Below are positions 1-63,308 of a DNA stretch of 63,308 nucleotides, one piece after another; the stretch's first letter is position 1, and every line of letters begins with the position of its first letter. The notes under the pieces are model-generated. The model did no database searches. It was not told the DNA's origin and saw nothing but the letters and a program-made list of their open reading frames with translations. Location of the stretch: NCBI GenBank assembly GCA_002281875.1, contig NCHN01000001.1, forward strand, positions 192,861 through 256,168, written 5' to 3'. The DNA is from Sphingobacteriia bacterium 24-36-13. GTDB lineage: Bacteria; Bacteroidota; Bacteroidia; Chitinophagales; Chitinophagaceae. A program made the translations under genes and the position numbers.

Positions 1-2
1 TT

Positions 3-1721
3 TTATTAATAATAGTTGTAAATACTAACGCCCAATTAAATTTGCCAGTTACATTATATGCCCATCATAATCAAACTGTTTTCAATACTGGTGAGCAAAT
101 CTATAGTAAAATTTACGCCCGATCTATTAAAGGCTTGCATATGCAGCCTTTGAACATTTATGTTGATTGGTATACAGCAGAAGGTAGTTTGTTAAAGCAT
201 CAAATTTACCTGACTAAATTTGGTGGCGCAGAAGCAAATTTTCAAGTACCTGAAGATTATCCGTTTGCATTTTTACGAATGCGAATGTATACAGCTCAGT
301 CTTTAAAACAATTGCCTGAATTTCAGTTTAGTGATCAAGTTGTTTTTGTAAAACAACAAACAAGCAGTAATACTAAACATTTGCCAGATAGTATATTTGC
401 GAGTACACTAAACTCACAATCTGATCAATCAATCAGTATAAACAAAGTAGCATCATCATTTGAAGCAAAAGGAAAAAATGAATGGATTATTAAAAATAAT
501 GGGAAAGATTTTTTGAATTTATCGCTTTCTATTACAGAGGAGGAAAGTTTTGAGCTACCTAATTATACAATTCTCCAGCATTTTAAAGATCCCAGTTTAG
601 TAAAACAAAATTTCAAATCTGATTACTATGATGCTTTTGTTCAAGTAAACGGTAAGCTCAAGTTGGCCGATTTAAATCCATCAAATGCGAGTTTAGTTTT
701 TTCATTATTTAAAAGAGGACAAATGCCCATTATTGATCAAGTTCCGTTATTAGCAGATGGCAGTTTCTCCATTGATCGATTAATTTTTACTGATTCTGCA
801 CAATTGTCTTTACAACTGGATTATAAAGGAAAACGAAATCAAAAATTTGAGTTGACTTATCAGCAGTTGGGATTGTTCCAAAACGCTCCATTATATGCGT
901 TTAATTTTTCGGATTCTTTACCTGTTTTTCATTCTCGGTTTAAAAATACCGGTTGGATGAATTATCAAAAGCAGGATGAAAATGAAGTTGTGGTATATGC
1001 GAAAACAAAAACAGCACTTGAATTGCTAGAAGATAAGTATGCCACGGGACTTTTTAAAGGGGGCGATGCAGTTGATTTTAATATGATGTTACCGAATGTT
1101 CGTTCATTTCCAACTTTGTTTCATTTTTTGCAGGGCAAAGTTCCTGGATTACAAATATTTTTTCAAAGTGCTACATCCACACAAGCTATGGACTCTGCCG
1201 TTACAGCAGGACGTAAAGAAGAAGAATCGGGAATATTCGGCACGCCTAAATTTTCATGGAGGTCTAGTCAAGATCAAATTAAGTTTTTCTTAAATCAAGT
1301 TCCGGTTTCTGTAGATGCATTATTGCAGTTGCCTATGGCAGACATTGCATACATTAAAGTATTTCGACCTCCATTCCTTGGAGCGGGAATGGGTGCCCCT
1401 AATGGAGCAATTGCAGTATATACTAAGCAAGGTGACGAAGCTGATTATATTCCTAAAAAATCTAAACTAACTGGGTTTATGGTATATGGTTACACTAGTC
1501 CAGTTTCATTTTTATCGCCCGATTATTCTTCAGAAAAAAAGAAAGCAGTAATAGATAAGCGTAAAACCTTATTATGGGTTCCAACCATACATTTAAACCA
1601 TGATAATCCTAATCAAGGGATTATTTATTATAATAATGATAGAAGCAAAAGGCATCGAATTATTATAGAAGGAGTTAAACAAAATGGTGAATTAATTAGA
1701 AAAGAGTGGATAGTTGAGTAA
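3..1721 (+). CDS. TonB-plug/MG2-type surface protein, 5' end outside window
   Basis: The reading frame is already open at base 3. The first in-window residues look like the end of a signal peptide (hydrophobic run, then NAQ), so the true start lies upstream and the TTG at 42 is not the start. The visible 573 residues begin with a beta-rich MG2-like segment (YAHHNQTVFNTGEQIYSK) and end with a region resembling a TonB-dependent receptor plug (FLQGKVPG, later GAPNGAIAVYTKQG), with no following 22-strand barrel. Bacteroidota have many such secreted plug-only proteins, probably at the outer membrane or periplasm. The substrate is unknown. The family is inferred from motifs only; an alternative is a carboxypeptidase-regulatory-like surface protein. 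Confidence 0.6.
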   Translation, partial: LLIIVVNTNAQLNLPVTLYAHHNQTVFNTGEQIYSKIYARSIKGLHMQPLNIYVDWYTAEGSLLKHQIYLTKFGGAEANFQVPEDYPFAFLRMRMYTAQSLKQLPEFQFSDQVVFVKQQTSSNTKHLPDSIFASTLNSQSDQSISINKVASSFEAKGKNEWIIKNNGKDFLNLSLSITEEESFELPNYTILQHFKDPSLVKQNFKSDYYDAFVQVNGKLKLADLNPSNASLVFSLFKRGQMPIIDQVPLLADGSFSIDRLIFTDSAQLSLQLDYKGKRNQKFELTYQQLGLFQNAPLYAFNFSDSLPVFHSRFKNTGWMNYQKQDENEVVVYAKTKTALELLEDKYATGLFKGGDAVDFNMMLPNVRSFPTLFHFLQGKVPGLQIFFQSATSTQAMDSAVTAGRKEEESGIFGTPKFSWRSSQDQIKFFLNQVPVSVDALLQLPMADIAYIKVFRPPFLGAGMGAPNGAIAVYTKQGDEADYIPKKSKLTGFMVYGYTSPVSFLSPDYSSEKKKAVIDKRKTLLWVPTIHLNHDNPNQGIIYYNNDRSKRHRIIIEGVKQNGELIRKEWIVE

Positions 1722-1736
1722 AAGTCGGCAACTTAT

Positions 1737-1767
1737 TTTGAGAATATTAATGTTTGGATTATATTTG
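1737..1767 (+). promoter_or_regulatory. Bacteroidota-type promoter of tRNA-Arg
   Basis: TTTG (1737-1740), 19 bases, then TATATTTG (1760-1767). This matches the Bacteroidota primary-sigma consensus TTTG-N19-TAnnTTTG exactly and lies 17 bases before the tRNA. It is the cleanest promoter in the window. Confidence 0.85.
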
Positions 1768-1784
1768 CAGCCCCTTAGGGGTAT

Positions 1785-1858
1785 GGCTGCGTAGCTCAAC
1801 TGAATAGAGCATCTGACTACGGATCAGAAGGTTTTAGGTTTGAATCCTAACGCGGTCA
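1785..1858 (+). tRNA. tRNA-Arg (anticodon ACG)
   Basis: A full cloverleaf can be drawn. The acceptor strands are GGCTGCG (1785-1791) and CGCGGTC (1851-1857), with discriminator A at 1858. The D-arm is GCTC/GAGC. The anticodon stem TCTGA/TCAGA carries loop CTACGGA (anticodon ACG), and the T-arm is TTAGG/CCTAA. The 3' CCA is not encoded. A perfect promoter precedes it and a hairpin terminator follows at once. Confidence 0.95.
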
Positions 1859-1861
1859 CTC

Positions 1862-1896
1862 AAAGCCACTGTAACAATTGTTATGGTGGCTTTTTT
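1862..1896 (+). terminator. Intrinsic terminator after tRNA-Arg
   Basis: AAGCCAC pairs with GTGGCTT, and the inner TAACAATTGTTA extends the helix. A run of six T follows. It sits 3 bases past the tRNA. Confidence 0.85.
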
Positions 1897-1913
1897 ATTA
1901 CATTTATATCTAT

Positions 1914-2321
1914 ATGAAAAAATTGGTATTAATTCCTTTTTTCTTTCTATGTATGAAAGGGAATGCTCAATCTATTTATACTGAAATATTGAGCAAGACG
2001 GTACTTATTGATGGATTAGAAGTTCCCAAACAAGATTTTCCTATTCAAATGACTTGGAAAGAAGCTAAAACTGTTTGTGATTCTCTGGGCAATGGATGGC
2101 GTTTGCCAAATTTGGAGGAGTTGAATATTTTATATAGAAACCAACAAAGTATCGGTGGTTTTGCTAAATGCCCTGATTGTTATTACTGGAGCAATCGAAT
2201 TATTAAAAAAGACGAAACAATTGGATGGTTTAAAGATTTTGATAAGGGCTATATCATTTTTCAACCTAGAAATAATCCCAAAAAGCGGGTAAGAATCGTC
2301 CGAAATTGGATCTTAGAGTGA
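1914..2321 (+). CDS. Small secreted DUF1566-like protein
   Basis: 135 aa from the ATG at 1914. An upstream in-frame start at 1878 lies inside the tRNA terminator and is rejected. The N-terminus is a signal peptide (MKKLVLIPFFFLC, cleavage probably after GNAQ). The rest matches the DUF1566 / Lcl C-terminal style: a TWKEAKTVCDSLG segment, then GWRLPNLEEL, then YYWSNR. DUF1566 domains are C-type-lectin or FGE-like folds found in secreted proteins. Two extra cysteines (CPDC) lie mid-protein. No binding partner can be inferred. It stands alone between tRNA-Arg and the TetR gene. Confidence 0.65.
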   Translation: MKKLVLIPFFFLCMKGNAQSIYTEILSKTVLIDGLEVPKQDFPIQMTWKEAKTVCDSLGNGWRLPNLEELNILYRNQQSIGGFAKCPDCYYWSNRIIKKDETIGWFKDFDKGYIIFQPRNNPKKRVRIVRNWILE

Positions 2322-2366
2322 ATTGTCATTTTACTGTAAAAGTTAATATTAAGGTTTTATTAAGTA

Positions 2367-2395
2367 TTTGATACGCCTTATTTATCGTAATTTTG
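2367..2395 (+). promoter_or_regulatory. Promoter of the tetR-led inositol lipid cluster
   Basis: TTTG (2367-2370), 17 bases, then TAATTTTG (2388-2395), a full match to TAnnTTTG; the spacer is shorter than the usual 19. The start codon of the TetR gene is 30 bases further on. Confidence 0.6.
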
Positions 2396-2419
2396 GACCA
2401 TAAAACCATTTTGGTCTAA
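2393..2419 (+). promoter_or_regulatory. Putative TetR operator (inverted repeat)
   Basis: TTGGACCA (2393-2400), 11 bases, then TGGTCTAA (2412-2419). The half-sites are complementary at 7 of 8 positions. The repeat overlaps the end of the -7 box and ends 6 bases before the TetR ATG, as expected for autorepression. The assignment to this TetR is inference. Confidence 0.55.
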
Positions 2420-2425
2420 AAGTTT

Positions 2426-3013
2426 ATGGTAAAAGAAGAGATTTTCAAAGAAGACATTATAAGGGAAGCGCAAAAGCTCTTCCAAACCTATGGTCTTAAG
2501 AAAACCACCATGGAAGATATTGCCAAAGCTTTAGGGAAGGGGAAAAGCACGCTATATTATTATTATCAAAGCAAGGAACAAATTTTTGAAGAAGTACTCC
2601 AAAAGGAACTTCAAGAAGTGTTTATTCAAACCCAATTTGCCGTTGAAACAGTTGATTCTGCCGAAGAAAAATTAAAGATTTTCGCTGTCACCAGAATTAA
2701 AGTTCTTAGCAATATGTTGAACTTGTACCGCTTGGTTTGTGGTGATTTTGTTGAACATGCATCTTGTGCTAAAGGCTTATTTAATGAATACTCTCAAAAG
2801 GAAATTAATTTGATTAAGTCCATTCTAGAATTTGGAATTAACTCAGGGGAGTTTAGTAAAGCACTAACTCAAGAAATGGATTTATTGCCTTCTGTAGTGG
2901 TAAGCAGTATCAGAGGCATTGAGCGCGACTTTTTTAATGATAAGTTGATTGGATTGGAGCATCGAATTGGCGCGATTTCTAATCTAATGGTAAATGGATT
3001 AAAAAATAAATAG
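2426..3013 (+). CDS. TetR/AcrR family transcriptional regulator
   Basis: 195 aa. The N-terminal TetR helix-turn-helix is clear at about residues 10-57: FQTYGLKKTTMEDIAKALG, then GKSTLYYYYQSKEQIF. The C-terminal helical ligand domain (about 70-190) is divergent, as in most of the family. It is the first gene of the same-strand inositol lipid cluster, 22 bases before inositol-phosphate synthase, so it probably controls those genes through the inverted repeat overlapping its promoter. The ligand is unknown; a lipid or fatty-acyl ligand is possible given the context but is not shown. Confidence 0.9.
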   Translation: MVKEEIFKEDIIREAQKLFQTYGLKKTTMEDIAKALGKGKSTLYYYYQSKEQIFEEVLQKELQEVFIQTQFAVETVDSAEEKLKIFAVTRIKVLSNMLNLYRLVCGDFVEHASCAKGLFNEYSQKEINLIKSILEFGINSGEFSKALTQEMDLLPSVVVSSIRGIERDFFNDKLIGLEHRIGAISNLMVNGLKNK

Positions 3014-3035
3014 TTAATATAAAAGGACACAGAAT

Positions 3036-4361
3036 ATGAAACAAAACATCGCCCCCGCAGAAGGGAAATTGGGCATCTTGATTCCTGGTTTAGGTGCCGT
3101 TGGTACAACCATGATAGCAGGTGTAATCGCAGTAAATAAAGGCTTATCTCAGCCTGTTGGTGCTTTAACCCAAATGGGAAATATTCGTATTGGAAAAAGA
3201 ACGGAAAATCGTTATCCGTTAATTAAAGACTTTGTGCCTCTGGCAAATTTAACGGACATCGTTTTTGGAGGATGGGATGTATATGCAGACAATGTTTTTG
3301 AAGCAGCTGCTAATGCAAAAGTGTTAGAGCCAATGTTATTACATGCGGTTAAACCAGAATTGGAAGCAATTAAGCCAATGAAAGCGGTTTTTGATCGTGA
3401 GTATGTAAAGAATTTAGATGGTACTCATATAAAAGAAGGGAAGTCTAAATACGATCTTGCAGAGCAAGTAATTAATGATATAGAGCAGTTCAAAAAAGAC
3501 AATGGATGCTCAAGAGTGGTGATTGTATGGTGTGGTTCAACTGAGAAATATATTGAAACTTCTGCTGTTCATGAAACACTTGAAGCTTTTGAAGCTGGTT
3601 TACATAATAGTGACCCCGCTATTGCTCCAAGTATGATTTATGCTTACGCTTCTCTTAAGTTAGGTATACCATTTGCTAATGGTGCGCCCAACTTAACAGT
3701 TGATATACCTGCTTTAGAGGAATTGGCAAAACAAACCCAAACTCCCATTGCAGGCAAAGACTTTAAAACTGGCCAAACTTTAATGAAGACCGTTTTAGCT
3801 CCTGGTTTACATGCAAGAGCTTTAGGAATTAGAGGGTGGTTTTCCACTAATATTTTAGGCAATAGAGATGGTTTAGTATTAGATGATCCAGATAATTTCA
3901 AAACTAAAGAAGTATCTAAACTAAGTGTATTAGAAGATATATTACAACCTGAAATTAATCCTGCTTTATATGGAGATTTATACCATAAAGTTAGAATTAA
4001 CTATTACCCTCCTCATGGTGACAATAAAGAGAGTTGGGATAATATTGATATTTTTGGTTGGTTGGGTTATTCCATGCAAATCAAGATCAACTTCTTGTGT
4101 CGCGATTCTATTTTAGCTGCTCCAATTGTATTAGATCTTGCTTTGTTTATGGACTTAGCTAAGCGTTCGAATATGAGTGGAATACAAGAGTGGTTATCTT
4201 TCTACTTTAAGTCTCCACAAACATTACCAGGGTTAAGACCAGAGCATGATATATTCAAACAACTTATTAAGTTGCAAAATACTTTGCGTCATATTATGGG
4301 TGAAGATTTAATCACACATCTTGGACTAGATTATTACCAAGATGTTGTGGAAGCTCTATGA
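3036..4361 (+). CDS. ino1: Inositol-3-phosphate synthase (MIPS)
   Basis: 441 aa. It converts D-glucose 6-phosphate to 1D-myo-inositol 3-phosphate with bound NAD. The N-terminal Rossmann loop is visible as GLGAVGTTMIAGVIAV (about residues 19-34). The family core near the end, IKINFLCRDSILAAP followed by LDLALFMDLAKRS, is the MIPS catalytic/tetramer region. The length fits the bacterial type. An AGGACA Shine-Dalgarno-like stretch precedes the ATG. Its stop overlaps the next gene's start by 4 bases (ATGA). This is the committed step of inositol supply, here tied to lipid genes rather than to mycothiol or catabolism. Confidence 0.93.
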   Translation: MKQNIAPAEGKLGILIPGLGAVGTTMIAGVIAVNKGLSQPVGALTQMGNIRIGKRTENRYPLIKDFVPLANLTDIVFGGWDVYADNVFEAAANAKVLEPMLLHAVKPELEAIKPMKAVFDREYVKNLDGTHIKEGKSKYDLAEQVINDIEQFKKDNGCSRVVIVWCGSTEKYIETSAVHETLEAFEAGLHNSDPAIAPSMIYAYASLKLGIPFANGAPNLTVDIPALEELAKQTQTPIAGKDFKTGQTLMKTVLAPGLHARALGIRGWFSTNILGNRDGLVLDDPDNFKTKEVSKLSVLEDILQPEINPALYGDLYHKVRINYYPPHGDNKESWDNIDIFGWLGYSMQIKINFLCRDSILAAPIVLDLALFMDLAKRSNMSGIQEWLSFYFKSPQTLPGLRPEHDIFKQLIKLQNTLRHIMGEDLITHLGLDYYQDVVEAL

Positions 4362-4810
4362 TAAAATTACACCAAATACTGACCAGCTTTTTTGGGATTG
4401 GATTTATCTCAAAGGGGGGCGGAACCGTGGCAGCTATTGCAACATGCTTTATATGGTTTGTTGCAATAGCCGAGCCCAATTCTTTGCTTACTATTCTAAT
4501 AACAATACTAGTTACACTATATGGTGTATGGGGTGCTAATCAAGTAGAAGCTAGTTGGGGTAAAGACAGCAGCAAAGTGGTTATTGATGAAGTTGCTGGG
4601 ATGATGATTTCTTTATTGTTTGTTCCTATCACTGAAGTAAATCTACTAGTGGCTTTAATCTTGTTTCGATTTTTTGACATTACAAAGCCATTATTAATTC
4701 ATAAGCTAGAAAATTGGCCAAAGGGTTGGGGTGTAATGGGTGACGATGTATTAGCTGGCATCTATAGCAATGTTGTTTTACAATTATTAATCTACTTTAA
4801 TATATGGTAA
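4358..4810 (+). CDS. PgpA-family lipid phosphatase, probable phosphatidylinositol-phosphate phosphatase
   Basis: 150 aa, with four hydrophobic segments as in PgpA. The PgpA signatures are GFISKGGGTVAA near residue 15 and VIDEVAGMMIS near residue 74, which supply the acidic metal-binding site. PgpA normally converts phosphatidylglycerophosphate to phosphatidylglycerol. Between inositol-phosphate synthase and a CDP-alcohol phosphotransferase, the likely substrate is phosphatidylinositol phosphate, as in the Bacteroides thetaiotaomicron inositol lipid cluster. Substrate choice is inference from context. The gene overlaps both neighbours (4 and 7 bases), so translation is probably coupled. Confidence 0.85.
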   Translation: MIKLHQILTSFFGIGFISKGGGTVAAIATCFIWFVAIAEPNSLLTILITILVTLYGVWGANQVEASWGKDSSKVVIDEVAGMMISLLFVPITEVNLLVALILFRFFDITKPLLIHKLENWPKGWGVMGDDVLAGIYSNVVLQLLIYFNIW

Positions 4811-5181
4811 AGCCTGTTTTCATAAAAGCCCAAGCTTCATCGCTTATTGCATCTGCTACTGACTTTGCTGTAACTGTTTTTTTGGTTGAAGTAATTCATT
4901 TGTTGGCAATTGTTGCTGCTGCTATTGGTACAATTACTGGTGGGGTAGTAAATTTTTTGTTGGGTAGGAATTGGGTATTTAAAGCAGGATCATCTCCAAT
5001 TCCTAAACAAGCATTTCGCTATTTATTGGTTTGGATTGGTAGTTTTTTTTTGAATATAGTCGGTATGGCATTTATGATCAACTTAATTCATGCCAATTAT
5101 ATTTTTTCTAAAATATTAATATCCCTTTTAGTAGGTTTTTTTTACAATTACTTATTACAAGGTAAATACGTTTTTAAATAA
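4804..5181 (+). CDS. GtrA family membrane protein
   Basis: 125 aa with four predicted membrane helices. Typical GtrA features are the FAVTVFLVEVIHLLA first helix, GGVVNFLLGRNWVF in the middle, and NYLLQGKYVFK at the end. GtrA proteins are thought to move polyprenyl-linked sugars or to support glycosyltransferases. Inside this cluster it is a candidate for moving inositol lipid precursors or a glycosylated derivative across the inner membrane (inference). It overlaps the PgpA gene by 7 bases and is followed after 9 bases by DUF5686. Confidence 0.85.
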   Translation: MVKPVFIKAQASSLIASATDFAVTVFLVEVIHLLAIVAAAIGTITGGVVNFLLGRNWVFKAGSSPIPKQAFRYLLVWIGSFFLNIVGMAFMINLIHANYIFSKILISLLVGFFYNYLLQGKYVFK

Positions 5182-5190
5182 ATAGGGTCT

Positions 5191-7749
5191 ATGAAAGACA
5201 AAATAGGTTTTAAAATATTTGCTTCATTATTAATGATGCTATTTATAACCACAATCAGTGCACAAGAAACGGTTGTTAAGGGGATTGTAGTTGACTCACT
5301 CACCAAACGTCCTTTACAAGGGGTTAGTGTGTTTTTTTTAAAAGGTAGAGGAGTGGTTACAGATAGCTTAGGCCGCTATATGATTATTACCAATACGTCC
5401 ATCAATAAAGTTGTAGTGTCATCGGTAGGTTTTAGGCAAGTACAATTTACCGTTGGTAGGTACAAAATGCAGGAAATAAATATTGAATTAGGCCCAGATC
5501 CTGCGCTACTAACTAATGTAACAGTTAGTACAAATAAACGAGCTAAATATAGAAACAAAGACAATCCAGCTGTTGAGTTGATTCGTAATGTTATTGAAAA
5601 TAGAGAAAATAATAGAACAGCCAGTTATGATTACGTGGAATATGAACAATACGAAAAAATTCAGGCCGCATTAAGTAATTCAAACGATAAAGTCACTAAT
5701 TCTAAATTTCTTAAAAAGTATAATTTCTTATTTGAAAACAGAGATAGTTCTAAATTGAATGGCAAAATTTTGATGCCTATTTATATGGAGGAGCGTCTTT
5801 CAAAACAATATTTGCGAAAAGACCCTTCTGCAACTAAGTCTTTTATTTTAGGGGAGAAAAAAGTTAACTACGGAAGCTATATTGATAATGAAGGGTTAAG
5901 TTCTTTATTAAATCGTTTATACGAAAACATTGATATCTATGAAAATAATATTCCCATATTCGCTTATCAATTTTTGAGCCCCATCGCTAATGCCGCTCCA
6001 ACTTTCTATATGTATTATATACGGGATACCATTACAGATGAGTATGGAACCAAGTTGGTGAAAATGTATTTTACTCCACGTAACACGAATGACTTACTTT
6101 TTAGAGGTAATATGTACATCACTTTAGATGGAAATTATGCTGTCCAGAAAATTAATATGTTTATCAGCAGAAATGCAAATATCAATTGGGTCAAAGAATT
6201 GTATGCTGATTTAGATTTTGAAAGGGGAGAAGATAAACGCTATCATTTAGTTAAGAGTAATCTGATGGCAGATATGGGTTTAAGTAAAAGCAGTACTAGT
6301 GGTGGTTTTTTTGGGGAACGTACTGTTTCATACAAAGGATTTACAACCAACAATAAACGGCCGGATAGTTTATATCAAGGCCCTTCAATAGTTAGAAATG
6401 ACGAAGTAATTACAAAAATGCCTGATAGTTTTTGGATAGCTAAAAGACATAACCCTTTGACTGTTCCTGAATCTAAAGTTTACAGCAATATTGATAGTTT
6501 AGAAAAAATGCCTTCATTTAGAAGAACCATGGCATTGTTTACTTTATTATTTGCTGGTTACGGAAATTTAGGACCTGTAGAAATTGGACCAGTAAATACT
6601 TTCTATAGTTTTAATCCAGTAGAAGGATTCCGTTTGCGTGTTGGCGGTAGAACTACCCCGGCAATGAGTAAGCGTTTGTATTTTGAAACATATGGTGCAT
6701 ATGGTTTTAATGATAAACAATGGAAAGGTTTTTTAAGTGCAACTTATTCACTCAATAATAAGTCTATCTATACTTTTCCAATGAATTATATCAGGATTAG
6801 TGCCCAAAGTGATACCAAGATTCCTGGTCAAGATTTAGAGTTTGTACAAGAAGACAACTTCCTACTTTCATTTAAAAGAGGAAATAATGAACGTTGGTTG
6901 TATAACAATATTTATCAGGCTGAATTTGTAAAAGAATTCAAGAGCAGATTTTCTTATAGTATTGGGCTTAAAAATTGGCATCAACAACCTGCAGGAATTT
7001 TGACTTATACTAAAAGCAATAATGGTATTCCTGAAAACATTCAAAATGTAATTACTACAGAGTTAAATGCTCAAGTAAGATGGGCGCCCAATGAAAAATT
7101 CTATCAGGGTAAAATTTATCGTATACCCATTTTTACAAAATACCCCATTTTTACATTAAGTGCCGCTGCTGGTGTTAAAGGATTTTTGGGTGGACAATAC
7201 AATTACCAAAAACTTGATTTAAGAATAGAGAAGCGTAATTACATGGGCAGATTGGGTTATGCAGATGCTACATTAGAAGGCGGTTATACATTTGGTCAAG
7301 TTCCTTTTCCTTTGTTAACGGTGCATAGAGCCAACCAAACTTTTGCCTATCAGTTGAACTCTTACAATATGATGAATTTCTTAGAATTTGTAAGTGATCG
7401 CTATGCATCATTTACATGGGTTCAGCATTTTATGGGTATAGTTTTTAATAGAATTCCATTATTAAAAAAGTTGAAATTTAGAGAAGTTGCTTCTTTTAAA
7501 ATTTTATATGGGGGGGTAAGAAATGAAAACAATCCAGTGTTGAATCCTTCCTTGTTTGCCTATCCAACTATTAATGGGGTTACTTCAACTTTTGCCTTAG
7601 ATCCGGCGAAGCCATATATAGAAACAAGTGTTGGTGTAGAAAATATATTGAATATTTTAAGGGTAGACTTTGTAAAAAGATTGAGTTATTTAGACAATCC
7701 GGGCATATCACCTTATGGGATTAGAACAAGATTTAGGTTTGATTTTTAA
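5191..7749 (+). CDS. DUF5686 family outer-membrane protein with carboxypeptidase-regulatory domain
   Basis: 852 aa. A signal peptide covers about residues 1-25, ending ISAQ. A CarboxypepD_reg-like beta-sandwich follows at about 28-110 (GIVVDSLTKRPLQGVSVFF, then a TDSLGRY turn). The long DUF5686 region is rich in alternating aromatic residues and ends in RTRFRFDF. A terminal Phe is typical of outer-membrane barrels, so outer-membrane location is likely. DUF5686 proteins are widespread in Bacteroidota and uncharacterised. Here it lies in the middle of the inositol lipid genes, which suggests a role in handling the lipid at the outer membrane, but a chance placement is not excluded. Confidence 0.8.
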   Translation: MKDKIGFKIFASLLMMLFITTISAQETVVKGIVVDSLTKRPLQGVSVFFLKGRGVVTDSLGRYMIITNTSINKVVVSSVGFRQVQFTVGRYKMQEINIELGPDPALLTNVTVSTNKRAKYRNKDNPAVELIRNVIENRENNRTASYDYVEYEQYEKIQAALSNSNDKVTNSKFLKKYNFLFENRDSSKLNGKILMPIYMEERLSKQYLRKDPSATKSFILGEKKVNYGSYIDNEGLSSLLNRLYENIDIYENNIPIFAYQFLSPIANAAPTFYMYYIRDTITDEYGTKLVKMYFTPRNTNDLLFRGNMYITLDGNYAVQKINMFISRNANINWVKELYADLDFERGEDKRYHLVKSNLMADMGLSKSSTSGGFFGERTVSYKGFTTNNKRPDSLYQGPSIVRNDEVITKMPDSFWIAKRHNPLTVPESKVYSNIDSLEKMPSFRRTMALFTLLFAGYGNLGPVEIGPVNTFYSFNPVEGFRLRVGGRTTPAMSKRLYFETYGAYGFNDKQWKGFLSATYSLNNKSIYTFPMNYIRISAQSDTKIPGQDLEFVQEDNFLLSFKRGNNERWLYNNIYQAEFVKEFKSRFSYSIGLKNWHQQPAGILTYTKSNNGIPENIQNVITTELNAQVRWAPNEKFYQGKIYRIPIFTKYPIFTLSAAAGVKGFLGGQYNYQKLDLRIEKRNYMGRLGYADATLEGGYTFGQVPFPLLTVHRANQTFAYQLNSYNMMNFLEFVSDRYASFTWVQHFMGIVFNRIPLLKKLKFREVASFKILYGGVRNENNPVLNPSLFAYPTINGVTSTFALDPAKPYIETSVGVENILNILRVDFVKRLSYLDNPGISPYGIRTRFRFDF

Positions 7750-7793
7750 ATTGAATTCGTCCTTATTCAAGAATGCGTTAAATAAAATTATTA

Positions 7794-8525
7794 ATGAACC
7801 AGCCAAAGCCCAAATTTAGAGACAAAGCACAACAAATGATCTATGTGGTCATTAACCCACTGGTTAAGTTTTTAATCAAATTAGGATTAACTCCCAATGC
7901 AGTTACATTAATTGGCTTGTTATTGAATATTTTAGTTACAGCTATTTTTATTGAAGGAGCAGAGAAAGGCCATAGAGGGGAATTAAGTTATATAGGTTGG
8001 GCAGGGGCAATGGTTTTATTTGCCGGTGTTTTTGATATGTTGGATGGACAAGTAGCAAGGCTCGGAAAAATGTCATCTTCTTTTGGGGCATTATTTGATT
8101 CAGTATTAGATAGATACAGTGAGTTAGTATTATTTTTAGGCATATGTTATTACCTTATCTCTCATCATTATTTCTATAGTTCCTTATTTGCTTTTATTGC
8201 TATGATTGGTTCTTTGATGGTAAGCTATACCAGAGCAAGAGCTGAAGGATTAGGAGTTGAATGTAAAGAAGGTTTAATGCAAAGGCCAGAAAGAGTAATA
8301 ACCATTGGCGTTACTGCTATTGCATGTGGCATTACTTCGTATTTTATTGGCGGTGAGTACAAAGTTTATTTACCTGGAACAAGCGTGCAAATATTTGAGA
8401 CTATTTCTGTATTTACGATTCCTTTGACTATTATGGCGATACTTACTAATTATACCGCTTTTAAAAGGTTGATTGATGCTAAAGCAGCGCTGGATTTAAA
8501 AGACAAGAATAAACAAGTTGATTAA
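7794..8525 (+). CDS. CDP-alcohol phosphotransferase, probable phosphatidylinositol-phosphate synthase
   Basis: 243 aa integral membrane enzyme. The full catalytic motif DGxxARx8GxxxDxxxD is present: it starts at LDGQVARLGK (about residue 83) and ends at LFDSVLDRYSE. The family displaces CMP from CDP-diacylglycerol with an alcohol. Next to inositol-3-phosphate synthase and a PgpA phosphatase, the acceptor is most likely inositol 3-phosphate, giving phosphatidylinositol phosphate. Phosphatidylglycerophosphate or archaetidyl-type acceptors are less likely alternatives. It follows DUF5686 by 44 bases. Confidence 0.88.
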   Translation: MNQPKPKFRDKAQQMIYVVINPLVKFLIKLGLTPNAVTLIGLLLNILVTAIFIEGAEKGHRGELSYIGWAGAMVLFAGVFDMLDGQVARLGKMSSSFGALFDSVLDRYSELVLFLGICYYLISHHYFYSSLFAFIAMIGSLMVSYTRARAEGLGVECKEGLMQRPERVITIGVTAIACGITSYFIGGEYKVYLPGTSVQIFETISVFTIPLTIMAILTNYTAFKRLIDAKAALDLKDKNKQVD

Positions 8526-8554
8526 TTGCGTGTTGATTTAAAGATAAATTGAAA

Positions 8555-9124
8555 ATGATTTTCGGAAGAATGAGAAAGTTTTATGTTTTACTTGGTTTTG
8601 TTTTAATGCAAATAAATGGGAATGCGAATACTTCTATTAATACTGAGCCGCAGGATACTTTCCCTGTTCCTGTTAATATAAAAAACCAGCTATTTTATTT
8701 GCAAAGAACTACCAATACCAATACGGTTGTTTATGCTTTAAATATCAACGAAAAAGGGGTGCTAGATGAGTCAACGCCAGTAAGAGTTTTTTGGATACGT
8801 TATCCAGAAGGAGGTATGCAGAAAGACTTGAACTTTATTCAAAAAGCATTTGCTTATGGAACCATTTCTAAGAAAAACAAAGATGGTACCTTTACCATTC
8901 AATTAGTGGCTTACAAGAAAAAGGAATTTATATTAAAGAAATCGGCTCTAGATAATACCTATAAATTATATACACTTATTAATAATAAAGAATCGGAAAT
9001 TAAACGAATTTTTATCAAGATAGATCCAGGCGGTACTTTGTTTAATCCCAATATAGCTTATGTGGAAATGAAGGGGAAGGAGGCGAGCAACAATAAGCCT
9101 ATCATGGAAAGATTCAAACCCTAA
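8555..9124 (+). CDS. Secreted DUF4833 family protein
   Basis: 189 aa from the ATG at 8555; a TTG at 8549 and an ATG at 8570 are alternatives. The N-terminus is a signal peptide (FYVLLGFVLMQINGNANT). The mature part is beta-rich, with VRVFWIRYPEGGMQKDLN and a late IFIKIDPGGTLFNPNIAYVE segment, in the style of DUF4833. I know no biochemical function. It sits between the phosphotransferase and the Aur1-like gene, with gaps of 29 and 13 bases, so it is probably cotranscribed and a good candidate for an envelope component of the inositol lipid pathway. Confidence 0.65.
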   Translation: MIFGRMRKFYVLLGFVLMQINGNANTSINTEPQDTFPVPVNIKNQLFYLQRTTNTNTVVYALNINEKGVLDESTPVRVFWIRYPEGGMQKDLNFIQKAFAYGTISKKNKDGTFTIQLVAYKKKEFILKKSALDNTYKLYTLINNKESEIKRIFIKIDPGGTLFNPNIAYVEMKGKEASNNKPIMERFKP

Positions 9125-9137
9125 TTGAAAAGCAACT

Positions 9138-10061
9138 ATGCCAATCAATAAAAAAAAGATTAAAGCATCTTTATTAGTTCTACTTTTTTCGGTAGGATAT
9201 TTACTATTGTCTTATTTTTTAATCGGATTTAAGTCGGACCAACTGATTTTAGTGGGGCTATTTAATTTCATGTATTATTTATCTGAAGTAACTAGAAAAT
9301 TCATATTAGGCTTTATCGTTTTTATTGTTTTCTGGATCATTTTCGATTACATGAAAGCATTCCCTAATTATGAATTTAATACTGTTAGTATTAACGAATT
9401 ATATGAATTAGAAAAAAGCATTTTTGGATTTAAATTTAATGGGGGAGTAGTAACCCCAAATGAATTTTGGTTGCTTCAGCATACCAATGCATTAGATATT
9501 GTGTCGGGTATTTTTTATTTAAGTTGGATACCTGTTCCACTCATATTTGCAGGGGTATTATTTTTTTATAGAAAAAGGGAATTTTTTTATTTCTCCTTAA
9601 CTTTCTTGCTGGTTAATTTAATAGGGTTCTGTATTTACTATATTTATCCTGCAGCACCTCCATGGTATGTGCAGCAATATGGATTCGATTTCATTGCAAA
9701 TACAAAGGGTAATACTGCTGGGCTTTCTAGGTTCGATGCGTATTTTGGTGTAGAGATATTTAAAGGGCTTTACGAAAAAAGCTCCAATGTTTTTGCTGCA
9801 ATGCCTTCTCTGCATTCCTCTTATCCACTCATTGTTTTGTATTATGGAATACGTAATAAGTTGGGCTGGATTAATATTATACTGGCGGTTGTAACAGTAG
9901 GAATTTGGTTTGCCGCTGTGTACAGTAGTCACCACTATGTTTTAGATGTGCTTGCTGGTATCGCTTGTGCGTTAACTGGAATTTGGTTATTTCAAAAGTT
10001 ATTGCATACAAAAGGTTGGGTGCATAATGCTATTGAAAAAGCCGTGCGAGCACTTAGTTAA
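9138..10061 (+). CDS. Aur1-like PAP2 membrane protein, probable inositol phosphorylceramide synthase
   Basis: 307 aa with about six membrane helices. PAP2/Aur1 catalytic motifs are visible: YPAAPPWYVQQYG mid-protein, AAMPSLHSSYP (MPSLH at 222-226), and SSHHYVLDVLAG (263-274) with the His and Asp of the triad. Aur1-type enzymes transfer phosphoinositol from phosphatidylinositol to ceramide and release diacylglycerol. Placement at the end of the inositol cluster supports this. A general lipid phosphatase is the alternative. The last 8 bases overlap the convergent gene on the other strand. Confidence 0.8.
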   Translation: MPINKKKIKASLLVLLFSVGYLLLSYFLIGFKSDQLILVGLFNFMYYLSEVTRKFILGFIVFIVFWIIFDYMKAFPNYEFNTVSINELYELEKSIFGFKFNGGVVTPNEFWLLQHTNALDIVSGIFYLSWIPVPLIFAGVLFFYRKREFFYFSLTFLLVNLIGFCIYYIYPAAPPWYVQQYGFDFIANTKGNTAGLSRFDAYFGVEIFKGLYEKSSNVFAAMPSLHSSYPLIVLYYGIRNKLGWINIILAVVTVGIWFAAVYSSHHYVLDVLAGIACALTGIWLFQKLLHTKGWVHNAIEKAVRALS

Positions 10062-10674
10062 AAGGTGCACAAATTCTTTTTGCAACTGGAACAATAAGAA
10101 AAGGAAAAACAAAAGCTGCAATGACATCTATGGTATAATGCACATGTTGAATCAATACCAAAATTCCTACAGTAATTGCCCCTGTAAAAACAATTAGTTG
10201 ATCTCTTTTAGTTTTTAAGCACAACGCTAAACAAACTAATGTTGCTGTATGGCCCGAAAAGAATAAATCTTTGGTAATAAATTTTGCTCCATAAAAACTA
10301 TTGGTGATGGGGTCTATTAATTCTATTAAGTCCTTGGGTGGTTCTAAAGGAACCAAATAAATACTGATAATTCTTGAAATAGATAATAGGTTAAACCCCC
10401 AAATGATTAGCAGTATCAAGGTAGGGTCTTTAAAACCTTTAAATAAATACCATAAGCATAAAGACCAAATAATGATAAATGTTGGGATAGATACGTTAGC
10501 ACTTTTAATGAAGTCTAAAACAAGGTCGTTTAATACAATACCTTTTCTTGCTTCAATAAAAGCAAAATAATAGGGGAGGAAAGCAATTAATAAAACCAAT
10601 AGCAACAATCCGCCTGCCAATTTGTTACGAAATAATTTATTTCGTAAATATTGGCTCCAAAGCATCTTAGTCAT
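10054..10674 (-). CDS. Sphingomyelin-synthase-like PAP2_C membrane protein
   Basis: 206 aa with about six hydrophobic segments. Motifs characteristic of the sphingomyelin synthase branch are DLFFSGHTATL (SGHT at 140-143) and QHVHYTIDVIAA (His 179, Asp 183), which complete a His-His-Asp triad. This branch moves a phospho-head group between a glycerophospholipid and a ceramide or diacylglycerol. In bacteria the substrate is unknown. It is tail to tail with the Aur1-like gene, overlapping 8 bases, and 15 bases downstream of NagB–PIG-L on the same strand. Its role may be a second sphingolipid head-group reaction or a lipid phosphatase. Confidence 0.72.
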   Translation of the reverse strand: MTKMLWSQYLRNKLFRNKLAGGLLLLVLLIAFLPYYFAFIEARKGIVLNDLVLDFIKSANVSIPTFIIIWSLCLWYLFKGFKDPTLILLIIWGFNLLSISRIISIYLVPLEPPKDLIELIDPITNSFYGAKFITKDLFFSGHTATLVCLALCLKTKRDQLIVFTGAITVGILVLIQHVHYTIDVIAAFVFPFLIVPVAKRICAPFN

Positions 10675-10689
10675 TCGGCAAAAGTATGG

Positions 10690-12606
10690 CTAGTAATGCC
10701 AACGAACAAATGCTTCCATTGCGGCATATTTAGTCATTCCAAGTGCAGCATATAAATTGGCCGTATTGGCGTTTCTATCTTCCGCTCTTTGCCAAAATTC
10801 TCTATTGTCAGCACCTTGAAATGGAACCATGTCTTTTTGTGATTGATGGATAAATATGCCAAAGCGTTTTTTCTTGACTTGATCTGGACTCATTGGAATG
10901 GCCATTTCAATTTCAGCAATATCCCATTCTTGCCATGCACCTTTGTACAACCAAACCCAACAGTCTTTAATCCAGTCATCACCTGCAGCTTTGATCCGCC
11001 TAAGCGCCTCAAAAACCGCTTCTAAACAGACCCTATGAGTGCCATGTGGATCTGCTAAATCTCCCGCACAGTAAACCTGATGTGGTTTTAGTTTCCGCAG
11101 CAATTCCATGGTGATCAAAATATCTTCTTCGCCCAATGGCTTTTTTTCAATGGTCCCAGTTTCATAGAAAGGCATATTCATAAAATGCCAACGACCTTCA
11201 GGTAATCCTACATATCTGCAAGTAGCTTTGGCTTCACCTCTTCTGATTAAACCTTTAACAGCCCTGATTTCTCTAGTATCCATTTGGTCTTTCTTCTTTG
11301 AAGAAATAAATTGTTCAGCAGAAGAAAGTTGCTCAATACTCTTACTATTGTCCATTCCAAACATCTCTTCAAATCCCACTGCAAAATCAATAAAACGGGT
11401 CACAAATTCGTCGGTAACCGCAATATTCCCGCTGGTTTGATAAGCTACATGTACTTCATGACCTTGGTCGTGTAAGCGCATAAACGTTCCACCCATACTA
11501 ATGATATCATCGTCTGGATGTGGTGAAAATATTAAACAACGTTTAGGATGAGGTTCAGAGCGTTCAGGGTGTGCCGGAATAACTGCATTTGGCTTTCCAC
11601 CTGGCCATCCAGTAATGGTATCCCTAAGCATATAAAACACTTGAAGGTTTATTTCATACGCATCATCTTGTTCTACTAGTAAATCTGATAAACCATTTTC
11701 GGTATAATCTAGGCTGGTTAAGCTAAGTACCGATTTATTGAGCTTAAGTGCCAGGTTAACCACTGCTCTTTTAATCATGGCATCGGTCCAAACACAATCC
11801 CCAGTTAACCATGGCGATTTTATTCTCGTAAGTTCTGTAGAAGCCGCTTGGTCAATTATAAATGTACAGTCGTTGTGTTGCTGTAAAATACTTGCAGGAA
11901 TGCTTTCTGTAACGTTTCCTTCTACTGACTTTGCTACAATACTTGCTTTGTTTCCCCAAGCCAATAAAATAATTTTCTTTGCTTTTAAAATACTACTGAT
12001 ACCCATAGTAACGGCCAATCTGGGAACTTTGGTAATCGTTTCAAACTCGTAAGAATTAGCCAATCGAGTACTGTTCTCTAAATTAACTAATCTTGTTTTA
12101 GACAAAATGCTTGATCCAGGCTCATTGAACCCAATATGCCCATTCTGTCCAATTCCCAAAATTTGTAAATCTATGCCGCCTGCAGCTTCAATGGCTTGTT
12201 CATAAGAGGCACAGTAATTTTTCATTTCTGCTTTTGGGGCATTTCCATTAGGCAAATGAATGTTTTTTGGATCAATATCAATATGGTTAAATAAGTTACG
12301 ATGCATAAAGCTCCAATAGCTTTGGTAGGCATCTTTATCTATTGGATAGTACTCATCTAAATTAAAAGTGATTACATTTTTAAAGCTCAATCCTTCTTCA
12401 CGATGCATTCTAACTAATTCTGCATACATTTTAATAGGAGTAGACCCTGTAGCCATGCCTAGTACAACCATTTCTCCTTTGGAAGCTTTTTGTTTAATTA
12501 AACTAGCAATTTGTTGGGCTGCATAAACAGAGCCCTCTACTGCCGTTGGATAAATTTTGACTTCAATCTTCTCAAATGAGTCTACCATATTTAACTTGTT
12601 TTGCAT
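10690..12606 (-). CDS. nagB: Glucosamine-6-phosphate deaminase fused to a PIG-L deacetylase
   Basis: 638 aa two-domain protein. Residues about 10-260 are NagB: GMATGSTPIKMY, FNLDEYYPID and GIGQNGHIGFNEPG cover the sugar-phosphate and catalytic sites. This domain turns glucosamine 6-phosphate into fructose 6-phosphate and ammonia. From about residue 375 a PIG-L / LmbE zinc deacetylase follows, with FSPHPDDDIISMGG and a later DPHGTHRVC. The fusion could deacetylate and then deaminate GlcNAc 6-phosphate, although the PIG-L substrate is not shown. The layout is known in Bacteroidota. It lies 59 bases after a GH20 gene on the same strand, so it joins chitin or glycan GlcNAc release to glycolysis. 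Confidence 0.9.
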   Translation of the reverse strand: MQNKLNMVDSFEKIEVKIYPTAVEGSVYAAQQIASLIKQKASKGEMVVLGMATGSTPIKMYAELVRMHREEGLSFKNVITFNLDEYYPIDKDAYQSYWSFMHRNLFNHIDIDPKNIHLPNGNAPKAEMKNYCASYEQAIEAAGGIDLQILGIGQNGHIGFNEPGSSILSKTRLVNLENSTRLANSYEFETITKVPRLAVTMGISSILKAKKIILLAWGNKASIVAKSVEGNVTESIPASILQQHNDCTFIIDQAASTELTRIKSPWLTGDCVWTDAMIKRAVVNLALKLNKSVLSLTSLDYTENGLSDLLVEQDDAYEINLQVFYMLRDTITGWPGGKPNAVIPAHPERSEPHPKRCLIFSPHPDDDIISMGGTFMRLHDQGHEVHVAYQTSGNIAVTDEFVTRFIDFAVGFEEMFGMDNSKSIEQLSSAEQFISSKKKDQMDTREIRAVKGLIRRGEAKATCRYVGLPEGRWHFMNMPFYETGTIEKKPLGEEDILITMELLRKLKPHQVYCAGDLADPHGTHRVCLEAVFEALRRIKAAGDDWIKDCWVWLYKGAWQEWDIAEIEMAIPMSPDQVKKKRFGIFIHQSQKDMVPFQGADNREFWQRAEDRNANTANLYAALGMTKYAAMEAFVRWHY

Positions 12607-12665
12607 GGCTAATATACGTTAAAGCTTCATAAATCTGCATTAAATTCGCTGCTTTTTGCGGGTAT

Positions 12666-14324
12666 TTAAGGCTTTTTAGTTGTTATTGGGGTATTATTGG
12701 CAGGATCAAAATATGCTTTGCTGTAGTTGAATCCTAACCAATCAAAGCGCTTGAATTGATTCAATAAACGTTTCTCGAAATTAGGCCAGCTTTTTTGTTC
12801 TTTAGGTGTCCAAAGAACTTCGCTTAACGCACTCATTCTTGGAAATATTTGGTACTCTACTTTTGAAGTATTGGTCATGTATTCAGTCCAAACATTGGCT
12901 TGTGCACCTAGAACATATTTTGCATCTTCCGCTGAAAGCGCTTTAGGGATTGGATCATAGCTGTAGACTTTTTGAACAGTCGTGTAACCACCAATGGTCA
13001 CTGAGTCTTCATTCTTCGTTTGTTTGTGATCAAAATACATCCAACCTCCTGGAGTCATAATTACATTGTGTTTTTGTTTGGCTGCCTCTATTCCTCCTTG
13101 TTCACCCCTCCAACTCATCACCGTTGCATTAGGCGCTAATCCACCTTCCAATATTTCATCCCATCCAATGATTTGCTTCCCTTTGCTATTTAAGTATTTC
13201 TCCACTCGCTGAATAAAATAGCTTTGTAAACCATGTTCGTCTTTTAATCCCTTTTCTTTAATTAACTGTTGACAAAAAGCCGATTTTTTCCAAGCTTCTT
13301 TAGGGCACTCATCGCCACCTATATGAATATATTTTGAAGGGAATAATTGTATTACTTCATCAAATACATTCTCTAGAAATTTAAATGTAGTTTCAGTTGG
13401 AGCAAATACGTCTTCAAATACGCCCCAAGTTTGTTGTACTTGTTTCCCAGTAGTTGAACCGTTCCAAGCAATTTTAGCAGGCACTTTGGTGCTTGAATCG
13501 GGAAAGCAACTCAATTCAGGATAAGCTGCAATAGCAGCAGAAGAATGGCCAGGTAATTCAATCTCAGGAATCACTTCAATATATCTATCTGCAGCATATT
13601 GTACTATTTCTTTTATTTGAGCTTGGGTATAGAATCCACCATAACGAGTATTGGTGTTTCCTGTACCTGGATACCTTCCAATAGTGGTTCCATTTCTAAA
13701 TCCACCAATTTCAGTTAATCTTGGATATTGTTTAATTTCAATTCTCCAGCCTTGGTCTTCTGTTAAATGCCAATGAAAAGTATTCATCTTGTGCATGGCA
13801 ATAAAATCAATGTATTTTTTTAAAAAGTCAACTGGAAAAAAATGTCGAGCAACATCTAAATGCATTCCTCTATAGGCGAAACGAGGTTGATCTTTAACCA
13901 TTAATTGTGGGATATTCAAACTAGTTGATTTTGTAAAAGGGAACAATTGGATTAATGATTGAACTCCGTAGAACACACCTGTTTCATTGTCTCCTTCAAT
14001 TATTACTCCATTATTTTTTACTTCTAATTGATATGCGCCTGCAATTGGGTAGTCAAGTCTAGCATAAGATAAAATGATATTTCCATCGTTTTTTGAAGAA
14101 GTAGAAATCGGTAAAACCAATCCATACATTTTCTTTAAGTAAGCTTGCAAAAATTTTGCAGATTTTTCTAAACCGCTTCCTTTAGTAACAATATTGGTTT
14201 TATTGTTTACTAAAAAATTACCATTACCCATTTTTAAGGATGCTGGTTGAGGAATAATTGGGCTTTCTTGCGCTGTACTAATAATTGAAGTAAATAAGCA
14301 AAAAGCTAAAAACAGATTTTTCAT
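12666..14324 (-). CDS. Beta-N-acetylhexosaminidase, GH20 (first copy)
   Basis: 552 aa. A signal peptide covers about residues 1-18 (FLAFCLFTSIISTAQ). The GH20b N-terminal domain runs to about residue 150, followed by the GH20 TIM barrel. The catalytic pair is in HIGGDECPKEAW, and the substrate wall has HLTEDQGWRIEIK. It removes terminal GlcNAc or GalNAc from chito-oligosaccharides or glycans, outside the cytoplasm. It probably shares a transcript with NagB–PIG-L downstream. A paralogue of nearly equal length lies at 23985-25631. Confidence 0.92.
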   Translation of the reverse strand: MKNLFLAFCLFTSIISTAQESPIIPQPASLKMGNGNFLVNNKTNIVTKGSGLEKSAKFLQAYLKKMYGLVLPISTSSKNDGNIILSYARLDYPIAGAYQLEVKNNGVIIEGDNETGVFYGVQSLIQLFPFTKSTSLNIPQLMVKDQPRFAYRGMHLDVARHFFPVDFLKKYIDFIAMHKMNTFHWHLTEDQGWRIEIKQYPRLTEIGGFRNGTTIGRYPGTGNTNTRYGGFYTQAQIKEIVQYAADRYIEVIPEIELPGHSSAAIAAYPELSCFPDSSTKVPAKIAWNGSTTGKQVQQTWGVFEDVFAPTETTFKFLENVFDEVIQLFPSKYIHIGGDECPKEAWKKSAFCQQLIKEKGLKDEHGLQSYFIQRVEKYLNSKGKQIIGWDEILEGGLAPNATVMSWRGEQGGIEAAKQKHNVIMTPGGWMYFDHKQTKNEDSVTIGGYTTVQKVYSYDPIPKALSAEDAKYVLGAQANVWTEYMTNTSKVEYQIFPRMSALSEVLWTPKEQKSWPNFEKRLLNQFKRFDWLGFNYSKAYFDPANNTPITTKKP

Positions 14325-14349
14325 ATTGGTTTTGTTCGTTAGTTAGTAA

Positions 14350-14384
14350 AAATAAAAAAGATTCCCCTGAACGAGGAATCTTTT
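14350..14384 (-). terminator. Intrinsic terminator of the pfkA-pyk operon
   Basis: AAAAGATTCC (14356-14365) pairs with GGAATCTTTT (14375-14384) around a 9-base loop. Read on the minus strand it ends in a long T-rich run. It lies about 40 bases past the pyk stop. Confidence 0.8.
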
Positions 14385-14421
14385 ATTGTAAAGTATACAA
14401 AGACCTTCAATAGAAATTTTA

Positions 14422-15912
14422 TTAAACTACCCTAGTTAGCTTTATCAAATTGGTAGGTAAATGTTGATCAATAGGTGTACTGCCGGTATTGATTACTGCA
14501 TCTCCTGATTTAACAAATCCTCTTTGTTTTAAGATATCAATTTGATCTGCAACAATATCATCTAAGCTTTCTTCTTCAGAATAATGGAATGCCCTTACAC
14601 CCCAACTTAAGCTCAATTGATTTACTAATGATTTTTCTTTTGTAAAAATAAATAGTGGAGAAGAAGGGCGGTAACTGCTAAGCATAAATGCGGTATAACC
14701 ACTTTGTGTCATACCTATTAAGGCGTTTGCAGAAACATCTTCGGCCATTTTAGCTGCATTATAACAAACTGCATCACTGTAGAAAGAAGGAGAGTGTGGC
14801 TGAGGTTTTAAGTCTTCAGAGCGATTGTAACGATATTCTTTCTTTTCTACTTCTGCTATAATTTTACGCATGGTTTCAACTACCAATGCAGGATGTTGTC
14901 CTGCAGCAGTTTCACCACTTAGCATAACTGCGTCAGCACCTTCTAATACCGCATTTGCAACGTCGGTAATTTCACTTCTGTTGGGCTTAACTCTGTCTAT
15001 CATGCTTTCCATCATTTGGGTAGCTACAATTACAGGTTTCGCGCGGTGAATACATTTGCGTATTAATTCTTTTTGAATCAATGGAATTTGTTCTACTGGA
15101 AGCTCAACACCCAAATCTCCACGAGCTACCATGATTGCATCACTTTCTAAAATAATATCACGAATATTAACTAATGCTTCCGGTTTCTCAATCTTCGCAA
15201 TAATTTTAGTTTTGCTTTTTTTCTCGTCTAGTTTGCTTCTTAAAATTACAATGTCTTTAACGCTTCTTACAAAGCTTAAAGCAACCCAATCACATTGTTG
15301 TTCTATAATAAACTCTAAGTCTATTAAATCTTTTTCGGTAAGTGCAGGTAATGAAATTTTTGTATCAGGTAAGTTTAATCCCTTTTTTGAAGACAAAATT
15401 CCTCCTAAAGTAACTACCACTTTAACGTCGCCATTCTTTTCAATCCCGGTAACTTTAACCTCAATTTTACCATCGTCAATCATGATTAAGTTGCCTAATA
15501 CCACGTCCCCAGCTAGGTTAGGGTAGGAAACATAAATTTTTTCTTTTGTGCCAATACATTTTTCGTTGGTAAAAGTGAGAATATCACCCACTTGTAGGTC
15601 TAATGCATTGTTTTCAATTTCACCAACTCTAAGCTTAGGTCCTTGTAAATCGGCAAGAATGGCAATATTATATGGCTGCGTTTTGTTGATATTTCTGATA
15701 TGTTCAATAATAGCCAATTTATCTTCGTGGCTACCATGCGAAAAGTTTAACCTAAATACGTTTACACCTGCTTTCACCAAATTTAATAATTGGTCGTAAG
15801 AGTCACAAGCAGGTCCTACGGTTGCAACAATTTTTGTTTTGTGCATCACGTGTTTAACGCCCGCTTCTCTGTCCATCTCTTTGTGTAAGTACTTCTCTAA
15901 ATTCTTTGACAT
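14422..15912 (-). CDS. pyk: Pyruvate kinase
   Basis: 496 aa. It converts phosphoenolpyruvate and ADP to pyruvate and ATP. The N-terminus shows KIVATVGPACDSYDQL and VFRLNFSHG. The catalytic barrel has KIEKPEALVNI, MVARGDLGVELP (magnesium and phosphoenolpyruvate site) and TQMMESMI. The C-terminal regulatory domain ends the protein (GDAVINTGSTPIDQH). It carries a short extra N-terminal extension (about 22 residues) before the usual start of homology. It lies 29 bases after pfkA, so two glycolytic control enzymes are cotranscribed; a terminator follows. Confidence 0.96.
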   Translation of the reverse strand: MSKNLEKYLHKEMDREAGVKHVMHKTKIVATVGPACDSYDQLLNLVKAGVNVFRLNFSHGSHEDKLAIIEHIRNINKTQPYNIAILADLQGPKLRVGEIENNALDLQVGDILTFTNEKCIGTKEKIYVSYPNLAGDVVLGNLIMIDDGKIEVKVTGIEKNGDVKVVVTLGGILSSKKGLNLPDTKISLPALTEKDLIDLEFIIEQQCDWVALSFVRSVKDIVILRSKLDEKKSKTKIIAKIEKPEALVNIRDIILESDAIMVARGDLGVELPVEQIPLIQKELIRKCIHRAKPVIVATQMMESMIDRVKPNRSEITDVANAVLEGADAVMLSGETAAGQHPALVVETMRKIIAEVEKKEYRYNRSEDLKPQPHSPSFYSDAVCYNAAKMAEDVSANALIGMTQSGYTAFMLSSYRPSSPLFIFTKEKSLVNQLSLSWGVRAFHYSEEESLDDIVADQIDILKQRGFVKSGDAVINTGSTPIDQHLPTNLIKLTRVV

Positions 15913-15941
15913 TGTTTTGTTTTAGTTTTTTTGGTTGGGGG

Positions 15942-16925
15942 TTAACTAGCTAATATTTTTACGATTCTAAGCCAATCTTCTGAAATTTTTTGTTTGGCTT
16001 TTATTGCATGATCTAAAGGAGTGTAATGTAATTGATTGTTCAGAATACCCACCATTACATTATTGGTACCATTTAGTAAACATTCAACAGCCGCAAATCC
16101 CATTCTACTTGCAATTAATCTATCTAAACAAGTAGGGGAGCCGCCTCTTTGAATATGGCCTAAAATACAAACCCTGGTATCTGCATTTGGGAGCCTTTTT
16201 TTAACAATACTAGAAATTTCATTGGCTCCATATTTATCACCTTCTGCCACAACAATGATATTCACCAATTTTTTTCTCTTTTCTTGCTCAGATAAAGACT
16301 GTATTAGTTCTTCAATATCTGTTTCTGTTTCTGGAATTAAAATGTTTTCTGCACCAGTTGCAATTCCGCTGTGTAAAGCAATATATCCTGCATCTCGGCC
16401 CATTACTTCTACAATGAATAGTCGGTCGTGTGCATCTGCGGTATCCCTAATTTTATCTATCGCTTCTACTGCTGTATTTACTGCTGTGTCAAAGCCAATG
16501 GTAAAGTCGCTACCAGCAATATCTTTATCTATGGTTCCTGGAAGGCCAATACAAGGAATGTCAAATTCGTTACTGAATTTTTGTGCCCCCTTAAAACTAC
16601 CATCTCCTCCAATGATGACTAATCCGTCTATTCCCCTTTTCTTTAGATTTTCGTAGGCAATCTTTCTGCCCTCGGCTTCCATGAATATGGTGGATCTTGC
16701 TGTTTTTAATACAGTTCCTCCTCTTTGTATAATATTGGCTACTGATCTGGAGTTCATGGGATGAATATCATCATCTATCATACCACTGTATCCTCTCATT
16801 ATTCCAAATACTTCTAGTCCATTGTAAATTCCAGTTCTAACTACAGCTCTAATGGCAGCATTCATTCCCGGAGCATCTCCGCCAGAAGTTAATACCCCAA
16901 TTTTGCTAACTTTTTTACTGCCCAT
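15942..16925 (-). CDS. pfkA: ATP-dependent 6-phosphofructokinase
   Basis: 327 aa from the ATG at 16925, which gives the normal PfkA N-terminus (KIGVLTSGGDAPGMNAAIRA); an earlier in-frame start at 16976 would add an odd tail. It phosphorylates fructose 6-phosphate. GGDGSFKGAQ marks the ATP site, PGTIDKDIAGSDFTIGFDTA the substrate site with catalytic Asp, and MGRDAGYIAL the fructose-phosphate site. It is the first gene of a pfkA-pyk operon. A TATTTTTG -7 box (16984-16991, minus strand) lies 58 bases upstream. Confidence 0.96.
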   Translation of the reverse strand: MGSKKVSKIGVLTSGGDAPGMNAAIRAVVRTGIYNGLEVFGIMRGYSGMIDDDIHPMNSRSVANIIQRGGTVLKTARSTIFMEAEGRKIAYENLKKRGIDGLVIIGGDGSFKGAQKFSNEFDIPCIGLPGTIDKDIAGSDFTIGFDTAVNTAVEAIDKIRDTADAHDRLFIVEVMGRDAGYIALHSGIATGAENILIPETETDIEELIQSLSEQEKRKKLVNIIVVAEGDKYGANEISSIVKKRLPNADTRVCILGHIQRGGSPTCLDRLIASRMGFAAVECLLNGTNNVMVGILNNQLHYTPLDHAIKAKQKISEDWLRIVKILAS

Positions 16926-16961
16926 GTTTTTCAATCTCTTTAATAATAAGACAATCTTAAT

Positions 16962-16976
16962 GTGTACTGTATACAC
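16962..16976 (-). promoter_or_regulatory. Inverted repeat in the pfkA leader
   Basis: GTGTA-CTGTA-TACAC lies between the putative -7 box (16984-16991) and the pfkA start. It would fall at or near the 5' end of the mRNA, so it could be an operator or a small hairpin. The 5-bp arms make chance possible. Confidence 0.3.
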
Positions 16977-17050
16977 GGAATTCCAAAAATACGAATTTGA
17001 AAGGACATAGCCTTGTAGTGTTCTTATCTGATTTTTCGTAGCATTGCTGT

Positions 17051-17953
17051 ATGAAAATAGTCGTAACAGGTGCCAATGGTTTTACTGGTCAGCATGTAGC
17101 TCAATACCTTGCTAGTAAAGGGTTTCAAGTATTTGCTCTTTCTAGAGGGAATGCTCGATTAGCCGCACATAAGCTGATTCATTATCATGACTGCGAACTA
17201 ACGAATGTTAGTTCAGTTAATAGCTTGATCATGCAAATTGAGCCAGATTGGATTATACATATTGCAGCAATGAGTAAACCTGATGAATGTAATGATGATC
17301 GGGAAAATTGTTTGTTGCATAATGTACAGGCGACCATACATCTTGGAGAAGCTGCTATCAAGCACCATTCTCAATTTATTTATTTTTCTACTGATTTCAT
17401 TTTTGGTGAAAATGGCCCACATGGAGAAGACGATATTACTGGGCCACTTAACTTCTATGGAGAAAGCAAATTACTAGCAGAAAATTGGGTAAAGCAACAT
17501 ATCCCTAATGCAGTTATTGTGAGGCCAGTTTTTATATACGGTCCTGAATTACCTGGTTCTCGCCCTAGTTTTATACAATGGGTTCAAAAGCAACTCATTC
17601 AAGAAAAACCTATCAAAGTAGTGAATGATCAAAAAAGAACACCAACTTATGTGTTCGATATTTGCCAAGGGTTAGAAACAATTATTGTAAACAATCATTC
17701 TGGTGTTTTTCATTTGGCTGGAGCCGAAATTATTACTCCATACGAAATGGCTATAGAAGTAGCCAATTGTTTATCATTAAATGTTGATTTAATAGAAGCA
17801 GTAGACAGCACAACTTTCCCAGAACCTGTAAAAAGAGCCAAACAGTCTGGACTTAAAATTGATCGGGCTCGTTCAATACTAAATTATAAACCCCACTCAT
17901 TTTCAGAGGGGGTTCGTAAAAGTTTTTTAGCAGATCAATTCATAAATAAATAG
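17051..17953 (+). CDS. NAD(P)-dependent reductase, RmlD/SDR family
   Basis: 300 aa extended short-chain dehydrogenase. GANGFTGQHVAQYL (7-20) is the nucleotide loop, HIAAMSKPDEC the family's second motif, and YGESK the catalytic Tyr-Lys, preceded by FIYFSTDFIF. It most resembles dTDP-4-dehydrorhamnose reductase, which makes dTDP-L-rhamnose, but no rmlA, rmlB or rmlC is adjacent, so substrate assignment is uncertain. It is transcribed away from pfkA and ends 5 bases before the convergent CtlX gene. Confidence 0.82.
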   Translation: MKIVVTGANGFTGQHVAQYLASKGFQVFALSRGNARLAAHKLIHYHDCELTNVSSVNSLIMQIEPDWIIHIAAMSKPDECNDDRENCLLHNVQATIHLGEAAIKHHSQFIYFSTDFIFGENGPHGEDDITGPLNFYGESKLLAENWVKQHIPNAVIVRPVFIYGPELPGSRPSFIQWVQKQLIQEKPIKVVNDQKRTPTYVFDICQGLETIIVNNHSGVFHLAGAEIITPYEMAIEVANCLSLNVDLIEAVDSTTFPEPVKRAKQSGLKIDRARSILNYKPHSFSEGVRKSFLADQFINK

Positions 17954-17958
17954 TCCTA

Positions 17959-18870
17959 CTATTTTAGGGGTAAAAAAATTTCCGCCATCATACAACGTGC
18001 ACTGCCACCTCCATTTGTTTCAATAGTGGTAATATCGCTGTGTATAATTTTATTGAAAGCGGTAATGGTTTCAATTTGCTTTGGCGTTAATGCATGAAAT
18101 GCTTGGCTAGACATTACTAAGAATTTTTCACCCCTGGTATTGTGCACTTGTAACATATTTCCAGCAAAATGATTCATTTGATTAAAATCAATTTCTACAA
18201 TAATTTTTCCTGAGTTGATGATAGATTGTTTAACCAATTGATGTTCATTTGAATCTTTTATTGAATCTAAACAAATGACTACATAATCATCTGCAACACA
18301 CATCATCACATTGGTATGGTAAATAGGCGCGCCAGCTGCATCTACAGCTACAAATGATACGCCCTTATATTGCATGGTATTGCAAAATTCATTGAATACT
18401 TGTGTGTTGGTTCTAGGAGAAAGACATGCATATGCAATTTTCTTTTCTCTGTCTAAAACCATACTTCCTGTGCCTTCCAGAAAAAGTTCATTCTTTTCAT
18501 TAGAAGTAAAATCATTGGTATGGACAATGAGAAATTTTTCTTGAATGCTATTTAATACAGAAGGTTTTCTTTCTAATCTTCTATTTGTTGCAAACATCGG
18601 ATAGAGGCAAATGCTTCCATCTTCATGGAAAGAAATCCAGTTATTAGGGAAAATAGAATCTGGTGTATGCGGGTCTGGAGTATCTTCTACTACAGTAACG
18701 TCTATGTCATGTGCTCTTAAAATTGAAATGAATTGTTCAAATTCTTGCCTAGCTTTTTCTTGCACATTAGACTGATCCGATTTGTTTTGAAAACTATTGT
18801 TCACGGCCGTTTCAGCATTAAAGCTAAAATGGACAGGTTGTATCATTAATAAGTGACTGGTATGTTGCAT
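17959..18870 (-). CDS. ctlX: CtlX-type citrulline hydrolase (amidinotransferase fold)
   Basis: 303 aa of the guanidine-modifying beta-propeller superfamily. HLLMIQPVHFSFNAETAVNN near the start, PDSIFPNNWISFHEDG, and the C-terminal GGGSARCMMAEIFLP with the nucleophilic Cys match the CtlX group, which hydrolyses citrulline to ornithine (known from citrulline use in Francisella). It lies 6 bases downstream of a second family member, an arginine deiminase-like gene. Together they could take arginine through citrulline to ornithine. An agmatine- or dimethylarginine-type substrate is the main alternative. Confidence 0.75.
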   Translation of the reverse strand: MQHTSHLLMIQPVHFSFNAETAVNNSFQNKSDQSNVQEKARQEFEQFISILRAHDIDVTVVEDTPDPHTPDSIFPNNWISFHEDGSICLYPMFATNRRLERKPSVLNSIQEKFLIVHTNDFTSNEKNELFLEGTGSMVLDREKKIAYACLSPRTNTQVFNEFCNTMQYKGVSFVAVDAAGAPIYHTNVMMCVADDYVVICLDSIKDSNEHQLVKQSIINSGKIIVEIDFNQMNHFAGNMLQVHNTRGEKFLVMSSQAFHALTPKQIETITAFNKIIHSDITTIETNGGGSARCMMAEIFLPLK

Positions 18871-18876
18871 AGTTGA

Positions 18877-20307
18877 TTAATTGATTGGTTCTCTCCATAA
18901 AGGCATACTCATACAATGAAATCCTCCTCTTGCTCTCGATAATTCTGCAGAAGGCATTAAAATAAAAGTGTCCTTAATTTGATCAATTGTAATACTGTTG
19001 TTTTCTAATTGTTGTAATAGTTCTTTCACTCCAATAATAGTAAACCCTGCATTTCTAAATGCTTCGGTGGTTTTGTCATTTCTGTCGTAACCTAATACCA
19101 CGCCTTCTTTTAATGCCAATAAATTACATGAATCTGTCCATTGCTCCCTTGCACTGTAAGGGAATTCGTTGTTCCCTGAAAAAATAAAACGTACTTCAGT
19201 TTTACATTGTAAATCTGTTTTACTAATATCAACCAACAAATCTTCTAAGCTTTCAAATGAAATTGGATTTTCTGGATTGTTCCTATGAAATTGAAGAATT
19301 TTAATTTTTTCCTCTTTCTTTATTTCTAGTATTCTTTCAACAGCAGATTCATCTTCATGCTTCACCGCTTTCCTAGAAAAATTTCCCAACATGACCCATA
19401 CATCTCTTTTAACTTGAGTAAATACCGTGTCAATATGCATATAATCTCTTTTCTTGGGAATCTTTACGATGGTTACTTTGTCCATCAATCCCATTTCAAA
19501 AAGGGTTTGTGTTATTTTAACTGCCGCTTCCGAAGAAGTTCTTTCACTAACTCCCACTAAAATATGATTCTCACTTACTACCATAATATCTCCACCTTCC
19601 AATGTAATTTTTCTTTCATCGTCTTCTTTGGGTAGTAAAAAACTATGGTGCGAATCGGATAATTCAATAATCTTATTGGTGTAATCTGCAAATAGGGGAT
19701 GATTGAAGAAAATATATTTTGCCAACAAAGCCTCTCTTGTTCTTGCTTTTTTTGCTGGCTTATTTAGCAATACATGGTCTTTAATGGTGATACCAATATC
19801 TCTGGTGAAAATAAAGTTGGGAATGGGTGCAAATAAGAGCTGTCTTTCTTGAGATGTACCTGAGATCAGGGTTTTGGCCAATTCAGTAGGTTCGTAATTC
19901 AGTAGCTCATTTTGTATTCGATAAGTGCAACCTTCAATTGCACAAACAGAGGATACCAATTTGGTTTTGATATCACTATTTTTTAATAATTCAGATAAGA
20001 GCCATTGCAATTCAATTACTTTATCAGATTTATAAAAGTGCTCGTGTTCTGGTTTATAAAATTCACGATTGTTTTGATTGCTATCAATCTCAGTTAATTT
20101 TCCTTTTATTTTTTCAGGGTCTAAAAAATACAATAAGATTTTAGTGTAATAATCGTATTCGTCTTTTCTAATGGTATCTAGGTGAACAATATCTTCAAAA
20201 AGCCAGTCTTGAGCTTTAGACGGTACTACTTTTCCTAAACCACTATCTGGGCTATGTACCAATAATCGTTTTAAAGTGCCAATTTCGGATGTAACGGAAA
20301 CCTTCAT
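18877..20307 (-). CDS. Arginine deiminase family protein
   Basis: 476 aa. Family motifs in order: LKRLLVHSPDSGLGKV near the start, FIFTRDIGITI, LEGGDIMVVSENHILVGVSE, MHIDTVF (catalytic His), and GGFHCMSMPLWRE at the C-terminus with the active-site Cys. Arginine deiminase yields citrulline and ammonia. This protein is about 65 residues longer than classic ArcA, with an insert in the first third. No arcB or arcC is present; instead ctlX follows after 6 bases, so a two-enzyme arginine-to-ornithine route is likely (inference). Confidence 0.8.
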   Translation of the reverse strand: MKVSVTSEIGTLKRLLVHSPDSGLGKVVPSKAQDWLFEDIVHLDTIRKDEYDYYTKILLYFLDPEKIKGKLTEIDSNQNNREFYKPEHEHFYKSDKVIELQWLLSELLKNSDIKTKLVSSVCAIEGCTYRIQNELLNYEPTELAKTLISGTSQERQLLFAPIPNFIFTRDIGITIKDHVLLNKPAKKARTREALLAKYIFFNHPLFADYTNKIIELSDSHHSFLLPKEDDERKITLEGGDIMVVSENHILVGVSERTSSEAAVKITQTLFEMGLMDKVTIVKIPKKRDYMHIDTVFTQVKRDVWVMLGNFSRKAVKHEDESAVERILEIKKEEKIKILQFHRNNPENPISFESLEDLLVDISKTDLQCKTEVRFIFSGNNEFPYSAREQWTDSCNLLALKEGVVLGYDRNDKTTEAFRNAGFTIIGVKELLQQLENNSITIDQIKDTFILMPSAELSRARGGFHCMSMPLWREPIN

Positions 20308-20410
20308 ATAAAATATTTTATAAAATGCGTGTAAGAAGAAGTAGGTAGTTTACTACCTATTAATCAATAAATTTTTCTAGTATCAACTTTATTTATACTC
20401 CCTTCAATGA

Positions 20411-20442
20411 TCGGGCATTGGGTTCAAGCCCCTGTACATCCA
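20411..20442 (+). other. Possible tRNA 3'-end remnant
   Basis: Within the 193-base gap between the arginine deiminase gene and the CrtA-like gene, TTGGGTTCAAGCCCCTG resembles a T-arm (G-TTC-AAGC-C) and is followed by TACATCCA, like an acceptor 3' strand with discriminator. Only three T-stem pairs are Watson-Crick. No 5' half is visible. The rest of the gap is AT-rich with nothing recognised. Confidence 0.25.
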
Positions 20443-20500
20443 AGCAAAATGTGATGTCAAAAAAGATATGGTAGAACAATGGTTCACTTAACGCAAATTA

Positions 20501-21187
20501 CTATTTTATTTCAAATGGCAATTTACCATTAAGGCTACCAGTCGATTTCAAGGGTTTGAAACGCACAAACATATCTTCACTATACCATTTTTCTTGGTGG
20601 GTTTTCTTTACTACTTCTGCATGCTCTTTCATTTTATAAGCGAACTGACGCATTTGTTCTTTACTTTCCCAAATGCTGAATGTGGCTTGTTTTATCCAAG
20701 GTACTTCGCCAATACCAACAGAGGTAATAAATCCATCTGCACCAGCCATTTGTTGTGCAATGGCATCAACATGCGACCAGAATCGGCCTAGTTGCGATGG
20801 TCGAATCGTTGCTCTAGTGAGTATTCCAATTGCTCCTTCATAGCTGGATTGTTTGGGTAAGTCTCCAAAAACAGTTTTCCCATCCCAAGTTCCATGACCT
20901 TCAATGGGGTCAAGTTGAAGCTCCCAAATTTCTACGCCGAAAAACTTCCACCAAGTGCTAATGAACGAAGGTCTAAAACCAGCATTGTCTTTTGTACTAA
21001 TGGTTAATAAAGCCCATTGTCTCCAATCTGGTGTTTTATCGAAAGTGCCATTTCTTCCACATCCCATCAATTTATAGAATTTAGTTTTTTTGCTCATCCA
21101 AAGCGGAAGTCTAAAAAAAGCCATGGACAAAAAACCAGCCCAACCTAAAAAATGGGGGTACCTAACTATACTTAAAGTAGCAATCAT
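20501..21187 (-). CDS. Spheroidene monooxygenase (CrtA)-like protein
   Basis: 228 aa. The opening ATLSIVRYPHFLGWAGFLSM, then KFYKLMGCGRNGTF, and the C-terminal ATFSIWESKEQMRQFAYK, follow the CrtA-like family. Classic CrtA is a haem enzyme that oxygenates acyclic carotenoids, but the family has many non-carotenoid members with a ferredoxin-like dimeric alpha-beta fold. No carotenoid genes are in the window, so the function is uncertain. It is divergent from hutI, 26 bases apart, and monocistronic as far as visible. Confidence 0.65.
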   Translation of the reverse strand: MIATLSIVRYPHFLGWAGFLSMAFFRLPLWMSKKTKFYKLMGCGRNGTFDKTPDWRQWALLTISTKDNAGFRPSFISTWWKFFGVEIWELQLDPIEGHGTWDGKTVFGDLPKQSSYEGAIGILTRATIRPSQLGRFWSHVDAIAQQMAGADGFITSVGIGEVPWIKQATFSIWESKEQMRQFAYKMKEHAEVVKKTHQEKWYSEDMFVRFKPLKSTGSLNGKLPFEIK

Positions 21188-21213
21188 ACATTAAATTAAA
21201 CTAATTTTCGGCA

Positions 21214-22452
21214 ATGAAATGGGTGATTCAACATATCAAACAATTGGTTAACACTAGAACCAATTCAATAGTTCTAAGAGGTGCAGAACTTTCGAAACTT
21301 CCAATTATTGATAATGCATTTCTAGTAGTTGAAAATGGAATTATTCAAGCATATGGTGCTATGCATGAATTATCAGCAGAACATTTAGATGGGGCTGGGG
21401 TGATTGATGCCGCCGGTGCTTCGGTACTGCCTTGTTGGTGCGATAGCCATACTCATTTGGTTTTTGCAGCAAGTAGAGAAGATGAGTTTGTACATAAAAT
21501 CAATGGATTAACCTATGCTGAAATAGCAGCAAAAGGGGGGGGGATACTCAATTCTGCCCGTAAAATAGCTTTAGCTAACGAAGAAGAACTGTATGTACAA
21601 GCAATGACTCGTTTGCAAGAATTAATGAAACTAGGTACAGGTGCTATTGAAATAAAAAGTGGCTATGGGCTTAATACGGCCAACGAGTTGAAAATGTTGC
21701 GGGTAATTAAACGTATTAAAGAAACGGCTCCCATTCCTGTAAAAGCGAGTTTTTTAGGAGCACATACCTTTCCATTGGAATTCAAAGAAAACCATGATGG
21801 ATATATAAATCAAATAATACAGGAGATGTTGCCTGCAATATCCCAGGAGCAATTAGCCGACTATATTGATGTTTTTTGTGAGGAAGGTTTTTTTAGTGTT
21901 GCAGAAACCCAGCGCATTTGCGAAGCTGGAATAGCGCATGGATTAAAACCGAAAATACATGCCAATCAATTACATGCCTCAGGAGGAGTAGAGCTAGGGG
22001 TTCAATTAGGAGCCATTTCAGTAGATCATTTAGAAACCATGAATGCGGCTGCTATTCAAGCATTAAGTAATTCAACTACCATTGGCACCATGCTACCCAC
22101 AGCAGCCTTTTTTCTAAGAATGCCTTACCAGCCGGCAAGAGAACTCATTCGTGCAAATGCAGCATTAGCAATTGCTTCAGACTACAACCCAGGCTCAAGC
22201 CCTAGTGGGAATATGAATTTTGTAGTTGCTTTAAGTTGTATACAAATGAAGTTATTGCCCGAAGAAGCCATTAATGCAGCCACTATTAATGGGGCATTTG
22301 CAATGGAATTAGAAAAGGAAGTAGGAAGCATCACGATCGGTAAGCGAGCTAATTTAATATTTACATATCCCATTCCTTCATTGGCATACATGCCTTATTC
22401 ATTTGGAACTAATTTGATTGATAAGGTTATGATTAATGGTCGGTTTATTTAA
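21214..22452 (+). CDS. hutI: Imidazolonepropionase
   Basis: 412 aa amidohydrolase that opens 4-imidazolone-5-propionate to N-formimino-L-glutamate in histidine breakdown. The metal and substrate motifs are DSHTHLVFAASREDEF, EIKSGYGLN, HANQLHASGG, and ASDYNPGSSPSGNM. The length is normal. hutG follows after a 42-base gap, so the last two steps of the pathway are together; hutH and hutU are not in the window. Confidence 0.95.
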   Translation: MKWVIQHIKQLVNTRTNSIVLRGAELSKLPIIDNAFLVVENGIIQAYGAMHELSAEHLDGAGVIDAAGASVLPCWCDSHTHLVFAASREDEFVHKINGLTYAEIAAKGGGILNSARKIALANEEELYVQAMTRLQELMKLGTGAIEIKSGYGLNTANELKMLRVIKRIKETAPIPVKASFLGAHTFPLEFKENHDGYINQIIQEMLPAISQEQLADYIDVFCEEGFFSVAETQRICEAGIAHGLKPKIHANQLHASGGVELGVQLGAISVDHLETMNAAAIQALSNSTTIGTMLPTAAFFLRMPYQPARELIRANAALAIASDYNPGSSPSGNMNFVVALSCIQMKLLPEEAINAATINGAFAMELEKEVGSITIGKRANLIFTYPIPSLAYMPYSFGTNLIDKVMINGRFI

Positions 22453-22494
22453 TTATATTTAAGTAACTGAATTGTTCACTTAAATTACTTGACC

Positions 22495-23547
22495 ATGCAC
22501 CATTTTAAATTTTATCATAAACAGGATGTACTTTCTGTAACTAAAATTCGTCGGTTCGAAACTAAGTTGGGTGAGCGGGTACAAGTGCTTGCCAATCCAG
22601 CAAATATAGAAGCGAGCTTGCAAGAGAGTTCTGCCAATTATATTATTCTAGGAATTCCTGAAGATATTGGCGTAAAAGCAAATGGGGGAATAGGTGGTAC
22701 CGATAGTGCTTGGTTGGCTTTTTTAAAAGCATTTTTGAATATTCAAAGCAATGACTTTTTAGAAGGTAGTAATATGATGGTATTGGGGCATTTTGATTTT
22801 GCATCTATTGCAGAACTGATAGATCAAAATGCTTTTAATGAGGAAGAAAAAATGGCTGCATATAGGCATGCGGTTAATACGATTGATGATTCGGTTGAAC
22901 AATTGATACATATCATTACCCAAAACAAAAAAATACCAATTGTTATTGGTGGTGGGCATAATAATGCATATCCCTGTATCAAAGGTGCAGCAAAAGGATT
23001 CTATAAAGCTGGTGTTATTCCTATTGCTCAAATTAATGCCATTAATTTAGATGCACATGCCGATTTTAGGCCTATGGAAGGAAGGCATAGTGGGAATGGT
23101 TTTTCTTATGCAGAAGAAGATGGTTATTTAGAAAAATACTGTGTTATTGGCTTGCATGAAAATTATATTCCACAAAATGTATGGATGGATATGGTGAATA
23201 ATCCTTTTATAGACTGCATTACTTACGAAGACATTTTTGTGCATGAAAAAAGAACATTTATTCAAGCTGTAGCACATGCAACATCATTTACAGATGATAC
23301 TTTATGTGGTATTGAATTAGACATGGATGCTATTGCCGATACTTTGTCTAGCGCACAATCAAAAGTGGGTATTACCCCCATTCAAGCAAGACAATATATG
23401 CAATATGCAGCTGCTGATACCAAAGCTGCATACTTGCATATATCTGAAGGAGCCGTTCAATTGTCTAACGGAGACAAAGACCCAGGTACAGGTAAATTAA
23501 TCAGTTATTTAGTGAGTGATTTTGTAAAAGGGCATATGATATATTAA
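22495..23547 (+). CDS. hutG: Formimidoylglutamase (arginase family)
   Basis: 350 aa from the ATG at 22495; a TTG two codons earlier is less likely. Arginase/ureohydrolase metal motifs are GGGHNNAYP, NLDAHADFRPMEGRHSGNG and GIELDMDAIADT. It hydrolyses N-formimino-L-glutamate to glutamate and formamide. The assignment as HutG rather than agmatinase or arginase rests on the neighbouring hutI. The first 40 residues are a divergent N-terminal extension. Confidence 0.85.
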   Translation: MHHFKFYHKQDVLSVTKIRRFETKLGERVQVLANPANIEASLQESSANYIILGIPEDIGVKANGGIGGTDSAWLAFLKAFLNIQSNDFLEGSNMMVLGHFDFASIAELIDQNAFNEEEKMAAYRHAVNTIDDSVEQLIHIITQNKKIPIVIGGGHNNAYPCIKGAAKGFYKAGVIPIAQINAINLDAHADFRPMEGRHSGNGFSYAEEDGYLEKYCVIGLHENYIPQNVWMDMVNNPFIDCITYEDIFVHEKRTFIQAVAHATSFTDDTLCGIELDMDAIADTLSSAQSKVGITPIQARQYMQYAAADTKAAYLHISEGAVQLSNGDKDPGTGKLISYLVSDFVKGHMIY

Positions 23548-23590
23548 CTTTTATTTTACAGTTTAATTTTTTTACTGTCCTAACTCGTCG

Positions 23591-23598
23591 TACATTTG
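23591..23598 (+). promoter_or_regulatory. -7 box of the small-protein gene with structured leader
   Basis: TACATTTG matches TAnnTTTG. The expected -33 position holds TTTT rather than TTTG. A perfect ACAGT-N11-ACTGT inverted repeat (23558-23578) overlaps that position and might be an operator. Confidence 0.5.
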
Positions 23599-23606
23599 CG
23601 GCGGAA

Positions 23607-23695
23607 TTGAGCAATTATTTAAGAGTATTTCTCAGGTAGACAAATAGAAGGCCATTCTATTCTAACGGTAACAAAAAATTTCCTACCCTGCTCAA
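23607..23695 (+). ncRNA. Candidate structured 5' leader RNA
   Basis: Nested complementary segments start a few bases after the expected transcription start. P1 is TTGAGCA (23607-23613) with TGCTCAA (23689-23695). P2 is GGTAG (23635-23639) with CTACC (23683-23687). P3 is ATAGAA (23644-23649) with TTCTAT (23655-23660), loop GGCCA. A second GGTA at 23667-23670 could compete with P2 for TACC. No known riboswitch class is recognised. Drawn by eye; chance pairing in AT-rich DNA is possible. Confidence 0.35.
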
Positions 23696-23726
23696 CAACA
23701 TTTGTAAAAAATAAAATAATAATACA

Positions 23727-23930
23727 ATGAAAGGTGAAGTTATGCCTTCTATCGTACAGATAGATAAGGCGCATTTAAACGAATTAGTACAAGAAGTAAG
23801 AGAAACATTGGCAACAGACATGTTTGTACAAAACAGAGAAGAAAAAAAGAAAGCATTTCGTGCAGTTGATCTTTGGAAGATTCACAGAGAAATGAAGTCT
23901 GCAAATAGAAATTTTAAATCACAGTTCTAG
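23727..23930 (+). CDS. Conserved-looking 67-aa cytoplasmic protein, unknown function
   Basis: 67 aa, highly charged and helical, without signal peptide or membrane segment. It has a Lys/Glu-rich centre (NREEKKKAFRAVDLWKIHRE). An alternative start at 23742 (MPSIVQIDKAHL) has the better ribosome site (AAAGGTGAAG) and would give 62 aa. It has its own -7 promoter box, a roughly 120-base leader with possible structure, and a strong terminator, which points to a genuine, perhaps highly expressed, single gene. I do not recognise the family. Confidence 0.75.
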   Translation: MKGEVMPSIVQIDKAHLNELVQEVRETLATDMFVQNREEKKKAFRAVDLWKIHREMKSANRNFKSQF

Positions 23931-23949
23931 TTGCTGTTAACTTGTTAAG

Positions 23950-23989
23950 ATCCGCTGCAAAAAATCATATTTGTAGCGGATTTTTTATT
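23950..23989 (+). terminator. Intrinsic terminator of the 67-aa gene
   Basis: ATCCGCTGCAA (23950-23960) pairs with TTGTAGCGGAT (23971-23981), one mismatch, followed by TTTTTTATTT. It overlaps the 3' end of the convergent GH20 gene. On the minus strand no T-run follows, so it works only on the plus strand. Confidence 0.85.
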
Positions 23990-25631
23990 TTGGTGATTTA
24001 CTAATATCCCATTTGGTAAAGTCTTTAAACCAACTACTGTTCCAATACTGGTATCTTGGTATGGCGTTAAGTTCTAGTCTTTTTAAAAAATCTGTGTAAT
24101 TCTTTTTTTCTGGCATACTCCAAAGTGTTTCACTTAATGCAGTCATTCTTGGAAAGATCATATAGTCTACCTTTTTTTCATTACCCATGTATTCTGTCCA
24201 TACATTGGCTTGTCCTCCAATAATTTTGTTGCTTAATCCTCTTTGAATTACAGCTATTGGAATAGGATTGTAATTGTACACTGCTTCCAATGGATTATAT
24301 CCATGAATCGCTAAACTGTCTTTTGGATCTTGTGACTGATAGTGGTCAAAATAAAAGGGTTTGCCAGGGGTATTGATTACTTTAAATCCTTTGCTTGCCG
24401 CTTCAATTGCTTGCTTTTCTGTTCCCCAATTCATAACAATGGTTGAAGTATCTAAATCGCCCTCGTTTATTTCATGCCAACCAATCGTTTGTTTCCCTTT
24501 TGATTTAAGGTGTTTGGCAATAAACTCTATAAAATAGGTTTGTAATGCTGTTTCGTTTTTTAACCCTTTTTCTTTCATGAAAGCTTGTGTTGCAGGGTCT
24601 TGTTTCCACCATATTTTACTGCATTCATCGCCCCCAACATGAATATAAGGTGAAGGGAAAAGCGACACTACTTCATCAAACACTTTTTCTAAAAAACGAA
24701 ATGTGGCTGGTTTGGGTGCCAGCACATTATTTTGTCTATTGTACATACCCCAAGTAGTGGCTACATTCCAGTTCGTATCTGGTTTGGTACTGAGTTCTGG
24801 ATAAGCAGCAATTGCAGCACGACTGTGTCCGGGTATATCAATTTCAGGTATTACCGTTATGGCCCTAATAGCAGCGTATTGCACAATTTCTTTTATTTCT
24901 GCTTTTGTATAGAATCCGCCGTAACGGATTCCATCATATTGGGCAGGGCTATCTTTAAAATGGCCAATCAAAGTTTCATTTCTATATGATCCTATGGTGT
25001 TCAGTTTGGGGTAAGCCTCCATTTCAATTCTCCAACCTTGGTCGTCTGTTAAATGCCAATGAAAAGTATTGAATTTGTGAAATGCCAAATAATCAATGTA
25101 TTTCTTAATATAGTTTAATGGAAATAGATGTCTTACCACATCTAAATGCATTCCCCTATATGTAAATCTTGGTTGGTCTTCTATATGAACTGGCGAAATT
25201 TTTACTGAATTGAATTGGCCAATAGGCATTAATTGTAATAGACTCTGAATCCCATTTACTAACCCTCTTAAATCGTGGTACTCAATTTGGATGTTTTGTT
25301 TATTTATGTTTAACTCATATTTTTCTGCTGGATGGTTTAATGAATTATTGGAAACAAGGTAAATTCCTGTTGCCGACAAGCTATTAGTATTGAGCGTTTT
25401 TTTCAAATTAAGTAGTATGCCAGTTTGTTTTGCTATATTTTCTTGGAGGTAAACCGCTTGTGGTTCAAATGGCATTTCATAAAATATACTTTGTTTGCTG
25501 TCTAAAACAAAAGGATCAGTGCTCTGCGGATAACTAATAAATGCAGGCTTCGGAATAATGGTATTTGCATTTTGTGCGATACTATAAAAGCTGGTAAATA
25601 ATATACAGTAAATAAAAAATAATCTTTTCAT
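23985..25631 (-). CDS. Beta-N-acetylhexosaminidase, GH20 (second copy)
   Basis: 548 aa. Signal peptide MKRLFFIYCILFTSFYSIAQ, GH20b domain to about residue 145, then the catalytic barrel with HLTDDQGWRIEME and HVGGDECSKIWW (Asp-Glu pair). It shares architecture and many blocks with the copy at 12666-14324, so the two are paralogues. The residues after the catalytic pair differ (SKIWW against PKEAW), so substrate range may differ. It is monocistronic and convergent with the 67-aa gene, whose terminator overlaps its last codons. Confidence 0.92.
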   Translation of the reverse strand: MKRLFFIYCILFTSFYSIAQNANTIIPKPAFISYPQSTDPFVLDSKQSIFYEMPFEPQAVYLQENIAKQTGILLNLKKTLNTNSLSATGIYLVSNNSLNHPAEKYELNINKQNIQIEYHDLRGLVNGIQSLLQLMPIGQFNSVKISPVHIEDQPRFTYRGMHLDVVRHLFPLNYIKKYIDYLAFHKFNTFHWHLTDDQGWRIEMEAYPKLNTIGSYRNETLIGHFKDSPAQYDGIRYGGFYTKAEIKEIVQYAAIRAITVIPEIDIPGHSRAAIAAYPELSTKPDTNWNVATTWGMYNRQNNVLAPKPATFRFLEKVFDEVVSLFPSPYIHVGGDECSKIWWKQDPATQAFMKEKGLKNETALQTYFIEFIAKHLKSKGKQTIGWHEINEGDLDTSTIVMNWGTEKQAIEAASKGFKVINTPGKPFYFDHYQSQDPKDSLAIHGYNPLEAVYNYNPIPIAVIQRGLSNKIIGGQANVWTEYMGNEKKVDYMIFPRMTALSETLWSMPEKKNYTDFLKRLELNAIPRYQYWNSSWFKDFTKWDISKSPK

Positions 25632-25726
25632 GACTATTGGAATAATTGGATTGGTATAAAAATATCAAATTGATTGGCTATTTGGTAAATTGCATGGCAG
25701 TATTTACCACCGTTTAGCAAATTGTT

Positions 25727-26293
25727 ATGCTTAAAGCAGATTTAAGAGAGATTTATATTAATAAAAGAAATGAATTAGAGGGATCAGACCGATTGAAATT
25801 GGACGATCTCTTATTGATTCAATTTCAACAAATCAATTTTGAAAACATACAAACTGTTTTAAGTTATTGGCCAATGGCTAATAAGTCAGAACCCAATACT
25901 CATTTGTTCAATGGCTATTTAAGACATATGATACCACAGCTGCAATTGTGTTATCCGGTGGTACAAGGTCAAGAAAAAATGCAAGCTATCTTGGTAGATG
26001 AAGAAACCGTGTACCAAACCAATCAGTGGGGCATTACAGAACCTAAGACTGGTGAAACAATTGAATTAAGGAATATTGATTTGGTCTTGGTTCCCTTATT
26101 GGTTTTTGATGAAGCAGGTTATAGAGTAGGATTTGGGAAAGGGTATTACGATCGATTTTTGGCTGAAAAAGAAGACCATACTGCTTTAATTGGATTTTCT
26201 TACTTTGATCCAATACCCTTAATCAGTGACACCCATGAATTTGATATACCTTTACATCTAGGTATTACCCCTAAGCGTATTTATGAATTTTAA
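25727..26293 (+). CDS. 5-formyltetrahydrofolate cyclo-ligase
   Basis: 188 aa. It converts 5-formyl-THF to 5,10-methenyl-THF with ATP. Typical blocks are LSYWPMANKSEPNT in the first half and DLVLVPLLVFDEAGYRVGFG followed by KGYYDRFLA in the second. The length is normal. It overlaps lpxK by 11 bases, which indicates an operon with lpxK and rnr although the three functions are unrelated. Confidence 0.93.
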   Translation: MLKADLREIYINKRNELEGSDRLKLDDLLLIQFQQINFENIQTVLSYWPMANKSEPNTHLFNGYLRHMIPQLQLCYPVVQGQEKMQAILVDEETVYQTNQWGITEPKTGETIELRNIDLVLVPLLVFDEAGYRVGFGKGYYDRFLAEKEDHTALIGFSYFDPIPLISDTHEFDIPLHLGITPKRIYEF

Positions 26294-27368
26294 TACCATC
26301 TTTCTTAAATCATTTCGAGTACTATTGCTGCCATTGGCGGCATTGTATGGTTTAATTATCATGATTCGAAATAGGTTGTTCAATAAGAATGTCCTAAAAT
26401 CTGCTGCTTTTAATTTCCCCATTATTTGTGTGGGCAATTTGGCTGTGGGGGGAACGGGAAAATCTCCAATGGTAGAGTACTTATTAGAATTATTAAGCCC
26501 TAGATTTAAAATGGCCACATTGAGTAGGGGGTATAAAAGAAAAACCAAGGGGTATGCATTGGCCAATGCACAAACAACTGCATTAGAAATTGGAGACGAA
26601 CCTATGCAATTTGCGCTGAAATTCCCGAATGTGGCAGTGGCTGTAGGTGAGGAGCGGATTGTTGCCATCCCTCACTTATTGCAAGACCATCCTGAATTAC
26701 AGGCAATAATTTTAGACGATGCATTTCAACATAGAACAGTTAGGGCTGGCTTTAATATCTTACTAACTGAGTACAGTAATTTATATACAAGCGACTTTTT
26801 TTTACCTACAGGAGATTTGAGAGACGAATGGGCTTCGGCTAATCGTGCACAAGTAATTATTGTAACTAAATGTCCTTCTAATATGGATGAGAAAATGAAG
26901 TCTACTATATTAAGAGAGCTAAAGCCTTTGCCATCACAAAAAGTCTTTTTCTCTTGTATTGAATATGGTATGCCATATCATATTTGCGACAGTAGCATTC
27001 AATATCCCATCAATTCAATGGATGAAGTAATGTTGGTTTGTGGCATAGCTAATCCTAAACCATTGAAAGATTATTTATTACAAAAAGCTACAACGTATTA
27101 CCAGCAAGACTATCCGGATCATCATATTTTTTCAATTGACGACTTGAAAGAAATGAAACAGAAATTTGATGATATTTCTGCAGAAAGAAAATTATTTATT
27201 ACTACAGAAAAAGATGCAGTTAGGCTGATTAAATTCAAAGATGAATTAACCAGTTTACCATTCTTTGTTATTCCAATAAGACACCAAATCCTTTTTGATG
27301 AATCTTGGCATTTTAATGAATTGCTGATTAAATTCATTCAAGATTTTAATTTCAATCCAACCGCATGA
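26283..27368 (+). CDS. lpxK: Tetraacyldisaccharide 4'-kinase
   Basis: 361 aa. It phosphorylates lipid A disaccharide at the 4' position, at the inner membrane. One N-terminal membrane helix (LLLPLAALYGLIIMI) precedes the P-loop VGNLAVGGTGKSPMVEYL; ILDDAFQHR supplies the second conserved acidic/His motif. The length is normal for Bacteroidota. It overlaps its neighbours on both sides (11 and 4 bases). Confidence 0.94.
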   Translation: MNFNTIFLKSFRVLLLPLAALYGLIIMIRNRLFNKNVLKSAAFNFPIICVGNLAVGGTGKSPMVEYLLELLSPRFKMATLSRGYKRKTKGYALANAQTTALEIGDEPMQFALKFPNVAVAVGEERIVAIPHLLQDHPELQAIILDDAFQHRTVRAGFNILLTEYSNLYTSDFFLPTGDLRDEWASANRAQVIIVTKCPSNMDEKMKSTILRELKPLPSQKVFFSCIEYGMPYHICDSSIQYPINSMDEVMLVCGIANPKPLKDYLLQKATTYYQQDYPDHHIFSIDDLKEMKQKFDDISAERKLFITTEKDAVRLIKFKDELTSLPFFVIPIRHQILFDESWHFNELLIKFIQDFNFNPTA

Positions 27369-29326
27369 GTACCAAGAAACCAAAGTCTAAGCAAAAGCAG
27401 AAAGCAAAAACCATCACCGTTCAAACCTTGAAGGGGAAACTAGAAGTTACTCGTTCAGGAATGGGGTATGTATTAATAGATGATCAATCAGGAGATGTAT
27501 TGGTTAGGCCCAATGATTTTGGCACTGCATTAAATGGCGATACCGTAAGAGTTAAAGTGATAAGAGAAAATGTAAGAACAGGTAAAAAAGAAGGAAAAAT
27601 TACTGAAGTAGTAGAACGCAAACAAACTGAATTCATTGGTAGATTGCAAGTTTCAGCTCATCATGCATTTTTTGTGCCTGATTCAGACAAACCCATGCCA
27701 GACCTATACATTCCGATGCAGTCTATCAATGGGGCACAACATAGAGATAAAGTATTGGTAAAATTGGTACGTTGGGAAAAAGAAGATAAAAAGCCAGTAG
27801 GAGAAGTCATTAGTGTGATGGCTCCAGATGATGTGAATGATGCAGCGATGAAGGAAATTTTAGCTGAAGCAGGATTCCCACTTAGTTTTTCTGATGAAGT
27901 GATTGAAGAAGCAGGAAGATTAGTAGATATTATTGACGAAGCAGAAGTATCAAAGAGAAGAGATTGTAGAGGGTTACTTACTTTCACTATTGACCCAGTG
28001 GACGCAAAAGATTTTGACGATGCTATTTCTATCAGAAAATTGGGAGATAATAAGTATGAAATAGGTGTTCATATTGCCGACGTGAGCCATTATGTTCTAC
28101 CAGAATCTGCATTAGATGCAGAAGCTTACAGAAGGGCTACATCTGTATACTTGCCCGATAGAGTAAACCCAATGTTGCCTGAACATATTTCTAATGAGTT
28201 GTGCTCTTTAAGACCTCATGAAGACAAGCTCACTTTCTCTGCTATTTTTCAGACCAATGAGAATGGGGATGTAAAGCAATATTGGTTAGGAAGAACGGTG
28301 ATTCATTCTGATCACAGGTACACTTACGAAGATGTACAACAAATTATAGAGACTAAAGAAGGGTTGCATAAGGATGAAATATTATTGTTAAATGATATTG
28401 CACAAAAATTAAGAAAGAAAAGATTCAGTAAAGGAGCGATTAATTTTTCTTCTCAGGAAGTAAGATTTCAATTAGATGAAAAAGGTGTACCAATTGGCAT
28501 TATCGTGAAAGAAAGCAAAGAATCGCATCAATTAATTGAAGAATTCATGTTATTGGCCAATAGAACGGTTGCAGAAAATATTGCCAAACAGCATGTAAAT
28601 AAAAAGCCGATTCCTTTTCCTTATCGTGTGCATGATCAACCCGATGAAGAAAAACTAGCCCCATTTATTCAATATGCTAAAAGATATGGCCATAGTTTTG
28701 ATATATCCACTCCGCAAGCGATTGCACATAGCTTTAATGGGATGTTGGCTGATGCGCATGGTAAACCGGAACAACATGTACTTGAGCAATTAGGTATCAG
28801 AACCATGTCCAAAGCTATTTATACCCCAGAAAATATTGGACACTATGGTTTGGCGTTCGAGCATTATTGTCATTTTACATCGCCCATAAGAAGATACCCA
28901 GATGTGTTGGTACATCGTGTATTACAATCTGTTTTAGAGGGTGCTCCAATGATTGATAAAAAAATGACAGAGAAATGTAAGCACACTAGTGAAAGGGAAA
29001 GAGCCGCAATGGAGTGTGAAAGGGCTGGGAATAAATACAAACAAGTAGAGTTTTTGCAATCTCATGTAGGTGAAACTTTTGAAGGTGTAGTTAGTGGGGT
29101 AACTAGTTTTGGATTCTTTGTAGAAACAGTAGAACACAAGTGCGAAGGCTTGGTAAGTATTGTTAGCCTGAGTGACTTTGATGATTTTAGGTTGGTTGAA
29201 TCCGAATACAGTTTAGTAGGAAGACGCAGTGGACGCATCTTTAAAATGGGCGATAAAGTAACTGTAACATTGGTAGCAGCAAATTTAGAAAAACGGCAAT
29301 TAGATTTTGAATGGGAGTTAGGTTAG
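27365..29326 (+). CDS. rnr: Ribonuclease R
   Basis: 653 aa 3'-5' exoribonuclease. Cold-shock/OB segments occupy roughly residues 20-180. The RNB catalytic domain is marked by TIDPVDAKDFDDAIS with its magnesium-binding aspartates and by HYCHFTSPIRRYPDVLVHR. A C-terminal S1 domain (ETFEGVVSGVTSFGFFVE) follows. It is shorter than E. coli RNase R and lacks the long basic tail. A Lys-rich N-terminus (first 15 residues) may bind RNA. ATGA overlap with lpxK. Confidence 0.94.
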   Translation: MSTKKPKSKQKQKAKTITVQTLKGKLEVTRSGMGYVLIDDQSGDVLVRPNDFGTALNGDTVRVKVIRENVRTGKKEGKITEVVERKQTEFIGRLQVSAHHAFFVPDSDKPMPDLYIPMQSINGAQHRDKVLVKLVRWEKEDKKPVGEVISVMAPDDVNDAAMKEILAEAGFPLSFSDEVIEEAGRLVDIIDEAEVSKRRDCRGLLTFTIDPVDAKDFDDAISIRKLGDNKYEIGVHIADVSHYVLPESALDAEAYRRATSVYLPDRVNPMLPEHISNELCSLRPHEDKLTFSAIFQTNENGDVKQYWLGRTVIHSDHRYTYEDVQQIIETKEGLHKDEILLLNDIAQKLRKKRFSKGAINFSSQEVRFQLDEKGVPIGIIVKESKESHQLIEEFMLLANRTVAENIAKQHVNKKPIPFPYRVHDQPDEEKLAPFIQYAKRYGHSFDISTPQAIAHSFNGMLADAHGKPEQHVLEQLGIRTMSKAIYTPENIGHYGLAFEHYCHFTSPIRRYPDVLVHRVLQSVLEGAPMIDKKMTEKCKHTSERERAAMECERAGNKYKQVEFLQSHVGETFEGVVSGVTSFGFFVETVEHKCEGLVSIVSLSDFDDFRLVESEYSLVGRRSGRIFKMGDKVTVTLVAANLEKRQLDFEWELG

Positions 29327-29329
29327 TGC

Positions 29330-30049
29330 TTACCAACCACTGGCCAATACATCTGCTAAGTGCATCATTCGCATTGGTTTGCCTTCGTGTTTAGCACAGC
29401 CATCTATATGCATTAAGCAGCTCATATCTGTACTAATTAATAGGGTAGCTCCGGTATTGGAAGCGTTGTTGATTTTTTGATTGCCCATTGCAATGCTAAT
29501 GGGTTCAAATTTGACTGCAAAAGTTCCACCAAAGCCGCAGCAGGTTTCTACATCATTCATTTCAACCAATTCTAAACCTGAAACATTATTTAATAATTGC
29601 CTTGGTTCATTTTTGATTTTACATTCTCTTAATGCTGCGCAGCTATCATGATAAGTAGCTTTTTCTGTTAACACAGCACCAAAATTGGTTTCTTTCAATA
29701 CGTTTACTAAGAAATCAGAAAATTCAAAAATTCGCTCAGCAGTTTTGGCTGCCTGTGTTTTATGTGCTGAGTTCTCAAAAACTTGTTTGTAATAATTTTT
29801 TACAAAACCCACACAACTGGCGCTGGGTGCAATTATATAATCGGCCCCTTCAAAATCTTGTAGAAACTTAGTGCAAACTTCTTTTGCCTCGCCGTGAAAT
29901 CCAGCATTGAATGCTGGCTGTCCACAACAAGTTTGTGCAGTATTATAGTGAACGGTACATCCTGCTTTCTTTAATACTTTAACCATATTAAATGCAATAT
30001 CCGGATAGAGTTGATCTATAAAGCAAGGAACAAATATTTGTACGTTCAT
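29330..30049 (-). CDS. lutA: (Fe-S)-binding protein, LutA/GlcF-like CCG-domain subunit
   Basis: 239 aa. It has two cysteine-rich CCG domains: AQTCCGQPAFNAGFHGEA (about 40-57) and DVETCCGFGGTFAVKF, with additional Cys in VPCFIDQLYP, ASCVGF, HDSCAALRECK and DMSCLMHIDGC. This matches LutA, one of three proteins of the L-lactate oxidation complex. LutB and LutC are not adjacent in the window, so the partner is unknown and the symbol tentative. Convergent with rnr, 3 bases apart, and 9 bases after ribH. Confidence 0.85.
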   Translation of the reverse strand: MNVQIFVPCFIDQLYPDIAFNMVKVLKKAGCTVHYNTAQTCCGQPAFNAGFHGEAKEVCTKFLQDFEGADYIIAPSASCVGFVKNYYKQVFENSAHKTQAAKTAERIFEFSDFLVNVLKETNFGAVLTEKATYHDSCAALRECKIKNEPRQLLNNVSGLELVEMNDVETCCGFGGTFAVKFEPISIAMGNQKINNASNTGATLLISTDMSCLMHIDGCAKHEGKPMRMMHLADVLASGW

Positions 30050-30058
30050 CTAAGCTAT

Positions 30059-30538
30059 TTATTTAATTGAACGATTCAATTGAATCATTTTTAGCGCTGT
30101 AATTGCAGCTTCTTCACCCTTGTGGCCATGTATTCCACCAATTCTTTCAATGGCTTGCTGTTCATTTAAAACAGTGAGTACGCCAAATATTACAGGCACA
30201 TCAATTTGTAGATTTAATTGCATTATTCCATCTGTAACACCCTTACAAACATAATCAAAATGGGGGGTATCTCCTTGTATAACTGCTCCCAGCACTATAT
30301 AAGCATCAGGAGTTCGTTTACTATACGCATAGTGTTGTTTAACGGCAAAGGGTAATTCAAATGCACCAGGCACTAGCAAAGTTTTAACTGCTACCGAAGC
30401 CCCTTTGAGTATCTTTTTTGCACCTTTCTCTAAAGCGTTGATGATAGCACTGTTCCATTCAGTTTTAATGATAACAACAAAGGCATCCTCCAGAGTGGGG
30501 ATGCCTTTGTTTAATGATGTGTTTCCTTTAGTAGCCAT
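30059..30538 (-). CDS. ribH: 6,7-dimethyl-8-ribityllumazine synthase
   Basis: 159 aa. It joins the ribityl-diaminouracil precursor to the butanone phosphate in riboflavin synthesis. VPGAFELPFAVKQ, LGAVIQGDTPHFDYVCKGV (with the catalytic His) and DVPVIFGVLTVLNEQQA are diagnostic. The start codon overlaps the stop of the upstream tetratricopeptide gene by 1 base (TAATG), so they are cotranscribed. No FMN riboswitch is seen upstream. Confidence 0.96.
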   Translation of the reverse strand: MATKGNTSLNKGIPTLEDAFVVIIKTEWNSAIINALEKGAKKILKGASVAVKTLLVPGAFELPFAVKQHYAYSKRTPDAYIVLGAVIQGDTPHFDYVCKGVTDGIMQLNLQIDVPVIFGVLTVLNEQQAIERIGGIHGHKGEEAAITALKMIQLNRSIK

Positions 30539-31227
30539 TATTCAGCAAGGTCATTTTTTTCGATACTCAAACGGTAAATATATTTATCTGCCTGAAAACC
30601 TTTATCTGTTTTAGGGAATTTGGTTTTTAATTCTTTGTATAATTCTAAAGCTTCCTCTGTTTTGCCAGTAGTTTCTAATAACAATGCAGCGCGGAATAAA
30701 TACTCAGATGAATTGGTTTCATCTTCAACAAAAGTATTCGCCGCTTTTTTATATGCCTCTATAGCTTCTTCTTTTTTATTTAATTCTGCATATGCATCAC
30801 CCAAACAGCCAGAAGCCAATAATTGAACTTGTTTAGCATCGGTTGAAAAATCTTTAAGATGTTTTACTGCATTGTCGAATTCACCCATCTTTAAGTAACT
30901 AATTCCAGCGTAGTAATGCGCTAAATTTGCGGCTTTTGTTCCTCCAAAGTTGCTGATAACATTTAAAACACCTTTGTATTGACCATCACCGTTTAATACC
31001 AATCTAGAAGAATCCATTGCAAAGTATTGCTCTGCTTTAAATAAAGCTTCTGCAGCTTTTTCTTCTTTGGGTTTAACTACGTATTGTTGATAAGCAAACC
31101 AACCACCACCAATAACTAAGGCGGCAACAATAACTCCTAATAGGGGCTTTTGGATTTTTGCAAAACTAGATTCTACTTTATGTGCTGCCTCTTGAGATAC
31201 AACTTCAGGCGCTTGTTTTTCGCTCAT
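30538..31227 (-). CDS. Tetratricopeptide repeat membrane-anchored protein
   Basis: 229 aa. A short cytoplasmic stretch precedes one membrane helix (LLGVIVAALVIGGGWFAYQQYVV, about residues 29-51); the rest is TPR-like repeats (AHYYAGISYLKMGEFDNAVKHL; GDAYAELNKKEEAIEAYKKA; FRAALLLETTGKTEEALELY). This matches the YfgM-like ancillary-translocon style, where the repeats face the periplasm. It is translationally coupled to ribH. The function is inferred only as a protein-protein scaffold. Confidence 0.8.
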   Translation of the reverse strand: MSEKQAPEVVSQEAAHKVESSFAKIQKPLLGVIVAALVIGGGWFAYQQYVVKPKEEKAAEALFKAEQYFAMDSSRLVLNGDGQYKGVLNVISNFGGTKAANLAHYYAGISYLKMGEFDNAVKHLKDFSTDAKQVQLLASGCLGDAYAELNKKEEAIEAYKKAANTFVEDETNSSEYLFRAALLLETTGKTEEALELYKELKTKFPKTDKGFQADKYIYRLSIEKNDLAE

Positions 31228-31253
31228 TATAATTGATTATGCTGTTTGATAAA

Positions 31254-32249
31254 TTAATCTACAATAAAAGGATAATTCTGGTCGATGTAAACATCTTTCA
31301 ATACTTCGCTGTCATCTGGCCAAGGACTTTCTTCTGCAAACTTAACGGATTCATCTACTATTGCATTCACACGTGCATTAATAGCTTCAAGCTCGCTTTG
31401 TGTTGCAAAACCATTATCTAAAATGGTTGAAGCCACTTTATTAATAGGGTCTTGGTCTTTGTATTCTTCTACTTCTTCTTTGGATCTGTATTTCTGAGGG
31501 TCAGATACGGAATGACCTTTGTAGCGATAAGTTTTCATTTCAAGCAGGGTAGGACCATCTCCTTCTCTTGCTCTTTTTACGGCTCTGGCAACAGCATCAT
31601 GCACTGCTTCTGGTGTCATACCGTCAATTTTATCTGCAGGCATTTCATAGGCATCTGCTAGTTTATATATATCAATTACGTTGCTGGTTCTTTCAATAGA
31701 GGTACCCATTGCGTAATTGTTGTTCTCACAAATAAAGATTACTGGGAGTTTCCACAACATGGCAAGGTTAAAAGTTTCATGCAACATCCCTTGACGCGCT
31801 GCTCCATCTCCAAAATAACAAAGAACTACATTTTGAGTACCCTTGTATTTCTCTGCAAATGCTAAACCCGCACCAGTACCAATTTGAGCACCCACAATAC
31901 CGTGACCGCCAAAAAATTTATGTTCAACACTAAAGAAGTGCATACTGCCTCCTTTACCCTTAGCACAACCAGTAGCTTTACCATATAGTTCAGCCATACA
32001 TGCATTGGCAGAAACGCCTTTTGCCAATGCCAAACCATGGTCACGATAGGCAGTTATAAAAGGATCATCAGCCTGAGTAGCGGTCATACAGCCAGCCGCA
32101 ATAGCTTCCTGACCAATATATGCGTGAAAAAATCCACGGATTTTTCCAGCCATTTTGTACATTTCTTCTGATTTTAATTCAAACTGACGAATCAGCTGCA
32201 TTAATTCATACCAATAGAGGTAGGTTTCTTTAGAAAACTTTGTAGCCAC
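31254..32249 (-). CDS. pdhA: Pyruvate dehydrogenase E1 component, alpha subunit
   Basis: 331 aa. It decarboxylates pyruvate with thiamine diphosphate. The TPP motif is GDGAARQGMLHETFNLA to ENNNYAMG, and the loop YRYKGHSVSDPQKYRSKEEV contains the phosphorylation-loop equivalent. The start is GTG. A perfect TATATTTG -7 box (32268-32275, minus strand) lies 18 bases before it. The beta subunit is not adjacent. A branched-chain 2-oxoacid dehydrogenase is the alternative, but the match to PdhA is strong. Confidence 0.92.
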   Translation of the reverse strand: MATKFSKETYLYWYELMQLIRQFELKSEEMYKMAGKIRGFFHAYIGQEAIAAGCMTATQADDPFITAYRDHGLALAKGVSANACMAELYGKATGCAKGKGGSMHFFSVEHKFFGGHGIVGAQIGTGAGLAFAEKYKGTQNVVLCYFGDGAARQGMLHETFNLAMLWKLPVIFICENNNYAMGTSIERTSNVIDIYKLADAYEMPADKIDGMTPEAVHDAVARAVKRAREGDGPTLLEMKTYRYKGHSVSDPQKYRSKEEVEEYKDQDPINKVASTILDNGFATQSELEAINARVNAIVDESVKFAEESPWPDDSEVLKDVYIDQNYPFIVD

Positions 32250-32296
32250 TTTTCAAAAATTTGAAGGCAAATATAGGGGTTATCCTTGATAGTTCC

Positions 32297-32773
32297 CTAC
32301 CCAGCATATTCCCGTTCTAATACTTCTTGGGGAGGGTAAGGGATGCTTATATTATTCAGATACATTTCTTCTAAAATGTCTGCAAAAGTGGAAAAATAAA
32401 GCACCACATCTTCTCTAACATTTCTTTTAAGCCATTTGAATCCACCAGGTAATTTTTCTAATACCGATTTGTCATCTAAATATTCCAAGTGATGAATATC
32501 TGTTGGCGTTAACCCTATGTCGGTTAGTTTTTTAATCATCAAATTAACTGGGGTATTGCTTATCGGGCAATATTCTTCTGCTAGTTCAGTCCATTCTCCA
32601 AAACCGGTATGTGCGTAGGTTAAAATTTCTTCTTTGCTAACATTTGCAACTACTTGTAATAAATTTCCACAATTACAAGCACCATGATTTCCCCAGGCAT
32701 AGTGGGCTCCTTCATTCAATTTTTTGGCAGTTTGTCTTAATACATCTACAAGGACCAGGTTTGGATACGCCAT
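32297..32773 (-). CDS. Conserved unknown protein with an HGxCxC motif
   Basis: 158 aa, soluble, no signal peptide. The most striking part is WGNHGACNCGNLLQVV (about residues 28-43), where CNC and a nearby His could bind metal; another Cys lies at EEYCPIS. The protein ends YPPQEVLEREYAG. I do not recognise the family; similar-looking proteins occur in Bacteroidota as hypothetical. It lies just upstream of pdhA on the same strand, 47 bases away, but pdhA has its own promoter box between them. Confidence 0.7.
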   Translation of the reverse strand: MAYPNLVLVDVLRQTAKKLNEGAHYAWGNHGACNCGNLLQVVANVSKEEILTYAHTGFGEWTELAEEYCPISNTPVNLMIKKLTDIGLTPTDIHHLEYLDDKSVLEKLPGGFKWLKRNVREDVVLYFSTFADILEEMYLNNISIPYPPQEVLEREYAG

Positions 32774-32818
32774 ATTTAAGTTTTTTTATTTAACAAGACT
32801 TAATATCAAAAAGTTGAT

Positions 32819-32853
32819 TGGAGGGCTAATTTATTAACCAATTTTTCCCTCCA
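32819..32853. other. Inverted repeat between two divergent genes
   Basis: TGGAGGG (32819-32825) and CCCTCCA (32847-32853) are perfectly complementary, with a 21-base AT-rich loop. There is no T-run in either direction, so it is not a terminator. It is an operator or mRNA hairpin candidate between the unknown minus-strand gene and the fasciclin gene. The rest of this 214-base gap is AT-rich and otherwise featureless. Confidence 0.3.
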
Positions 32854-32987
32854 TTTTGTTTGTACAATCAAAACCAATTTTATTACATAAATAACTCAAC
32901 ATTGCTACCGTTCATCCTTAAAAAGATTAATCAGCTAAACCTTTTTCTTGTTTAGGAGTTAGTTATAAAAAATTAAACAAAATTTTT

Positions 32988-33500
32988 ATGAAAATGCGCA
33001 TTTTAACTTTGACAATGGTTGCAGTAATGGGATTATTGGGTACCGTTTCTGCACAGAAAACAGTAGTAGATATTGCAGTTGGTTCTAAAGACCATTCAAC
33101 TTTAGTTGCTGCAGTAAAAGCGGCTGATTTAGTTGCTACCCTACAAAGTGCTGGACCTTTCACAGTGTTTGCTCCAATTAATGCGGCATTCGATAAATTG
33201 CCTGCAGGAACTGTTGCAAATTTATTAAAGCCTGAAAACAAAGCAACATTAACCAAAGTATTAACCTATCACGTAGTTGCAGGGAATTTAGATGCAGCAG
33301 CAGTGGTAAAAGCTATTACTGACGGTAAAGGTAAAGTAGTGGTAAAAACAGTTGCAGGAAATTCTTTGACTGTAACATTAAAAGACGGTAAAGTAACATT
33401 AACCGACGAAAATGGTGGTGTAGCAACTGTAGTAGCTGCAGACTTAAAAGCAGGCAATGGCATGGTTCACGTAATTGACACTGTTGTATTACCTAAGTAA
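32988..33500 (+). CDS. Secreted fasciclin (FAS1) domain protein
   Basis: 170 aa: signal peptide ([18 protein letters not shown]) and a single FAS1 domain filling the rest. The H1 motif is [17 protein letters not shown], the middle YHVVAGN, and the H2 motif [15 protein letters not shown]1 domains mediate adhesion or bind small molecules. The composition is strongly Ala/Val/Lys-rich with few Arg, and codon use looks highly biased, as in an abundant protein. It is flanked by a bidirectional terminator. Confidence 0.93.
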
Positions 33501-33521
33501 TTTGACTCAAATGGTAAGTAT

Positions 33522-33555
33522 AAAAAAGTCCCGAAATTATTCGGGACTTTTTTTG
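33522..33555. terminator. Bidirectional terminator, fasciclin gene / pruA
   Basis: AAAAAAGTCCCGAA and TTCGGGACTTTTTTT form a hairpin with a short loop and A/T tracts on both sides. It lies between the fasciclin stop (33500) and the convergent pruA stop (33560), serving both. Confidence 0.9.
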
Positions 33556-33559
33556 TTAT

Positions 33560-35191
33560 TTATGCCTCTTGCAAAAATGGATAACCATAATGTACAGGGG
33601 GATTATAAGTCTCCTTAATCGTTCTTGCACTTAACCATCTATAAAGGTTTAATGCACTTCCTGCTTTGTCATTGGTACCAGAAGCCCTTGCTCCACCAAA
33701 TGGTTGTTGACCAACTACAGCGCCAGTTGGCTTATCGTTGATGTAGAAATTACCTGCGGCATTTCTAAGCTCATTGGTAGCTAATTCAACAGCAGCTCTA
33801 TCCTGAGAAAGAATTGCACCGGTTAAAGCATAAGGAGAAGTACTGTCTACTAGTTTAAGTGTTTTCTCAAACTGCTCTGCTGGGTAAACATAAATGGTTA
33901 AAACTGGTCCAAAAATTTCTTCGCACATGGTAACCGATTTTGGATCCTTAGTTACAATCACCGTAGGTTCAATAAAATACCCCTTTGTTTTACTGAAATT
34001 ACCTCCAGCAATAATTTTAACCTTCTTATTTTTCTTAGCGTTGGTTATGTATTTGGTAATGCTTGTATATGATTTTTCATCAATTACCGCATTCACAAAA
34101 TTGGTAAAGTCTTCTACCGTTCCCATTTTCATGGTATTGATGGCAGCTACTAATTTCTTTAAAATTTCGTCGGCTAAATTGCTTGGGATATAGGCTCTTG
34201 AAGCAGCAGAACATTTTTGGCCTTGGAATTCAAAAGCGCCTCTTGCTAATGCAGTTACTACAGCATCTACATCTGCAGACTTATGCGCTACAACAAAATC
34301 TTTACCGCCTGTTTCTCCTACAATTCTTGGGTAAGATTTGTACATACCCATATTTTCACCAATCACTTTCCACATATTGTTGAACACACCAGTAGAACCG
34401 GTGAAATGAACGCCAGCAAAATCTCTATGCGAAAAACATACTTTACCAATGGTAGGTCCATCTACATAAATTAAATTGATTACACCATCAGGTAAACCAG
34501 CTTCTTTTAAAATGCGCATGAATAGTTGCGCAGAATAAATTTGGGTATTAGCAGGTTTCCAAACTACCACATTCCCACACATTGCAGCTGAAGTTGGTAG
34601 GTTACCGCCAATTGCAGTGAAGTTGAAAGGAGTTACCGCCAATACAAAACCTTCCAAAGGTCTCCACTCTAAACGATTGTGCATGCCTGGGGCAGAAATA
34701 GGCTGTTGCTTATAAATTTCACTTAAGAAGTGAACATTAAAACGCAAGAAATCAATCAATTCACAGGTACTATCAATTTCTGCTTGAAAAGCATTTTTGC
34801 TTTGGCCCAACATGGTTGCAGCCAACATTTGAAAACGGTATTTAGTAGCCAACAAATCGGCTGCTTTTAAAAAGATATGTGCCCTATTTTCCCAACTCAT
34901 TGCAGCCCATTTTTCTTTGGCTTGTAATGCAGCAGCAATAGCGAGGTGCGCATGCTTTTCTTCCCCTGCATTAAAATGGCCAAGCGTATGCGCCAATTCA
35001 TGTGGGGGATGAATGGCTGTTTTTTTATCGGTCTTAACAGCTTTTCCTCCGATATACATGGGGATATCCAATTGCTTTTTCTTTGCTTCGGCCAAAGCTT
35101 TTTTTAGCGCGGCTTTTTCAGCACTTCCTGGTGCAAATTGAAGAACCGGCTCATTTACCGGCATGGGGTATGAAAATGTACCAATACTCAT
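33560..35191 (-). CDS. pruA: L-glutamate gamma-semialdehyde dehydrogenase
   Basis: 543 aa aldehyde dehydrogenase superfamily member, the 1-pyrroline-5-carboxylate dehydrogenase type of about 540 residues. Motifs: VTPFNFTAIGGNLP, HFTGSTGVFNNMWK, GETGGKDFVVAHKSAD (catalytic Glu), FEFQGQKCSAASRAY (catalytic Cys), and EEIFGPVLTIYVYP. It oxidises glutamate semialdehyde to glutamate with NAD in proline, and indirectly ornithine, breakdown. It is monocistronic, divergent from the GlmU-like gene, and may take up the ornithine produced by the arginine deiminase-CtlX pair. Confidence 0.95.
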   Translation of the reverse strand: MSIGTFSYPMPVNEPVLQFAPGSAEKAALKKALAEAKKKQLDIPMYIGGKAVKTDKKTAIHPPHELAHTLGHFNAGEEKHAHLAIAAALQAKEKWAAMSWENRAHIFLKAADLLATKYRFQMLAATMLGQSKNAFQAEIDSTCELIDFLRFNVHFLSEIYKQQPISAPGMHNRLEWRPLEGFVLAVTPFNFTAIGGNLPTSAAMCGNVVVWKPANTQIYSAQLFMRILKEAGLPDGVINLIYVDGPTIGKVCFSHRDFAGVHFTGSTGVFNNMWKVIGENMGMYKSYPRIVGETGGKDFVVAHKSADVDAVVTALARGAFEFQGQKCSAASRAYIPSNLADEILKKLVAAINTMKMGTVEDFTNFVNAVIDEKSYTSITKYITNAKKNKKVKIIAGGNFSKTKGYFIEPTVIVTKDPKSVTMCEEIFGPVLTIYVYPAEQFEKTLKLVDSTSPYALTGAILSQDRAAVELATNELRNAAGNFYINDKPTGAVVGQQPFGGARASGTNDKAGSALNLYRWLSARTIKETYNPPVHYGYPFLQEA

Positions 35192-35253
35192 AGGAAATTT
35201 TTTATAAAGTTTGAGGCCGCAAGTTACGAAGAAAACCGTATCCCGTTTTCGGC

Positions 35254-35261
35254 TACATTTG
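35254..35261 (+). promoter_or_regulatory. -7 box 3 bases before the alternative glmU start
   Basis: TACATTTG matches TAnnTTTG. Only three bases separate it from the ATG at 35265, so transcription should begin at or just inside the start codon. No TTTG is seen 19 bases upstream. Confidence 0.4.
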
Positions 35262-35264
35262 TGT

Positions 35265-36455
35265 ATGGCTGTTATTTTATTTGATCCACCATACAGAAAC
35301 TTATTAGCCCCACTATCTACTACAAAAGCAGTGGCACAGTTTCATTTTGGTTTATTAAGTGTTAAGGAGCGATGGGAGCTGTTGCTCAATGAGCTTTCCT
35401 ATATCCATACAGCACCCTATTTACAGGGTTTATATACTATCCCGGACAATAAGGATGAAGCCGGTTTATCTGAAGCAATAACTTGGATAGATGCATCTGT
35501 TTTGCCTAATGAATCGTTGGTTAGTCAAATAAAAGCCTTGCAATTAGGAGATTGTTTAATGGATGAATTTGGATTGGTGGCCGGTAAATCAAATTTGGCA
35601 TTTAGTGAATTTGATCCATCTAATACGGCTGATTATTTTACGCAAGCCAATAAAATTGAAAACACTTTAAGAATTCGCTTTCCATGGGAAATCATGCAAA
35701 TAAATGAAGCCATCATTAGAAGCGATTATGCATTAGTTACCGCTAACAGAATCTCTCAGCCAATTCCATCTACAGTTAATATTATTGGTGCTAATGAAAT
35801 TTTTATTGAGGAGGGTGCCAAGCTTAATTTTTGTACACTAAATGCATCCACAGGCCCCATATATATTGGCCGAAAAGCAGAAATTATGGAAGGGTCTTCT
35901 ATCAGAGGACCATTTGCGATTGGATATAATTCGGTGGTAAAAATGAATAGTAGAATTTATGGCGGTACTTCTTTGGGCCCATATTGCATGGGGGGAGGGG
36001 AAATAAAAAACGCAGTAATGATGGGCTATTCAAACAAAGCCCATGATGGCTATTTAGGAGATGCGGTAATTGGGGAGTGGTGTAATTTAGGCGCTGGCAC
36101 AAGTAATAGTAATTTAAAGAACTCTGCAGGTACTATTAAAATATTCAGCATGGGGTTGAATGATTATGTGGCAGTTGGGCAAAAATGCGGTGTAATAATG
36201 GGTGATTATTCTAGAGTGGCCATTAATTCTAGTTTAAATACAGGATCTATGATAGGAGTGAGTTGCAATGTATTTGGAGAAGGCTTGTTGCACAATACCA
36301 TACCTCATTTTAGTTTTGGCGTAAAAGGCAAACAATATGATTTAAATACAGCCATTAAAGACATCAATAATTGGAAGGGCTTAAAAGGGATGGAACTTTC
36401 AACAACAGAAATAAATATACTTCAATATATATTCACTAATAACAAGCAATTATGA
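35265..36455 (+). CDS. Alternative bacterial GlmU, UDP-GlcNAc diphosphorylase / acetyltransferase
   Basis: 396 aa from the ATG at 35265; the earlier TTG at 35211 lies upstream of the -7 box and is rejected. The N-terminus (MAVILFDPPYRNLLAPLS) and the region FPWEIMQINEAI mark the nucleotidyltransferase half of the divergent GlmU family found in Bacteroidota. The C-terminal half has left-handed beta-helix hexapeptide repeats (IYIGRKAEIMEGSSIRGP; GYNSVVKMNSRIYGG; WCNLGAGTSNSNLKN). It probably makes UDP-GlcNAc for peptidoglycan and lipid A. The ATGA overlap with tpiA shows coupling. Confidence 0.85.
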   Translation: MAVILFDPPYRNLLAPLSTTKAVAQFHFGLLSVKERWELLLNELSYIHTAPYLQGLYTIPDNKDEAGLSEAITWIDASVLPNESLVSQIKALQLGDCLMDEFGLVAGKSNLAFSEFDPSNTADYFTQANKIENTLRIRFPWEIMQINEAIIRSDYALVTANRISQPIPSTVNIIGANEIFIEEGAKLNFCTLNASTGPIYIGRKAEIMEGSSIRGPFAIGYNSVVKMNSRIYGGTSLGPYCMGGGEIKNAVMMGYSNKAHDGYLGDAVIGEWCNLGAGTSNSNLKNSAGTIKIFSMGLNDYVAVGQKCGVIMGDYSRVAINSSLNTGSMIGVSCNVFGEGLLHNTIPHFSFGVKGKQYDLNTAIKDINNWKGLKGMELSTTEINILQYIFTNNKQL

Positions 36456-37213
36456 GAAAACAAATAGCCGCAGCGAATTGGAAAATGAATTTGACTGTAC
36501 AACAAGGAGAACAATTAATTAATGATTTATTAAGTAAGCCTCACGAGTTAAAAGAAAATCAATTAGCCATATTTGCAGTGCCCGCTCCTTATTTGATGAT
36601 GGCACAAGAAAAATTAGGTGCTAAAAATAGGGTAGCAGTAGCAGCTCAAAACTGTTACAGTAAAAAAAGCGGTGCTTATACCGGTGAGATTTCTGTAGAA
36701 ATGTTGAATTCTATTGGTGTAAAATATGTGGTATTAGGTCACTCTGAAAGAAGAGAGTATTTTAATGAGAGTAACCAGTTTTTAGCAGAAAAAATTGATA
36801 TCTGTTTAAGCCATCATATCACGCCTATTTTTTGTTGTGGAGAGCCATTGCAAATTAGAGAAGAAGGTACACAGAATGCTTATGTGGCAGCACAATTGAA
36901 AGAATCTTTATTTCATTTAACTTCCGCACAATTGATAAATGTAGTGATTGCCTATGAACCAATCTGGGCAATTGGTACAGGCAAAACAGCCAGCAGTGAT
37001 CAAGCACAGGAAATGCATGCTTTTATTCGTTCAGAATTAGCGCATGTTTATGGCAAAGATACGGCTGATCAAATTTCTATTTTATATGGTGGAAGTGTAA
37101 AAGCAAACAATGCGGTAGAACTCTTCTCTCAACCTGATGTAGATGGCGGATTAGTAGGAGGTGCATCATTAATTGCAGATGAGTTTGCCGCAATTATCAA
37201 TGCTTTAAAATAA
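36452..37213 (+). CDS. tpiA: Triosephosphate isomerase
   Basis: 253 aa. It interconverts dihydroxyacetone phosphate and glyceraldehyde 3-phosphate. AANWKMNLT (Lys), LGHSERREYF (His), AYEPIWAIGTGKTAS (catalytic Glu) and ILYGGSVKANNA cover the active site. The length is normal. It is coupled to the GlmU-like gene by a 4-base overlap. Its last 17 bases overlap the end of the convergent Sua5 gene. Confidence 0.97.
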   Translation: MRKQIAAANWKMNLTVQQGEQLINDLLSKPHELKENQLAIFAVPAPYLMMAQEKLGAKNRVAVAAQNCYSKKSGAYTGEISVEMLNSIGVKYVVLGHSERREYFNESNQFLAEKIDICLSHHITPIFCCGEPLQIREEGTQNAYVAAQLKESLFHLTSAQLINVVIAYEPIWAIGTGKTASSDQAQEMHAFIRSELAHVYGKDTADQISILYGGSVKANNAVELFSQPDVDGGLVGGASLIADEFAAIINALK

Positions 37214-38183
37214 ACTGTGCTCTACTGATTCGATCGTTGATGGCAATACCAATACCTTCATTAGGAAATTGTTCAGATAAGATTACATCATAATTGCTCT
37301 GATCAATTAATCGAAGGGTTGCAAAGAGTTTACTTGCTGCAGTAGATAATTGATGGTCGGGTGCTAATATAAAGTTTTCAACGCCTTCATAGCGGTTATA
37401 AAAACTAATAACCGCTATTTTTTTGCCAATATGTGATTGAATCAATTCTTCAATATTGCCCATAAACAATGGGGTATGTGGTGCGTAATGGCTTTTTAAT
37501 TGGCCCGGTGTTGCCGGACTATCTGTGCTATGATCAGATATTTCTGGCGCATGGTATGCTGCTGCATCTATTACTTCCAAACCGCTAACTGCTGAAAGTT
37601 CTGCTGCAGTTACACTGCCAGCTCTATGTAAAATGATGCTATTATTGGCCACTTCGCAAATAGTCGATTCTAATCCCACTGTGGTATTACCGCCATCTAA
37701 TATGTAGGGAATTTTTCCATGTAATCCTTCCATTACATGATGCGCATTGGTAGGACTTATATACCCTGAAGGGTTCGCACTAGGAGCCGCCAATGGGAAA
37801 TCAAGTTGTGCTAATAAATCTAATGTTAATCGTTGATTAGGAATTCTAATAGCCACTTTTTTACTTCCTGCTGTGGTAATATCTGGAACTGTAGTTTTTT
37901 TAGGTAACAATAAAGTGAGTGGCCCGGGCATAAAATGTTTGGCCAATTTCATGCTGATTTCATCAACAAATGCATAGTTGTGGAGTTGAGCAATTTGGGC
38001 TATATGTAATATTAATGGATTAAAGCTGGGTCTGTTTTTAGCAGCATAAATTTTGGCTACACTCTCTTCTGACAGAGCATTTCCGGCTAACCCATAAACC
38101 GTTTCAGTAGGTATAGCTACCAGTTCTCCTGCTTTTAAAAATGCAGCAGCAATATGCACATCTTCTCCAATTTGGGTTTTCAT
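37197..38183 (-). CDS. L-threonylcarbamoyladenylate synthase, Sua5 type
   Basis: 328 aa. It makes threonylcarbamoyl-AMP for t6A at position 37 of ANN-decoding tRNAs. The TsaC/YrdC domain covers about residues 10-200 (IPTETVYGLAG; AKNRPSFNPLILHI; FPLAAPSANPSG). The extra C-terminal Sua5 domain opens with DSPATPGQLKSHYAPHTPL, so this is the long Sua5 form rather than short TsaC. It is 3 bases downstream of the potassium channel gene. Confidence 0.94.
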   Translation of the reverse strand: MKTQIGEDVHIAAAFLKAGELVAIPTETVYGLAGNALSEESVAKIYAAKNRPSFNPLILHIAQIAQLHNYAFVDEISMKLAKHFMPGPLTLLLPKKTTVPDITTAGSKKVAIRIPNQRLTLDLLAQLDFPLAAPSANPSGYISPTNAHHVMEGLHGKIPYILDGGNTTVGLESTICEVANNSIILHRAGSVTAAELSAVSGLEVIDAAAYHAPEISDHSTDSPATPGQLKSHYAPHTPLFMGNIEELIQSHIGKKIAVISFYNRYEGVENFILAPDHQLSTAASKLFATLRLIDQSNYDVILSEQFPNEGIGIAINDRISRAQFILKH

Positions 38184-38186
38184 TTT

Positions 38187-39152
38187 TTACATTTTGATTG
38201 GCAAATCGGCTGCAATATAATCGTCTAATTTTTCAATATGTAAAACAGTACTGCTATTGTCTTCATTCGGATGAAACATGGGTACAAATTTAGCCCCATA
38301 AATAAATTCCTCAAAACTATAGGAAGCGCGTGAGATGACTGTGTTAGAAAAGCTTTCATCAAAACCTTGAACGAATACCAACATTTCTGCTTGGGCTGCA
38401 TCAATATCTGCTTTAGTAAAATTGAAGAGAGGACTTTTCTCATTAATAACATGAACCAATGTCCAATTAGCTGTTAAGGTATTGGCTTTGGCTATTTCTA
38501 ATGGCAAATCAAAAAACTTGTTTTTTAATTGTCCCTCTTCTTCAACCCGCAAAGCCAAAGTGATTTTCACTTCAACATTTACTAAATAATTTTTAGTGTA
38601 AGGCACCATTCTATACATTAATGCAACGCCCTCTTTAAAAGGAACAAATAAAGCATTCTTACTATACTTGATAAATGCCCGAGGTCTTGCAAACCTTCCA
38701 TATAGCAAACCAGTTGCTAGTGCAAAACTCATTAATCCAATTAATGCTTCTAGTGATGCAGTTAAACTTGCAGCAAATCCTATAGGATTGATTCTTCCAT
38801 AGCCCACTGTGGTAAAAGTTTGGGCACTAAAGAAAAAAGCTTCTCCCCACTTATCTGATTCTGTTTCAACAACCATTCCTCCTAAGTGGTCAATGCCAAT
38901 CCAGATATACAAACTGGCAAAAATCAAATTGATTAGTACAAAGAATAAGAGAATAGAAGCCAAAAATTTCCAAATGGGCATCGATAATAAACTATGATAA
39001 ATATTCAGCCTCCGCCAGATAGGTAGCCCCTTTATTTCAATATTAGGCATTCCATTTTTTCTGAAAAATCGCCCCCCTATAAGGGAGGTATTGGTGCCTA
39101 GGCCTGTTTCCTCATTTGTTTTTGCTTGTTTGTTTAACTTTTTCAGTAACAT
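38187..39152 (-). CDS. Inward-rectifier (Kir-type) potassium channel
   Basis: 321 aa from the ATG at 39152. The in-frame start at 39251 would run into lepA and add an unrelated tail. Two membrane helices (about 61-90 and 122-150) flank a pore helix and the filter TVGYG (115-119). An amphipathic segment (WRRLNIYHSLLSMPIWKFL) precedes the first helix. The C-terminal cytoplasmic immunoglobulin-like Kir domain fills residues 160-310 (VEVKITLALRVEEEGQ; FVQGFDESFSNTVISRASY). This is the KirBac architecture. Gating ligand unknown. Probably cotranscribed with Sua5. Confidence 0.92.
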   Translation of the reverse strand: MLLKKLNKQAKTNEETGLGTNTSLIGGRFFRKNGMPNIEIKGLPIWRRLNIYHSLLSMPIWKFLASILLFFVLINLIFASLYIWIGIDHLGGMVVETESDKWGEAFFFSAQTFTTVGYGRINPIGFAASLTASLEALIGLMSFALATGLLYGRFARPRAFIKYSKNALFVPFKEGVALMYRMVPYTKNYLVNVEVKITLALRVEEEGQLKNKFFDLPLEIAKANTLTANWTLVHVINEKSPLFNFTKADIDAAQAEMLVFVQGFDESFSNTVISRASYSFEEFIYGAKFVPMFHPNEDNSSTVLHIEKLDDYIAADLPIKM

Positions 39153-39168
39153 CTTGTGGGTATTCTTA

Positions 39169-39199
39169 GTTGAAGATAACTCATACAGACCTATCTTTG
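39169..39199 (+). promoter_or_regulatory. Promoter of lepA with very short leader
   Basis: GTTG (39169-39172), 19 bases, then TATCTTTG (39192-39199). Both boxes and the spacing fit the Bacteroidota consensus (three of four bases at -33). The lepA ATG is only 7 bases after the box. Confidence 0.65.
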
Positions 39200-39206
39200 C
39201 AGCCTT

Positions 39207-40991
39207 ATGAAACATATTAGGAATTTTTGTATCATCGCACATATAGACCATGGTAAGAGCACATTGGCCGATCGTTTATTAGAACATACTAAATCGGTTG
39301 GGGAAAGAGATATGATGAACCAGGTACTAGATGATATGGACTTGGAGCGAGAGAAAGGTATTACTATCAAGAGCCACGCCATTCAAATTAACTACACGCA
39401 TAAAGGGGAAGTATACACTTTAAACTTAATTGATACTCCGGGTCACGTAGATTTTAGTTATGAAGTGAGCCGTGCTTTGGCTGCTTGCGAAGGAGCATTG
39501 TTATTGGTAGATGCTTCACAGGGAATTCAGGCACAAACTATTAGTAACTTATACTTAGCCATCGACAACGACTTGGAAATTATTCCGGTGATTAATAAGA
39601 TTGATATGGATGGAGCTAAAATTCCTGAAGTAACCGATCAAATCATCGATTTAATAGGTTGTAAAGAAGAAGATATTTTATTGGCAAGTGGAAAATCGGG
39701 TATTGGTATTGATGAAATTTTACAGGCTATTGTAGAACGCATTCCTGCACCAGCTGGAAGTGTGGATGCTCCATTGCAAGCCTTGATTTTTGACAGTGTT
39801 TACAACAGTTTCAGAGGAATCATCATTTATTACAGAATCATCAATGGTACGTTAAAGAAGGGGGATAAAATTCGATTTGTTGCTACTGGAAATGATTATA
39901 TCGCTGATGAAGTAGGGGTGCTTAAATTTACGATGACACCCAAAGACCAAGTAAGTGCGGGTGATGTGGGGTATATTATTACTGGTATTAAAAATGCCAA
40001 AGAAGTGAAAGTGGGAGATACCCTTACATTGGCCAATAATCCAGGCGAAATGATTCATGGTTTTGAAGAAGTAAAACCCATGGTATTCGCTGGAATTTTT
40101 CCTGTAAACACCGATGAGTTTGAAGAATTAAGAGATTGCATGGACAAACTGCAATTGAATGATGCTTCATTAACTTTTGAATTAGAAACTTCACAAGCAT
40201 TGGGCTTTGGTTTCCGTTGTGGATTCCTTGGGCTCTTGCATATGGAAATTATTCAAGAACGATTAGAGCGTGAATTCAATCAAACGGTAATTACTACAGT
40301 TCCGAACGTAAGTTTTAATGCATATACTACCCGAGGAGAAAAGATTCTGGTAAACAATCCAGTTGAAATGCCTGATCAAGTTAAAATCGATCGCATTGAA
40401 GAACCTTTTATTAAAGCGCAGATCATTACATTGCCCGATTATATTGGCAATATCATGACGCTGTGTTTGGGTAAGCGTGGTATACTTTTGAATCAAAGCT
40501 ATTTGACTCCTACTAGGGTTGAGCTTATTTTTGAAATGCCTTTAACGGAGATTGTATTTGATTTCTACGACAAATTGAAGAGCTCAACTAGGGGCTATGC
40601 TTCATTTGATTATACCCCGATTGATCATCGTGAAGCAGATATTGTTAAGATGGATATCCTATTAAACAATGAAAAAGTAGATGCTTTGAGCGCATTAATT
40701 CATAGAGGCAGAGCTACCGATTTCGGTAGAAAATTGTGCGAAAAATTAAAAGAATTATTGCCTCGTCAGCAATTCCAGATTGCTATTCAAGCAGCCATTG
40801 GCGCTAAAGTGGTAGCAAGAGAAAATATCAGTGCCATCCGTAAAGACGTTACTGCCAAATGTTATGGTGGTGATATCAGCCGTAAAAGAAAGCTATTAGA
40901 AAAGCAGAAAGAAGGAAAGAAACGTATGCGCCAAATAGGTAACGTAGAAATTCCTCAGGAAGCGTTCTTGGCAGTTTTAAAGCTCGATTAA
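39207..40991 (+). CDS. lepA: Elongation factor 4 (back-translocase)
   Basis: 594 aa translational GTPase. G motifs: [27 protein letters not shown] and NKIDMDGA. The LepA-specific C-terminal domain ends [20 protein letters not shown]. The length and domain order are normal. It acts on stalled or mistranslocated ribosomes. It overlaps the convergent unknown gene by 4 bases at the stop codons. Promoter boxes lie almost at the start codon. Confidence 0.97.
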
Positions 40992-41854
40992 TCTGGCTCA
41001 ACCGCTTCGTATTCTGGTATATATACCCAGCGTCCATATTCCCATTTAAAGCCTTCCACTGTGCCATATGGTACTAGGGTATGCTTTTTATTGGGTTCAT
41101 TAGACTCACTCATCAACTTCACAAACACGATGCGATCTAGCTTTGCATCGTAGTTTAATTTGGCATTGGCTTGCTTTTTAAACTCTAAGCAGAACCTACT
41201 AACAGGTTGTTTGGGCTTATTAATATCATTAGGATAATTAAAAAACTTTCCTCCAAATAACGGATTCCCTTCCAAGTCAAAATGCAATACTTCAATCCAT
41301 TTTTTGGTGCTCCTTGCATCGTTTTCATCATAGCCCAATAAGGTATAGTATTTCTTATTGTTATATTCTTTTTGAATAATATTATAATAGACGGCACCAA
41401 TCCAATTTTGATTGGTTCTTATAGAATCATATGGGTTCTCTGTAAAATCTGCACCGTCATACAAAGGAATTAATTTTAAACTACCATCCCTGGTATTCAT
41501 TTGTATAGCTCCTTTATAGCGATAATAACTAAAGTCTTTCATCAATTGCCAAGTAATAATTCTAAAACTACTGTCGGGGGCATACAATCTAGAAATAGTT
41601 TTTAACGAATCAAAACCATAGTGAAAAGAGTAGGGGGTTCTTAATGCTTGTACCAATTGTCTAGTAAAAAAACTATCTGCTCTTAATCGATCTTCTGTGT
41701 CGTCTCCATTTAAAATAGTGAATGCAGATGCTGCCAATATTTTTTCAGCTTCAGCTAATAAGCTTTTATTGGCTGGAGTTTGGGCTTGTACGGTATTGCT
41801 TTCATAAAAAAACAAAGCCAGTAATACCACTATAATTAATTTACGCGGAAACAT
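40988..41854 (-). CDS. Secreted protein of unknown function
   Basis: 288 aa from the ATG at 41854, which starts a signal peptide ([18 protein letters not shown], cleavage near VQAQ); an in-frame start at 41884 lies ten codons upstream. The mature part has alternating beta segments ([35 protein letters not shown]) and looks like a periplasmic beta-rich fold. I recognise no characterised domain; similar proteins are common as hypothetical in Bacteroidota. It is the last gene of the minus-strand run with gmhA and glycosyltransferases, 51 bases after the HAD gene. Confidence 0.7.
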
Positions 41855-41905
41855 GCAGCAAATTACAAGTAAATAAAACCGCACGAACTGATTTGCAGAA
41901 TTTTA

Positions 41906-42469
41906 TCATTTTTTTGCATGTATGCAGGCTTCCGCAAAACCTACTAAATGATCAAAGCGTAAATCAATCATTGGGTCTGGATATGGGGTGTCTGGATGGG
42001 TTGTAGCTAGGAATACCGTTTTCATACCTGCATTTCTTCCAAATTTCATATCACTTATTCTATTGCCTACCATAATTGATTTGTTTAAATCAATTTCAGG
42101 GAAATCGGCTTTAGCCATAAAAGCCATGCCAGGCTGGGGTTTGCGATTGGGTGAATCGTCTGCTAAATCAGGGCAATAATAGACTTGATCAATTTTGCCA
42201 CCCGCATTGTTAATGGCCGCTAACATAGGGTCATGAATACCTTTTAAATCTTCATGAGTCATTAATCCCTTGCCAATTCCTTTTTGATTGGTGGCAATTA
42301 CGATGCGGATGAATAATGAATTTAAAGATGCAATTGCAGCTGGCACTCCATCGTAAAAATGGAACTCATCCCAATTGCGGATATAATCTTCTTTTTTTTC
42401 GTAGTTCAATACCCCATCTCGGTCTAAAAAAAGGGTCCAACTAGTATCAATTTGTGATAATGAAAACAT
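41906..42469 (-). CDS. HAD-IIIA phosphatase, GmhB-like but without the zinc site
   Basis: 187 aa. FLDRDGVLNYEKKEDYI is HAD motif I with both aspartates, IVIATNQKGIGKG motif II, and SIMVGNRISDMKFGRNAGMK motifs III-IV. This is the histidinol-phosphatase / heptose bisphosphatase group. In GmhB a Cys-x-His ... Cys-x-Cys loop binds zinc; here that stretch reads CPDLADDSPNRKPQPGM, with only the first Cys kept. The adjacent gmhA suggests a heptose 1,7-bisphosphate 7-phosphatase, but substrate identity is uncertain. Confidence 0.82.
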   Translation of the reverse strand: MFSLSQIDTSWTLFLDRDGVLNYEKKEDYIRNWDEFHFYDGVPAAIASLNSLFIRIVIATNQKGIGKGLMTHEDLKGIHDPMLAAINNAGGKIDQVYYCPDLADDSPNRKPQPGMAFMAKADFPEIDLNKSIMVGNRISDMKFGRNAGMKTVFLATTHPDTPYPDPMIDLRFDHLVGFAEACIHAKK

Positions 42470-42470
42470 A

Positions 42471-43046
42471 TTAAGGAAATAAATTGGCTTCTACTAGTTC
42501 ACAAATAATATGACCTAGCATAATATGGCTCTCTTGAATACGGGGTGTATTCGTAGAAGGAATATTGAGTAAGTATTGAGACAAGGCACTTAATTTTCCG
42601 CCATCGTTACCAGTAAACCCAATAGTAGCAATATTCTTAGCTTTTGCAGTTTCGAATGCTTTTACAATATTGGGTGAATTACCAGAAGTACTCAATCCAA
42701 TTAAAATATCACCCTTTTGCATGGTACCATCTACTAAACGGCTGTATACTTCATCGTAGCCATAATCATTGGCTACAGCAGTTAAGTAAGAACTATTGCA
42801 ATGCAATGCATCCGAAGGCAATGCTTGTCTGTTTTTATAAAACCTACCCGAGAACTCTGCGGCTAAATGTTGTGCATCAGCTGCGCTCCCCCCATTGCCA
42901 CAAAATTGTACTTTATGCCCGTTCTTAAATGCCAGCGTAACTGCATCTACAATTAATGCCAACTGCTCAATGATGTTAGCATTGTTAAGTAAATCTTGTT
43001 TTACTTGAATGGACTCTTGTATAATAGACCGGATTTGATTCGTCAT
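42471..43046 (-). CDS. gmhA: Sedoheptulose 7-phosphate isomerase
   Basis: 191 aa SIS-domain protein. CGNGGSAADAQHLAAEFSGR and GLSTSGNSPNIVKAFE are the diagnostic segments, and IQESHIMLGHIICELVE near the end supplies the catalytic His. It starts heptose synthesis for lipopolysaccharide core or other glycans by making D-glycero-D-manno-heptose 7-phosphate. It is 1 base upstream of the HAD phosphatase. The kinase/nucleotidyltransferase step (hldE) is not in the window. Confidence 0.95.
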   Translation of the reverse strand: MTNQIRSIIQESIQVKQDLLNNANIIEQLALIVDAVTLAFKNGHKVQFCGNGGSAADAQHLAAEFSGRFYKNRQALPSDALHCNSSYLTAVANDYGYDEVYSRLVDGTMQKGDILIGLSTSGNSPNIVKAFETAKAKNIATIGFTGNDGGKLSALSQYLLNIPSTNTPRIQESHIMLGHIICELVEANLFP

Positions 43047-43056
43047 AATCGGTTAT

Positions 43057-44199
43057 TTATTTTGCAAGATCAATAATGGCATTGGCCAATTGATCCCATT
43101 GGTATTTCTTCTTTTCTCTGCGAAGGTGGGGTAAAAAATAATCCTCACCTAACAAATATAATTGTTCAATTTGGGCTGCAATGCTTTCTGGTGTGGGGTT
43201 GGCTACCAATCCACTTTGGTCTGCTTCAATCATATCGGGCAATGCCCCTACATTCGTCACCAACATAGGTTTCTCAAAATGATAGGCCAATGGGGTAACA
43301 CCACTTTGTGTGGCATTTCTGTAAGGTTGAATCACAAAATCACATGCATTTAAATAATACTGCACTTGGTCCTGTGGTATAAACTCGGTAAAAGAATAAA
43401 TCAAGTCTTGAATTCCTAGTGATTCAATTAGCGATTGATAGTTTTCTTTTCCTTCATAATATTCACCCGCAATCAATAATTTAATGGGTGCTTTTTGAGA
43501 TGCTATATTTTTTGTTGCCACTATTTTTAGGGCTTCTAATAAAAGATCTAATCCTTTATACTTTCTAATAAAGCCGAAAAACAAAATGATATTTTCATCA
43601 GTTGGAAGACCCAGATGCTTTCTAGCAGCTTCTTTTGGTATGATGTTCCCAAAACTATCGTACAAAGGATGCGAGCAAGTAATGGCTTTTTTTTGCGTGA
43701 AGCTTCTTAAGTCTTGGTATACTTTTTTGCTCATGGTGATGAACGAATCCACCCCACCCATAAAATATTTAGTAAACCAATAATCTCCGAATCTTTTTTC
43801 GTGCGGAATAATATTGTCTGCAATGCAAATCACTTTAGACACTCCATTCCATTGAATGATTCGTAAAATGGTACCCAAACAAGGCCCCATAAAAGGCAAC
43901 CAAAAACGAACCAATATTATTGGGGCTTTTAATTGAGCAATTTTGAATCCCATCCAAATCCAGTTAAAAGGATTGATGGAATTGATGCTCACGTGAATGG
44001 TTAGGTCGGTAGGGGCTGGGTCTGAACTGTATTGCGATTTGCCAGGAAACAGAAAGGACGGGTATTGGAGCGAAAAAGTATAGATGGTTACTTTAAATCC
44101 TTGTTGCTGAAATTGTCTGGCTAATCTTTCATTGAATGAAGCGATACCTCCACTTCTAAAAGGCCAAGTGGTTCCAATTAAGATCAGCTCTTTTTCCAT
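43057..44199 (-). CDS. Glycosyltransferase, GT-B fold (GT4-like)
   Basis: 380 aa from the ATG at 44199; a TTG three codons earlier is less likely. The N-terminal Rossmann part starts with LIGTTWPFRSGGIASFNERL. The C-terminal donor domain has ENIILFFGFIRKYKGLDLLL and the E-x7-E type end FEKPMLVTNVGALPDMIE. Such enzymes use nucleotide sugars to build surface glycans. The acceptor is unknown. It lies between a GT2 gene and gmhA, so a heptose-containing glycan is a possible product. Confidence 0.88.
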   Translation of the reverse strand: MEKELILIGTTWPFRSGGIASFNERLARQFQQQGFKVTIYTFSLQYPSFLFPGKSQYSSDPAPTDLTIHVSINSINPFNWIWMGFKIAQLKAPIILVRFWLPFMGPCLGTILRIIQWNGVSKVICIADNIIPHEKRFGDYWFTKYFMGGVDSFITMSKKVYQDLRSFTQKKAITCSHPLYDSFGNIIPKEAARKHLGLPTDENIILFFGFIRKYKGLDLLLEALKIVATKNIASQKAPIKLLIAGEYYEGKENYQSLIESLGIQDLIYSFTEFIPQDQVQYYLNACDFVIQPYRNATQSGVTPLAYHFEKPMLVTNVGALPDMIEADQSGLVANPTPESIAAQIEQLYLLGEDYFLPHLRREKKKYQWDQLANAIIDLAK

Positions 44200-44208
44200 G
44201 CTAAACAA

Positions 44209-45159
44209 TTAAGCTTCTTCCAGTCCTAATTTCTCTTCTATTAAATAAACATTTCTTTCAGATGCGTTTCTAGCCACTAATTCAGCTACGAAACCCGTTA
44301 AAAACAATTGCATACCAATAATCATCACTGCCAATGCTATATAAAATGCAGGCTTATTGGTGATGCCTACTTCAGGGTCCAAAATTTTTGCTACCATTAA
44401 ATAGCCGCTGGTTAGGAAACCAATCAAGAAAGCCAATGTGCCGTATAAGCCAAAAAATTGCATGGGCTTTTTCCCAAACTTTCCTAAGAACATAATAGTA
44501 CCTAAATCAAGAAAGCCATTGATGAAACGGTCCCAGCCAAATTTAGTAGTCCCGTATTTTCTGGGTCTATGCTCCACTATTTTCTCACCAATTTTTCTAA
44601 ATCCACTCCATTTAGCCAATACAGGAATATAGCGGTGCATTTCACCAAATACTTCAATGCATTTGACCACTTTTCTTTTGTATGCCTTTAAGCCACAATT
44701 GAAATCGTGCAATTTGATACCAGAACTTTTTCTAGCAACAGCATTGAATAATTTAGAAGGAATATTTTTAGTTAACGTGTTATCGTAGCGTTTTTTCTTC
44801 CACCCACTCACCATATCAAATCCCTCTTCCACAATCATTTGATACAATGCTGGAATTTCATCAGGAGAATCTTGCATATCTGCATCCATAGTAATAACAA
44901 CATCACCTTGTGCGGCTTTAAAACCTTCGTTTAATGCTGCAGACTTACCATAATTTCTTTGAAACTTTATACCCTTTATATTTGGATTGCTGGCAGCAAT
45001 GGTTTGTATGACTTTCCAACTATCATCGCGGCTTCCATCGTCTATTAGTAATACCTCATAGGTATAACCGTGTTGATCAACAACCGATTTAATCCAACTA
45101 CATAATTCAGGCAGTGATTCTTCTTCGTTATATAAGGGTACTACTATAGATAAATTCAT
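44209..45159 (-). CDS. Glycosyltransferase family 2, polyprenyl-phosphate type
   Basis: 316 aa. The GT-A domain (about 1-210) shows SIVVPLYNEEESLPEL, LIDDGSRDDSW and TMDADMQDSPDEIP (DxD-type metal site). Two membrane helices follow (FGLYGTLAFLIGFLTSGYLM; IALAVMIIGMQLFLTGFVAEL). This is the DPM1/ArnC/GtrB layout, which puts a sugar on undecaprenyl phosphate at the inner membrane. It is followed at once by the GT4-like gene. Confidence 0.92.
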   Translation of the reverse strand: MNLSIVVPLYNEEESLPELCSWIKSVVDQHGYTYEVLLIDDGSRDDSWKVIQTIAASNPNIKGIKFQRNYGKSAALNEGFKAAQGDVVITMDADMQDSPDEIPALYQMIVEEGFDMVSGWKKKRYDNTLTKNIPSKLFNAVARKSSGIKLHDFNCGLKAYKRKVVKCIEVFGEMHRYIPVLAKWSGFRKIGEKIVEHRPRKYGTTKFGWDRFINGFLDLGTIMFLGKFGKKPMQFFGLYGTLAFLIGFLTSGYLMVAKILDPEVGITNKPAFYIALAVMIIGMQLFLTGFVAELVARNASERNVYLIEEKLGLEEA

Positions 45160-45165
45160 GCAATA

Positions 45166-45702
45166 TTATTGATCTTCAAATTTTTCTTCTTTCTTGGCAA
45201 TTGCACTAATAATTGATGATTCAATGAATCCAATAATTAAGCTAAGGCCAACACCAAGGAATATTTTCTTAAACCCTGTATCTTTTAGACTATCAGCAGA
45301 GCTTGCAATCGATTTTTCAATATCTTCTTCACTTGCACCAAATTTTTCCATCATTTTTTGCATATCCTCAATTGCAATTACTGCAATTCTCTCACTAAGT
45401 CCTGTATCAATTAAATTGAATAGTATATAATTACCTAAACCTAAAAGAACAGTTGAAAGCGCAAATGCCAGAAAGCTAAATTTTAGCCCTTCAGCAAAAC
45501 TGAGGTATCCATTATTTTGCTTTCGAATGCTAAAAGTGCCAAGTAGTATAATTACAAACATGTAGGGCATAAAATTAGCATATTTCTGAACAGTTGCAAA
45601 AGTAGCATCACCTGCTGCCCAACTGCCAAATACACTTAATAATGCAATAAGTCCGCAGATTACCCCATACTTAATTCCTTCGTTGATTAAATTTGCTTTC
45701 AT
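45166..45702 (-). CDS. DUF4199 family membrane protein
   Basis: 178 aa with about four membrane helices (YGVICGLIALLSVFGSWAAG; YMFVIILLGTFSI; FAEGLKFSFLAFALSTVLLG; IFLGVGLSLIIGFIESSIIS). These match DUF4199, a Bacteroidota family of unknown role. It commonly precedes a GT2 gene of the type seen here. Gaps of 6 bases on both sides place it in the operon. Confidence 0.88.
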   Translation of the reverse strand: MKANLINEGIKYGVICGLIALLSVFGSWAAGDATFATVQKYANFMPYMFVIILLGTFSIRKQNNGYLSFAEGLKFSFLAFALSTVLLGLGNYILFNLIDTGLSERIAVIAIEDMQKMMEKFGASEEDIEKSIASSADSLKDTGFKKIFLGVGLSLIIGFIESSIISAIAKKEEKFEDQ

Positions 45703-45708
45703 GTTTGT

Positions 45709-46971
45709 TTAGTTAATGGTTAATTGACCGTTGTTAATAGTGGCATACACTTTACCAGTTAATTCAATTTTGGTAAACGCATTATTAAAGGATTTGCTTT
45801 TTATATTTTCTTTCTTTAATTGTGTTACCTGATTACGATGATAAATGGTTAATTCTGCCACTTCATTTTCAACAATATGAGTAGAAGGAAGTCCAAAAAT
45901 ATTACGGGCATTCAAAGAAAATAATTCAACCAACCGTTCATTGCTCAATTGTCCTAATAAATGGTTCACCACACTAAAGGAACTTTCTAAGGCATTCATG
46001 CCAAATGAAGCATATTCAAATTCACAAATTTTGTGGTCCCAATCTTGTGGAAAATGATGGGAAGCAATACAGTCAACTGTTCCATTGATAACACCCTCAC
46101 GCAGCGCCAACATATCGGCTCTAGATCTTAAAGGTGGATTTACTTTCAAATAAGTATTATAGTCTTGTAAATCTTCGTCGCAAAAGTATAAATGATAGGG
46201 GGTAACGCTGCAAGTCACTTTTAATCCAGCTGCTTTTGCAGCTGCAATTAATTCTACCGATTCCTTAGTAGTGATGCCTGTAAAATGAATTTTAGAACCA
46301 CTGTATTTTAATAAATCTAAGTCTCTTTTTAAAATGCTGATTTCAGCAATCGATGGTAAACCAGGTAAGCCCAATTGGGTAGAGATAACTCCCTCATTCA
46401 TCAAGCCCGCGCTGCCAATGCTTCTATCGATGGGGAGTTGAATAAGTACCCCATCAAATGCTTTCACATACTGCAATGCTTTTACAAATAAACCTGCAGA
46501 TTGAACAGGCAATAATCCATCCGAAAATGCAACCGCGCCACTGTTGCGCATATCATACATTTCAGCCAATTCTTTACCTTCTGTTTTTTGCGTTATGGCA
46601 CCCAAAGGGTGAATATGAATAGGTAAGTGTTTAGACTGACCAGCAGCATACTCAACTAAGGATTTATTATCGGTTACAGGCTTGGTATTGGGCAAGGTAA
46701 ATACCCTGGTGAATCCACCGGCAGCAGCAGCCGCAGCACCCGAAGCAAAGCTTTCGTTAAATTCAAAACCAGGGTCACCAAAATGAGCAAAACAATCTAC
46801 CCAACCAGTGGATACTTGTAACCCTTCTTGGTTAATAATAGTGGCATTTTCATACGATAAATTAGTGCCTATTTGCTTAATGCGGTTGTTCTCAATTAAT
46901 AGATCCAGTACTTGTCCGTTGTGAGGGGAGTGGGGGTCGTTAATCAGCACCTGCTTCAGTAGAATGTTCAT
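45709..46971 (-). CDS. Dihydroorotase-like amidohydrolase lacking metal ligands (probable pseudoenzyme)
   Basis: 420 aa from the ATG at 46971; an in-frame start at 47037 would begin near the tRNA. The fold and blocks are those of dihydroorotase (GDPGFEFNESFASG; VFTLPNTKPVTDNKS). The active site is not: the usual DxHVHxR reads DCFAHFGDPG, so the first metal His is Phe; the next His blocks read VLIQLPIDRSI and KIHFTGITTKES; and the catalytic Asp of TDHAPH is His in SHHFPQD. It probably does not bind two zincs and may be a partner of aspartate carbamoyltransferase, as known pseudo-dihydroorotases are. It is the first gene of the minus-strand run. Confidence 0.8.
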   Translation of the reverse strand: MNILLKQVLINDPHSPHNGQVLDLLIENNRIKQIGTNLSYENATIINQEGLQVSTGWVDCFAHFGDPGFEFNESFASGAAAAAAGGFTRVFTLPNTKPVTDNKSLVEYAAGQSKHLPIHIHPLGAITQKTEGKELAEMYDMRNSGAVAFSDGLLPVQSAGLFVKALQYVKAFDGVLIQLPIDRSIGSAGLMNEGVISTQLGLPGLPSIAEISILKRDLDLLKYSGSKIHFTGITTKESVELIAAAKAAGLKVTCSVTPYHLYFCDEDLQDYNTYLKVNPPLRSRADMLALREGVINGTVDCIASHHFPQDWDHKICEFEYASFGMNALESSFSVVNHLLGQLSNERLVELFSLNARNIFGLPSTHIVENEVAELTIYHRNQVTQLKKENIKSKSFNNAFTKIELTGKVYATINNGQLTIN

Positions 46972-47021
46972 GCAGTAGTTGAAAATTTTATGCAATATAG
47001 CCTGAAAATTTCTTTTCACCC

Positions 47022-47029
47022 TATATTTG
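47022..47029 (+). promoter_or_regulatory. -7 box of tRNA-Pro
   Basis: TATATTTG, identical to the box of tRNA-Arg and 28 bases before the tRNA. A TTTG box at the usual distance is absent. Confidence 0.6.
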
Positions 47030-47057
47030 CACCCCATTCAATAAATGGGTACTAGTT

Positions 47058-47131
47058 CGGGACGTAGCGCAGCCCGGTAGCGCACACGTCTGGGGGGCGT
47101 GGGGTCGCAAGTTCAAATCTTGTCGTCCCGA
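47058..47131 (+). tRNA. tRNA-Pro (anticodon GGG)
   Basis: Acceptor strands CGGGACG (47058-47064) and CGTCCCG (47124-47130), discriminator A at 47131. D-arm GCGC/GCGC, anticodon stem CACGT/GCGTG with loop CTGGGGG (anticodon GGG), T-arm GCAAG/CTTGT. CCA is not encoded. Confidence 0.95.
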
Positions 47132-47133
47132 CT

Positions 47134-47167
47134 AAAAAAGCTCCGATCAACATTGATCGGAGCTTTT
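47134..47167. terminator. Bidirectional terminator, tRNA-Pro / tricorn-like gene
   Basis: AAGCTCCGATCAA pairs with TTGATCGGAGCTT around a CA loop, with A and T tracts on the two sides. It starts 3 bases past the tRNA. On the minus strand it also follows the tricorn-like gene's stop at 47231. Confidence 0.9.
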
Positions 47168-47230
47168 GTTTTAAGGTATATCGAGGACCATTGTTGCTTT
47201 TTGAAACTGTAAAAATGAACCATGAGAAAT

Positions 47231-50200
47231 TTAGTTCTTCGGCCTAAACGAACGAATAGGTGGTGCAGGTTCTTTCTTCAATTCAATTCCTTGCGAAGGC
47301 ATTAAGCGCAATGCTTCTTGTACCGCTTTTTCCAATTGCGGATCACGTCCTTCAATGATGGCTTTGGGGTCATGAAATACTTCAATATCTGGTGCAACAC
47401 CTTCTGCTTCCACTGCCCATTTACCATCGGTATCGAAAAAGCCACCACGTGGTGCCACCATTCTACCACCGTCAATAAATGGAGGTGTATCCCAAGTGCC
47501 CACTAAACCTCCCCAAGTTCTAGTGCCTACCAATGGCCCAATATTCATTTTCTTAAACATATAGGGCAATAAGTCTCCACCAGAACCTGCATTTTCATTA
47601 ATGATCATCACTTTAGGTCCCCAGATGCCTGCCATTGGTGTTGTAGATACTTTATGACCTTCTACTCGGTTATTAAAGTAACCTTGTAATTTTCTGCTCA
47701 TTACATCAATCATATAATCCGCCGCAGATCCACCACCATTGTTTCTCTCATCAATAATGGCCCCTTTTTTGTCTTGCTGAGAAAAATAGTAGCGATTAAA
47801 TGAAGTGTACCCAGGATCACCCGTATTCGGTACATATACATAAGCTAATTTGCCACCAGACAATTCATCTACTTTTTTGCGATTGCTTTCAACCCAATGC
47901 CTTGAGCGCAATCCGGCTTCGTTGGCAATGGGAACAACCGTCATTAATTGTGCACCTTCTAAAGAAGGTTGGCTATTCACTTTTATCTTGATTTGTTTGT
48001 TGGCGGTACCTTCAAACAAGCTGAACAAATTCATAGAAGCGTCTAATTTTTTGCCTTCCACTTCCACTAAATAATCGCCTTCTTTTACTTTAATGCCAGG
48101 ACCACTCAATGGAGACTTTAATTCAGGATTCCAATTTTCTCCTGTGTAAATTTTCTTGATTTTAAAGAAGCCATTTTCAACAGTATAATCAGCGCCCAAT
48201 AAGCCAACTGGGATAGAAGGTACAGCCGGATAATCGCCTCCGCTAACATAGGAATGTCCTACGGATACTTCCCCGCTAATAATATCGATGATATAGTTTA
48301 AATCGGAACGATGCCTCACGTGTTTTACCCAAGGTTGATACCATTGAAATACTTTATCCCAAGGTGCGCCGTGTACATTGTTTACGTATAAAAAGTCGCG
48401 TTGTAAACGCCAGCCTTCTTTAAAAATTTGTTCTGCTTCTTTTGCTGGGTCTACATAAACGCGCATTCCTTCAGTAGCTAATCTTCCATCTCCAGGCCTA
48501 GGCGCAGCAAGGGTTCCATTCAAAAACCAGTTAGCACCAGAACGGTACAAAATATTTTTTCTATCTGCACTGCTTACTACACTGCTGACAGATTTGGCAA
48601 ATTCAACACTCTTTTGATCTTTGGTGGTGTACTTGTACAAAGCGGTACCTTGGTTGGCAATATCCTCCGTATAAAATACCGAACCATTAGGTCCAGCAAT
48701 TAAAGAAGAATAGCTACGCAATGGTAAATTAGCTGCTACAATTCGCTGCGCTAATCCATCAAAATCAATTTTTACGGTAACCGTTGAAGCACTTGCAGGC
48801 TTGGCTGTTTTAGAAACACTATCAGCTGGATTTTTAACAGGTTCGTCATCACTTTTGGGTTCAAAAGGCGAGGGTGCATCTTTGCTTAATACCGCAATAT
48901 ATAATGCCCTATTTACGGGATAATTATAGCTACTCATGTCTAACCAACCAGAAGCCAAACCATAGTCGGTGCTTGCTAAAAAGTACAAGTATTTTCCGCT
49001 TTCGTCCCATTGTGGATCAATGGCATCGGCCAAACCGTCGGTCACTAATTTGCTTTGGCCAGTTTCAATTTGAAAAACCTTTACTGCTTTAAATTGATTG
49101 TTTTGTTGTTGCACATAAGCAATCCATTTACTATCAGGAGACCAAACAGGTATCATGGTTCTATCAGGGTGTGCATATTTATCGGTATCTACTTTTTTAT
49201 ATGCACCTGATTTTAAATCGATGTACCAAATGGTATAATCGGTGTCTACAAAAGCAATGTATTTATTATCTGGAGACCATGCTGGCGTGAAATAAAATTT
49301 CTTATTCGGCATCGCAAATGTTTGCGCTGTTTGTAATCCAAATTGGTCTTTTACCGTTAATTGGTATTCGCCATTTTCATCGGAGAACCAAGCAATCTTT
49401 TGACCATCAGGAGACCAAATAGGCGCTCTATCTGCTGTACCAGTAGAGTTGCTGATATTTTTCCAATCACCATTTTCTTTTGGTACGGTAAAAATTTCAC
49501 CCCTGCTTTCAAAGACAGCGCGTTTACCAGAGGGCGATAATTGAGGGTTGGTTAAATTGCCTGCGGTCAAATTATTCCATCTCGGTCTACCCCAATTTAA
49601 ATCTGCTTTTACAGCAATATTTAATTGAGTCGTTTTTTGTTTAGCAATATCATAACTATGCAAATAACCCGCTTGTTCAAAAATCAATTTGTTGTTGCTG
49701 GCCGATACATTTTTAATATCAAAGTCTTTGAAGAAAGTAATTTGTTTTTGTGTTTTGGTTTTAGGGTCGTAAGACCAAATATTATTAATGAAATCTTGCT
49801 CCGATAAAAAGTACAAAATGCCATTGTTCCAAGTAGGAGCGGTATGTCTTTCTTTATTGCCTTGTACCGTTTTAGTTGTTTCAAATGTTTTTAAATTAAA
49901 AAGCCAAATGGGTTGAGCTTGGCCGCCGCGATAGTTGCGCCACTCTGGATCCCAAAAGCTATAAGGTTGATAAGCCATGGTTACTCCATCAGAAGAAATA
50001 CTCCCTACAAAACCAAAAGGAAGGGGCAATGCTTCTGGCGTACCACCATTTACAGATACTTTAAAGAATTTCGTATTAACGGTAGGGTAGCCTTCTCTAC
50101 TAGAAGTAAAAAAAACGGAATTGCCATCCGGCATCCAACCTTGTGTAATATCTGGGCCTGGATGCCACGTTAATCTTTTAGGATCACCCCCTTCAATAGG

Positions 50201-50488
50201 AACTATATACACATCTGTATTGCCATCGTACTGTCCACTAAATGCTACCCATTTACCATTCGGGCTAATTTTTGGAGCTGTTTCTGCACCAATAGCACTA
50301 GTGAGTCTTCTGGCATCTCCACCTTTGTGGTCTACCACCCATAAATCATCTGCATGAACAAATACAATATGGTCTTTGCTGGCATTGGGTTGCCTAAGTA
50401 ACATACTGCCCTGTGCATAATTGTATTGGGCATTTAGACCCAATAAAAAACAAAGGAAAATTTTTCCAATAGAAAAACGGTTATTCAT
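47231..50488 (-). CDS. Tricorn-like S41 peptidase, secreted
   Basis: 1085 aa from the ATG at 50488, which begins a signal peptide (IGKIFLCFLLGLNAQYNYAQ); 53 further in-frame codons upstream are rejected. The N-terminal two thirds contains PD40-like propeller repeats (ISPNGKWVAFSG; WSPDGQKIAWFSDENGEY; WSPDSKWIAYVQQQNN). A tricorn C1-like segment, a PDZ-type domain (about 800-900) and the S41 protease domain follow; the nucleophile is in NENAGSGGDLLPY. Archaeal tricorn trims peptides after the proteasome; here the signal peptide implies a periplasmic role. It ends in a basic Pro-rich tail. Confidence 0.9.
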   Translation of the reverse strand: MNNRFSIGKIFLCFLLGLNAQYNYAQGSMLLRQPNASKDHIVFVHADDLWVVDHKGGDARRLTSAIGAETAPKISPNGKWVAFSGQYDGNTDVYIVPIEGGDPKRLTWHPGPDITQGWMPDGNSVFFTSSREGYPTVNTKFFKVSVNGGTPEALPLPFGFVGSISSDGVTMAYQPYSFWDPEWRNYRGGQAQPIWLFNLKTFETTKTVQGNKERHTAPTWNNGILYFLSEQDFINNIWSYDPKTKTQKQITFFKDFDIKNVSASNNKLIFEQAGYLHSYDIAKQKTTQLNIAVKADLNWGRPRWNNLTAGNLTNPQLSPSGKRAVFESRGEIFTVPKENGDWKNISNSTGTADRAPIWSPDGQKIAWFSDENGEYQLTVKDQFGLQTAQTFAMPNKKFYFTPAWSPDNKYIAFVDTDYTIWYIDLKSGAYKKVDTDKYAHPDRTMIPVWSPDSKWIAYVQQQNNQFKAVKVFQIETGQSKLVTDGLADAIDPQWDESGKYLYFLASTDYGLASGWLDMSSYNYPVNRALYIAVLSKDAPSPFEPKSDDEPVKNPADSVSKTAKPASASTVTVKIDFDGLAQRIVAANLPLRSYSSLIAGPNGSVFYTEDIANQGTALYKYTTKDQKSVEFAKSVSSVVSSADRKNILYRSGANWFLNGTLAAPRPGDGRLATEGMRVYVDPAKEAEQIFKEGWRLQRDFLYVNNVHGAPWDKVFQWYQPWVKHVRHRSDLNYIIDIISGEVSVGHSYVSGGDYPAVPSIPVGLLGADYTVENGFFKIKKIYTGENWNPELKSPLSGPGIKVKEGDYLVEVEGKKLDASMNLFSLFEGTANKQIKIKVNSQPSLEGAQLMTVVPIANEAGLRSRHWVESNRKKVDELSGGKLAYVYVPNTGDPGYTSFNRYYFSQQDKKGAIIDERNNGGGSAADYMIDVMSRKLQGYFNNRVEGHKVSTTPMAGIWGPKVMIINENAGSGGDLLPYMFKKMNIGPLVGTRTWGGLVGTWDTPPFIDGGRMVAPRGGFFDTDGKWAVEAEGVAPDIEVFHDPKAIIEGRDPQLEKAVQEALRLMPSQGIELKKEPAPPIRSFRPKN

Positions 50489-50587
50489 GGTGTATAGTTT
50501 TAGGCTTGATTGAGACCTAAAAGATACAATGGACTTTTTTACAAAGCAAATCAAATGGATCAAATATAAGGTTAGGAATAAGGCATT

Positions 50588-50615
50588 AAAAAAGCCCGAC
50601 CTAATTAGGTCGGGC
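50588..50615 (-). terminator. Intrinsic terminator of ndk
   Basis: GCCCGACCTAATTAGGTCGGGC is a near-loopless perfect palindrome (50594-50615). On the minus strand six T follow. It lies 48 bases past the ndk stop. Confidence 0.88.
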
Positions 50616-50662
50616 ACTTCAGTATTTAATTTAATTGCTACTTTCAATAAGCGGCTACTATT

Positions 50663-51079
50663 TTAGAATCTTTCTAACTTAGAAAAGAAAAAATCTGCTT
50701 CAATGACAGCGTTTTCATCGCTATCACTTCCGTGAACGGCGTTTTCACCAACTGATGCTGCAAACAACTTGCGGATGGTTCCTTCAGCAGCTTGTGCTGG
50801 GTTGGTTGCACCAATCAATGTTCTAAAATCTGCTACTGCATTATCTTTTTCTAAAACAGCTGCTACAATTGGACCACTGCTCATGAAATCAACTAGTTCC
50901 TGGTAAAAAGGACGTTCTCTGTGGATATCATAGAAAAGACCAGCTTGCTCAGGTGTTAAGCGAGTCCATTTCATAGCTTTGATTGAAAAGCCAGCCTTAA
51001 TCATCTGGTCTAAAATAGCTCCTGTGTACCCTTTTTGAGTAGCATCAGGCTTAATCATGGTAAATGTTCTATTGCTCAT
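50663..51079 (-). CDS. ndk: Nucleoside-diphosphate kinase
   Basis: 138 aa. It balances nucleoside triphosphates by phosphate transfer through an active-site His in [28 protein letters not shown] is the N-terminal signature. The length is normal. It has a TACTTTTG -7 box (51098-51105, minus strand) 18 bases before the start and its own terminator, so it is monocistronic. It is divergent from the nrnA-like gene. Confidence 0.97.
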
Positions 51080-51167
51080 ATTTGTTTAATTTCGGCGCAA
51101 AAGTAAGGAATAGCAAGGGGTTGAGTGGTATTCAATCGCTAAAATTTCAATAAATTATTCAAAATCT

Positions 51168-51199
51168 TTTGACAGACTAATGAAGAAACTGCATTTTTG
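51168..51199 (+). promoter_or_regulatory. Promoter of the nrnA-like gene
   Basis: TTTG (51168-51171), 20 bases, then CATTTTTG (51192-51199), one base off TAnnTTTG. The ATG at 51209 is 9 bases later. Confidence 0.5.
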
Positions 51200-51208
51200 C
51201 CCGATTAT

Positions 51209-52216
51209 ATGCAACTGATTAGCCAATTCTATCCATTATTATCTCAGCCTAAGCAAATTGTAATCACCATGCACCAGAAGCCCGATGGGGATGCAATGGG
51301 CTCTACATTAGGCTTATATCATTTTCTACGCAATCGAGGACACCATGTTACGGTAATATCTCCCACTAATTGGGCTGATTTTTTAGAATGGTTACCTGGA
51401 ATAGAGAGTGTAATCAATTTTGAAGGGTATAGAGAAAAGTGTTTGGGCATTTTAGATAAGGCAGATATTTTATTTTGTTTAGACTTCAATATTTTTCATA
51501 GAACCAAACATTTAGCCCCATTTTTAGCTGCTGCTAAAGCTATTAAAGTATTGATAGATCATCATGAACAACCCGATGAACCAAATTTCGATTATGGCAT
51601 TAGCGATACGGGAAAAAGTTCTACCTGTGAAATGGTATACGACTTTATAGTGGAAGCTGGCGGTAGAGAAGAGCTTACACAAGATATTGCCACCTGTTTG
51701 TATACAGGCACTATGACCGATACAGGGTCATTCCGATTTCCCTCTACCAAAGCAAGTGTTCATAGAATGGTAGCCGAGTTAAAGGAAACAGGTTTTGATC
51801 ATTCTCAAGTACATAACCATATTTATGACAACTTCTTAGAGAGTCGATTAAGATTTATTGGCTTTGCTTTGTTAAACAGAATGGAAGTATTATATGAATA
51901 CAATACCGCCATCATGTATATTCACCAAGCCGATTTGCAGAAGTACCATATTAAAACGGGTGATACAGAAGGTTTGGTTAATTACTTATTAACTATTAAG
52001 GGCATCCGTTTTGGGGCAATAGTAATTGATAGAGCAGAAGAGCGTAAATGGAGTTTTAGAAGTAAAGGTGGCTTTGATGTAAATCAATTTGCTAGAAACC
52101 ATTTTGAAGGAGGTGGCCATGCGAATGCATCTGGAGGTAGAAGTAGCGATTCGGTTGAAAAAACAGTAGAACATTTTAAACAAGTTATTCAAGAGTATAA
52201 AAACCAACTACAATAA
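51209..52216 (+). CDS. DHH/DHHA1 phosphoesterase, NrnA-like oligoribonuclease / pAp phosphatase
   Basis: 335 aa from the ATG at 51209; the TTG at 51197 overlaps the -7 box. DHH metal motifs: QKPDGDAMGSTLG, DILFCLDFNIF and LIDHHEQPD. The DHHA1 substrate domain ends in FEGGGHANASGGRSSD. NrnA degrades short RNA oligomers and 3'-phosphoadenosine 5'-phosphate. A c-di-AMP-type substrate is possible for the superfamily. An FKBP lipoprotein follows after 1 base. Confidence 0.92.
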   Translation: MQLISQFYPLLSQPKQIVITMHQKPDGDAMGSTLGLYHFLRNRGHHVTVISPTNWADFLEWLPGIESVINFEGYREKCLGILDKADILFCLDFNIFHRTKHLAPFLAAAKAIKVLIDHHEQPDEPNFDYGISDTGKSSTCEMVYDFIVEAGGREELTQDIATCLYTGTMTDTGSFRFPSTKASVHRMVAELKETGFDHSQVHNHIYDNFLESRLRFIGFALLNRMEVLYEYNTAIMYIHQADLQKYHIKTGDTEGLVNYLLTIKGIRFGAIVIDRAEERKWSFRSKGGFDVNQFARNHFEGGGHANASGGRSSDSVEKTVEHFKQVIQEYKNQLQ

Positions 52217-52217
52217 A

Positions 52218-53138
52218 ATGAGGAGAATCATCGCCCCGCTCATGTCAGCGGTTGTATTGCTTGCAAGTTGTAATCAATATGAAAAAACACCTACTGGTCT
52301 TTCTTACAAAATCAGTAAGGGTAGCAGTAAAGACTTGCTAAAGCAAGGTCAATTTGTAAAAATGCACGTGGAATATAAATTACCTGCAAAGGATAGTTTG
52401 TTGAGTAGCTCTTTTGGTAGAATTCCTGTTTACTTTATGGTAGACTCAGCTCAAAAAGCGAAACACAGTTTCATTGAAATTATTAATCAGTGCGCTCCTG
52501 GCGACAAGGTTGATTTTGTAATGAGTGTAGATTCTTTAAAGAAATTCGGGATGTTAGAGTACAATAATATCTTTAAAGAGAAGGACCAAATTAATGGTAA
52601 AGTTGAAGTGATTAAAACTTTTGCAACACAGGAATTGATGATGGCCGACTACAAGGCTGAAATGGAAAAAGAAAAGCAAAGAGAAACCAAAGAGTTAAAA
52701 GATCATTTAGCTAAAAAGAATATTAAAGCACAGGAAATTGCATCTGGTGTTTTTGTTCAAATTACTGAAGCGGGTGATGCTACTGCAAAAGCAGACTCTG
52801 GAAAGCAAGTTTCTGTTATGTACAGAGGTACATTCTTAGACGGTATAAAGTTTGATGGCAATATGGATTCAGATTCTCCTAACAAACAACCATTAGAGTT
52901 CGTCATAGGACAAGGTGGTGTAATCAAGGGCTTAGAAGATGGATTAAAAATGTTCAACAAAGGCGGAAGAGGTAAAGTATTTATTCCTGCAATGTTGGGC
53001 TATGGTCCAAACGGAAGTGCTCCAGTAATTCCTCCATATGCTTCATTGGTATTTGATATTGAAGTATTGGATGTGAAAATTGCTCCACCACCACCGCCAG
53101 CAATGCCTGGTCAACCACAACAAATGCCACAACAATAA
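52218..53138 (+). CDS. FKBP-type peptidyl-prolyl isomerase lipoprotein
   Basis: 306 aa. A lipoprotein signal (LMSAVVLLASC, Cys at about 17) anchors it to a membrane. A degenerate first FKBP-like region (about 30-135) is followed by a charged helical linker (EMEKEKQRETKELKDHLAKK) and a complete FKBP domain (about 180-290: VSVMYRGTFLDGIKFDGN; FVIGQGGVIKGLEDGLKMF; MLGYGPNGSAPVIPPYASLV). The tail is Pro/Gln-rich. It probably assists folding of exported proteins. It is in an operon with the nrnA-like gene. Confidence 0.93.
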   Translation: MRRIIAPLMSAVVLLASCNQYEKTPTGLSYKISKGSSKDLLKQGQFVKMHVEYKLPAKDSLLSSSFGRIPVYFMVDSAQKAKHSFIEIINQCAPGDKVDFVMSVDSLKKFGMLEYNNIFKEKDQINGKVEVIKTFATQELMMADYKAEMEKEKQRETKELKDHLAKKNIKAQEIASGVFVQITEAGDATAKADSGKQVSVMYRGTFLDGIKFDGNMDSDSPNKQPLEFVIGQGGVIKGLEDGLKMFNKGGRGKVFIPAMLGYGPNGSAPVIPPYASLVFDIEVLDVKIAPPPPPAMPGQPQQMPQQ

Positions 53139-53154
53139 TATTGTTAGCGCCAAA

Positions 53155-53187
53155 TAAAAATGCCTCGATTAATCGGGGCATTTTTAT
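53155..53187. terminator. Bidirectional terminator, FKBP gene / folP
   Basis: AAAAATGCC(T)CGATT and AATCG(G)GGCATTTTT form a long hairpin with T-runs on either strand. It overlaps the last codon of folP. Confidence 0.88.
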
Positions 53188-54008
53188 TTCATCATTTGAT
53201 AAAGCGCAATGGCCTGAACTGCTTCCTTTACATCGTGCACTCTCAGTATCGTTGCTTTATTCATCAGCCCTACTGTATTTAATACAGTAGTACCATTTAA
53301 AGATTCTTCCGGAGTAATTTTCAAGGTTTGGTAAATAGAGGATTTTCTTGAAACCCCTAATAGTAAAGGCTTTCGGAGTATTTGCAAAGCTTCCATTTCT
53401 TTTAGTAATGTAAAATTATCTTCAATGGTTTTTCCAAAACCAAATCCAGGGTCAATAATAATATCTTTAATTCCTGCTTGCTTACATGCTTCAATACGTT
53501 CAATAAAATAGTCTAATAGTTCCGTAATAATATTATTGCTAGAAGGCTTTTCATGCATGGTTTCAATGGTTCCTCTGCTGTGCATGCATATATAAGGCAT
53601 ATTTAGTGATGCCACCGTAGACAACATATTGTCAAAGAATCTTCCTCCACTGATATCATTAACGATATCTGCTCCAGCATTAACTGCTGCTAGTACAACT
53701 GTTGGATGATAAGTGTCTACAGAAATTAATGTGCTCGGAAAAGCTTTTTTTAATGAATCAATAACGGGCACCACTCGATCCAGTTCATCATTAGCTCCAA
53801 TTTGAACACTGCCAGGCCGGGTGCTTTGCCCGCCAATATCTAGAATGAAAGCACCTTCCTGAATCATGGTATTTGCTTTCTCCAGCGCTAATGATTGGGT
53901 AGCGGCTCTGCTCCCCCCATAAAAAGAATCAGGGGTAGCATTAATAATGCCCATTACAACAGGTTGTTCCAAACTAATTAAAGTTCCTTTGCAGTTTAGT
54001 GTAAACAT
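53184..54008 (-). CDS. folP: Dihydropteroate synthase
   Basis: 274 aa. It condenses p-aminobenzoate with the pterin diphosphate in folate synthesis; it is the sulfonamide target. GIINATPDSFYGG, ILDIGGQSTRPGS and IIDPGFGFGKTIEDN are the substrate loops, and DVKEAVQA closes the barrel. The length is normal. It is divergent from the DUF1599 gene with 46 bases between them. Confidence 0.96.
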   Translation of the reverse strand: MFTLNCKGTLISLEQPVVMGIINATPDSFYGGSRAATQSLALEKANTMIQEGAFILDIGGQSTRPGSVQIGANDELDRVVPVIDSLKKAFPSTLISVDTYHPTVVLAAVNAGADIVNDISGGRFFDNMLSTVASLNMPYICMHSRGTIETMHEKPSSNNIITELLDYFIERIEACKQAGIKDIIIDPGFGFGKTIEDNFTLLKEMEALQILRKPLLLGVSRKSSIYQTLKITPEESLNGTTVLNTVGLMNKATILRVHDVKEAVQAIALYQMMK

Positions 54009-54054
54009 AGCTTCGATTCAATTAAATTGCAATCAATTCAAAGATATTCTGAAA

Positions 54055-54600
54055 ATGTTGGATACCAATACTCAATACCACCAAGCGGTTACATCTTGTA
54101 AAGAAATATTTATTAAAAAAACCAAAGACTATGGAACTGCATGGCGGGTTTTAAGAACCATTTCTGTGGTGGATCAAATCTTTATCAAAGCTTTGCGCAT
54201 CCGGACGATTCAAGAACTCAAAACCCAGAAAGTGGGGGATGATATTCGCTCTGAATTCATTGGGATTTTGAATTATGCCATTATTGGCTTAATGCAATTG
54301 GAATTAGGTAATTCAACTGTTGAAGAATTGGCCGTTGATCAAACGGAAGCATTGTATCAAAAACAAGTTCAATTTGCGCTTGACACTATGCAATCTAAAA
54401 ACCATGATTATGGGGAAGCTTGGAGAGAAATGAGTCAGGAAAGTTTTGCCGATTTAATCTTGGTTAAACTACTTCGGATTAAACAGATATTACAAAACGA
54501 TGGCAAGACTTTGATCAGCGAAGGCATTGATGCCAATTATGTAGACATCATTAACTATGCGGCTTTTGCATTGATTTTAATTCAAGAAGGAAAACACTAA
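54055..54600 (+). CDS. DUF1599 protein with two tandem repeats
   Basis: 181 aa from the ATG at 54055; a longer frame opens at 53947 inside folP and is rejected. The protein is an internal duplication: TKDYGTAWRVLRTIS with IFIKALRIRTIQ in the first half, and NHDYGEAWREMSQES with ILVKLLRIKQIL in the second. DUF1599 is grouped with predicted nucleotide-modification or MazG-like helical domains. Biochemistry is unknown. A DoxX gene starts 2 bases after it; this pair beside folP is a recurring Bacteroidota arrangement. Confidence 0.85.
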   Translation: MLDTNTQYHQAVTSCKEIFIKKTKDYGTAWRVLRTISVVDQIFIKALRIRTIQELKTQKVGDDIRSEFIGILNYAIIGLMQLELGNSTVEELAVDQTEALYQKQVQFALDTMQSKNHDYGEAWREMSQESFADLILVKLLRIKQILQNDGKTLISEGIDANYVDIINYAAFALILIQEGKH

Positions 54601-54602
54601 CT

Positions 54603-55703
54603 ATGAAAAAAATGTTGCTGTTGGTTCGTTGGATAGTGGGTTTGTTGTTCATTTTCTCTGGTTTAATTAAAGTGAATGACCCAATTGGATTGAGCTATAA
54701 AATGCAGGAGTTTTTTGAAGTGTGGAATATGCATTTCTTAAATGACTATGCTTTGTTCTTTTCCATCGCCATGAATAGTTTTGAAGTACTGGCTGGGGTA
54801 GCTATCATTATTGGATGGCGCATTAAATTATTCAGTTGGTTGTTGTTATTATTGATTGTCTTCTTTACTTTCTTAACTGGCTACGCGCATTATTCAGGAA
54901 AAATAAAAACCTGCGGTTGCTTTGGAGATTGTCTTCCCTTAACGGCTGCCCAATCATTTTACAAAGACTTGTTTTTGCTGGTGCTGATTGTATTATTAGT
55001 GGGCTTTCAAAAACATATTAAATCTGCACTATCCAATGCATGGGCTTTCACATTGGTTGCATTAACCTTGGTATTGTCAACCGGAGCACAATTGTATGTT
55101 TTAAAACATTTGCCCTGGGTAGATTGCTTGCCTTATAAAGTGGGTAATAATATTTTACAAAAAATGGAAATGCCTGCCGGTGCTACATTGGATAGCATGC
55201 AAATTGTATTTGAATACCAAAAAGATGGAAAGACCATTGAATTTGACCAAGAAAATTTCCCTGAAAATTTTGATGACAGTTATATTTTCATTAGCCGCAA
55301 AGACAAACTGGTTAAAAAAGGTAACGGACTTAAACCAGCAATTGTTGATTTTTCATTGAAAACCCTGGATGGCTTTGATACCACTCAAGCTGTTTTATCA
55401 AAAAAAGGGAAGTATGTATTTATATTAGCCAAAGACGCTAGTAATATAGCACAATGGAAGAAAAAAGTACATGACGTTTTGAACAATTACCGGTTTAGTG
55501 AAAATGGTATTCCAGTGATATTTGTTTCTGCAGAAGGGGCAAAAATTAAAGCAGAATTCCCTGGTCATATTGTATTGAATTGCGACGCAACTGTTTTAAA
55601 AACGGCTGCCAGAGTCAATCCTACTTTCATGTATATGGATGGTGCTACCATTCTTAAAAAGTGGAGTTACGAAGATGTATATGACCAATATTCCAAGTAT
55701 TAA
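54603..55703 (+). CDS. DoxX/MauE-like membrane protein with C-terminal soluble domain
   Basis: 366 aa. The first half has four membrane helices of DoxX type (VRWIVGLLFIFSGLIKVNDP; AMNSFEVLAGVAIIIGW; LLLLLIVFFTFLTGYA; LFLLVLIVLLVGF) and a CGCFGDC motif that is usual in the BT_3928-like group and could form a disulphide. From about residue 235 a thioredoxin-like soluble domain without CxxC follows (KYVFILAKDASNIAQWKKK). A role in envelope redox or quinone chemistry is a guess from related families. Confidence 0.8.
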   Translation: MKKMLLLVRWIVGLLFIFSGLIKVNDPIGLSYKMQEFFEVWNMHFLNDYALFFSIAMNSFEVLAGVAIIIGWRIKLFSWLLLLLIVFFTFLTGYAHYSGKIKTCGCFGDCLPLTAAQSFYKDLFLLVLIVLLVGFQKHIKSALSNAWAFTLVALTLVLSTGAQLYVLKHLPWVDCLPYKVGNNILQKMEMPAGATLDSMQIVFEYQKDGKTIEFDQENFPENFDDSYIFISRKDKLVKKGNGLKPAIVDFSLKTLDGFDTTQAVLSKKGKYVFILAKDASNIAQWKKKVHDVLNNYRFSENGIPVIFVSAEGAKIKAEFPGHIVLNCDATVLKTAARVNPTFMYMDGATILKKWSYEDVYDQYSKY

Positions 55704-55758
55704 TTCCATTTGTTTGTTTGCTATGATTAAACGAACTTAGTGTACTAACAACACAACC

Positions 55759-56172
55759 ATGAGTAGCGTTAAAAATATATTAGATAAAAAGGGTCCTTAT
55801 TTTAATGGTGTTGCCTCTTCTTTAAAAGTTATTGAAGCATTATCTCTAATGAAGGCAGAAAATTTGAGCTATGTCATTGTAAAAGATGGAGACAACTTTA
55901 AAGGAATTATGACTGAGAGGGATTATGCACAAAAAGTAGTGTTATTGAATAAAAATTCTACGGATACTACTGTGCAAGAAATCATGACAGTTGGTTTGCC
56001 ATCCGTTTCTTTGGATACTACTGCTGAAGAATGCATGAAGTTAATGAATCAACACAAAACTCGTTACTTGGTAGTTTTTGACGGCTTTGAATTTAAAGGG
56101 ATTATTACCATTCACGATTTAATGCGTGATAGTTTAGAAGCTGGGGATGAGTTTTCTGAACCAATTTATTAG
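55759..56172 (+). CDS. Protein with paired CBS domains
   Basis: 137 aa, almost entirely two CBS motifs (VIEALSLMKAENLSYVIVKDG ... GIMTERDYAQ, about 22-60; EIMTVGLPSVSLDTTAEECM ... GIITIHDLMRD, about 78-125). CBS pairs bind adenine nucleotides and regulate partners. No catalytic domain is fused. It is 55 bases after DoxX and convergent with DUF721, 8 bases apart. The target is unknown. Confidence 0.92.
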   Translation: MSSVKNILDKKGPYFNGVASSLKVIEALSLMKAENLSYVIVKDGDNFKGIMTERDYAQKVVLLNKNSTDTTVQEIMTVGLPSVSLDTTAEECMKLMNQHKTRYLVVFDGFEFKGIITIHDLMRDSLEAGDEFSEPIY

Positions 56173-56180
56173 TGACTAAA

Positions 56181-56462
56181 TTATTGTATCACCACTTCGT
56201 TAATCAACTCTTCTCCGAAAGCTTCATTAATTCTTAAAATGATTTGTGGTTTTTGAAAAGAGAGTTCATTTTTAAGTGGGCCAATATTGGTATGGATGAA
56301 TAATTTTTTCTGGATGATTTGAATCTTGTCTGTGTATTTGGCCACTGTTTTTCCCATCAATTGTTCCCAGATATCTTCAATTTGTGCAGCTCGGATGCCC
56401 TTTTTTAAATGGTTCATCCCCTTCAAATTCTTTAGTGCGTCTCCAATTTTCATCTCTGCCAT
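56181..56462 (-). CDS. DUF721 (DciA-like) protein
   Basis: 93 aa. The sequence IEDIWEQLMGKTVAKYTDKI and KKLFIHTNIGPLKNELSFQKPQI follows the DUF721/DciA pattern; DciA proteins help load the replicative helicase. It is 21 bases downstream of recF, a common replication/repair pairing. It is short compared with proteobacterial DciA but normal for Bacteroidota. Confidence 0.85.
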   Translation of the reverse strand: MAEMKIGDALKNLKGMNHLKKGIRAAQIEDIWEQLMGKTVAKYTDKIQIIQKKLFIHTNIGPLKNELSFQKPQIILRINEAFGEELINEVVIQ

Positions 56463-56483
56463 ACCCTAAAGTTAAGCGTAATT

Positions 56484-57566
56484 TTATAAAAGGATTAATT
56501 GATATGGGCTTCCTGTTTGGTCTAATTTGTCTTTGATTCTATCTGCATGTGTGTCAGTAATAAATACTTGTCCAAAATGATTACTACATACTTGATCTAA
56601 TAAATGAGCCATTCTGTTTTCATCCAATTTTTCAAAAACATCATCTAATAATAAAATAGGAGGGATGCCAATCGTCATTTTTAAATATTCCCATTCAGCC
56701 AACTTGATGGCAAATAATAAACTCTTTCTTTGCCCTTGCGATGCTTCCGTTTTAAAAGCGCAATCGTTTAAGTAAATACCAATATCATCTCTATGCACTC
56801 CTCTGGATGTTCTTTGTAATACTTTATCTTTCGGCAAGTTCTCTGCTAGAATATCTTTAAAAGAAGTACTGAGTAATTGACTTTCATAAGCCAATTGCAA
56901 GTCTTCGTTTTTTCCCGCAATAGTCGCATAGTTTTCGCCCACCATCGGTAAAAAAGCGCTTAAAAATTTTTTGCGTTCTTGGTGTATATAATTCCCGCTA
57001 TGAATAAGCTGCTCATTGTAAACTTCCAGTAAATCATTGCTTATTGTAGCTTGCTCTGCCATTTGCTTTAATAAACTATTGCGCTGTTGCAATATTTTAT
57101 TGTAAGCAATTAATTGAGATAGATAGTCTCTATTAGTTTGAGAAAGAATACTGTCCATCAATTTTCTTCTTGCTTCGCTAGGGCCAGCAATTAGTTCAAC
57201 ATCATCTGGTGCAATCATCACGCAAGGGAATTTTCCAATATGATCTGAAATCTTTTTATACGATTCATCATTTACCAATAATTCCTTCTTATTGTTTTCT
57301 CTTAGTATAAAAGTGACTTCTTCTTCTTTCTCCTGTTTTATAAAATTTCCAGAAAGGCGCATGCCTTGTTTGCCATGTTGCACATTTTGGGCATCAGTTC
57401 TTGCGAAATAACTTCTAGAAAATCCTAAATAATAAATAGCATCCAATAAATTGGTTTTACCAGTGCCATTTAACCCACATATAGCCACAATTTGTTGATT
57501 AAAAACTTGGTGGTGAGTGGCGTAATTCCTGAACTGAACAAGGTTTATTTCCTTTAACTGAAGCAT
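56484..57566 (-). CDS. recF: DNA replication and repair protein RecF
   Basis: 360 aa from the ATG at 57566. Walker A is GLNGTGKTNLLDAIYYLG, the signature region TEASQGQRKSLLFAIKLAE and Walker B ILLLDDVFEKLDENRM. RecF loads RecA at gaps on single-stranded DNA. A near-consensus -7 sequence (TTACTTTG, minus strand) lies a few bases before the start, like other short-leader genes here. DUF721 follows in the same direction. Confidence 0.96.
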   Translation of the reverse strand: MLQLKEINLVQFRNYATHHQVFNQQIVAICGLNGTGKTNLLDAIYYLGFSRSYFARTDAQNVQHGKQGMRLSGNFIKQEKEEEVTFILRENNKKELLVNDESYKKISDHIGKFPCVMIAPDDVELIAGPSEARRKLMDSILSQTNRDYLSQLIAYNKILQQRNSLLKQMAEQATISNDLLEVYNEQLIHSGNYIHQERKKFLSAFLPMVGENYATIAGKNEDLQLAYESQLLSTSFKDILAENLPKDKVLQRTSRGVHRDDIGIYLNDCAFKTEASQGQRKSLLFAIKLAEWEYLKMTIGIPPILLLDDVFEKLDENRMAHLLDQVCSNHFGQVFITDTHADRIKDKLDQTGSPYQLILL

Positions 57567-57649
57567 GTAGCACAAAGTAAAGAAGAACGACTTGAATTAT
57601 TCCCTTTTGGTATGGAAGAAAGCATTTAATTTTAATAAAAATTGGGCTT

Positions 57650-58171
57650 TTGAAAACAATATTATCAGAACAACAGATGGCATTGAGCATACAAAGACTC
57701 GCCCACCAAATGTTGGAGAACAATAAAGACATGGCCAATACGGTGATAATTGGCTTACAACCAAGAGGAATTTTTCTGAGTGACCGTATTGTTGCTGCTT
57801 TAAAAGAAATTGTTCCCAGTCATCCTTTTCACTATGGAAAGTTAGATATCACTTTTTATAGAGATGATGTTAGAAAAACTTTGCATATAGCCAATGAAAC
57901 CGATATTCCTTTTAGCATAGAAGGCAAATCGGTTATACTTGTGGATGATGTATTGTATACTGGAAGAACCATTAGGGCTGCATTGGATGCATTATTAGAC
58001 TTTGGCAGACCTTCTAAAGTTTCTTTATGTGTATTGATTGATAGAAGGTTCAGCCGTGAGTTACCCATACAACCAGATTACGCAGGTAAAGCTATTGATA
58101 CCATATTCACTGATAAAGTAAAAGTGAACTGGAAAGAAAAGGATGAAAAAGACGAAGTTGTTTTAGTCTAA
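57650..58171 (+). CDS. pyrR: PyrR, pyrimidine regulator / uracil phosphoribosyltransferase
   Basis: 173 aa starting at TTG 57650, because the homologous N-terminus (KTILSEQQMALSIQRLAHQM) begins there; an ATG at 57677 would cut it. The PRPP motif is VILVDDVLYTGRTIRAAL; IIGLQPRGIFLSDRI is the other ligand loop. PyrR binds pyr mRNA in Gram-positives and has uracil phosphoribosyltransferase activity. pyrB follows after 20 bases. I see no clear attenuator hairpin in the short leader, so RNA regulation is not supported here. Confidence 0.92.
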   Translation: MKTILSEQQMALSIQRLAHQMLENNKDMANTVIIGLQPRGIFLSDRIVAALKEIVPSHPFHYGKLDITFYRDDVRKTLHIANETDIPFSIEGKSVILVDDVLYTGRTIRAALDALLDFGRPSKVSLCVLIDRRFSRELPIQPDYAGKAIDTIFTDKVKVNWKEKDEKDEVVLV

Positions 58172-58191
58172 ATGATTAATTTTGCTTTTTA

Positions 58192-59124
58192 ATGAAACTA
58201 TCTACCAAACACTTACTTGGTATCAAGGACCTCCACAAAGAGGACATTCAATTAATTCTATCTACTGCAGGGCAGTTCAAAGAAGTTTTACAAAGACCTG
58301 TGAAAAAAGTTCCATCCTTAAGAGATGTTACGATTGTGAATTTATTTTATGAAAATTCAACTCGTACCAGAATGTCTTTTGAATTGGCCGAGCGCCGACT
58401 TTCGGCGGATGTGCTCAACTTTACTGCAAGTAGTTCTTCTGCCGCCAAGGGCGAAACATTGTTGGATACCGTCAACAATATCTTAAGCATGAAAGTAGAT
58501 CTGGTGGTGATGAGACATAGTGCTTCTGGAGCACCCCATTTTCTAGCCAAACATATACCTGCAGCCATTGTGAATGCGGGCGATGGAATCAATGAGCATC
58601 CTACTCAAGCATTATTAGATGCTTTTTCCATGCAAGAGAAAACGGGTAGGATTGAAGGATTAAAAGTGGCTATTATTGGAGACATCATGCACAGCAGGGT
58701 TGCGCTCAGCAATATGTATTTATTGAAAAAAATGGGTGCTGAAATCATGGTTGTAGGCCCACCAACACTAATACCTAAATATTTGGAAGAAGCTTTAGGG
58801 GTTAGGGTTACCTATAATGTTCAAGAAGCATTACAATGGTGCGATGTTGCGAATGTGCTGCGCATACAATTAGAAAGACAGAACCAACCTTTGTTCTCCT
58901 CTTTAAGAGAATACAATTTAGCTTATGGCATTAAGCAAAAAATGCTGGATAAGTTGAATAAGGAAATTGTAATCATGCATCCTGGACCCATCAATCGAGG
59001 GGTAGAATTAGACAGTGATGTTGCAGATGGCTCACACTCAATTATTTTAAATCAGGTAGAAAATGGAGTAGCGGTAAGAATGGCTGCCTTATATTTACTA
59101 GCTGGTAGATCCGACGAAAATTAA
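58192..59124 (+). CDS. pyrB: Aspartate carbamoyltransferase catalytic subunit
   Basis: 310 aa. It joins carbamoyl phosphate and aspartate in pyrimidine synthesis. FYENSTRTRMSFELA is the carbamoyl-phosphate site, HPTQALLDAFSMQ and MHPGPINRGVE complete the active site, and the SSSSAAKGET loop comes from the neighbouring subunit. This is the class without PyrI that elsewhere associates with active or inactive dihydroorotase, relevant to the pseudo-dihydroorotase at 45709-46971. Downstream of pyrR in one operon. Confidence 0.96.
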   Translation: MKLSTKHLLGIKDLHKEDIQLILSTAGQFKEVLQRPVKKVPSLRDVTIVNLFYENSTRTRMSFELAERRLSADVLNFTASSSSAAKGETLLDTVNNILSMKVDLVVMRHSASGAPHFLAKHIPAAIVNAGDGINEHPTQALLDAFSMQEKTGRIEGLKVAIIGDIMHSRVALSNMYLLKKMGAEIMVVGPPTLIPKYLEEALGVRVTYNVQEALQWCDVANVLRIQLERQNQPLFSSLREYNLAYGIKQKMLDKLNKEIVIMHPGPINRGVELDSDVADGSHSIILNQVENGVAVRMAALYLLAGRSDEN

Positions 59125-59137
59125 CCCAATAGTTATC

Positions 59138-59608
59138 ATGCAAAGAATATGTCTTTTCCCAGGAACATTTGATCCTGTTACTTTAGGGCACACTGATATC
59201 ATTAACAGAGCACTTCCTTTGTTTGATAAAATAGTGGTAGGGGTAGGTATCAATTCTTCTAAGAATCCCATGTTTAGTGCAGAACAGCGGATGGAGTGGT
59301 TCAGAGATATTTACAAAGATGAGCCAAGAGTAGAAAGTGTAGCATACGATGGATTGACAGTTCAATTTTGTAAAAAAATTGGGGCGCATTTTATTTTAAG
59401 GGGTATTCGATACGTAAGTGATTTTGAATACGAGAAAACCATCGCTGACGCTAATAGAACCCTCGATAATCAAATTGAGACCATTTTTCTAACTGGAGAA
59501 CCCAAATACACTTCTGTGGCATCTACCATTGTAAGAGATATTATCAAAAACGGGGGAGATGCTTCCCCTTTCCTTCCTCAAGCGGTAATTAATACGCTAA
59601 AAAAGTAA
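59138..59608 (+). CDS. coaD: Phosphopantetheine adenylyltransferase
   Basis: 156 aa. It makes dephospho-CoA from 4'-phosphopantetheine and ATP. LFPGTFDPVTLGHTDIINRA contains the nucleotide-binding GxxxPxxxGH-type motif, and EPKYTSVASTIVRDI the second conserved segment. The length is normal. It follows pyrB by 13 bases and precedes the thioesterase by 3, so it is in the pyrR operon. Confidence 0.96.
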   Translation: MQRICLFPGTFDPVTLGHTDIINRALPLFDKIVVGVGINSSKNPMFSAEQRMEWFRDIYKDEPRVESVAYDGLTVQFCKKIGAHFILRGIRYVSDFEYEKTIADANRTLDNQIETIFLTGEPKYTSVASTIVRDIIKNGGDASPFLPQAVINTLKK

Positions 59609-59611
59609 ACT

Positions 59612-60043
59612 ATGATTTGGTTCAATAAAGGTCTTACTGCAGCCCATTTTGCGGGTATGGGTAAGGGAAATTTAGGCGAGCATTTAGGTATGGAATTTAC
59701 TGAAATTGGACCTGATTTTATTAAAGGGACCATGCCAGTAGACCATCGCACCAAACAACCCTATGGATTATTACATGGAGGTGCATCCGTTGCATTAGCG
59801 GAAACATTGGGCAGTGTAGGTGCTGCTATGGTGGTAGACCATACCGAATACATTTGTGTAGGGCAAGAAATTAATGCCAATCATTTAAGAAGTGTTCGGT
59901 CAGGTATTGTTACCGGAACTGCCAAGCCTATTCATATTGGATCGAGTTCTCAGGTTTGGGAAATCAAAATTCACGATGAGCACGACCACTTGGTTTGCAT
60001 CAGCAGACTTACTGTGGCTGTTTTAAAAAGAAAAGACCGATAA
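59612..60043 (+). CDS. Hotdog-fold thioesterase, PaaI/MenI type
   Basis: 143 aa. KQPYGLLHGGASVALAETLGS is the hotdog signature with the catalytic His/Glu region, and VGQEINANHLRSVRSGIVTG the substrate strand. These enzymes hydrolyse aryl- or acyl-CoA; a DHNA-CoA substrate (menaquinone synthesis) is plausible, but no men genes are present here. Its final 35 bases overlap the convergent NUDIX gene. Confidence 0.9.
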   Translation: MIWFNKGLTAAHFAGMGKGNLGEHLGMEFTEIGPDFIKGTMPVDHRTKQPYGLLHGGASVALAETLGSVGAAMVVDHTEYICVGQEINANHLRSVRSGIVTGTAKPIHIGSSSQVWEIKIHDEHDHLVCISRLTVAVLKRKDR

Positions 60044-60434
60044 TTTCTTTGATACTCGCATAAGCATCAGCAATCAACTCGTTTACTTCTGTAAGCGGAA
60101 CCCATTTAATATCGGTAATGTCTTCCTCAGTTTGCGGAATCAGTGCAGGCACTCCTTTAACGGACATGGTATACCAATGGCTTTCTTTAATAACTTCTTC
60201 TTGTAAATAAGGGTCAAAATATTGGTGCTGGGTAATACCCAAAAAATCTATTAAAGTTAAATTTCTCACTCCTGTTTCTTCTTCCACTTCACGCAAAGCA
60301 CAAGCTTCAATGGTTTCGCCGAGGTCTACCTTCCCCTTGGGCAAATCCCAAGAACCTCTTCTGAAAATAAAGAGCAACTCATTCTGCTCATTCAGTACTA
60401 ATCCACCCCCTGCCTGTATAATTTTTAATTGCAT
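60009..60434 (-). CDS. NUDIX hydrolase
   Basis: 141 aa. The Nudix box is GKVDLGETIEACALREVEEETGV, matching GX5EX7REUXEEXGU. The opening LKIIQAGGGLVLNEQNELLF is typical of housekeeping NUDIX enzymes acting on diphosphate-linked nucleosides. No extra domain is present. Substrate unknown. The 3' end overlaps the thioesterase gene by 35 bases, the largest coding overlap in the window. Confidence 0.92.
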   Translation of the reverse strand: MQLKIIQAGGGLVLNEQNELLFIFRRGSWDLPKGKVDLGETIEACALREVEEETGVRNLTLIDFLGITQHQYFDPYLQEEVIKESHWYTMSVKGVPALIPQTEEDITDIKWVPLTEVNELIADAYASIKEIIGLFFLKQPQ

Positions 60435-60484
60435 AGTCTAATTGATGTGCAAATCTCCATAATAATCCATTGGAAAATAGGATT

Positions 60485-60492
60485 TACTTTTG
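60485..60492 (+). promoter_or_regulatory. -7 box 4 bases before pyrE
   Basis: TACTTTTG matches TAnnTTTG and ends 4 bases before the ATG at 60497, again implying almost no leader. No TTTG at the usual distance upstream. Confidence 0.4.
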
Positions 60493-60496
60493 TGGT

Positions 60497-61126
60497 ATGA
60501 CAAATGAAAAAGCAGTTGCAGAAAAATTATTGCAAGTTCAGGCCATCAAGTTGAGCCCTGACCAACCTTTTACTTGGGCTAGTGGATGGAAGAGTCCTAT
60601 TTATTGTGACAATAGAAAAGTACTATCGTTTCCATACGTGAGAGACTTTATCAAGAGCGAATTATGTAGTGTAATATTTGAGCAATACCCTGAAGCAACC
60701 GTTTTAGCTGGGGTAGCAACCGCAGGTATCCCTTGGGGAGCAATGGCAGCGGATCAGCTAAAACTTCCTTTTATTTATGTAAGACCCAAACCCAAAGAGC
60801 ATGGATTGGGTAACCAGATTGAGGGATCGCTTGAACCAGGGCAGCGAGTATTGGTAATAGAGGATCTTATTTCTACGGGTAAAAGTAGTTTGCAAGTGGT
60901 AGATGTTTTGAAAGCAGCCGGCGCGGAAATAGTTGGAATGATTTCTATTTTCAATTATGGATTTGAAGCTGCTTCAACTGCTTGCGCTAATGCGGGGGTA
61001 AAAACTAGTAGTTTAACCAACTATCCAACCATGATAGAATTGGCTATTGAAAAGGGATTGGTAACGGCCGATACCAAAGAGACCCTACTTAATTGGAGTA
61101 AAGACCCTTCAAATTGGGGAAAATAG
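60497..61126 (+). CDS. pyrE: Orotate phosphoribosyltransferase
   Basis: 209 aa from the ATG at 60497; an earlier in-frame start at 60470 lies upstream of the -7 box. It converts orotate and PRPP to orotidine 5'-phosphate. The PRPP loop is VLVIEDLISTGKSSLQVVDV, preceded by LAGVATAGIPWGAMAAD and YVRPKPKEHGLGNQIEG. Length and motifs are normal. It lies close to pyrR-pyrB, so pyrimidine genes cluster loosely here. Confidence 0.95.
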   Translation: MTNEKAVAEKLLQVQAIKLSPDQPFTWASGWKSPIYCDNRKVLSFPYVRDFIKSELCSVIFEQYPEATVLAGVATAGIPWGAMAADQLKLPFIYVRPKPKEHGLGNQIEGSLEPGQRVLVIEDLISTGKSSLQVVDVLKAAGAEIVGMISIFNYGFEAASTACANAGVKTSSLTNYPTMIELAIEKGLVTADTKETLLNWSKDPSNWGK

Positions 61127-61177
61127 GTATCTATACATTCGAAGCATCCCTTCACGTAATAATCTAATGACTATAAG

Positions 61178-61579
61178 ATGAAAAAAGTATTTTTTGTTTG
61201 TGCCTTGTTTTTATCTTTTCAGGCATATGCACAGCAACCAAAACAGCAATGGGTAACCATTAAATCGGCCAATTTAAAGTGCTGGGAATGCAAAGACAAA
61301 TTGGAAAAGTACTTGGTTCAAGCCAATAAATCTACCATGGAATCTGGGCTTATTCAATGGAAAATCAATCTGTTACAAGGGGAGATTAAAGTGCAATTTT
61401 GGCCAGATCGGGCAGATGAATCGATGATAAAAGCGGCTTTAAACAATGCGGGTTTTGACGCCAATGAAGATAAAGCTGAACCAGAAGCCTATGCTAAACT
61501 TCCCCCCATTTGTAAAAGGGCAGAAGATGGCGGCGGTCCTAAACCACCCAAACCATGTCATATTCCCCCTGTTCAATAG
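61178..61579 (+). CDS. Secreted heavy-metal-associated (HMA)-like protein
   Basis: 133 aa. A signal peptide (VFFVCALFLSFQAYAQ) is followed by an HMA-like ferredoxin fold: VTIKSANLKCWECKDKLEKYL carries a CxxC (CWEC) where metal chaperones bind copper, and IKAALNNAGFDANE is the second helix. The tail adds two more Cys in a Pro/Gly-rich segment (PPICKRAEDGGG; KPPKPCHIPP). A periplasmic metal carrier is plausible but not shown. It stands alone, convergent with the LEA-type lipoprotein. Confidence 0.75.
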   Translation: MKKVFFVCALFLSFQAYAQQPKQQWVTIKSANLKCWECKDKLEKYLVQANKSTMESGLIQWKINLLQGEIKVQFWPDRADESMIKAALNNAGFDANEDKAEPEAYAKLPPICKRAEDGGGPKPPKPCHIPPVQ

Positions 61580-61581
61580 GG

Positions 61582-62031
61582 TTATTTAAACAAATTAACT
61601 TGTTGTCTTCCTTCATAGGTAAAGGGTAGGGTTTTATAAATTCCCCCTTTACCTATTTTTACATTCCCCTTCGCCCGAACCAAAATTTCCTTTTTAAACA
61701 TCAGCTGAGCCGCATTTTTTAAAAGGTTTTGCATATCTATATTGATGGTAGAGGGTAAAACAAATTCAGCGTTTTTAGGAATATGCATCAATGTGTCTAA
61801 TTGAAATTTTCCTAAATAAATTTCATCTAAATAAACATCGCTTTCTACCTTTTTGAGGTTTAAACCAAATTTATTGGGATTAAAATACACCAACTCAAAA
61901 TTGACTGCAGACTGATTAAAGCCCAATTGCTTCAATTCCATTTTTCTTACATCACGGTATTCAAGTTCTTTTGGAGCCTGACAAGAAGCTATAAACAGTG
62001 AAATAAAGGCCAAGAATAGGAGGGTTCTCAC
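61582..62031 (-). CDS. LEA type 2 / WHy-domain lipoprotein
   Basis: 149 aa using the GTG at 62031, which gives a clean lipoprotein signal (RTLLFLAFISLFIASC); an in-frame start at 62103 would add 24 residues before it. The mature domain resembles LEA14-like beta-sandwiches (FELVYFNPNKFGLNLKKVES; LPSTINIDMQNLLKNAA). Such domains occur in stress and envelope proteins of unknown biochemistry. It is convergent with the HMA-like gene, 2 bases apart. Confidence 0.75.
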   Translation of the reverse strand: MRTLLFLAFISLFIASCQAPKELEYRDVRKMELKQLGFNQSAVNFELVYFNPNKFGLNLKKVESDVYLDEIYLGKFQLDTLMHIPKNAEFVLPSTINIDMQNLLKNAAQLMFKKEILVRAKGNVKIGKGGIYKTLPFTYEGRQQVNLFK

Positions 62032-62307
62032 GTTGATATGTTTTATCAAAAGTAGTTGAAATAATCGCTCTATGGAGGGATTATTTTGGTAACTATATAC
62101 CACTTACCACATAATACATATAAGCCATTAGTAATTAGTTATTTACCAAATGTTAGTTATTTATAATATTATAATTTATCAAAATGGAACTTTTTTCTCA
62201 AATCAACTCCCCAAAAATCAAGGTTAAACAAAGCCGTATTATTGGAATATTATATAATTTAAAATCTTAATTATCTAAATTTTAGGTTTATTCAAAACAA
62301 CTTTTTT

Positions 62308-62315
62308 TAACTTTG
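62308..62315 (+). promoter_or_regulatory. -7 box of the right-end gene pair
   Basis: TAACTTTG matches TAnnTTTG and lies 65 bases before the ATG at 62381. TTTA occurs about 17 bases upstream. The 277-base gap from 62104 is otherwise very AT-rich with no recognised element. Confidence 0.4.
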
Positions 62316-62380
62316 TAACGTTATTGATGTATATTTATTCTACTATTTTAATAGTTAAAACTTAGAAAACGGGGGTGTTT

Positions 62381-62776
62381 ATGGCTGACGAAAAAATTTA
62401 CATTCAAATCAACGAAACTGGAATTAATTACAGTTTTAAGTCTTATTACCGAAAGGAAGAAAACGGAATGTACTCTTGGCATATTCCAGCCTATAATTTA
62501 TTTTTCTCATCGGATTCTGTTGAAAAAGGAACTGAACGAGGTAGAAAAATGGTTAGGTCTTTTTATTCTTTTTGGATTAAACAACAAGGGTTTAAGAATT
62601 TTTTATTAGAAATTCATAAACTAGGATTTAGAATACCAACTAATCATGATTACAATCTAATGCAGATGTTGAATAGAAAAATTCATTCTGCCAAATTTAA
62701 AGCCCCACAAGTATTAAGCCCTATTAATTTCAACGAAGCTGTTGAACAAGAAGGTCAATTAGAAATGGCGATTTAA
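62381..62776 (+). CDS. Unknown 131-aa protein
   Basis: 131 aa from the ATG at 62381, preceded by a strong GGGGGTG ribosome site (unusual in this genome); a GTG two codons upstream is ignored. No signal peptide or membrane helix. It begins with beta strands (KIYIQINETGINYSFKSYY), then has a charged helical middle (KGTERGRKMVRSFYSFWIK). I do not recognise it. The next gene starts 11 bases later, so the two form a unit of likely accessory genes. Confidence 0.6.
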   Translation: MADEKIYIQINETGINYSFKSYYRKEENGMYSWHIPAYNLFFSSDSVEKGTERGRKMVRSFYSFWIKQQGFKNFLLEIHKLGFRIPTNHDYNLMQMLNRKIHSAKFKAPQVLSPINFNEAVEQEGQLEMAI

Positions 62777-62787
62777 AATTGTAATTG

Positions 62788-63024
62788 ATGAATGAAACAA
62801 TAGATACGCATTTATTTGCTGAAATAATATTGAGCGAAGGTGTAACTCTGATGTATAGATGCGAAGATGACGGCGATTTTTTTGAATATTATTTGGGTTT
62901 AAATGGTAGAAAAGTGGCGGTTTGTTTATCAGACGAATACATAACCGAACAAACTGCAAAGGAATATTTGCATTTACTAGGGTTATCAGATTTAATAGAT
63001 AGATTATTTTTTAAAAAAGGCTAA
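62788..63024 (+). CDS. Unknown 78-aa acidic protein
   Basis: 78 aa, rich in Asp/Glu (RCEDDGDFFEYYLG), ending in a helical segment (TEQTAKEYLHLLGLSDLIDR). No signal peptide. It is too short and generic to assign; an antitoxin-like or DNA-mimic-like role has no direct support. It follows the 131-aa gene closely and its stop overlaps the convergent 38-codon gene by 4 bases. Confidence 0.55.
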   Translation: MNETIDTHLFAEIILSEGVTLMYRCEDDGDFFEYYLGLNGRKVAVCLSDEYITEQTAKEYLHLLGLSDLIDRLFFKKG

Positions 63025-63044
63025 GATTTTTTCTTAGCCTTTTT
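63013..63044. terminator. Bidirectional terminator at the right-end gene junction
   Basis: AAAAAAGGCTAAGA and TCTTAGCCTTTTT form a hairpin with A and T tracts on both sides. It covers the stop codons of both convergent genes. Confidence 0.8.
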
Positions 63045-63137
63045 CTTTGGTAATGGGGTCAATAAAGCTTTTTTCATGGCTTCATCAAAAGTCATATTTA
63101 ACTTAACAAATTTTTCTTTCTTTTTTGGTGTTGCCAT
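63021..63137 (-). CDS. 38-aa very basic protein
   Basis: 38 codons from the ATG at 63135-63137 to the stop at 63021-63023. Lysine-rich ends (MATPKKKEKFVK and PLPKKKAKKKS) enclose a helix with MTFDEAMKKALL. The ends resemble nucleic-acid-binding tails. It starts 2 bases after the stop of the partial gene upstream, so the two are cotranscribed. The coding case rests on position, composition and the shared terminator; no family is recognised. Confidence 0.6.
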   Translation of the reverse strand: MATPKKKEKFVKLNMTFDEAMKKALLTPLPKKKAKKKS

Positions 63138-63139
63138 TA

Positions 63140-63308
63140 CTAATAAAGAGATTCAAAATATTTTTTTAATTCTGCATCGGAATCAACAATAATATCATTC
63201 AATATATCAATTTCTTTTGAAAGCACTTTTTCATCAATCGGCTTTTTAATCATCATATTATATTCGCTTGATAGAGAATCAATATATGATTTTTTATATC
63301 TGTTAGTT
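63140..63308 (-). CDS. Unknown protein, N-terminus outside window
   Basis: The frame is open from the right edge to a TAG at 63140-63142, giving at least 55 residues. The visible part is helical and charged (KKPIDEKVLSKEIDILNDII), ending DAELKKYFESLY. No family is recognised. The 38-aa gene follows after 2 bases. Confidence 0.55.
   Translation of the reverse strand, partial: TNRYKKSYIDSLSSEYNMMIKKPIDEKVLSKEIDILNDIIVDSDAELKKYFESLY

Follow-up and report, generated by a model that had tools for sequence, protein, structure and literature searches.

In this work, we found that a 63,308-nucleotide stretch of DNA (the window) from a Sediminibacterium-like organism very probably carries an operon for inositol lipids, headed and repressed by a TetR-family regulator and leading from glucose 6-phosphate through phosphatidylinositol (PI) to inositol phosphorylceramide (IPC). 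The block consists of eight uninterrupted open reading frames (ORFs) on the forward strand (2367..10061), as found in an ORF check of the window, and all eight proteins exceed the Pfam gathering score. From the TetR gene to the PAP2_3 gene, the intergenic gaps are 22, -4, -7, 9, 44, 23, and 13 bp. Since no gap exceeds 44 bp, "operon-like", the term used in an earlier sequence-only reading of this DNA, is a fair label, and the eight genes are presumably co-transcribed. The search for conserved neighborhoods suggested in that reading met the same gene order in relatives; this repetition indicates that the order is not due to chance. PI and IPC are the likely products, as the four enzyme genes match the pathway encoded by BT_1522-1526 of Bacteroides thetaiotaomicron.

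Predicted synthesis of phosphatidylinositol

The gene for myo-inositol-1(3)-phosphate synthase (MIPS; 3036..4361, forward strand; PF07994/PF01658, 349.4 and 115.1 bits) encodes an enzyme of the Bacteroidetes type, as judged from its best PDB match (7nwr, which is BT_1526; 1.1e-165 over 1-424), and would convert glucose 6-phosphate to myo-inositol phosphate. The CDP-alcohol phosphotransferase (7794..8525, forward strand; CDP-OH_P_transf, 65.9 bits) is a phosphatidylinositol-phosphate synthase (PIPS) of the BT_1523 type, scoring 377.8 bits against NF052561 (PIPSynBT1523; cut-off 350) and matching the PDB structures 6wm5 (2.2e-18) and 6h53 (4.5e-18). Its motif DMLDGQVARLGKMSSSFGALFDSVLD (DX2DGX2AR...GX3DX3D) is intact, as had been claimed, and was present in 78/78 loci with a called PIPS ORF among the 80 named loci that we examined out of 548 relatives. 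This enzyme is predicted to join myo-inositol phosphate and CDP-diacylglycerol into PI-phosphate, from which a PgpA-family protein (4358..4810, forward strand; PF04608, 132.9 bits, 1e-38), probably a PI-phosphate phosphatase of the BT_1525 type, would remove the phosphate to yield PI. The proposed route from glucose 6-phosphate to PI is supported by homology and motifs, but the PI-phosphate intermediate had been left out of it. PI-phosphate is likewise an intermediate of the published B. thetaiotaomicron pathway, where the CDP-alcohol enzyme forms it and the PgpA-like protein then takes off the phosphate (PMC9246714).

A probable IPC synthase and the supply of ceramide

The last gene of the block (9138..10061, forward strand; PAP2_3, PF14378, 90.2 bits, 1.9e-25) encodes an AUR1-like PAP2 protein, probably an inositol phosphorylceramide (PI-dihydroceramide) synthase, which would transfer phosphoinositol from PI to ceramide and release IPC and diacylglycerol. 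Its match to the NCBIfam equivalog NF052609 (phosphoinositol dihydroceramide synthase; 1.6e-100) reaches 336.4 bits, below the cut-off of 480, and for this reason the protein is filed as AUR1-like rather than as the equivalog; the same model is matched by all 21 members of the set A1 (best 1.2e-104). The Aur1-like identity assigned earlier agrees with the PDB match to AUR1 (9vj3; 1.8e-14, residues 43-285) and with H226, H266, and D270, which are invariant in 21 aligned sequences; the His/His/Asp pattern occurs in 79/80 of the named loci. The catalytic motifs of both PIPS and the PAP2 protein are intact.

Ceramide would come from a separate gene run. The genome to which the window belongs encodes a serine palmitoyltransferase (SPT) that passes the curated cut-off of NF047600 (661.1 bits against 640) and is followed by GNAT and SDR genes, and this run is located on another contig, outside the window and unlinked to the inositol block. 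Calling the cluster "complete" leaves the ceramide backbone out of account. Among the genomes with the IPC synthase, an SPT above the cut-off was found in 18/21 of the family sample (7/96 of the others) and in 12/14 of the phylum sample (6/381 of the others), and the Fisher values for this co-occurrence ignore kinship. Together with homology, motifs, and gene knockouts in B. thetaiotaomicron described in two studies (PMC9246714, PMC8791184), the SPT linkage in relatives supports the proposed sequence from glucose 6-phosphate through PI to IPC.

In 34/65 loci, the gene directly ahead of the IPC synthase gene is fatty-acid-hydroxylase-like (PF04116 in both cases tested). This arrangement is consistent with a ceramide product, and hydroxylated IPC is predicted where the hydroxylase gene is present. 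The window's own genome encodes three PF04116 proteins that score over the cut-off and one below; the search for an orthologue of the supercluster hydroxylase gave no clear one there (best match 27% identity, E 0.002).

A TetR regulator and its putative operator

The TetR-family regulator gene (2426..3013, forward strand; PF00440, the TetR_N DNA-binding domain, 55.2 bits, 6e-15) heads the operon in the window's lineage, behind a 31-bp near-palindromic block, TTTTGGACC-N13-GGTCTAAAA (2391..2421, forward strand), that conservation marks as a probable TetR operator. Mean pairwise identity of this block is 0.87 over 15 loci, compared with 0.28-0.38 in three upstream and 0.53 in one downstream flanking 31-bp windows. 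The 15 loci that contain the operator pattern are also those from which it was built; with up to three mismatches, the pattern matches once in the window's own genome (reversed control 0), and it was absent from 100 shuffles of the window. The block overlaps a candidate Bacteroidota -7 promoter element, TAATTTTG (2388..2395, forward strand), and TA-N-TTTTGG is present in 15/15 aligned upstream regions; the Bacteroidota -7 consensus is TAnnTTTG. A scan for sigma-70-type promoters was uninformative (39 found, 39.4 expected). The conserved block lies inside the span covered by the sequence-only reading, where it had been missed.

We propose that the 31-bp block is probably an autoregulatory operator and that TetR most likely represses the operon, including its own gene, by binding this promoter-overlapping site, presumably under the control of a ligand. 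The operon offers a testable regulator together with a putative operator.

Alternative explanations

It is rather unlikely that the TetR protein is an ordinary neighbor, such as an efflux regulator, that exerts no control over the operon and has in the 31-bp block only its own promoter. Other clusters do have TetR-like genes with 27-45% identity in their vicinity, at differing positions, and the block is near the TetR start codon, such that its conservation may partly reflect a promoter. However, the TetR gene lies 22 bp ahead of MIPS on the same strand, and in 14 of the 80 named loci MIPS comes immediately after a TetR more than 50% identical; in these, the TetR-plus-block arrangement is found at two kinds of chromosomal site. 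Moreover, the conservation spans the full 31 bp, 7-8 of 9 arm positions are complementary in the seven sequences checked, and allowing up to three mismatches uncovered no second copy of the block in the genome to which the window belongs. Repression of the operon by TetR is thus the reading that we retain.

The chemistry of the pathway invites two further alternatives. One is that the block makes PI and that IPC is not its main end product, with the PAP2 protein using a non-ceramide acceptor or hydrolyzing PI. The score below the equivalog cut-off favors this, as does the lack of an over-cut-off SPT in 3/21 (family sample) and 2/14 (phylum sample) of the IPC-synthase genomes, one of which (G035) is in both samples; in such genomes, another acceptor may be used and the synthase may accept a non-ceramide substrate. 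We nevertheless consider it very unlikely overall, given that the SPT gene lies less than 12 kb from the IPC synthase gene (6.5-11.7 kb, same contig) in 15 of the 18 family genomes with both, a linkage that supports an IPC product, that the window's own genome has an SPT, that AUR1 provides the only PDB sequence matches of the PAP2 protein up to E 1, and that the hydroxylase-like gene so often stands ahead of the synthase. The other alternative, in which the organism relies on the PgpA-like protein as its general phosphatidylglycerophosphate phosphatase and the location within the operon is of secondary importance, appears highly improbable. This protein is the sole PF04608 match in the genome, so a role in phosphatidylglycerol synthesis, instead or in addition, is conceivable, and one of two studies reports that no BT1525 mutant was obtained (PMC8791184). 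Against this, loss of BT_1525 in the other study led to accumulation of PI-phosphate with other glycerophospholipids unaffected (PMC9246714). Furthermore, PF04608 occurs in 4/14 control genomes, the Bacteroidota control Bacteroides ihuae not being among them, and PgpA is kept in the neighborhood at 54/65 loci. IPC formation via PI, with PgpA as the PI-phosphate phosphatase, therefore remains the preferred interpretation.

Accessory genes and modular placement

The remaining genes encode a GtrA-family membrane protein of the BT_1524 type (4804..5181, forward strand; PF04138, 59.8 bits, 3.7e-16), a DUF5686 protein with an N-terminal CarbopepD_reg_2 domain (5191..7749, forward strand; PF18939, 166.5 bits, 1.2e-48; PF13715, 37.7 bits, 2.1e-9), and a DUF4833 protein (8549..9124, forward strand; PF16117, 150 bits, 6.2e-44) whose listed start is TTG, with an ATG at 8555. 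The DUF5686 and DUF4833 genes are found in 62/65 and 57/65 loci, respectively, making them candidate pathway members. The predicted structure of DUF4833 (pLDDT 85.5) is mostly beta and gave no confident match in the PDB, and no stretch of the protein looked membrane-like in a simple hydropathy scan; its N-terminus leads us to guess that it is exported. The three proteins probably act in transport or surface placement of the product.

The whole block is inserted in a gene neighborhood that is unbroken in other genomes (three relatives), and in this respect it behaves as a module. It lies between PAP2_C and PhyH genes in three loci, one of which (L089) also has Omp85 on the PhyH side, as do intact loci, and NagB adjoins PAP2_C in 10/20 loci. 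The sphingomyelin-synthase-like PAP2_C gene of the window (10054-10674; PF14360, 36.3 bits, cut-off 27) belongs to the host locus rather than to the inositol system. Restriction of PAP2_C to ceramide producers was rejected: 59/67 positive genomes are without an over-cut-off SPT, although three of them (G183, G228, and G432) have a weaker match to the SPT model (502-526 bits). A bolder view, which we regard as doubtful, is that the segment from TetR to the IPC synthase is a transferable, self-regulating module that moves as a unit from one chromosomal site to another with its own regulator and operator and uses whatever ceramide the recipient supplies, with GtrA, DUF5686, and DUF4833 forming an outer-membrane export line for inositol lipids.

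Distribution and comparison with known systems

The IPC synthase was found in a minority of genomes overall (21/117 in the family sample and 14/395 in the phylum sample). The pathway occurs in many environmental genera, including Sediminibacterium, Pontibacter, Mucilaginibacter, and Spirosoma, and thus extends beyond the host-associated Bacteroidetes that a published survey emphasizes. The literature searched yielded no lipid data for this organism, and no title or abstract opening describing the operon or supercluster was found in searches on inositol phosphoceramide with 2-hydroxylase, SPT-inositol clusters in Pedobacter/Mucilaginibacter, Sediminibacterium/Chitinophagaceae lipids, bacterial CPE synthase, or DUF4833/DUF5686/GtrA with inositol. 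The catalytic activities in this host, and the lipids themselves, are predictions from sequence.

Two comparisons with PDB entries concern single enzymes. The PAAPPWY, PSLHS, and HHY-D regions of the yeast IPC synthase AUR1 (fungal entries 9vj3 and 9ivc) align with the PAP2 protein of the window, which is shorter and bacterial. For the mycobacterial-type PIP synthase (6wm5, 6h53), the catalytic motif and the RPER region align with the window's enzyme (2.2e-18), which, unlike its mycobacterial-type counterpart, shares a run with an IPC synthase.

Runs with the order SPT-GNAT-SDR-MIPS-PgpA-GtrA-DUF5686-PIPS-DUF4833-fatty-acid hydroxylase-IPC synthase share their core order with the window. Examples are loci L094 (Pontibacter lucknowensis) and L095 (Rufibacter hautae), and shorter forms are found in Mucilaginibacter and Pedobacter. 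Runs of the Pontibacter/Rufibacter type hold the ceramide genes and often the hydroxylase, whereas the window's organism has its ceramide genes elsewhere and no close hydroxylase match. The fusion with ceramide synthesis genes in many relatives is genetic evidence for an IPC product.

The closest characterized counterpart is the BT_1522-BT_1526 cluster (Heaver et al., 2022, PMC9246714; Sartorio et al., 2022, PMC8791184), which has MIPS, PgpA-like, GtrA, PIP synthase, and AUR1-like synthase genes in one run. There, both lipids disappeared on loss of BT_1526, BT_1523, or BT_1525, the BT_1522 mutant was deprived of IPC but not of PI, and complementation succeeded for three of the four mutants, BT_1526 being the exception (PMC9246714); the results for BT1522, BT1523, and BT1526 agree in the second study (PMC8791184). 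The sequence-only reading had listed GtrA and DUF5686 as extra genes. On the same descriptions, BT_1524 is itself a GtrA protein, and both known Bacteroidetes clusters reportedly have a carboxypeptidase-regulatory-like gene (BT_1527 homologue) nearby, so GtrA is no addition and DUF5686 probably is none either; the likeness of DUF5686 to BT_1527 is at the level of the CarbopepD_reg_2 domain only. TetR, with the operator-like block at the head, and DUF4833, located between the PIP synthase and IPC synthase genes, do appear as additions relative to the cluster as described. Further differences are the environmental host and an IPC synthase below the NF052609 cut-off. The pathway chemistry had been established before in a gut bacterium, so the block is a well-supported relative of that cluster rather than a new system.

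Gene Content and Conserved Motifs

The eight cluster genes (2367..10061) are all intact on the plus strand of the window, and each passed its Pfam cut-off. The gaps from the TetR gene to the inositol phosphorylceramide (IPC) synthase gene are, in order, 22, -4, -7, 9, 44, 23, and 13 bp, which bears out the operon-like run described in the sequence-only reading. The window represents bases 192861-256168 of contig C37 in a 3.07-Mb assembly (89 contigs, 99.86% complete). In a scan of named genomes from which the window's own record may have been omitted, the closest named relative among the matches listed was a Sphingobacteriia MAG (IPC synthase 99% identical), followed by named Sediminibacterium; on this basis, we regard the source organism as Sediminibacterium-like (family Chitinophagaceae).

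The MIPS matched PDB 7nwr (1.1e-165), the solved BT_1526 structure (PMC9246714). The CDP-alcohol enzyme (PIPS) passed the NCBIfam model PIPSynBT1523 (377.8 vs. a cut-off of 350) and also matched phosphatidylinositol-phosphate (PIP) synthase structures in the PDB. Its motif DX2DGX2AR...GX3DX3D, previously called intact, is indeed kept, as it is in 78/78 loci with a called PIPS ORF among the 80 loci retained from our scan. The PAP2 protein matched AUR1 structures (1.8e-14), and H226, H266, and D270, which we take from the PAP2 and AUR1 literature to be catalytic, were invariant in 21 aligned family members; the pattern PSLH...HHY-D was found in 79/80 loci. The loss of catalytic motifs on alignment, raised earlier as a possible objection, was not observed in these two enzymes. 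This protein scored below the NCBIfam equivalog cut-off for IPC synthase (336.4 vs. 480), and the window's E-value to that model (1.6e-100) is hardly worse than the best among the 21 aligned members (1.2e-104).

Gene Neighborhoods in Relatives

The scan of named genomes with the IPC synthase returned at least 548 relatives, of which the best 80 were kept. Neighborhoods were compared in the 65 loci with at least 9.9 kb before this gene (the other 15 were excluded), counting matches anywhere within each locus. PIPS was present in all 65, DUF5686 in 62, MIPS in 58, DUF4833 in 57, PgpA in 54, and GtrA in 51. GNAT (40) and SDR (36) genes were also common, and serine palmitoyltransferase (SPT) was found in at least 38/65 loci with a 350-bit filter, an undercount because of that filter and because the flank often cuts SPT. 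The long form of the cluster is SPT-GNAT-SDR-MIPS-PgpA-GtrA-DUF5686-PIPS-DUF4833-hydroxylase-IPCS. Its fatty-acid-hydroxylase-like gene occurred in 35/65 loci, with 34 directly before the IPC synthase (L094:9343-9963 and 33 others), and is a candidate ceramide fatty-acid hydroxylase; PF04116 was confirmed in the two loci tested (L092 and L094).

Upstream of the cluster, the closest relatives carry an additional DUF4833-like gene (L082:727-1251, L083:690-1250, L084:644-1207, and L085:619-1206), 31-37% identical to the cluster copy; PF16117 was confirmed for that of L082. Also, a contig labelled as a Desulfobacterales MAG (L141) carries MIPS-PgpA-PIPS-IPCS, reflecting either horizontal transfer or mis-binning.

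Ceramide Supply

By gene content, the window's organism is predicted to make ceramide. Another contig of its genome (C24) encodes an SPT over the curated cut-off (661.1 vs. 640; top PDB hit, the serine palmitoyltransferase 8guh at 7.4e-155), followed by a GNAT-like gene and an SDR gene that would provide N-acylation and reduction, respectively. A protein closely related to cysteate-C-fatty acyltransferase is encoded in the same genome (L029:1378-2637; 28eh, 1.1e-178), so sulfonolipids may well be produced alongside sphingolipids.

Among 117 family genomes, 24 had IPC synthase matches at E 0.001, of which 21 were counted after leaving out the weakest (G021, G049, and G115; E 3.7e-5 to 7.4e-4). 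Over-cut-off SPT was found in 25 genomes, together with IPC synthase in 18 and without it in seven. In 15 of those 18, match coordinates placed the two genes 6.5-11.7 kb apart on the same contig; they are on different contigs in the window's own genome and G104, and >800 kb apart in G004. IPC synthase occurred without over-cut-off SPT in G035, G060, and G096. Across the 395 phylum genomes, 14 had IPC synthase, 18 had over-cut-off SPT, and 12 had both; G359 joins those three family genomes as IPC-synthase-positive without over-cut-off SPT. Fisher values for this co-occurrence are descriptive only because the genomes are related.

A Predicted TetR Operator

In 14 named loci, MIPS is immediately preceded by a TetR gene >50% identical to that of the window. 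Alignment of the regions upstream of these TetR genes with that of the window revealed a 31-bp block, TTTTGGACC-N13-GGTCTAAAA (window 2391-2421), with a mean pairwise identity of 0.87 across the 15 loci. The three preceding 31-bp windows had identities of 0.28, 0.34, and 0.38, and the following one, which reaches into the gene, had 0.53. Among seven diverged loci, the block again had 0.87 (0.31 and 0.34 before, 0.50 after). The derived pattern matched exactly in 12/14 named loci (not L084 and L109), and, with up to three mismatches allowed, gave one match in the window's own genome. Overlapping the block is TAnTTTTG, which fits the Bacteroidota -7 promoter consensus. A TetR dimer bound here would occlude the promoter of the operon to which its gene belongs, making TetR a probable autoregulator. 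The nearest NCBIfam model of this TetR is a FadR-type fatty-acid regulator, scoring 47.5, below the cut-off of 200.

The Block as a Module

A PAP2_C gene on the minus strand (10054-10674) terminates against the IPC synthase gene; its sphingomyelin-synthase-like product carries the motifs SGHT and HYTIDV. PAP2_C is present in 67/395 phylum genomes, often with NagB and PhyH-SDR genes, and Pfam matches place it elsewhere in another unit, NagB-PAP2_C-Omp85-PhyH-SDR. In 20 hand-picked carrier genomes (8.7-12.5 kb fetched each), NagB was found in 10, PhyH and SDR in nine, and Omp85 in seven. This unit, which may be a lipid-modifying cassette, recurs in Chitinophagaceae (window 10054-12606, minus strand; L215, L217, L220, L221, L226, and L227); in the window and its closest kin, the stretches examined yielded neither PhyH nor SDR. 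The unit is whole in two genomes of the window's own genus, G087 (L217), which has no IPC synthase, and G489 (L227), which has one on a different contig.

L089 reads NagB-PAP2_C-[TetR to IPCS]-Omp85-PhyH-SDR, with the block between PAP2_C and Omp85 and the order otherwise intact. L124 and L125 have the block flanked by PAP2_C on one side and PhyH-SDR on the other, and the stretches fetched there yielded no Omp85 gene. In a second group (L103, L109, L128, L136, and L139), the TetR-headed block occupies a different chromosomal site. From these gene orders and the second site, we conclude that everything between the operator and the stop codon of the IPC synthase gene, both included, behaves as one unit, to which the PAP2_C gene is a bystander.

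Comparison With Known Inositol-Lipid Clusters

As noted earlier, a related cluster is characterized in Bacteroides thetaiotaomicron, where deletions assign MIPS to BT_1526, PIP synthase to BT_1523, PIP phosphatase to BT_1525, and PI-dihydroceramide synthase to BT_1522 (PMC9246714, PMC8791184). When BT_1524 (GtrA) was deleted, one of the two studies saw no change in inositol lipids by TLC and the other saw reduced IPC (PMC9246714, PMC8791184). A carboxypeptidase-regulatory-like gene (BT_1527 homologue) is reported to lie near both known Bacteroidetes clusters (PMC9246714). Since BT_1524 is itself a GtrA gene, GtrA is not the extra that the sequence-only reading took it for, and the DUF5686 gene, whose protein begins with a carboxypeptidase-regulatory-like domain and so resembles BT_1527 at domain level, is probably not an extra either. 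TetR and DUF4833 do count as additions, neither being mentioned as a cluster member in the parts of the two reports consulted (PMC9246714, PMC8791184).

The predicted inositol-lipid chemistry of the block is ordinary, already known, and well supported, and the setting is less expected. Compared with the long form, the cluster in the window's lineage is headed by TetR instead; compared with B. thetaiotaomicron, as far as those reports describe its cluster, the block additionally holds TetR and DUF4833. What is new relative to the known chemistry is regulatory and modular detail.
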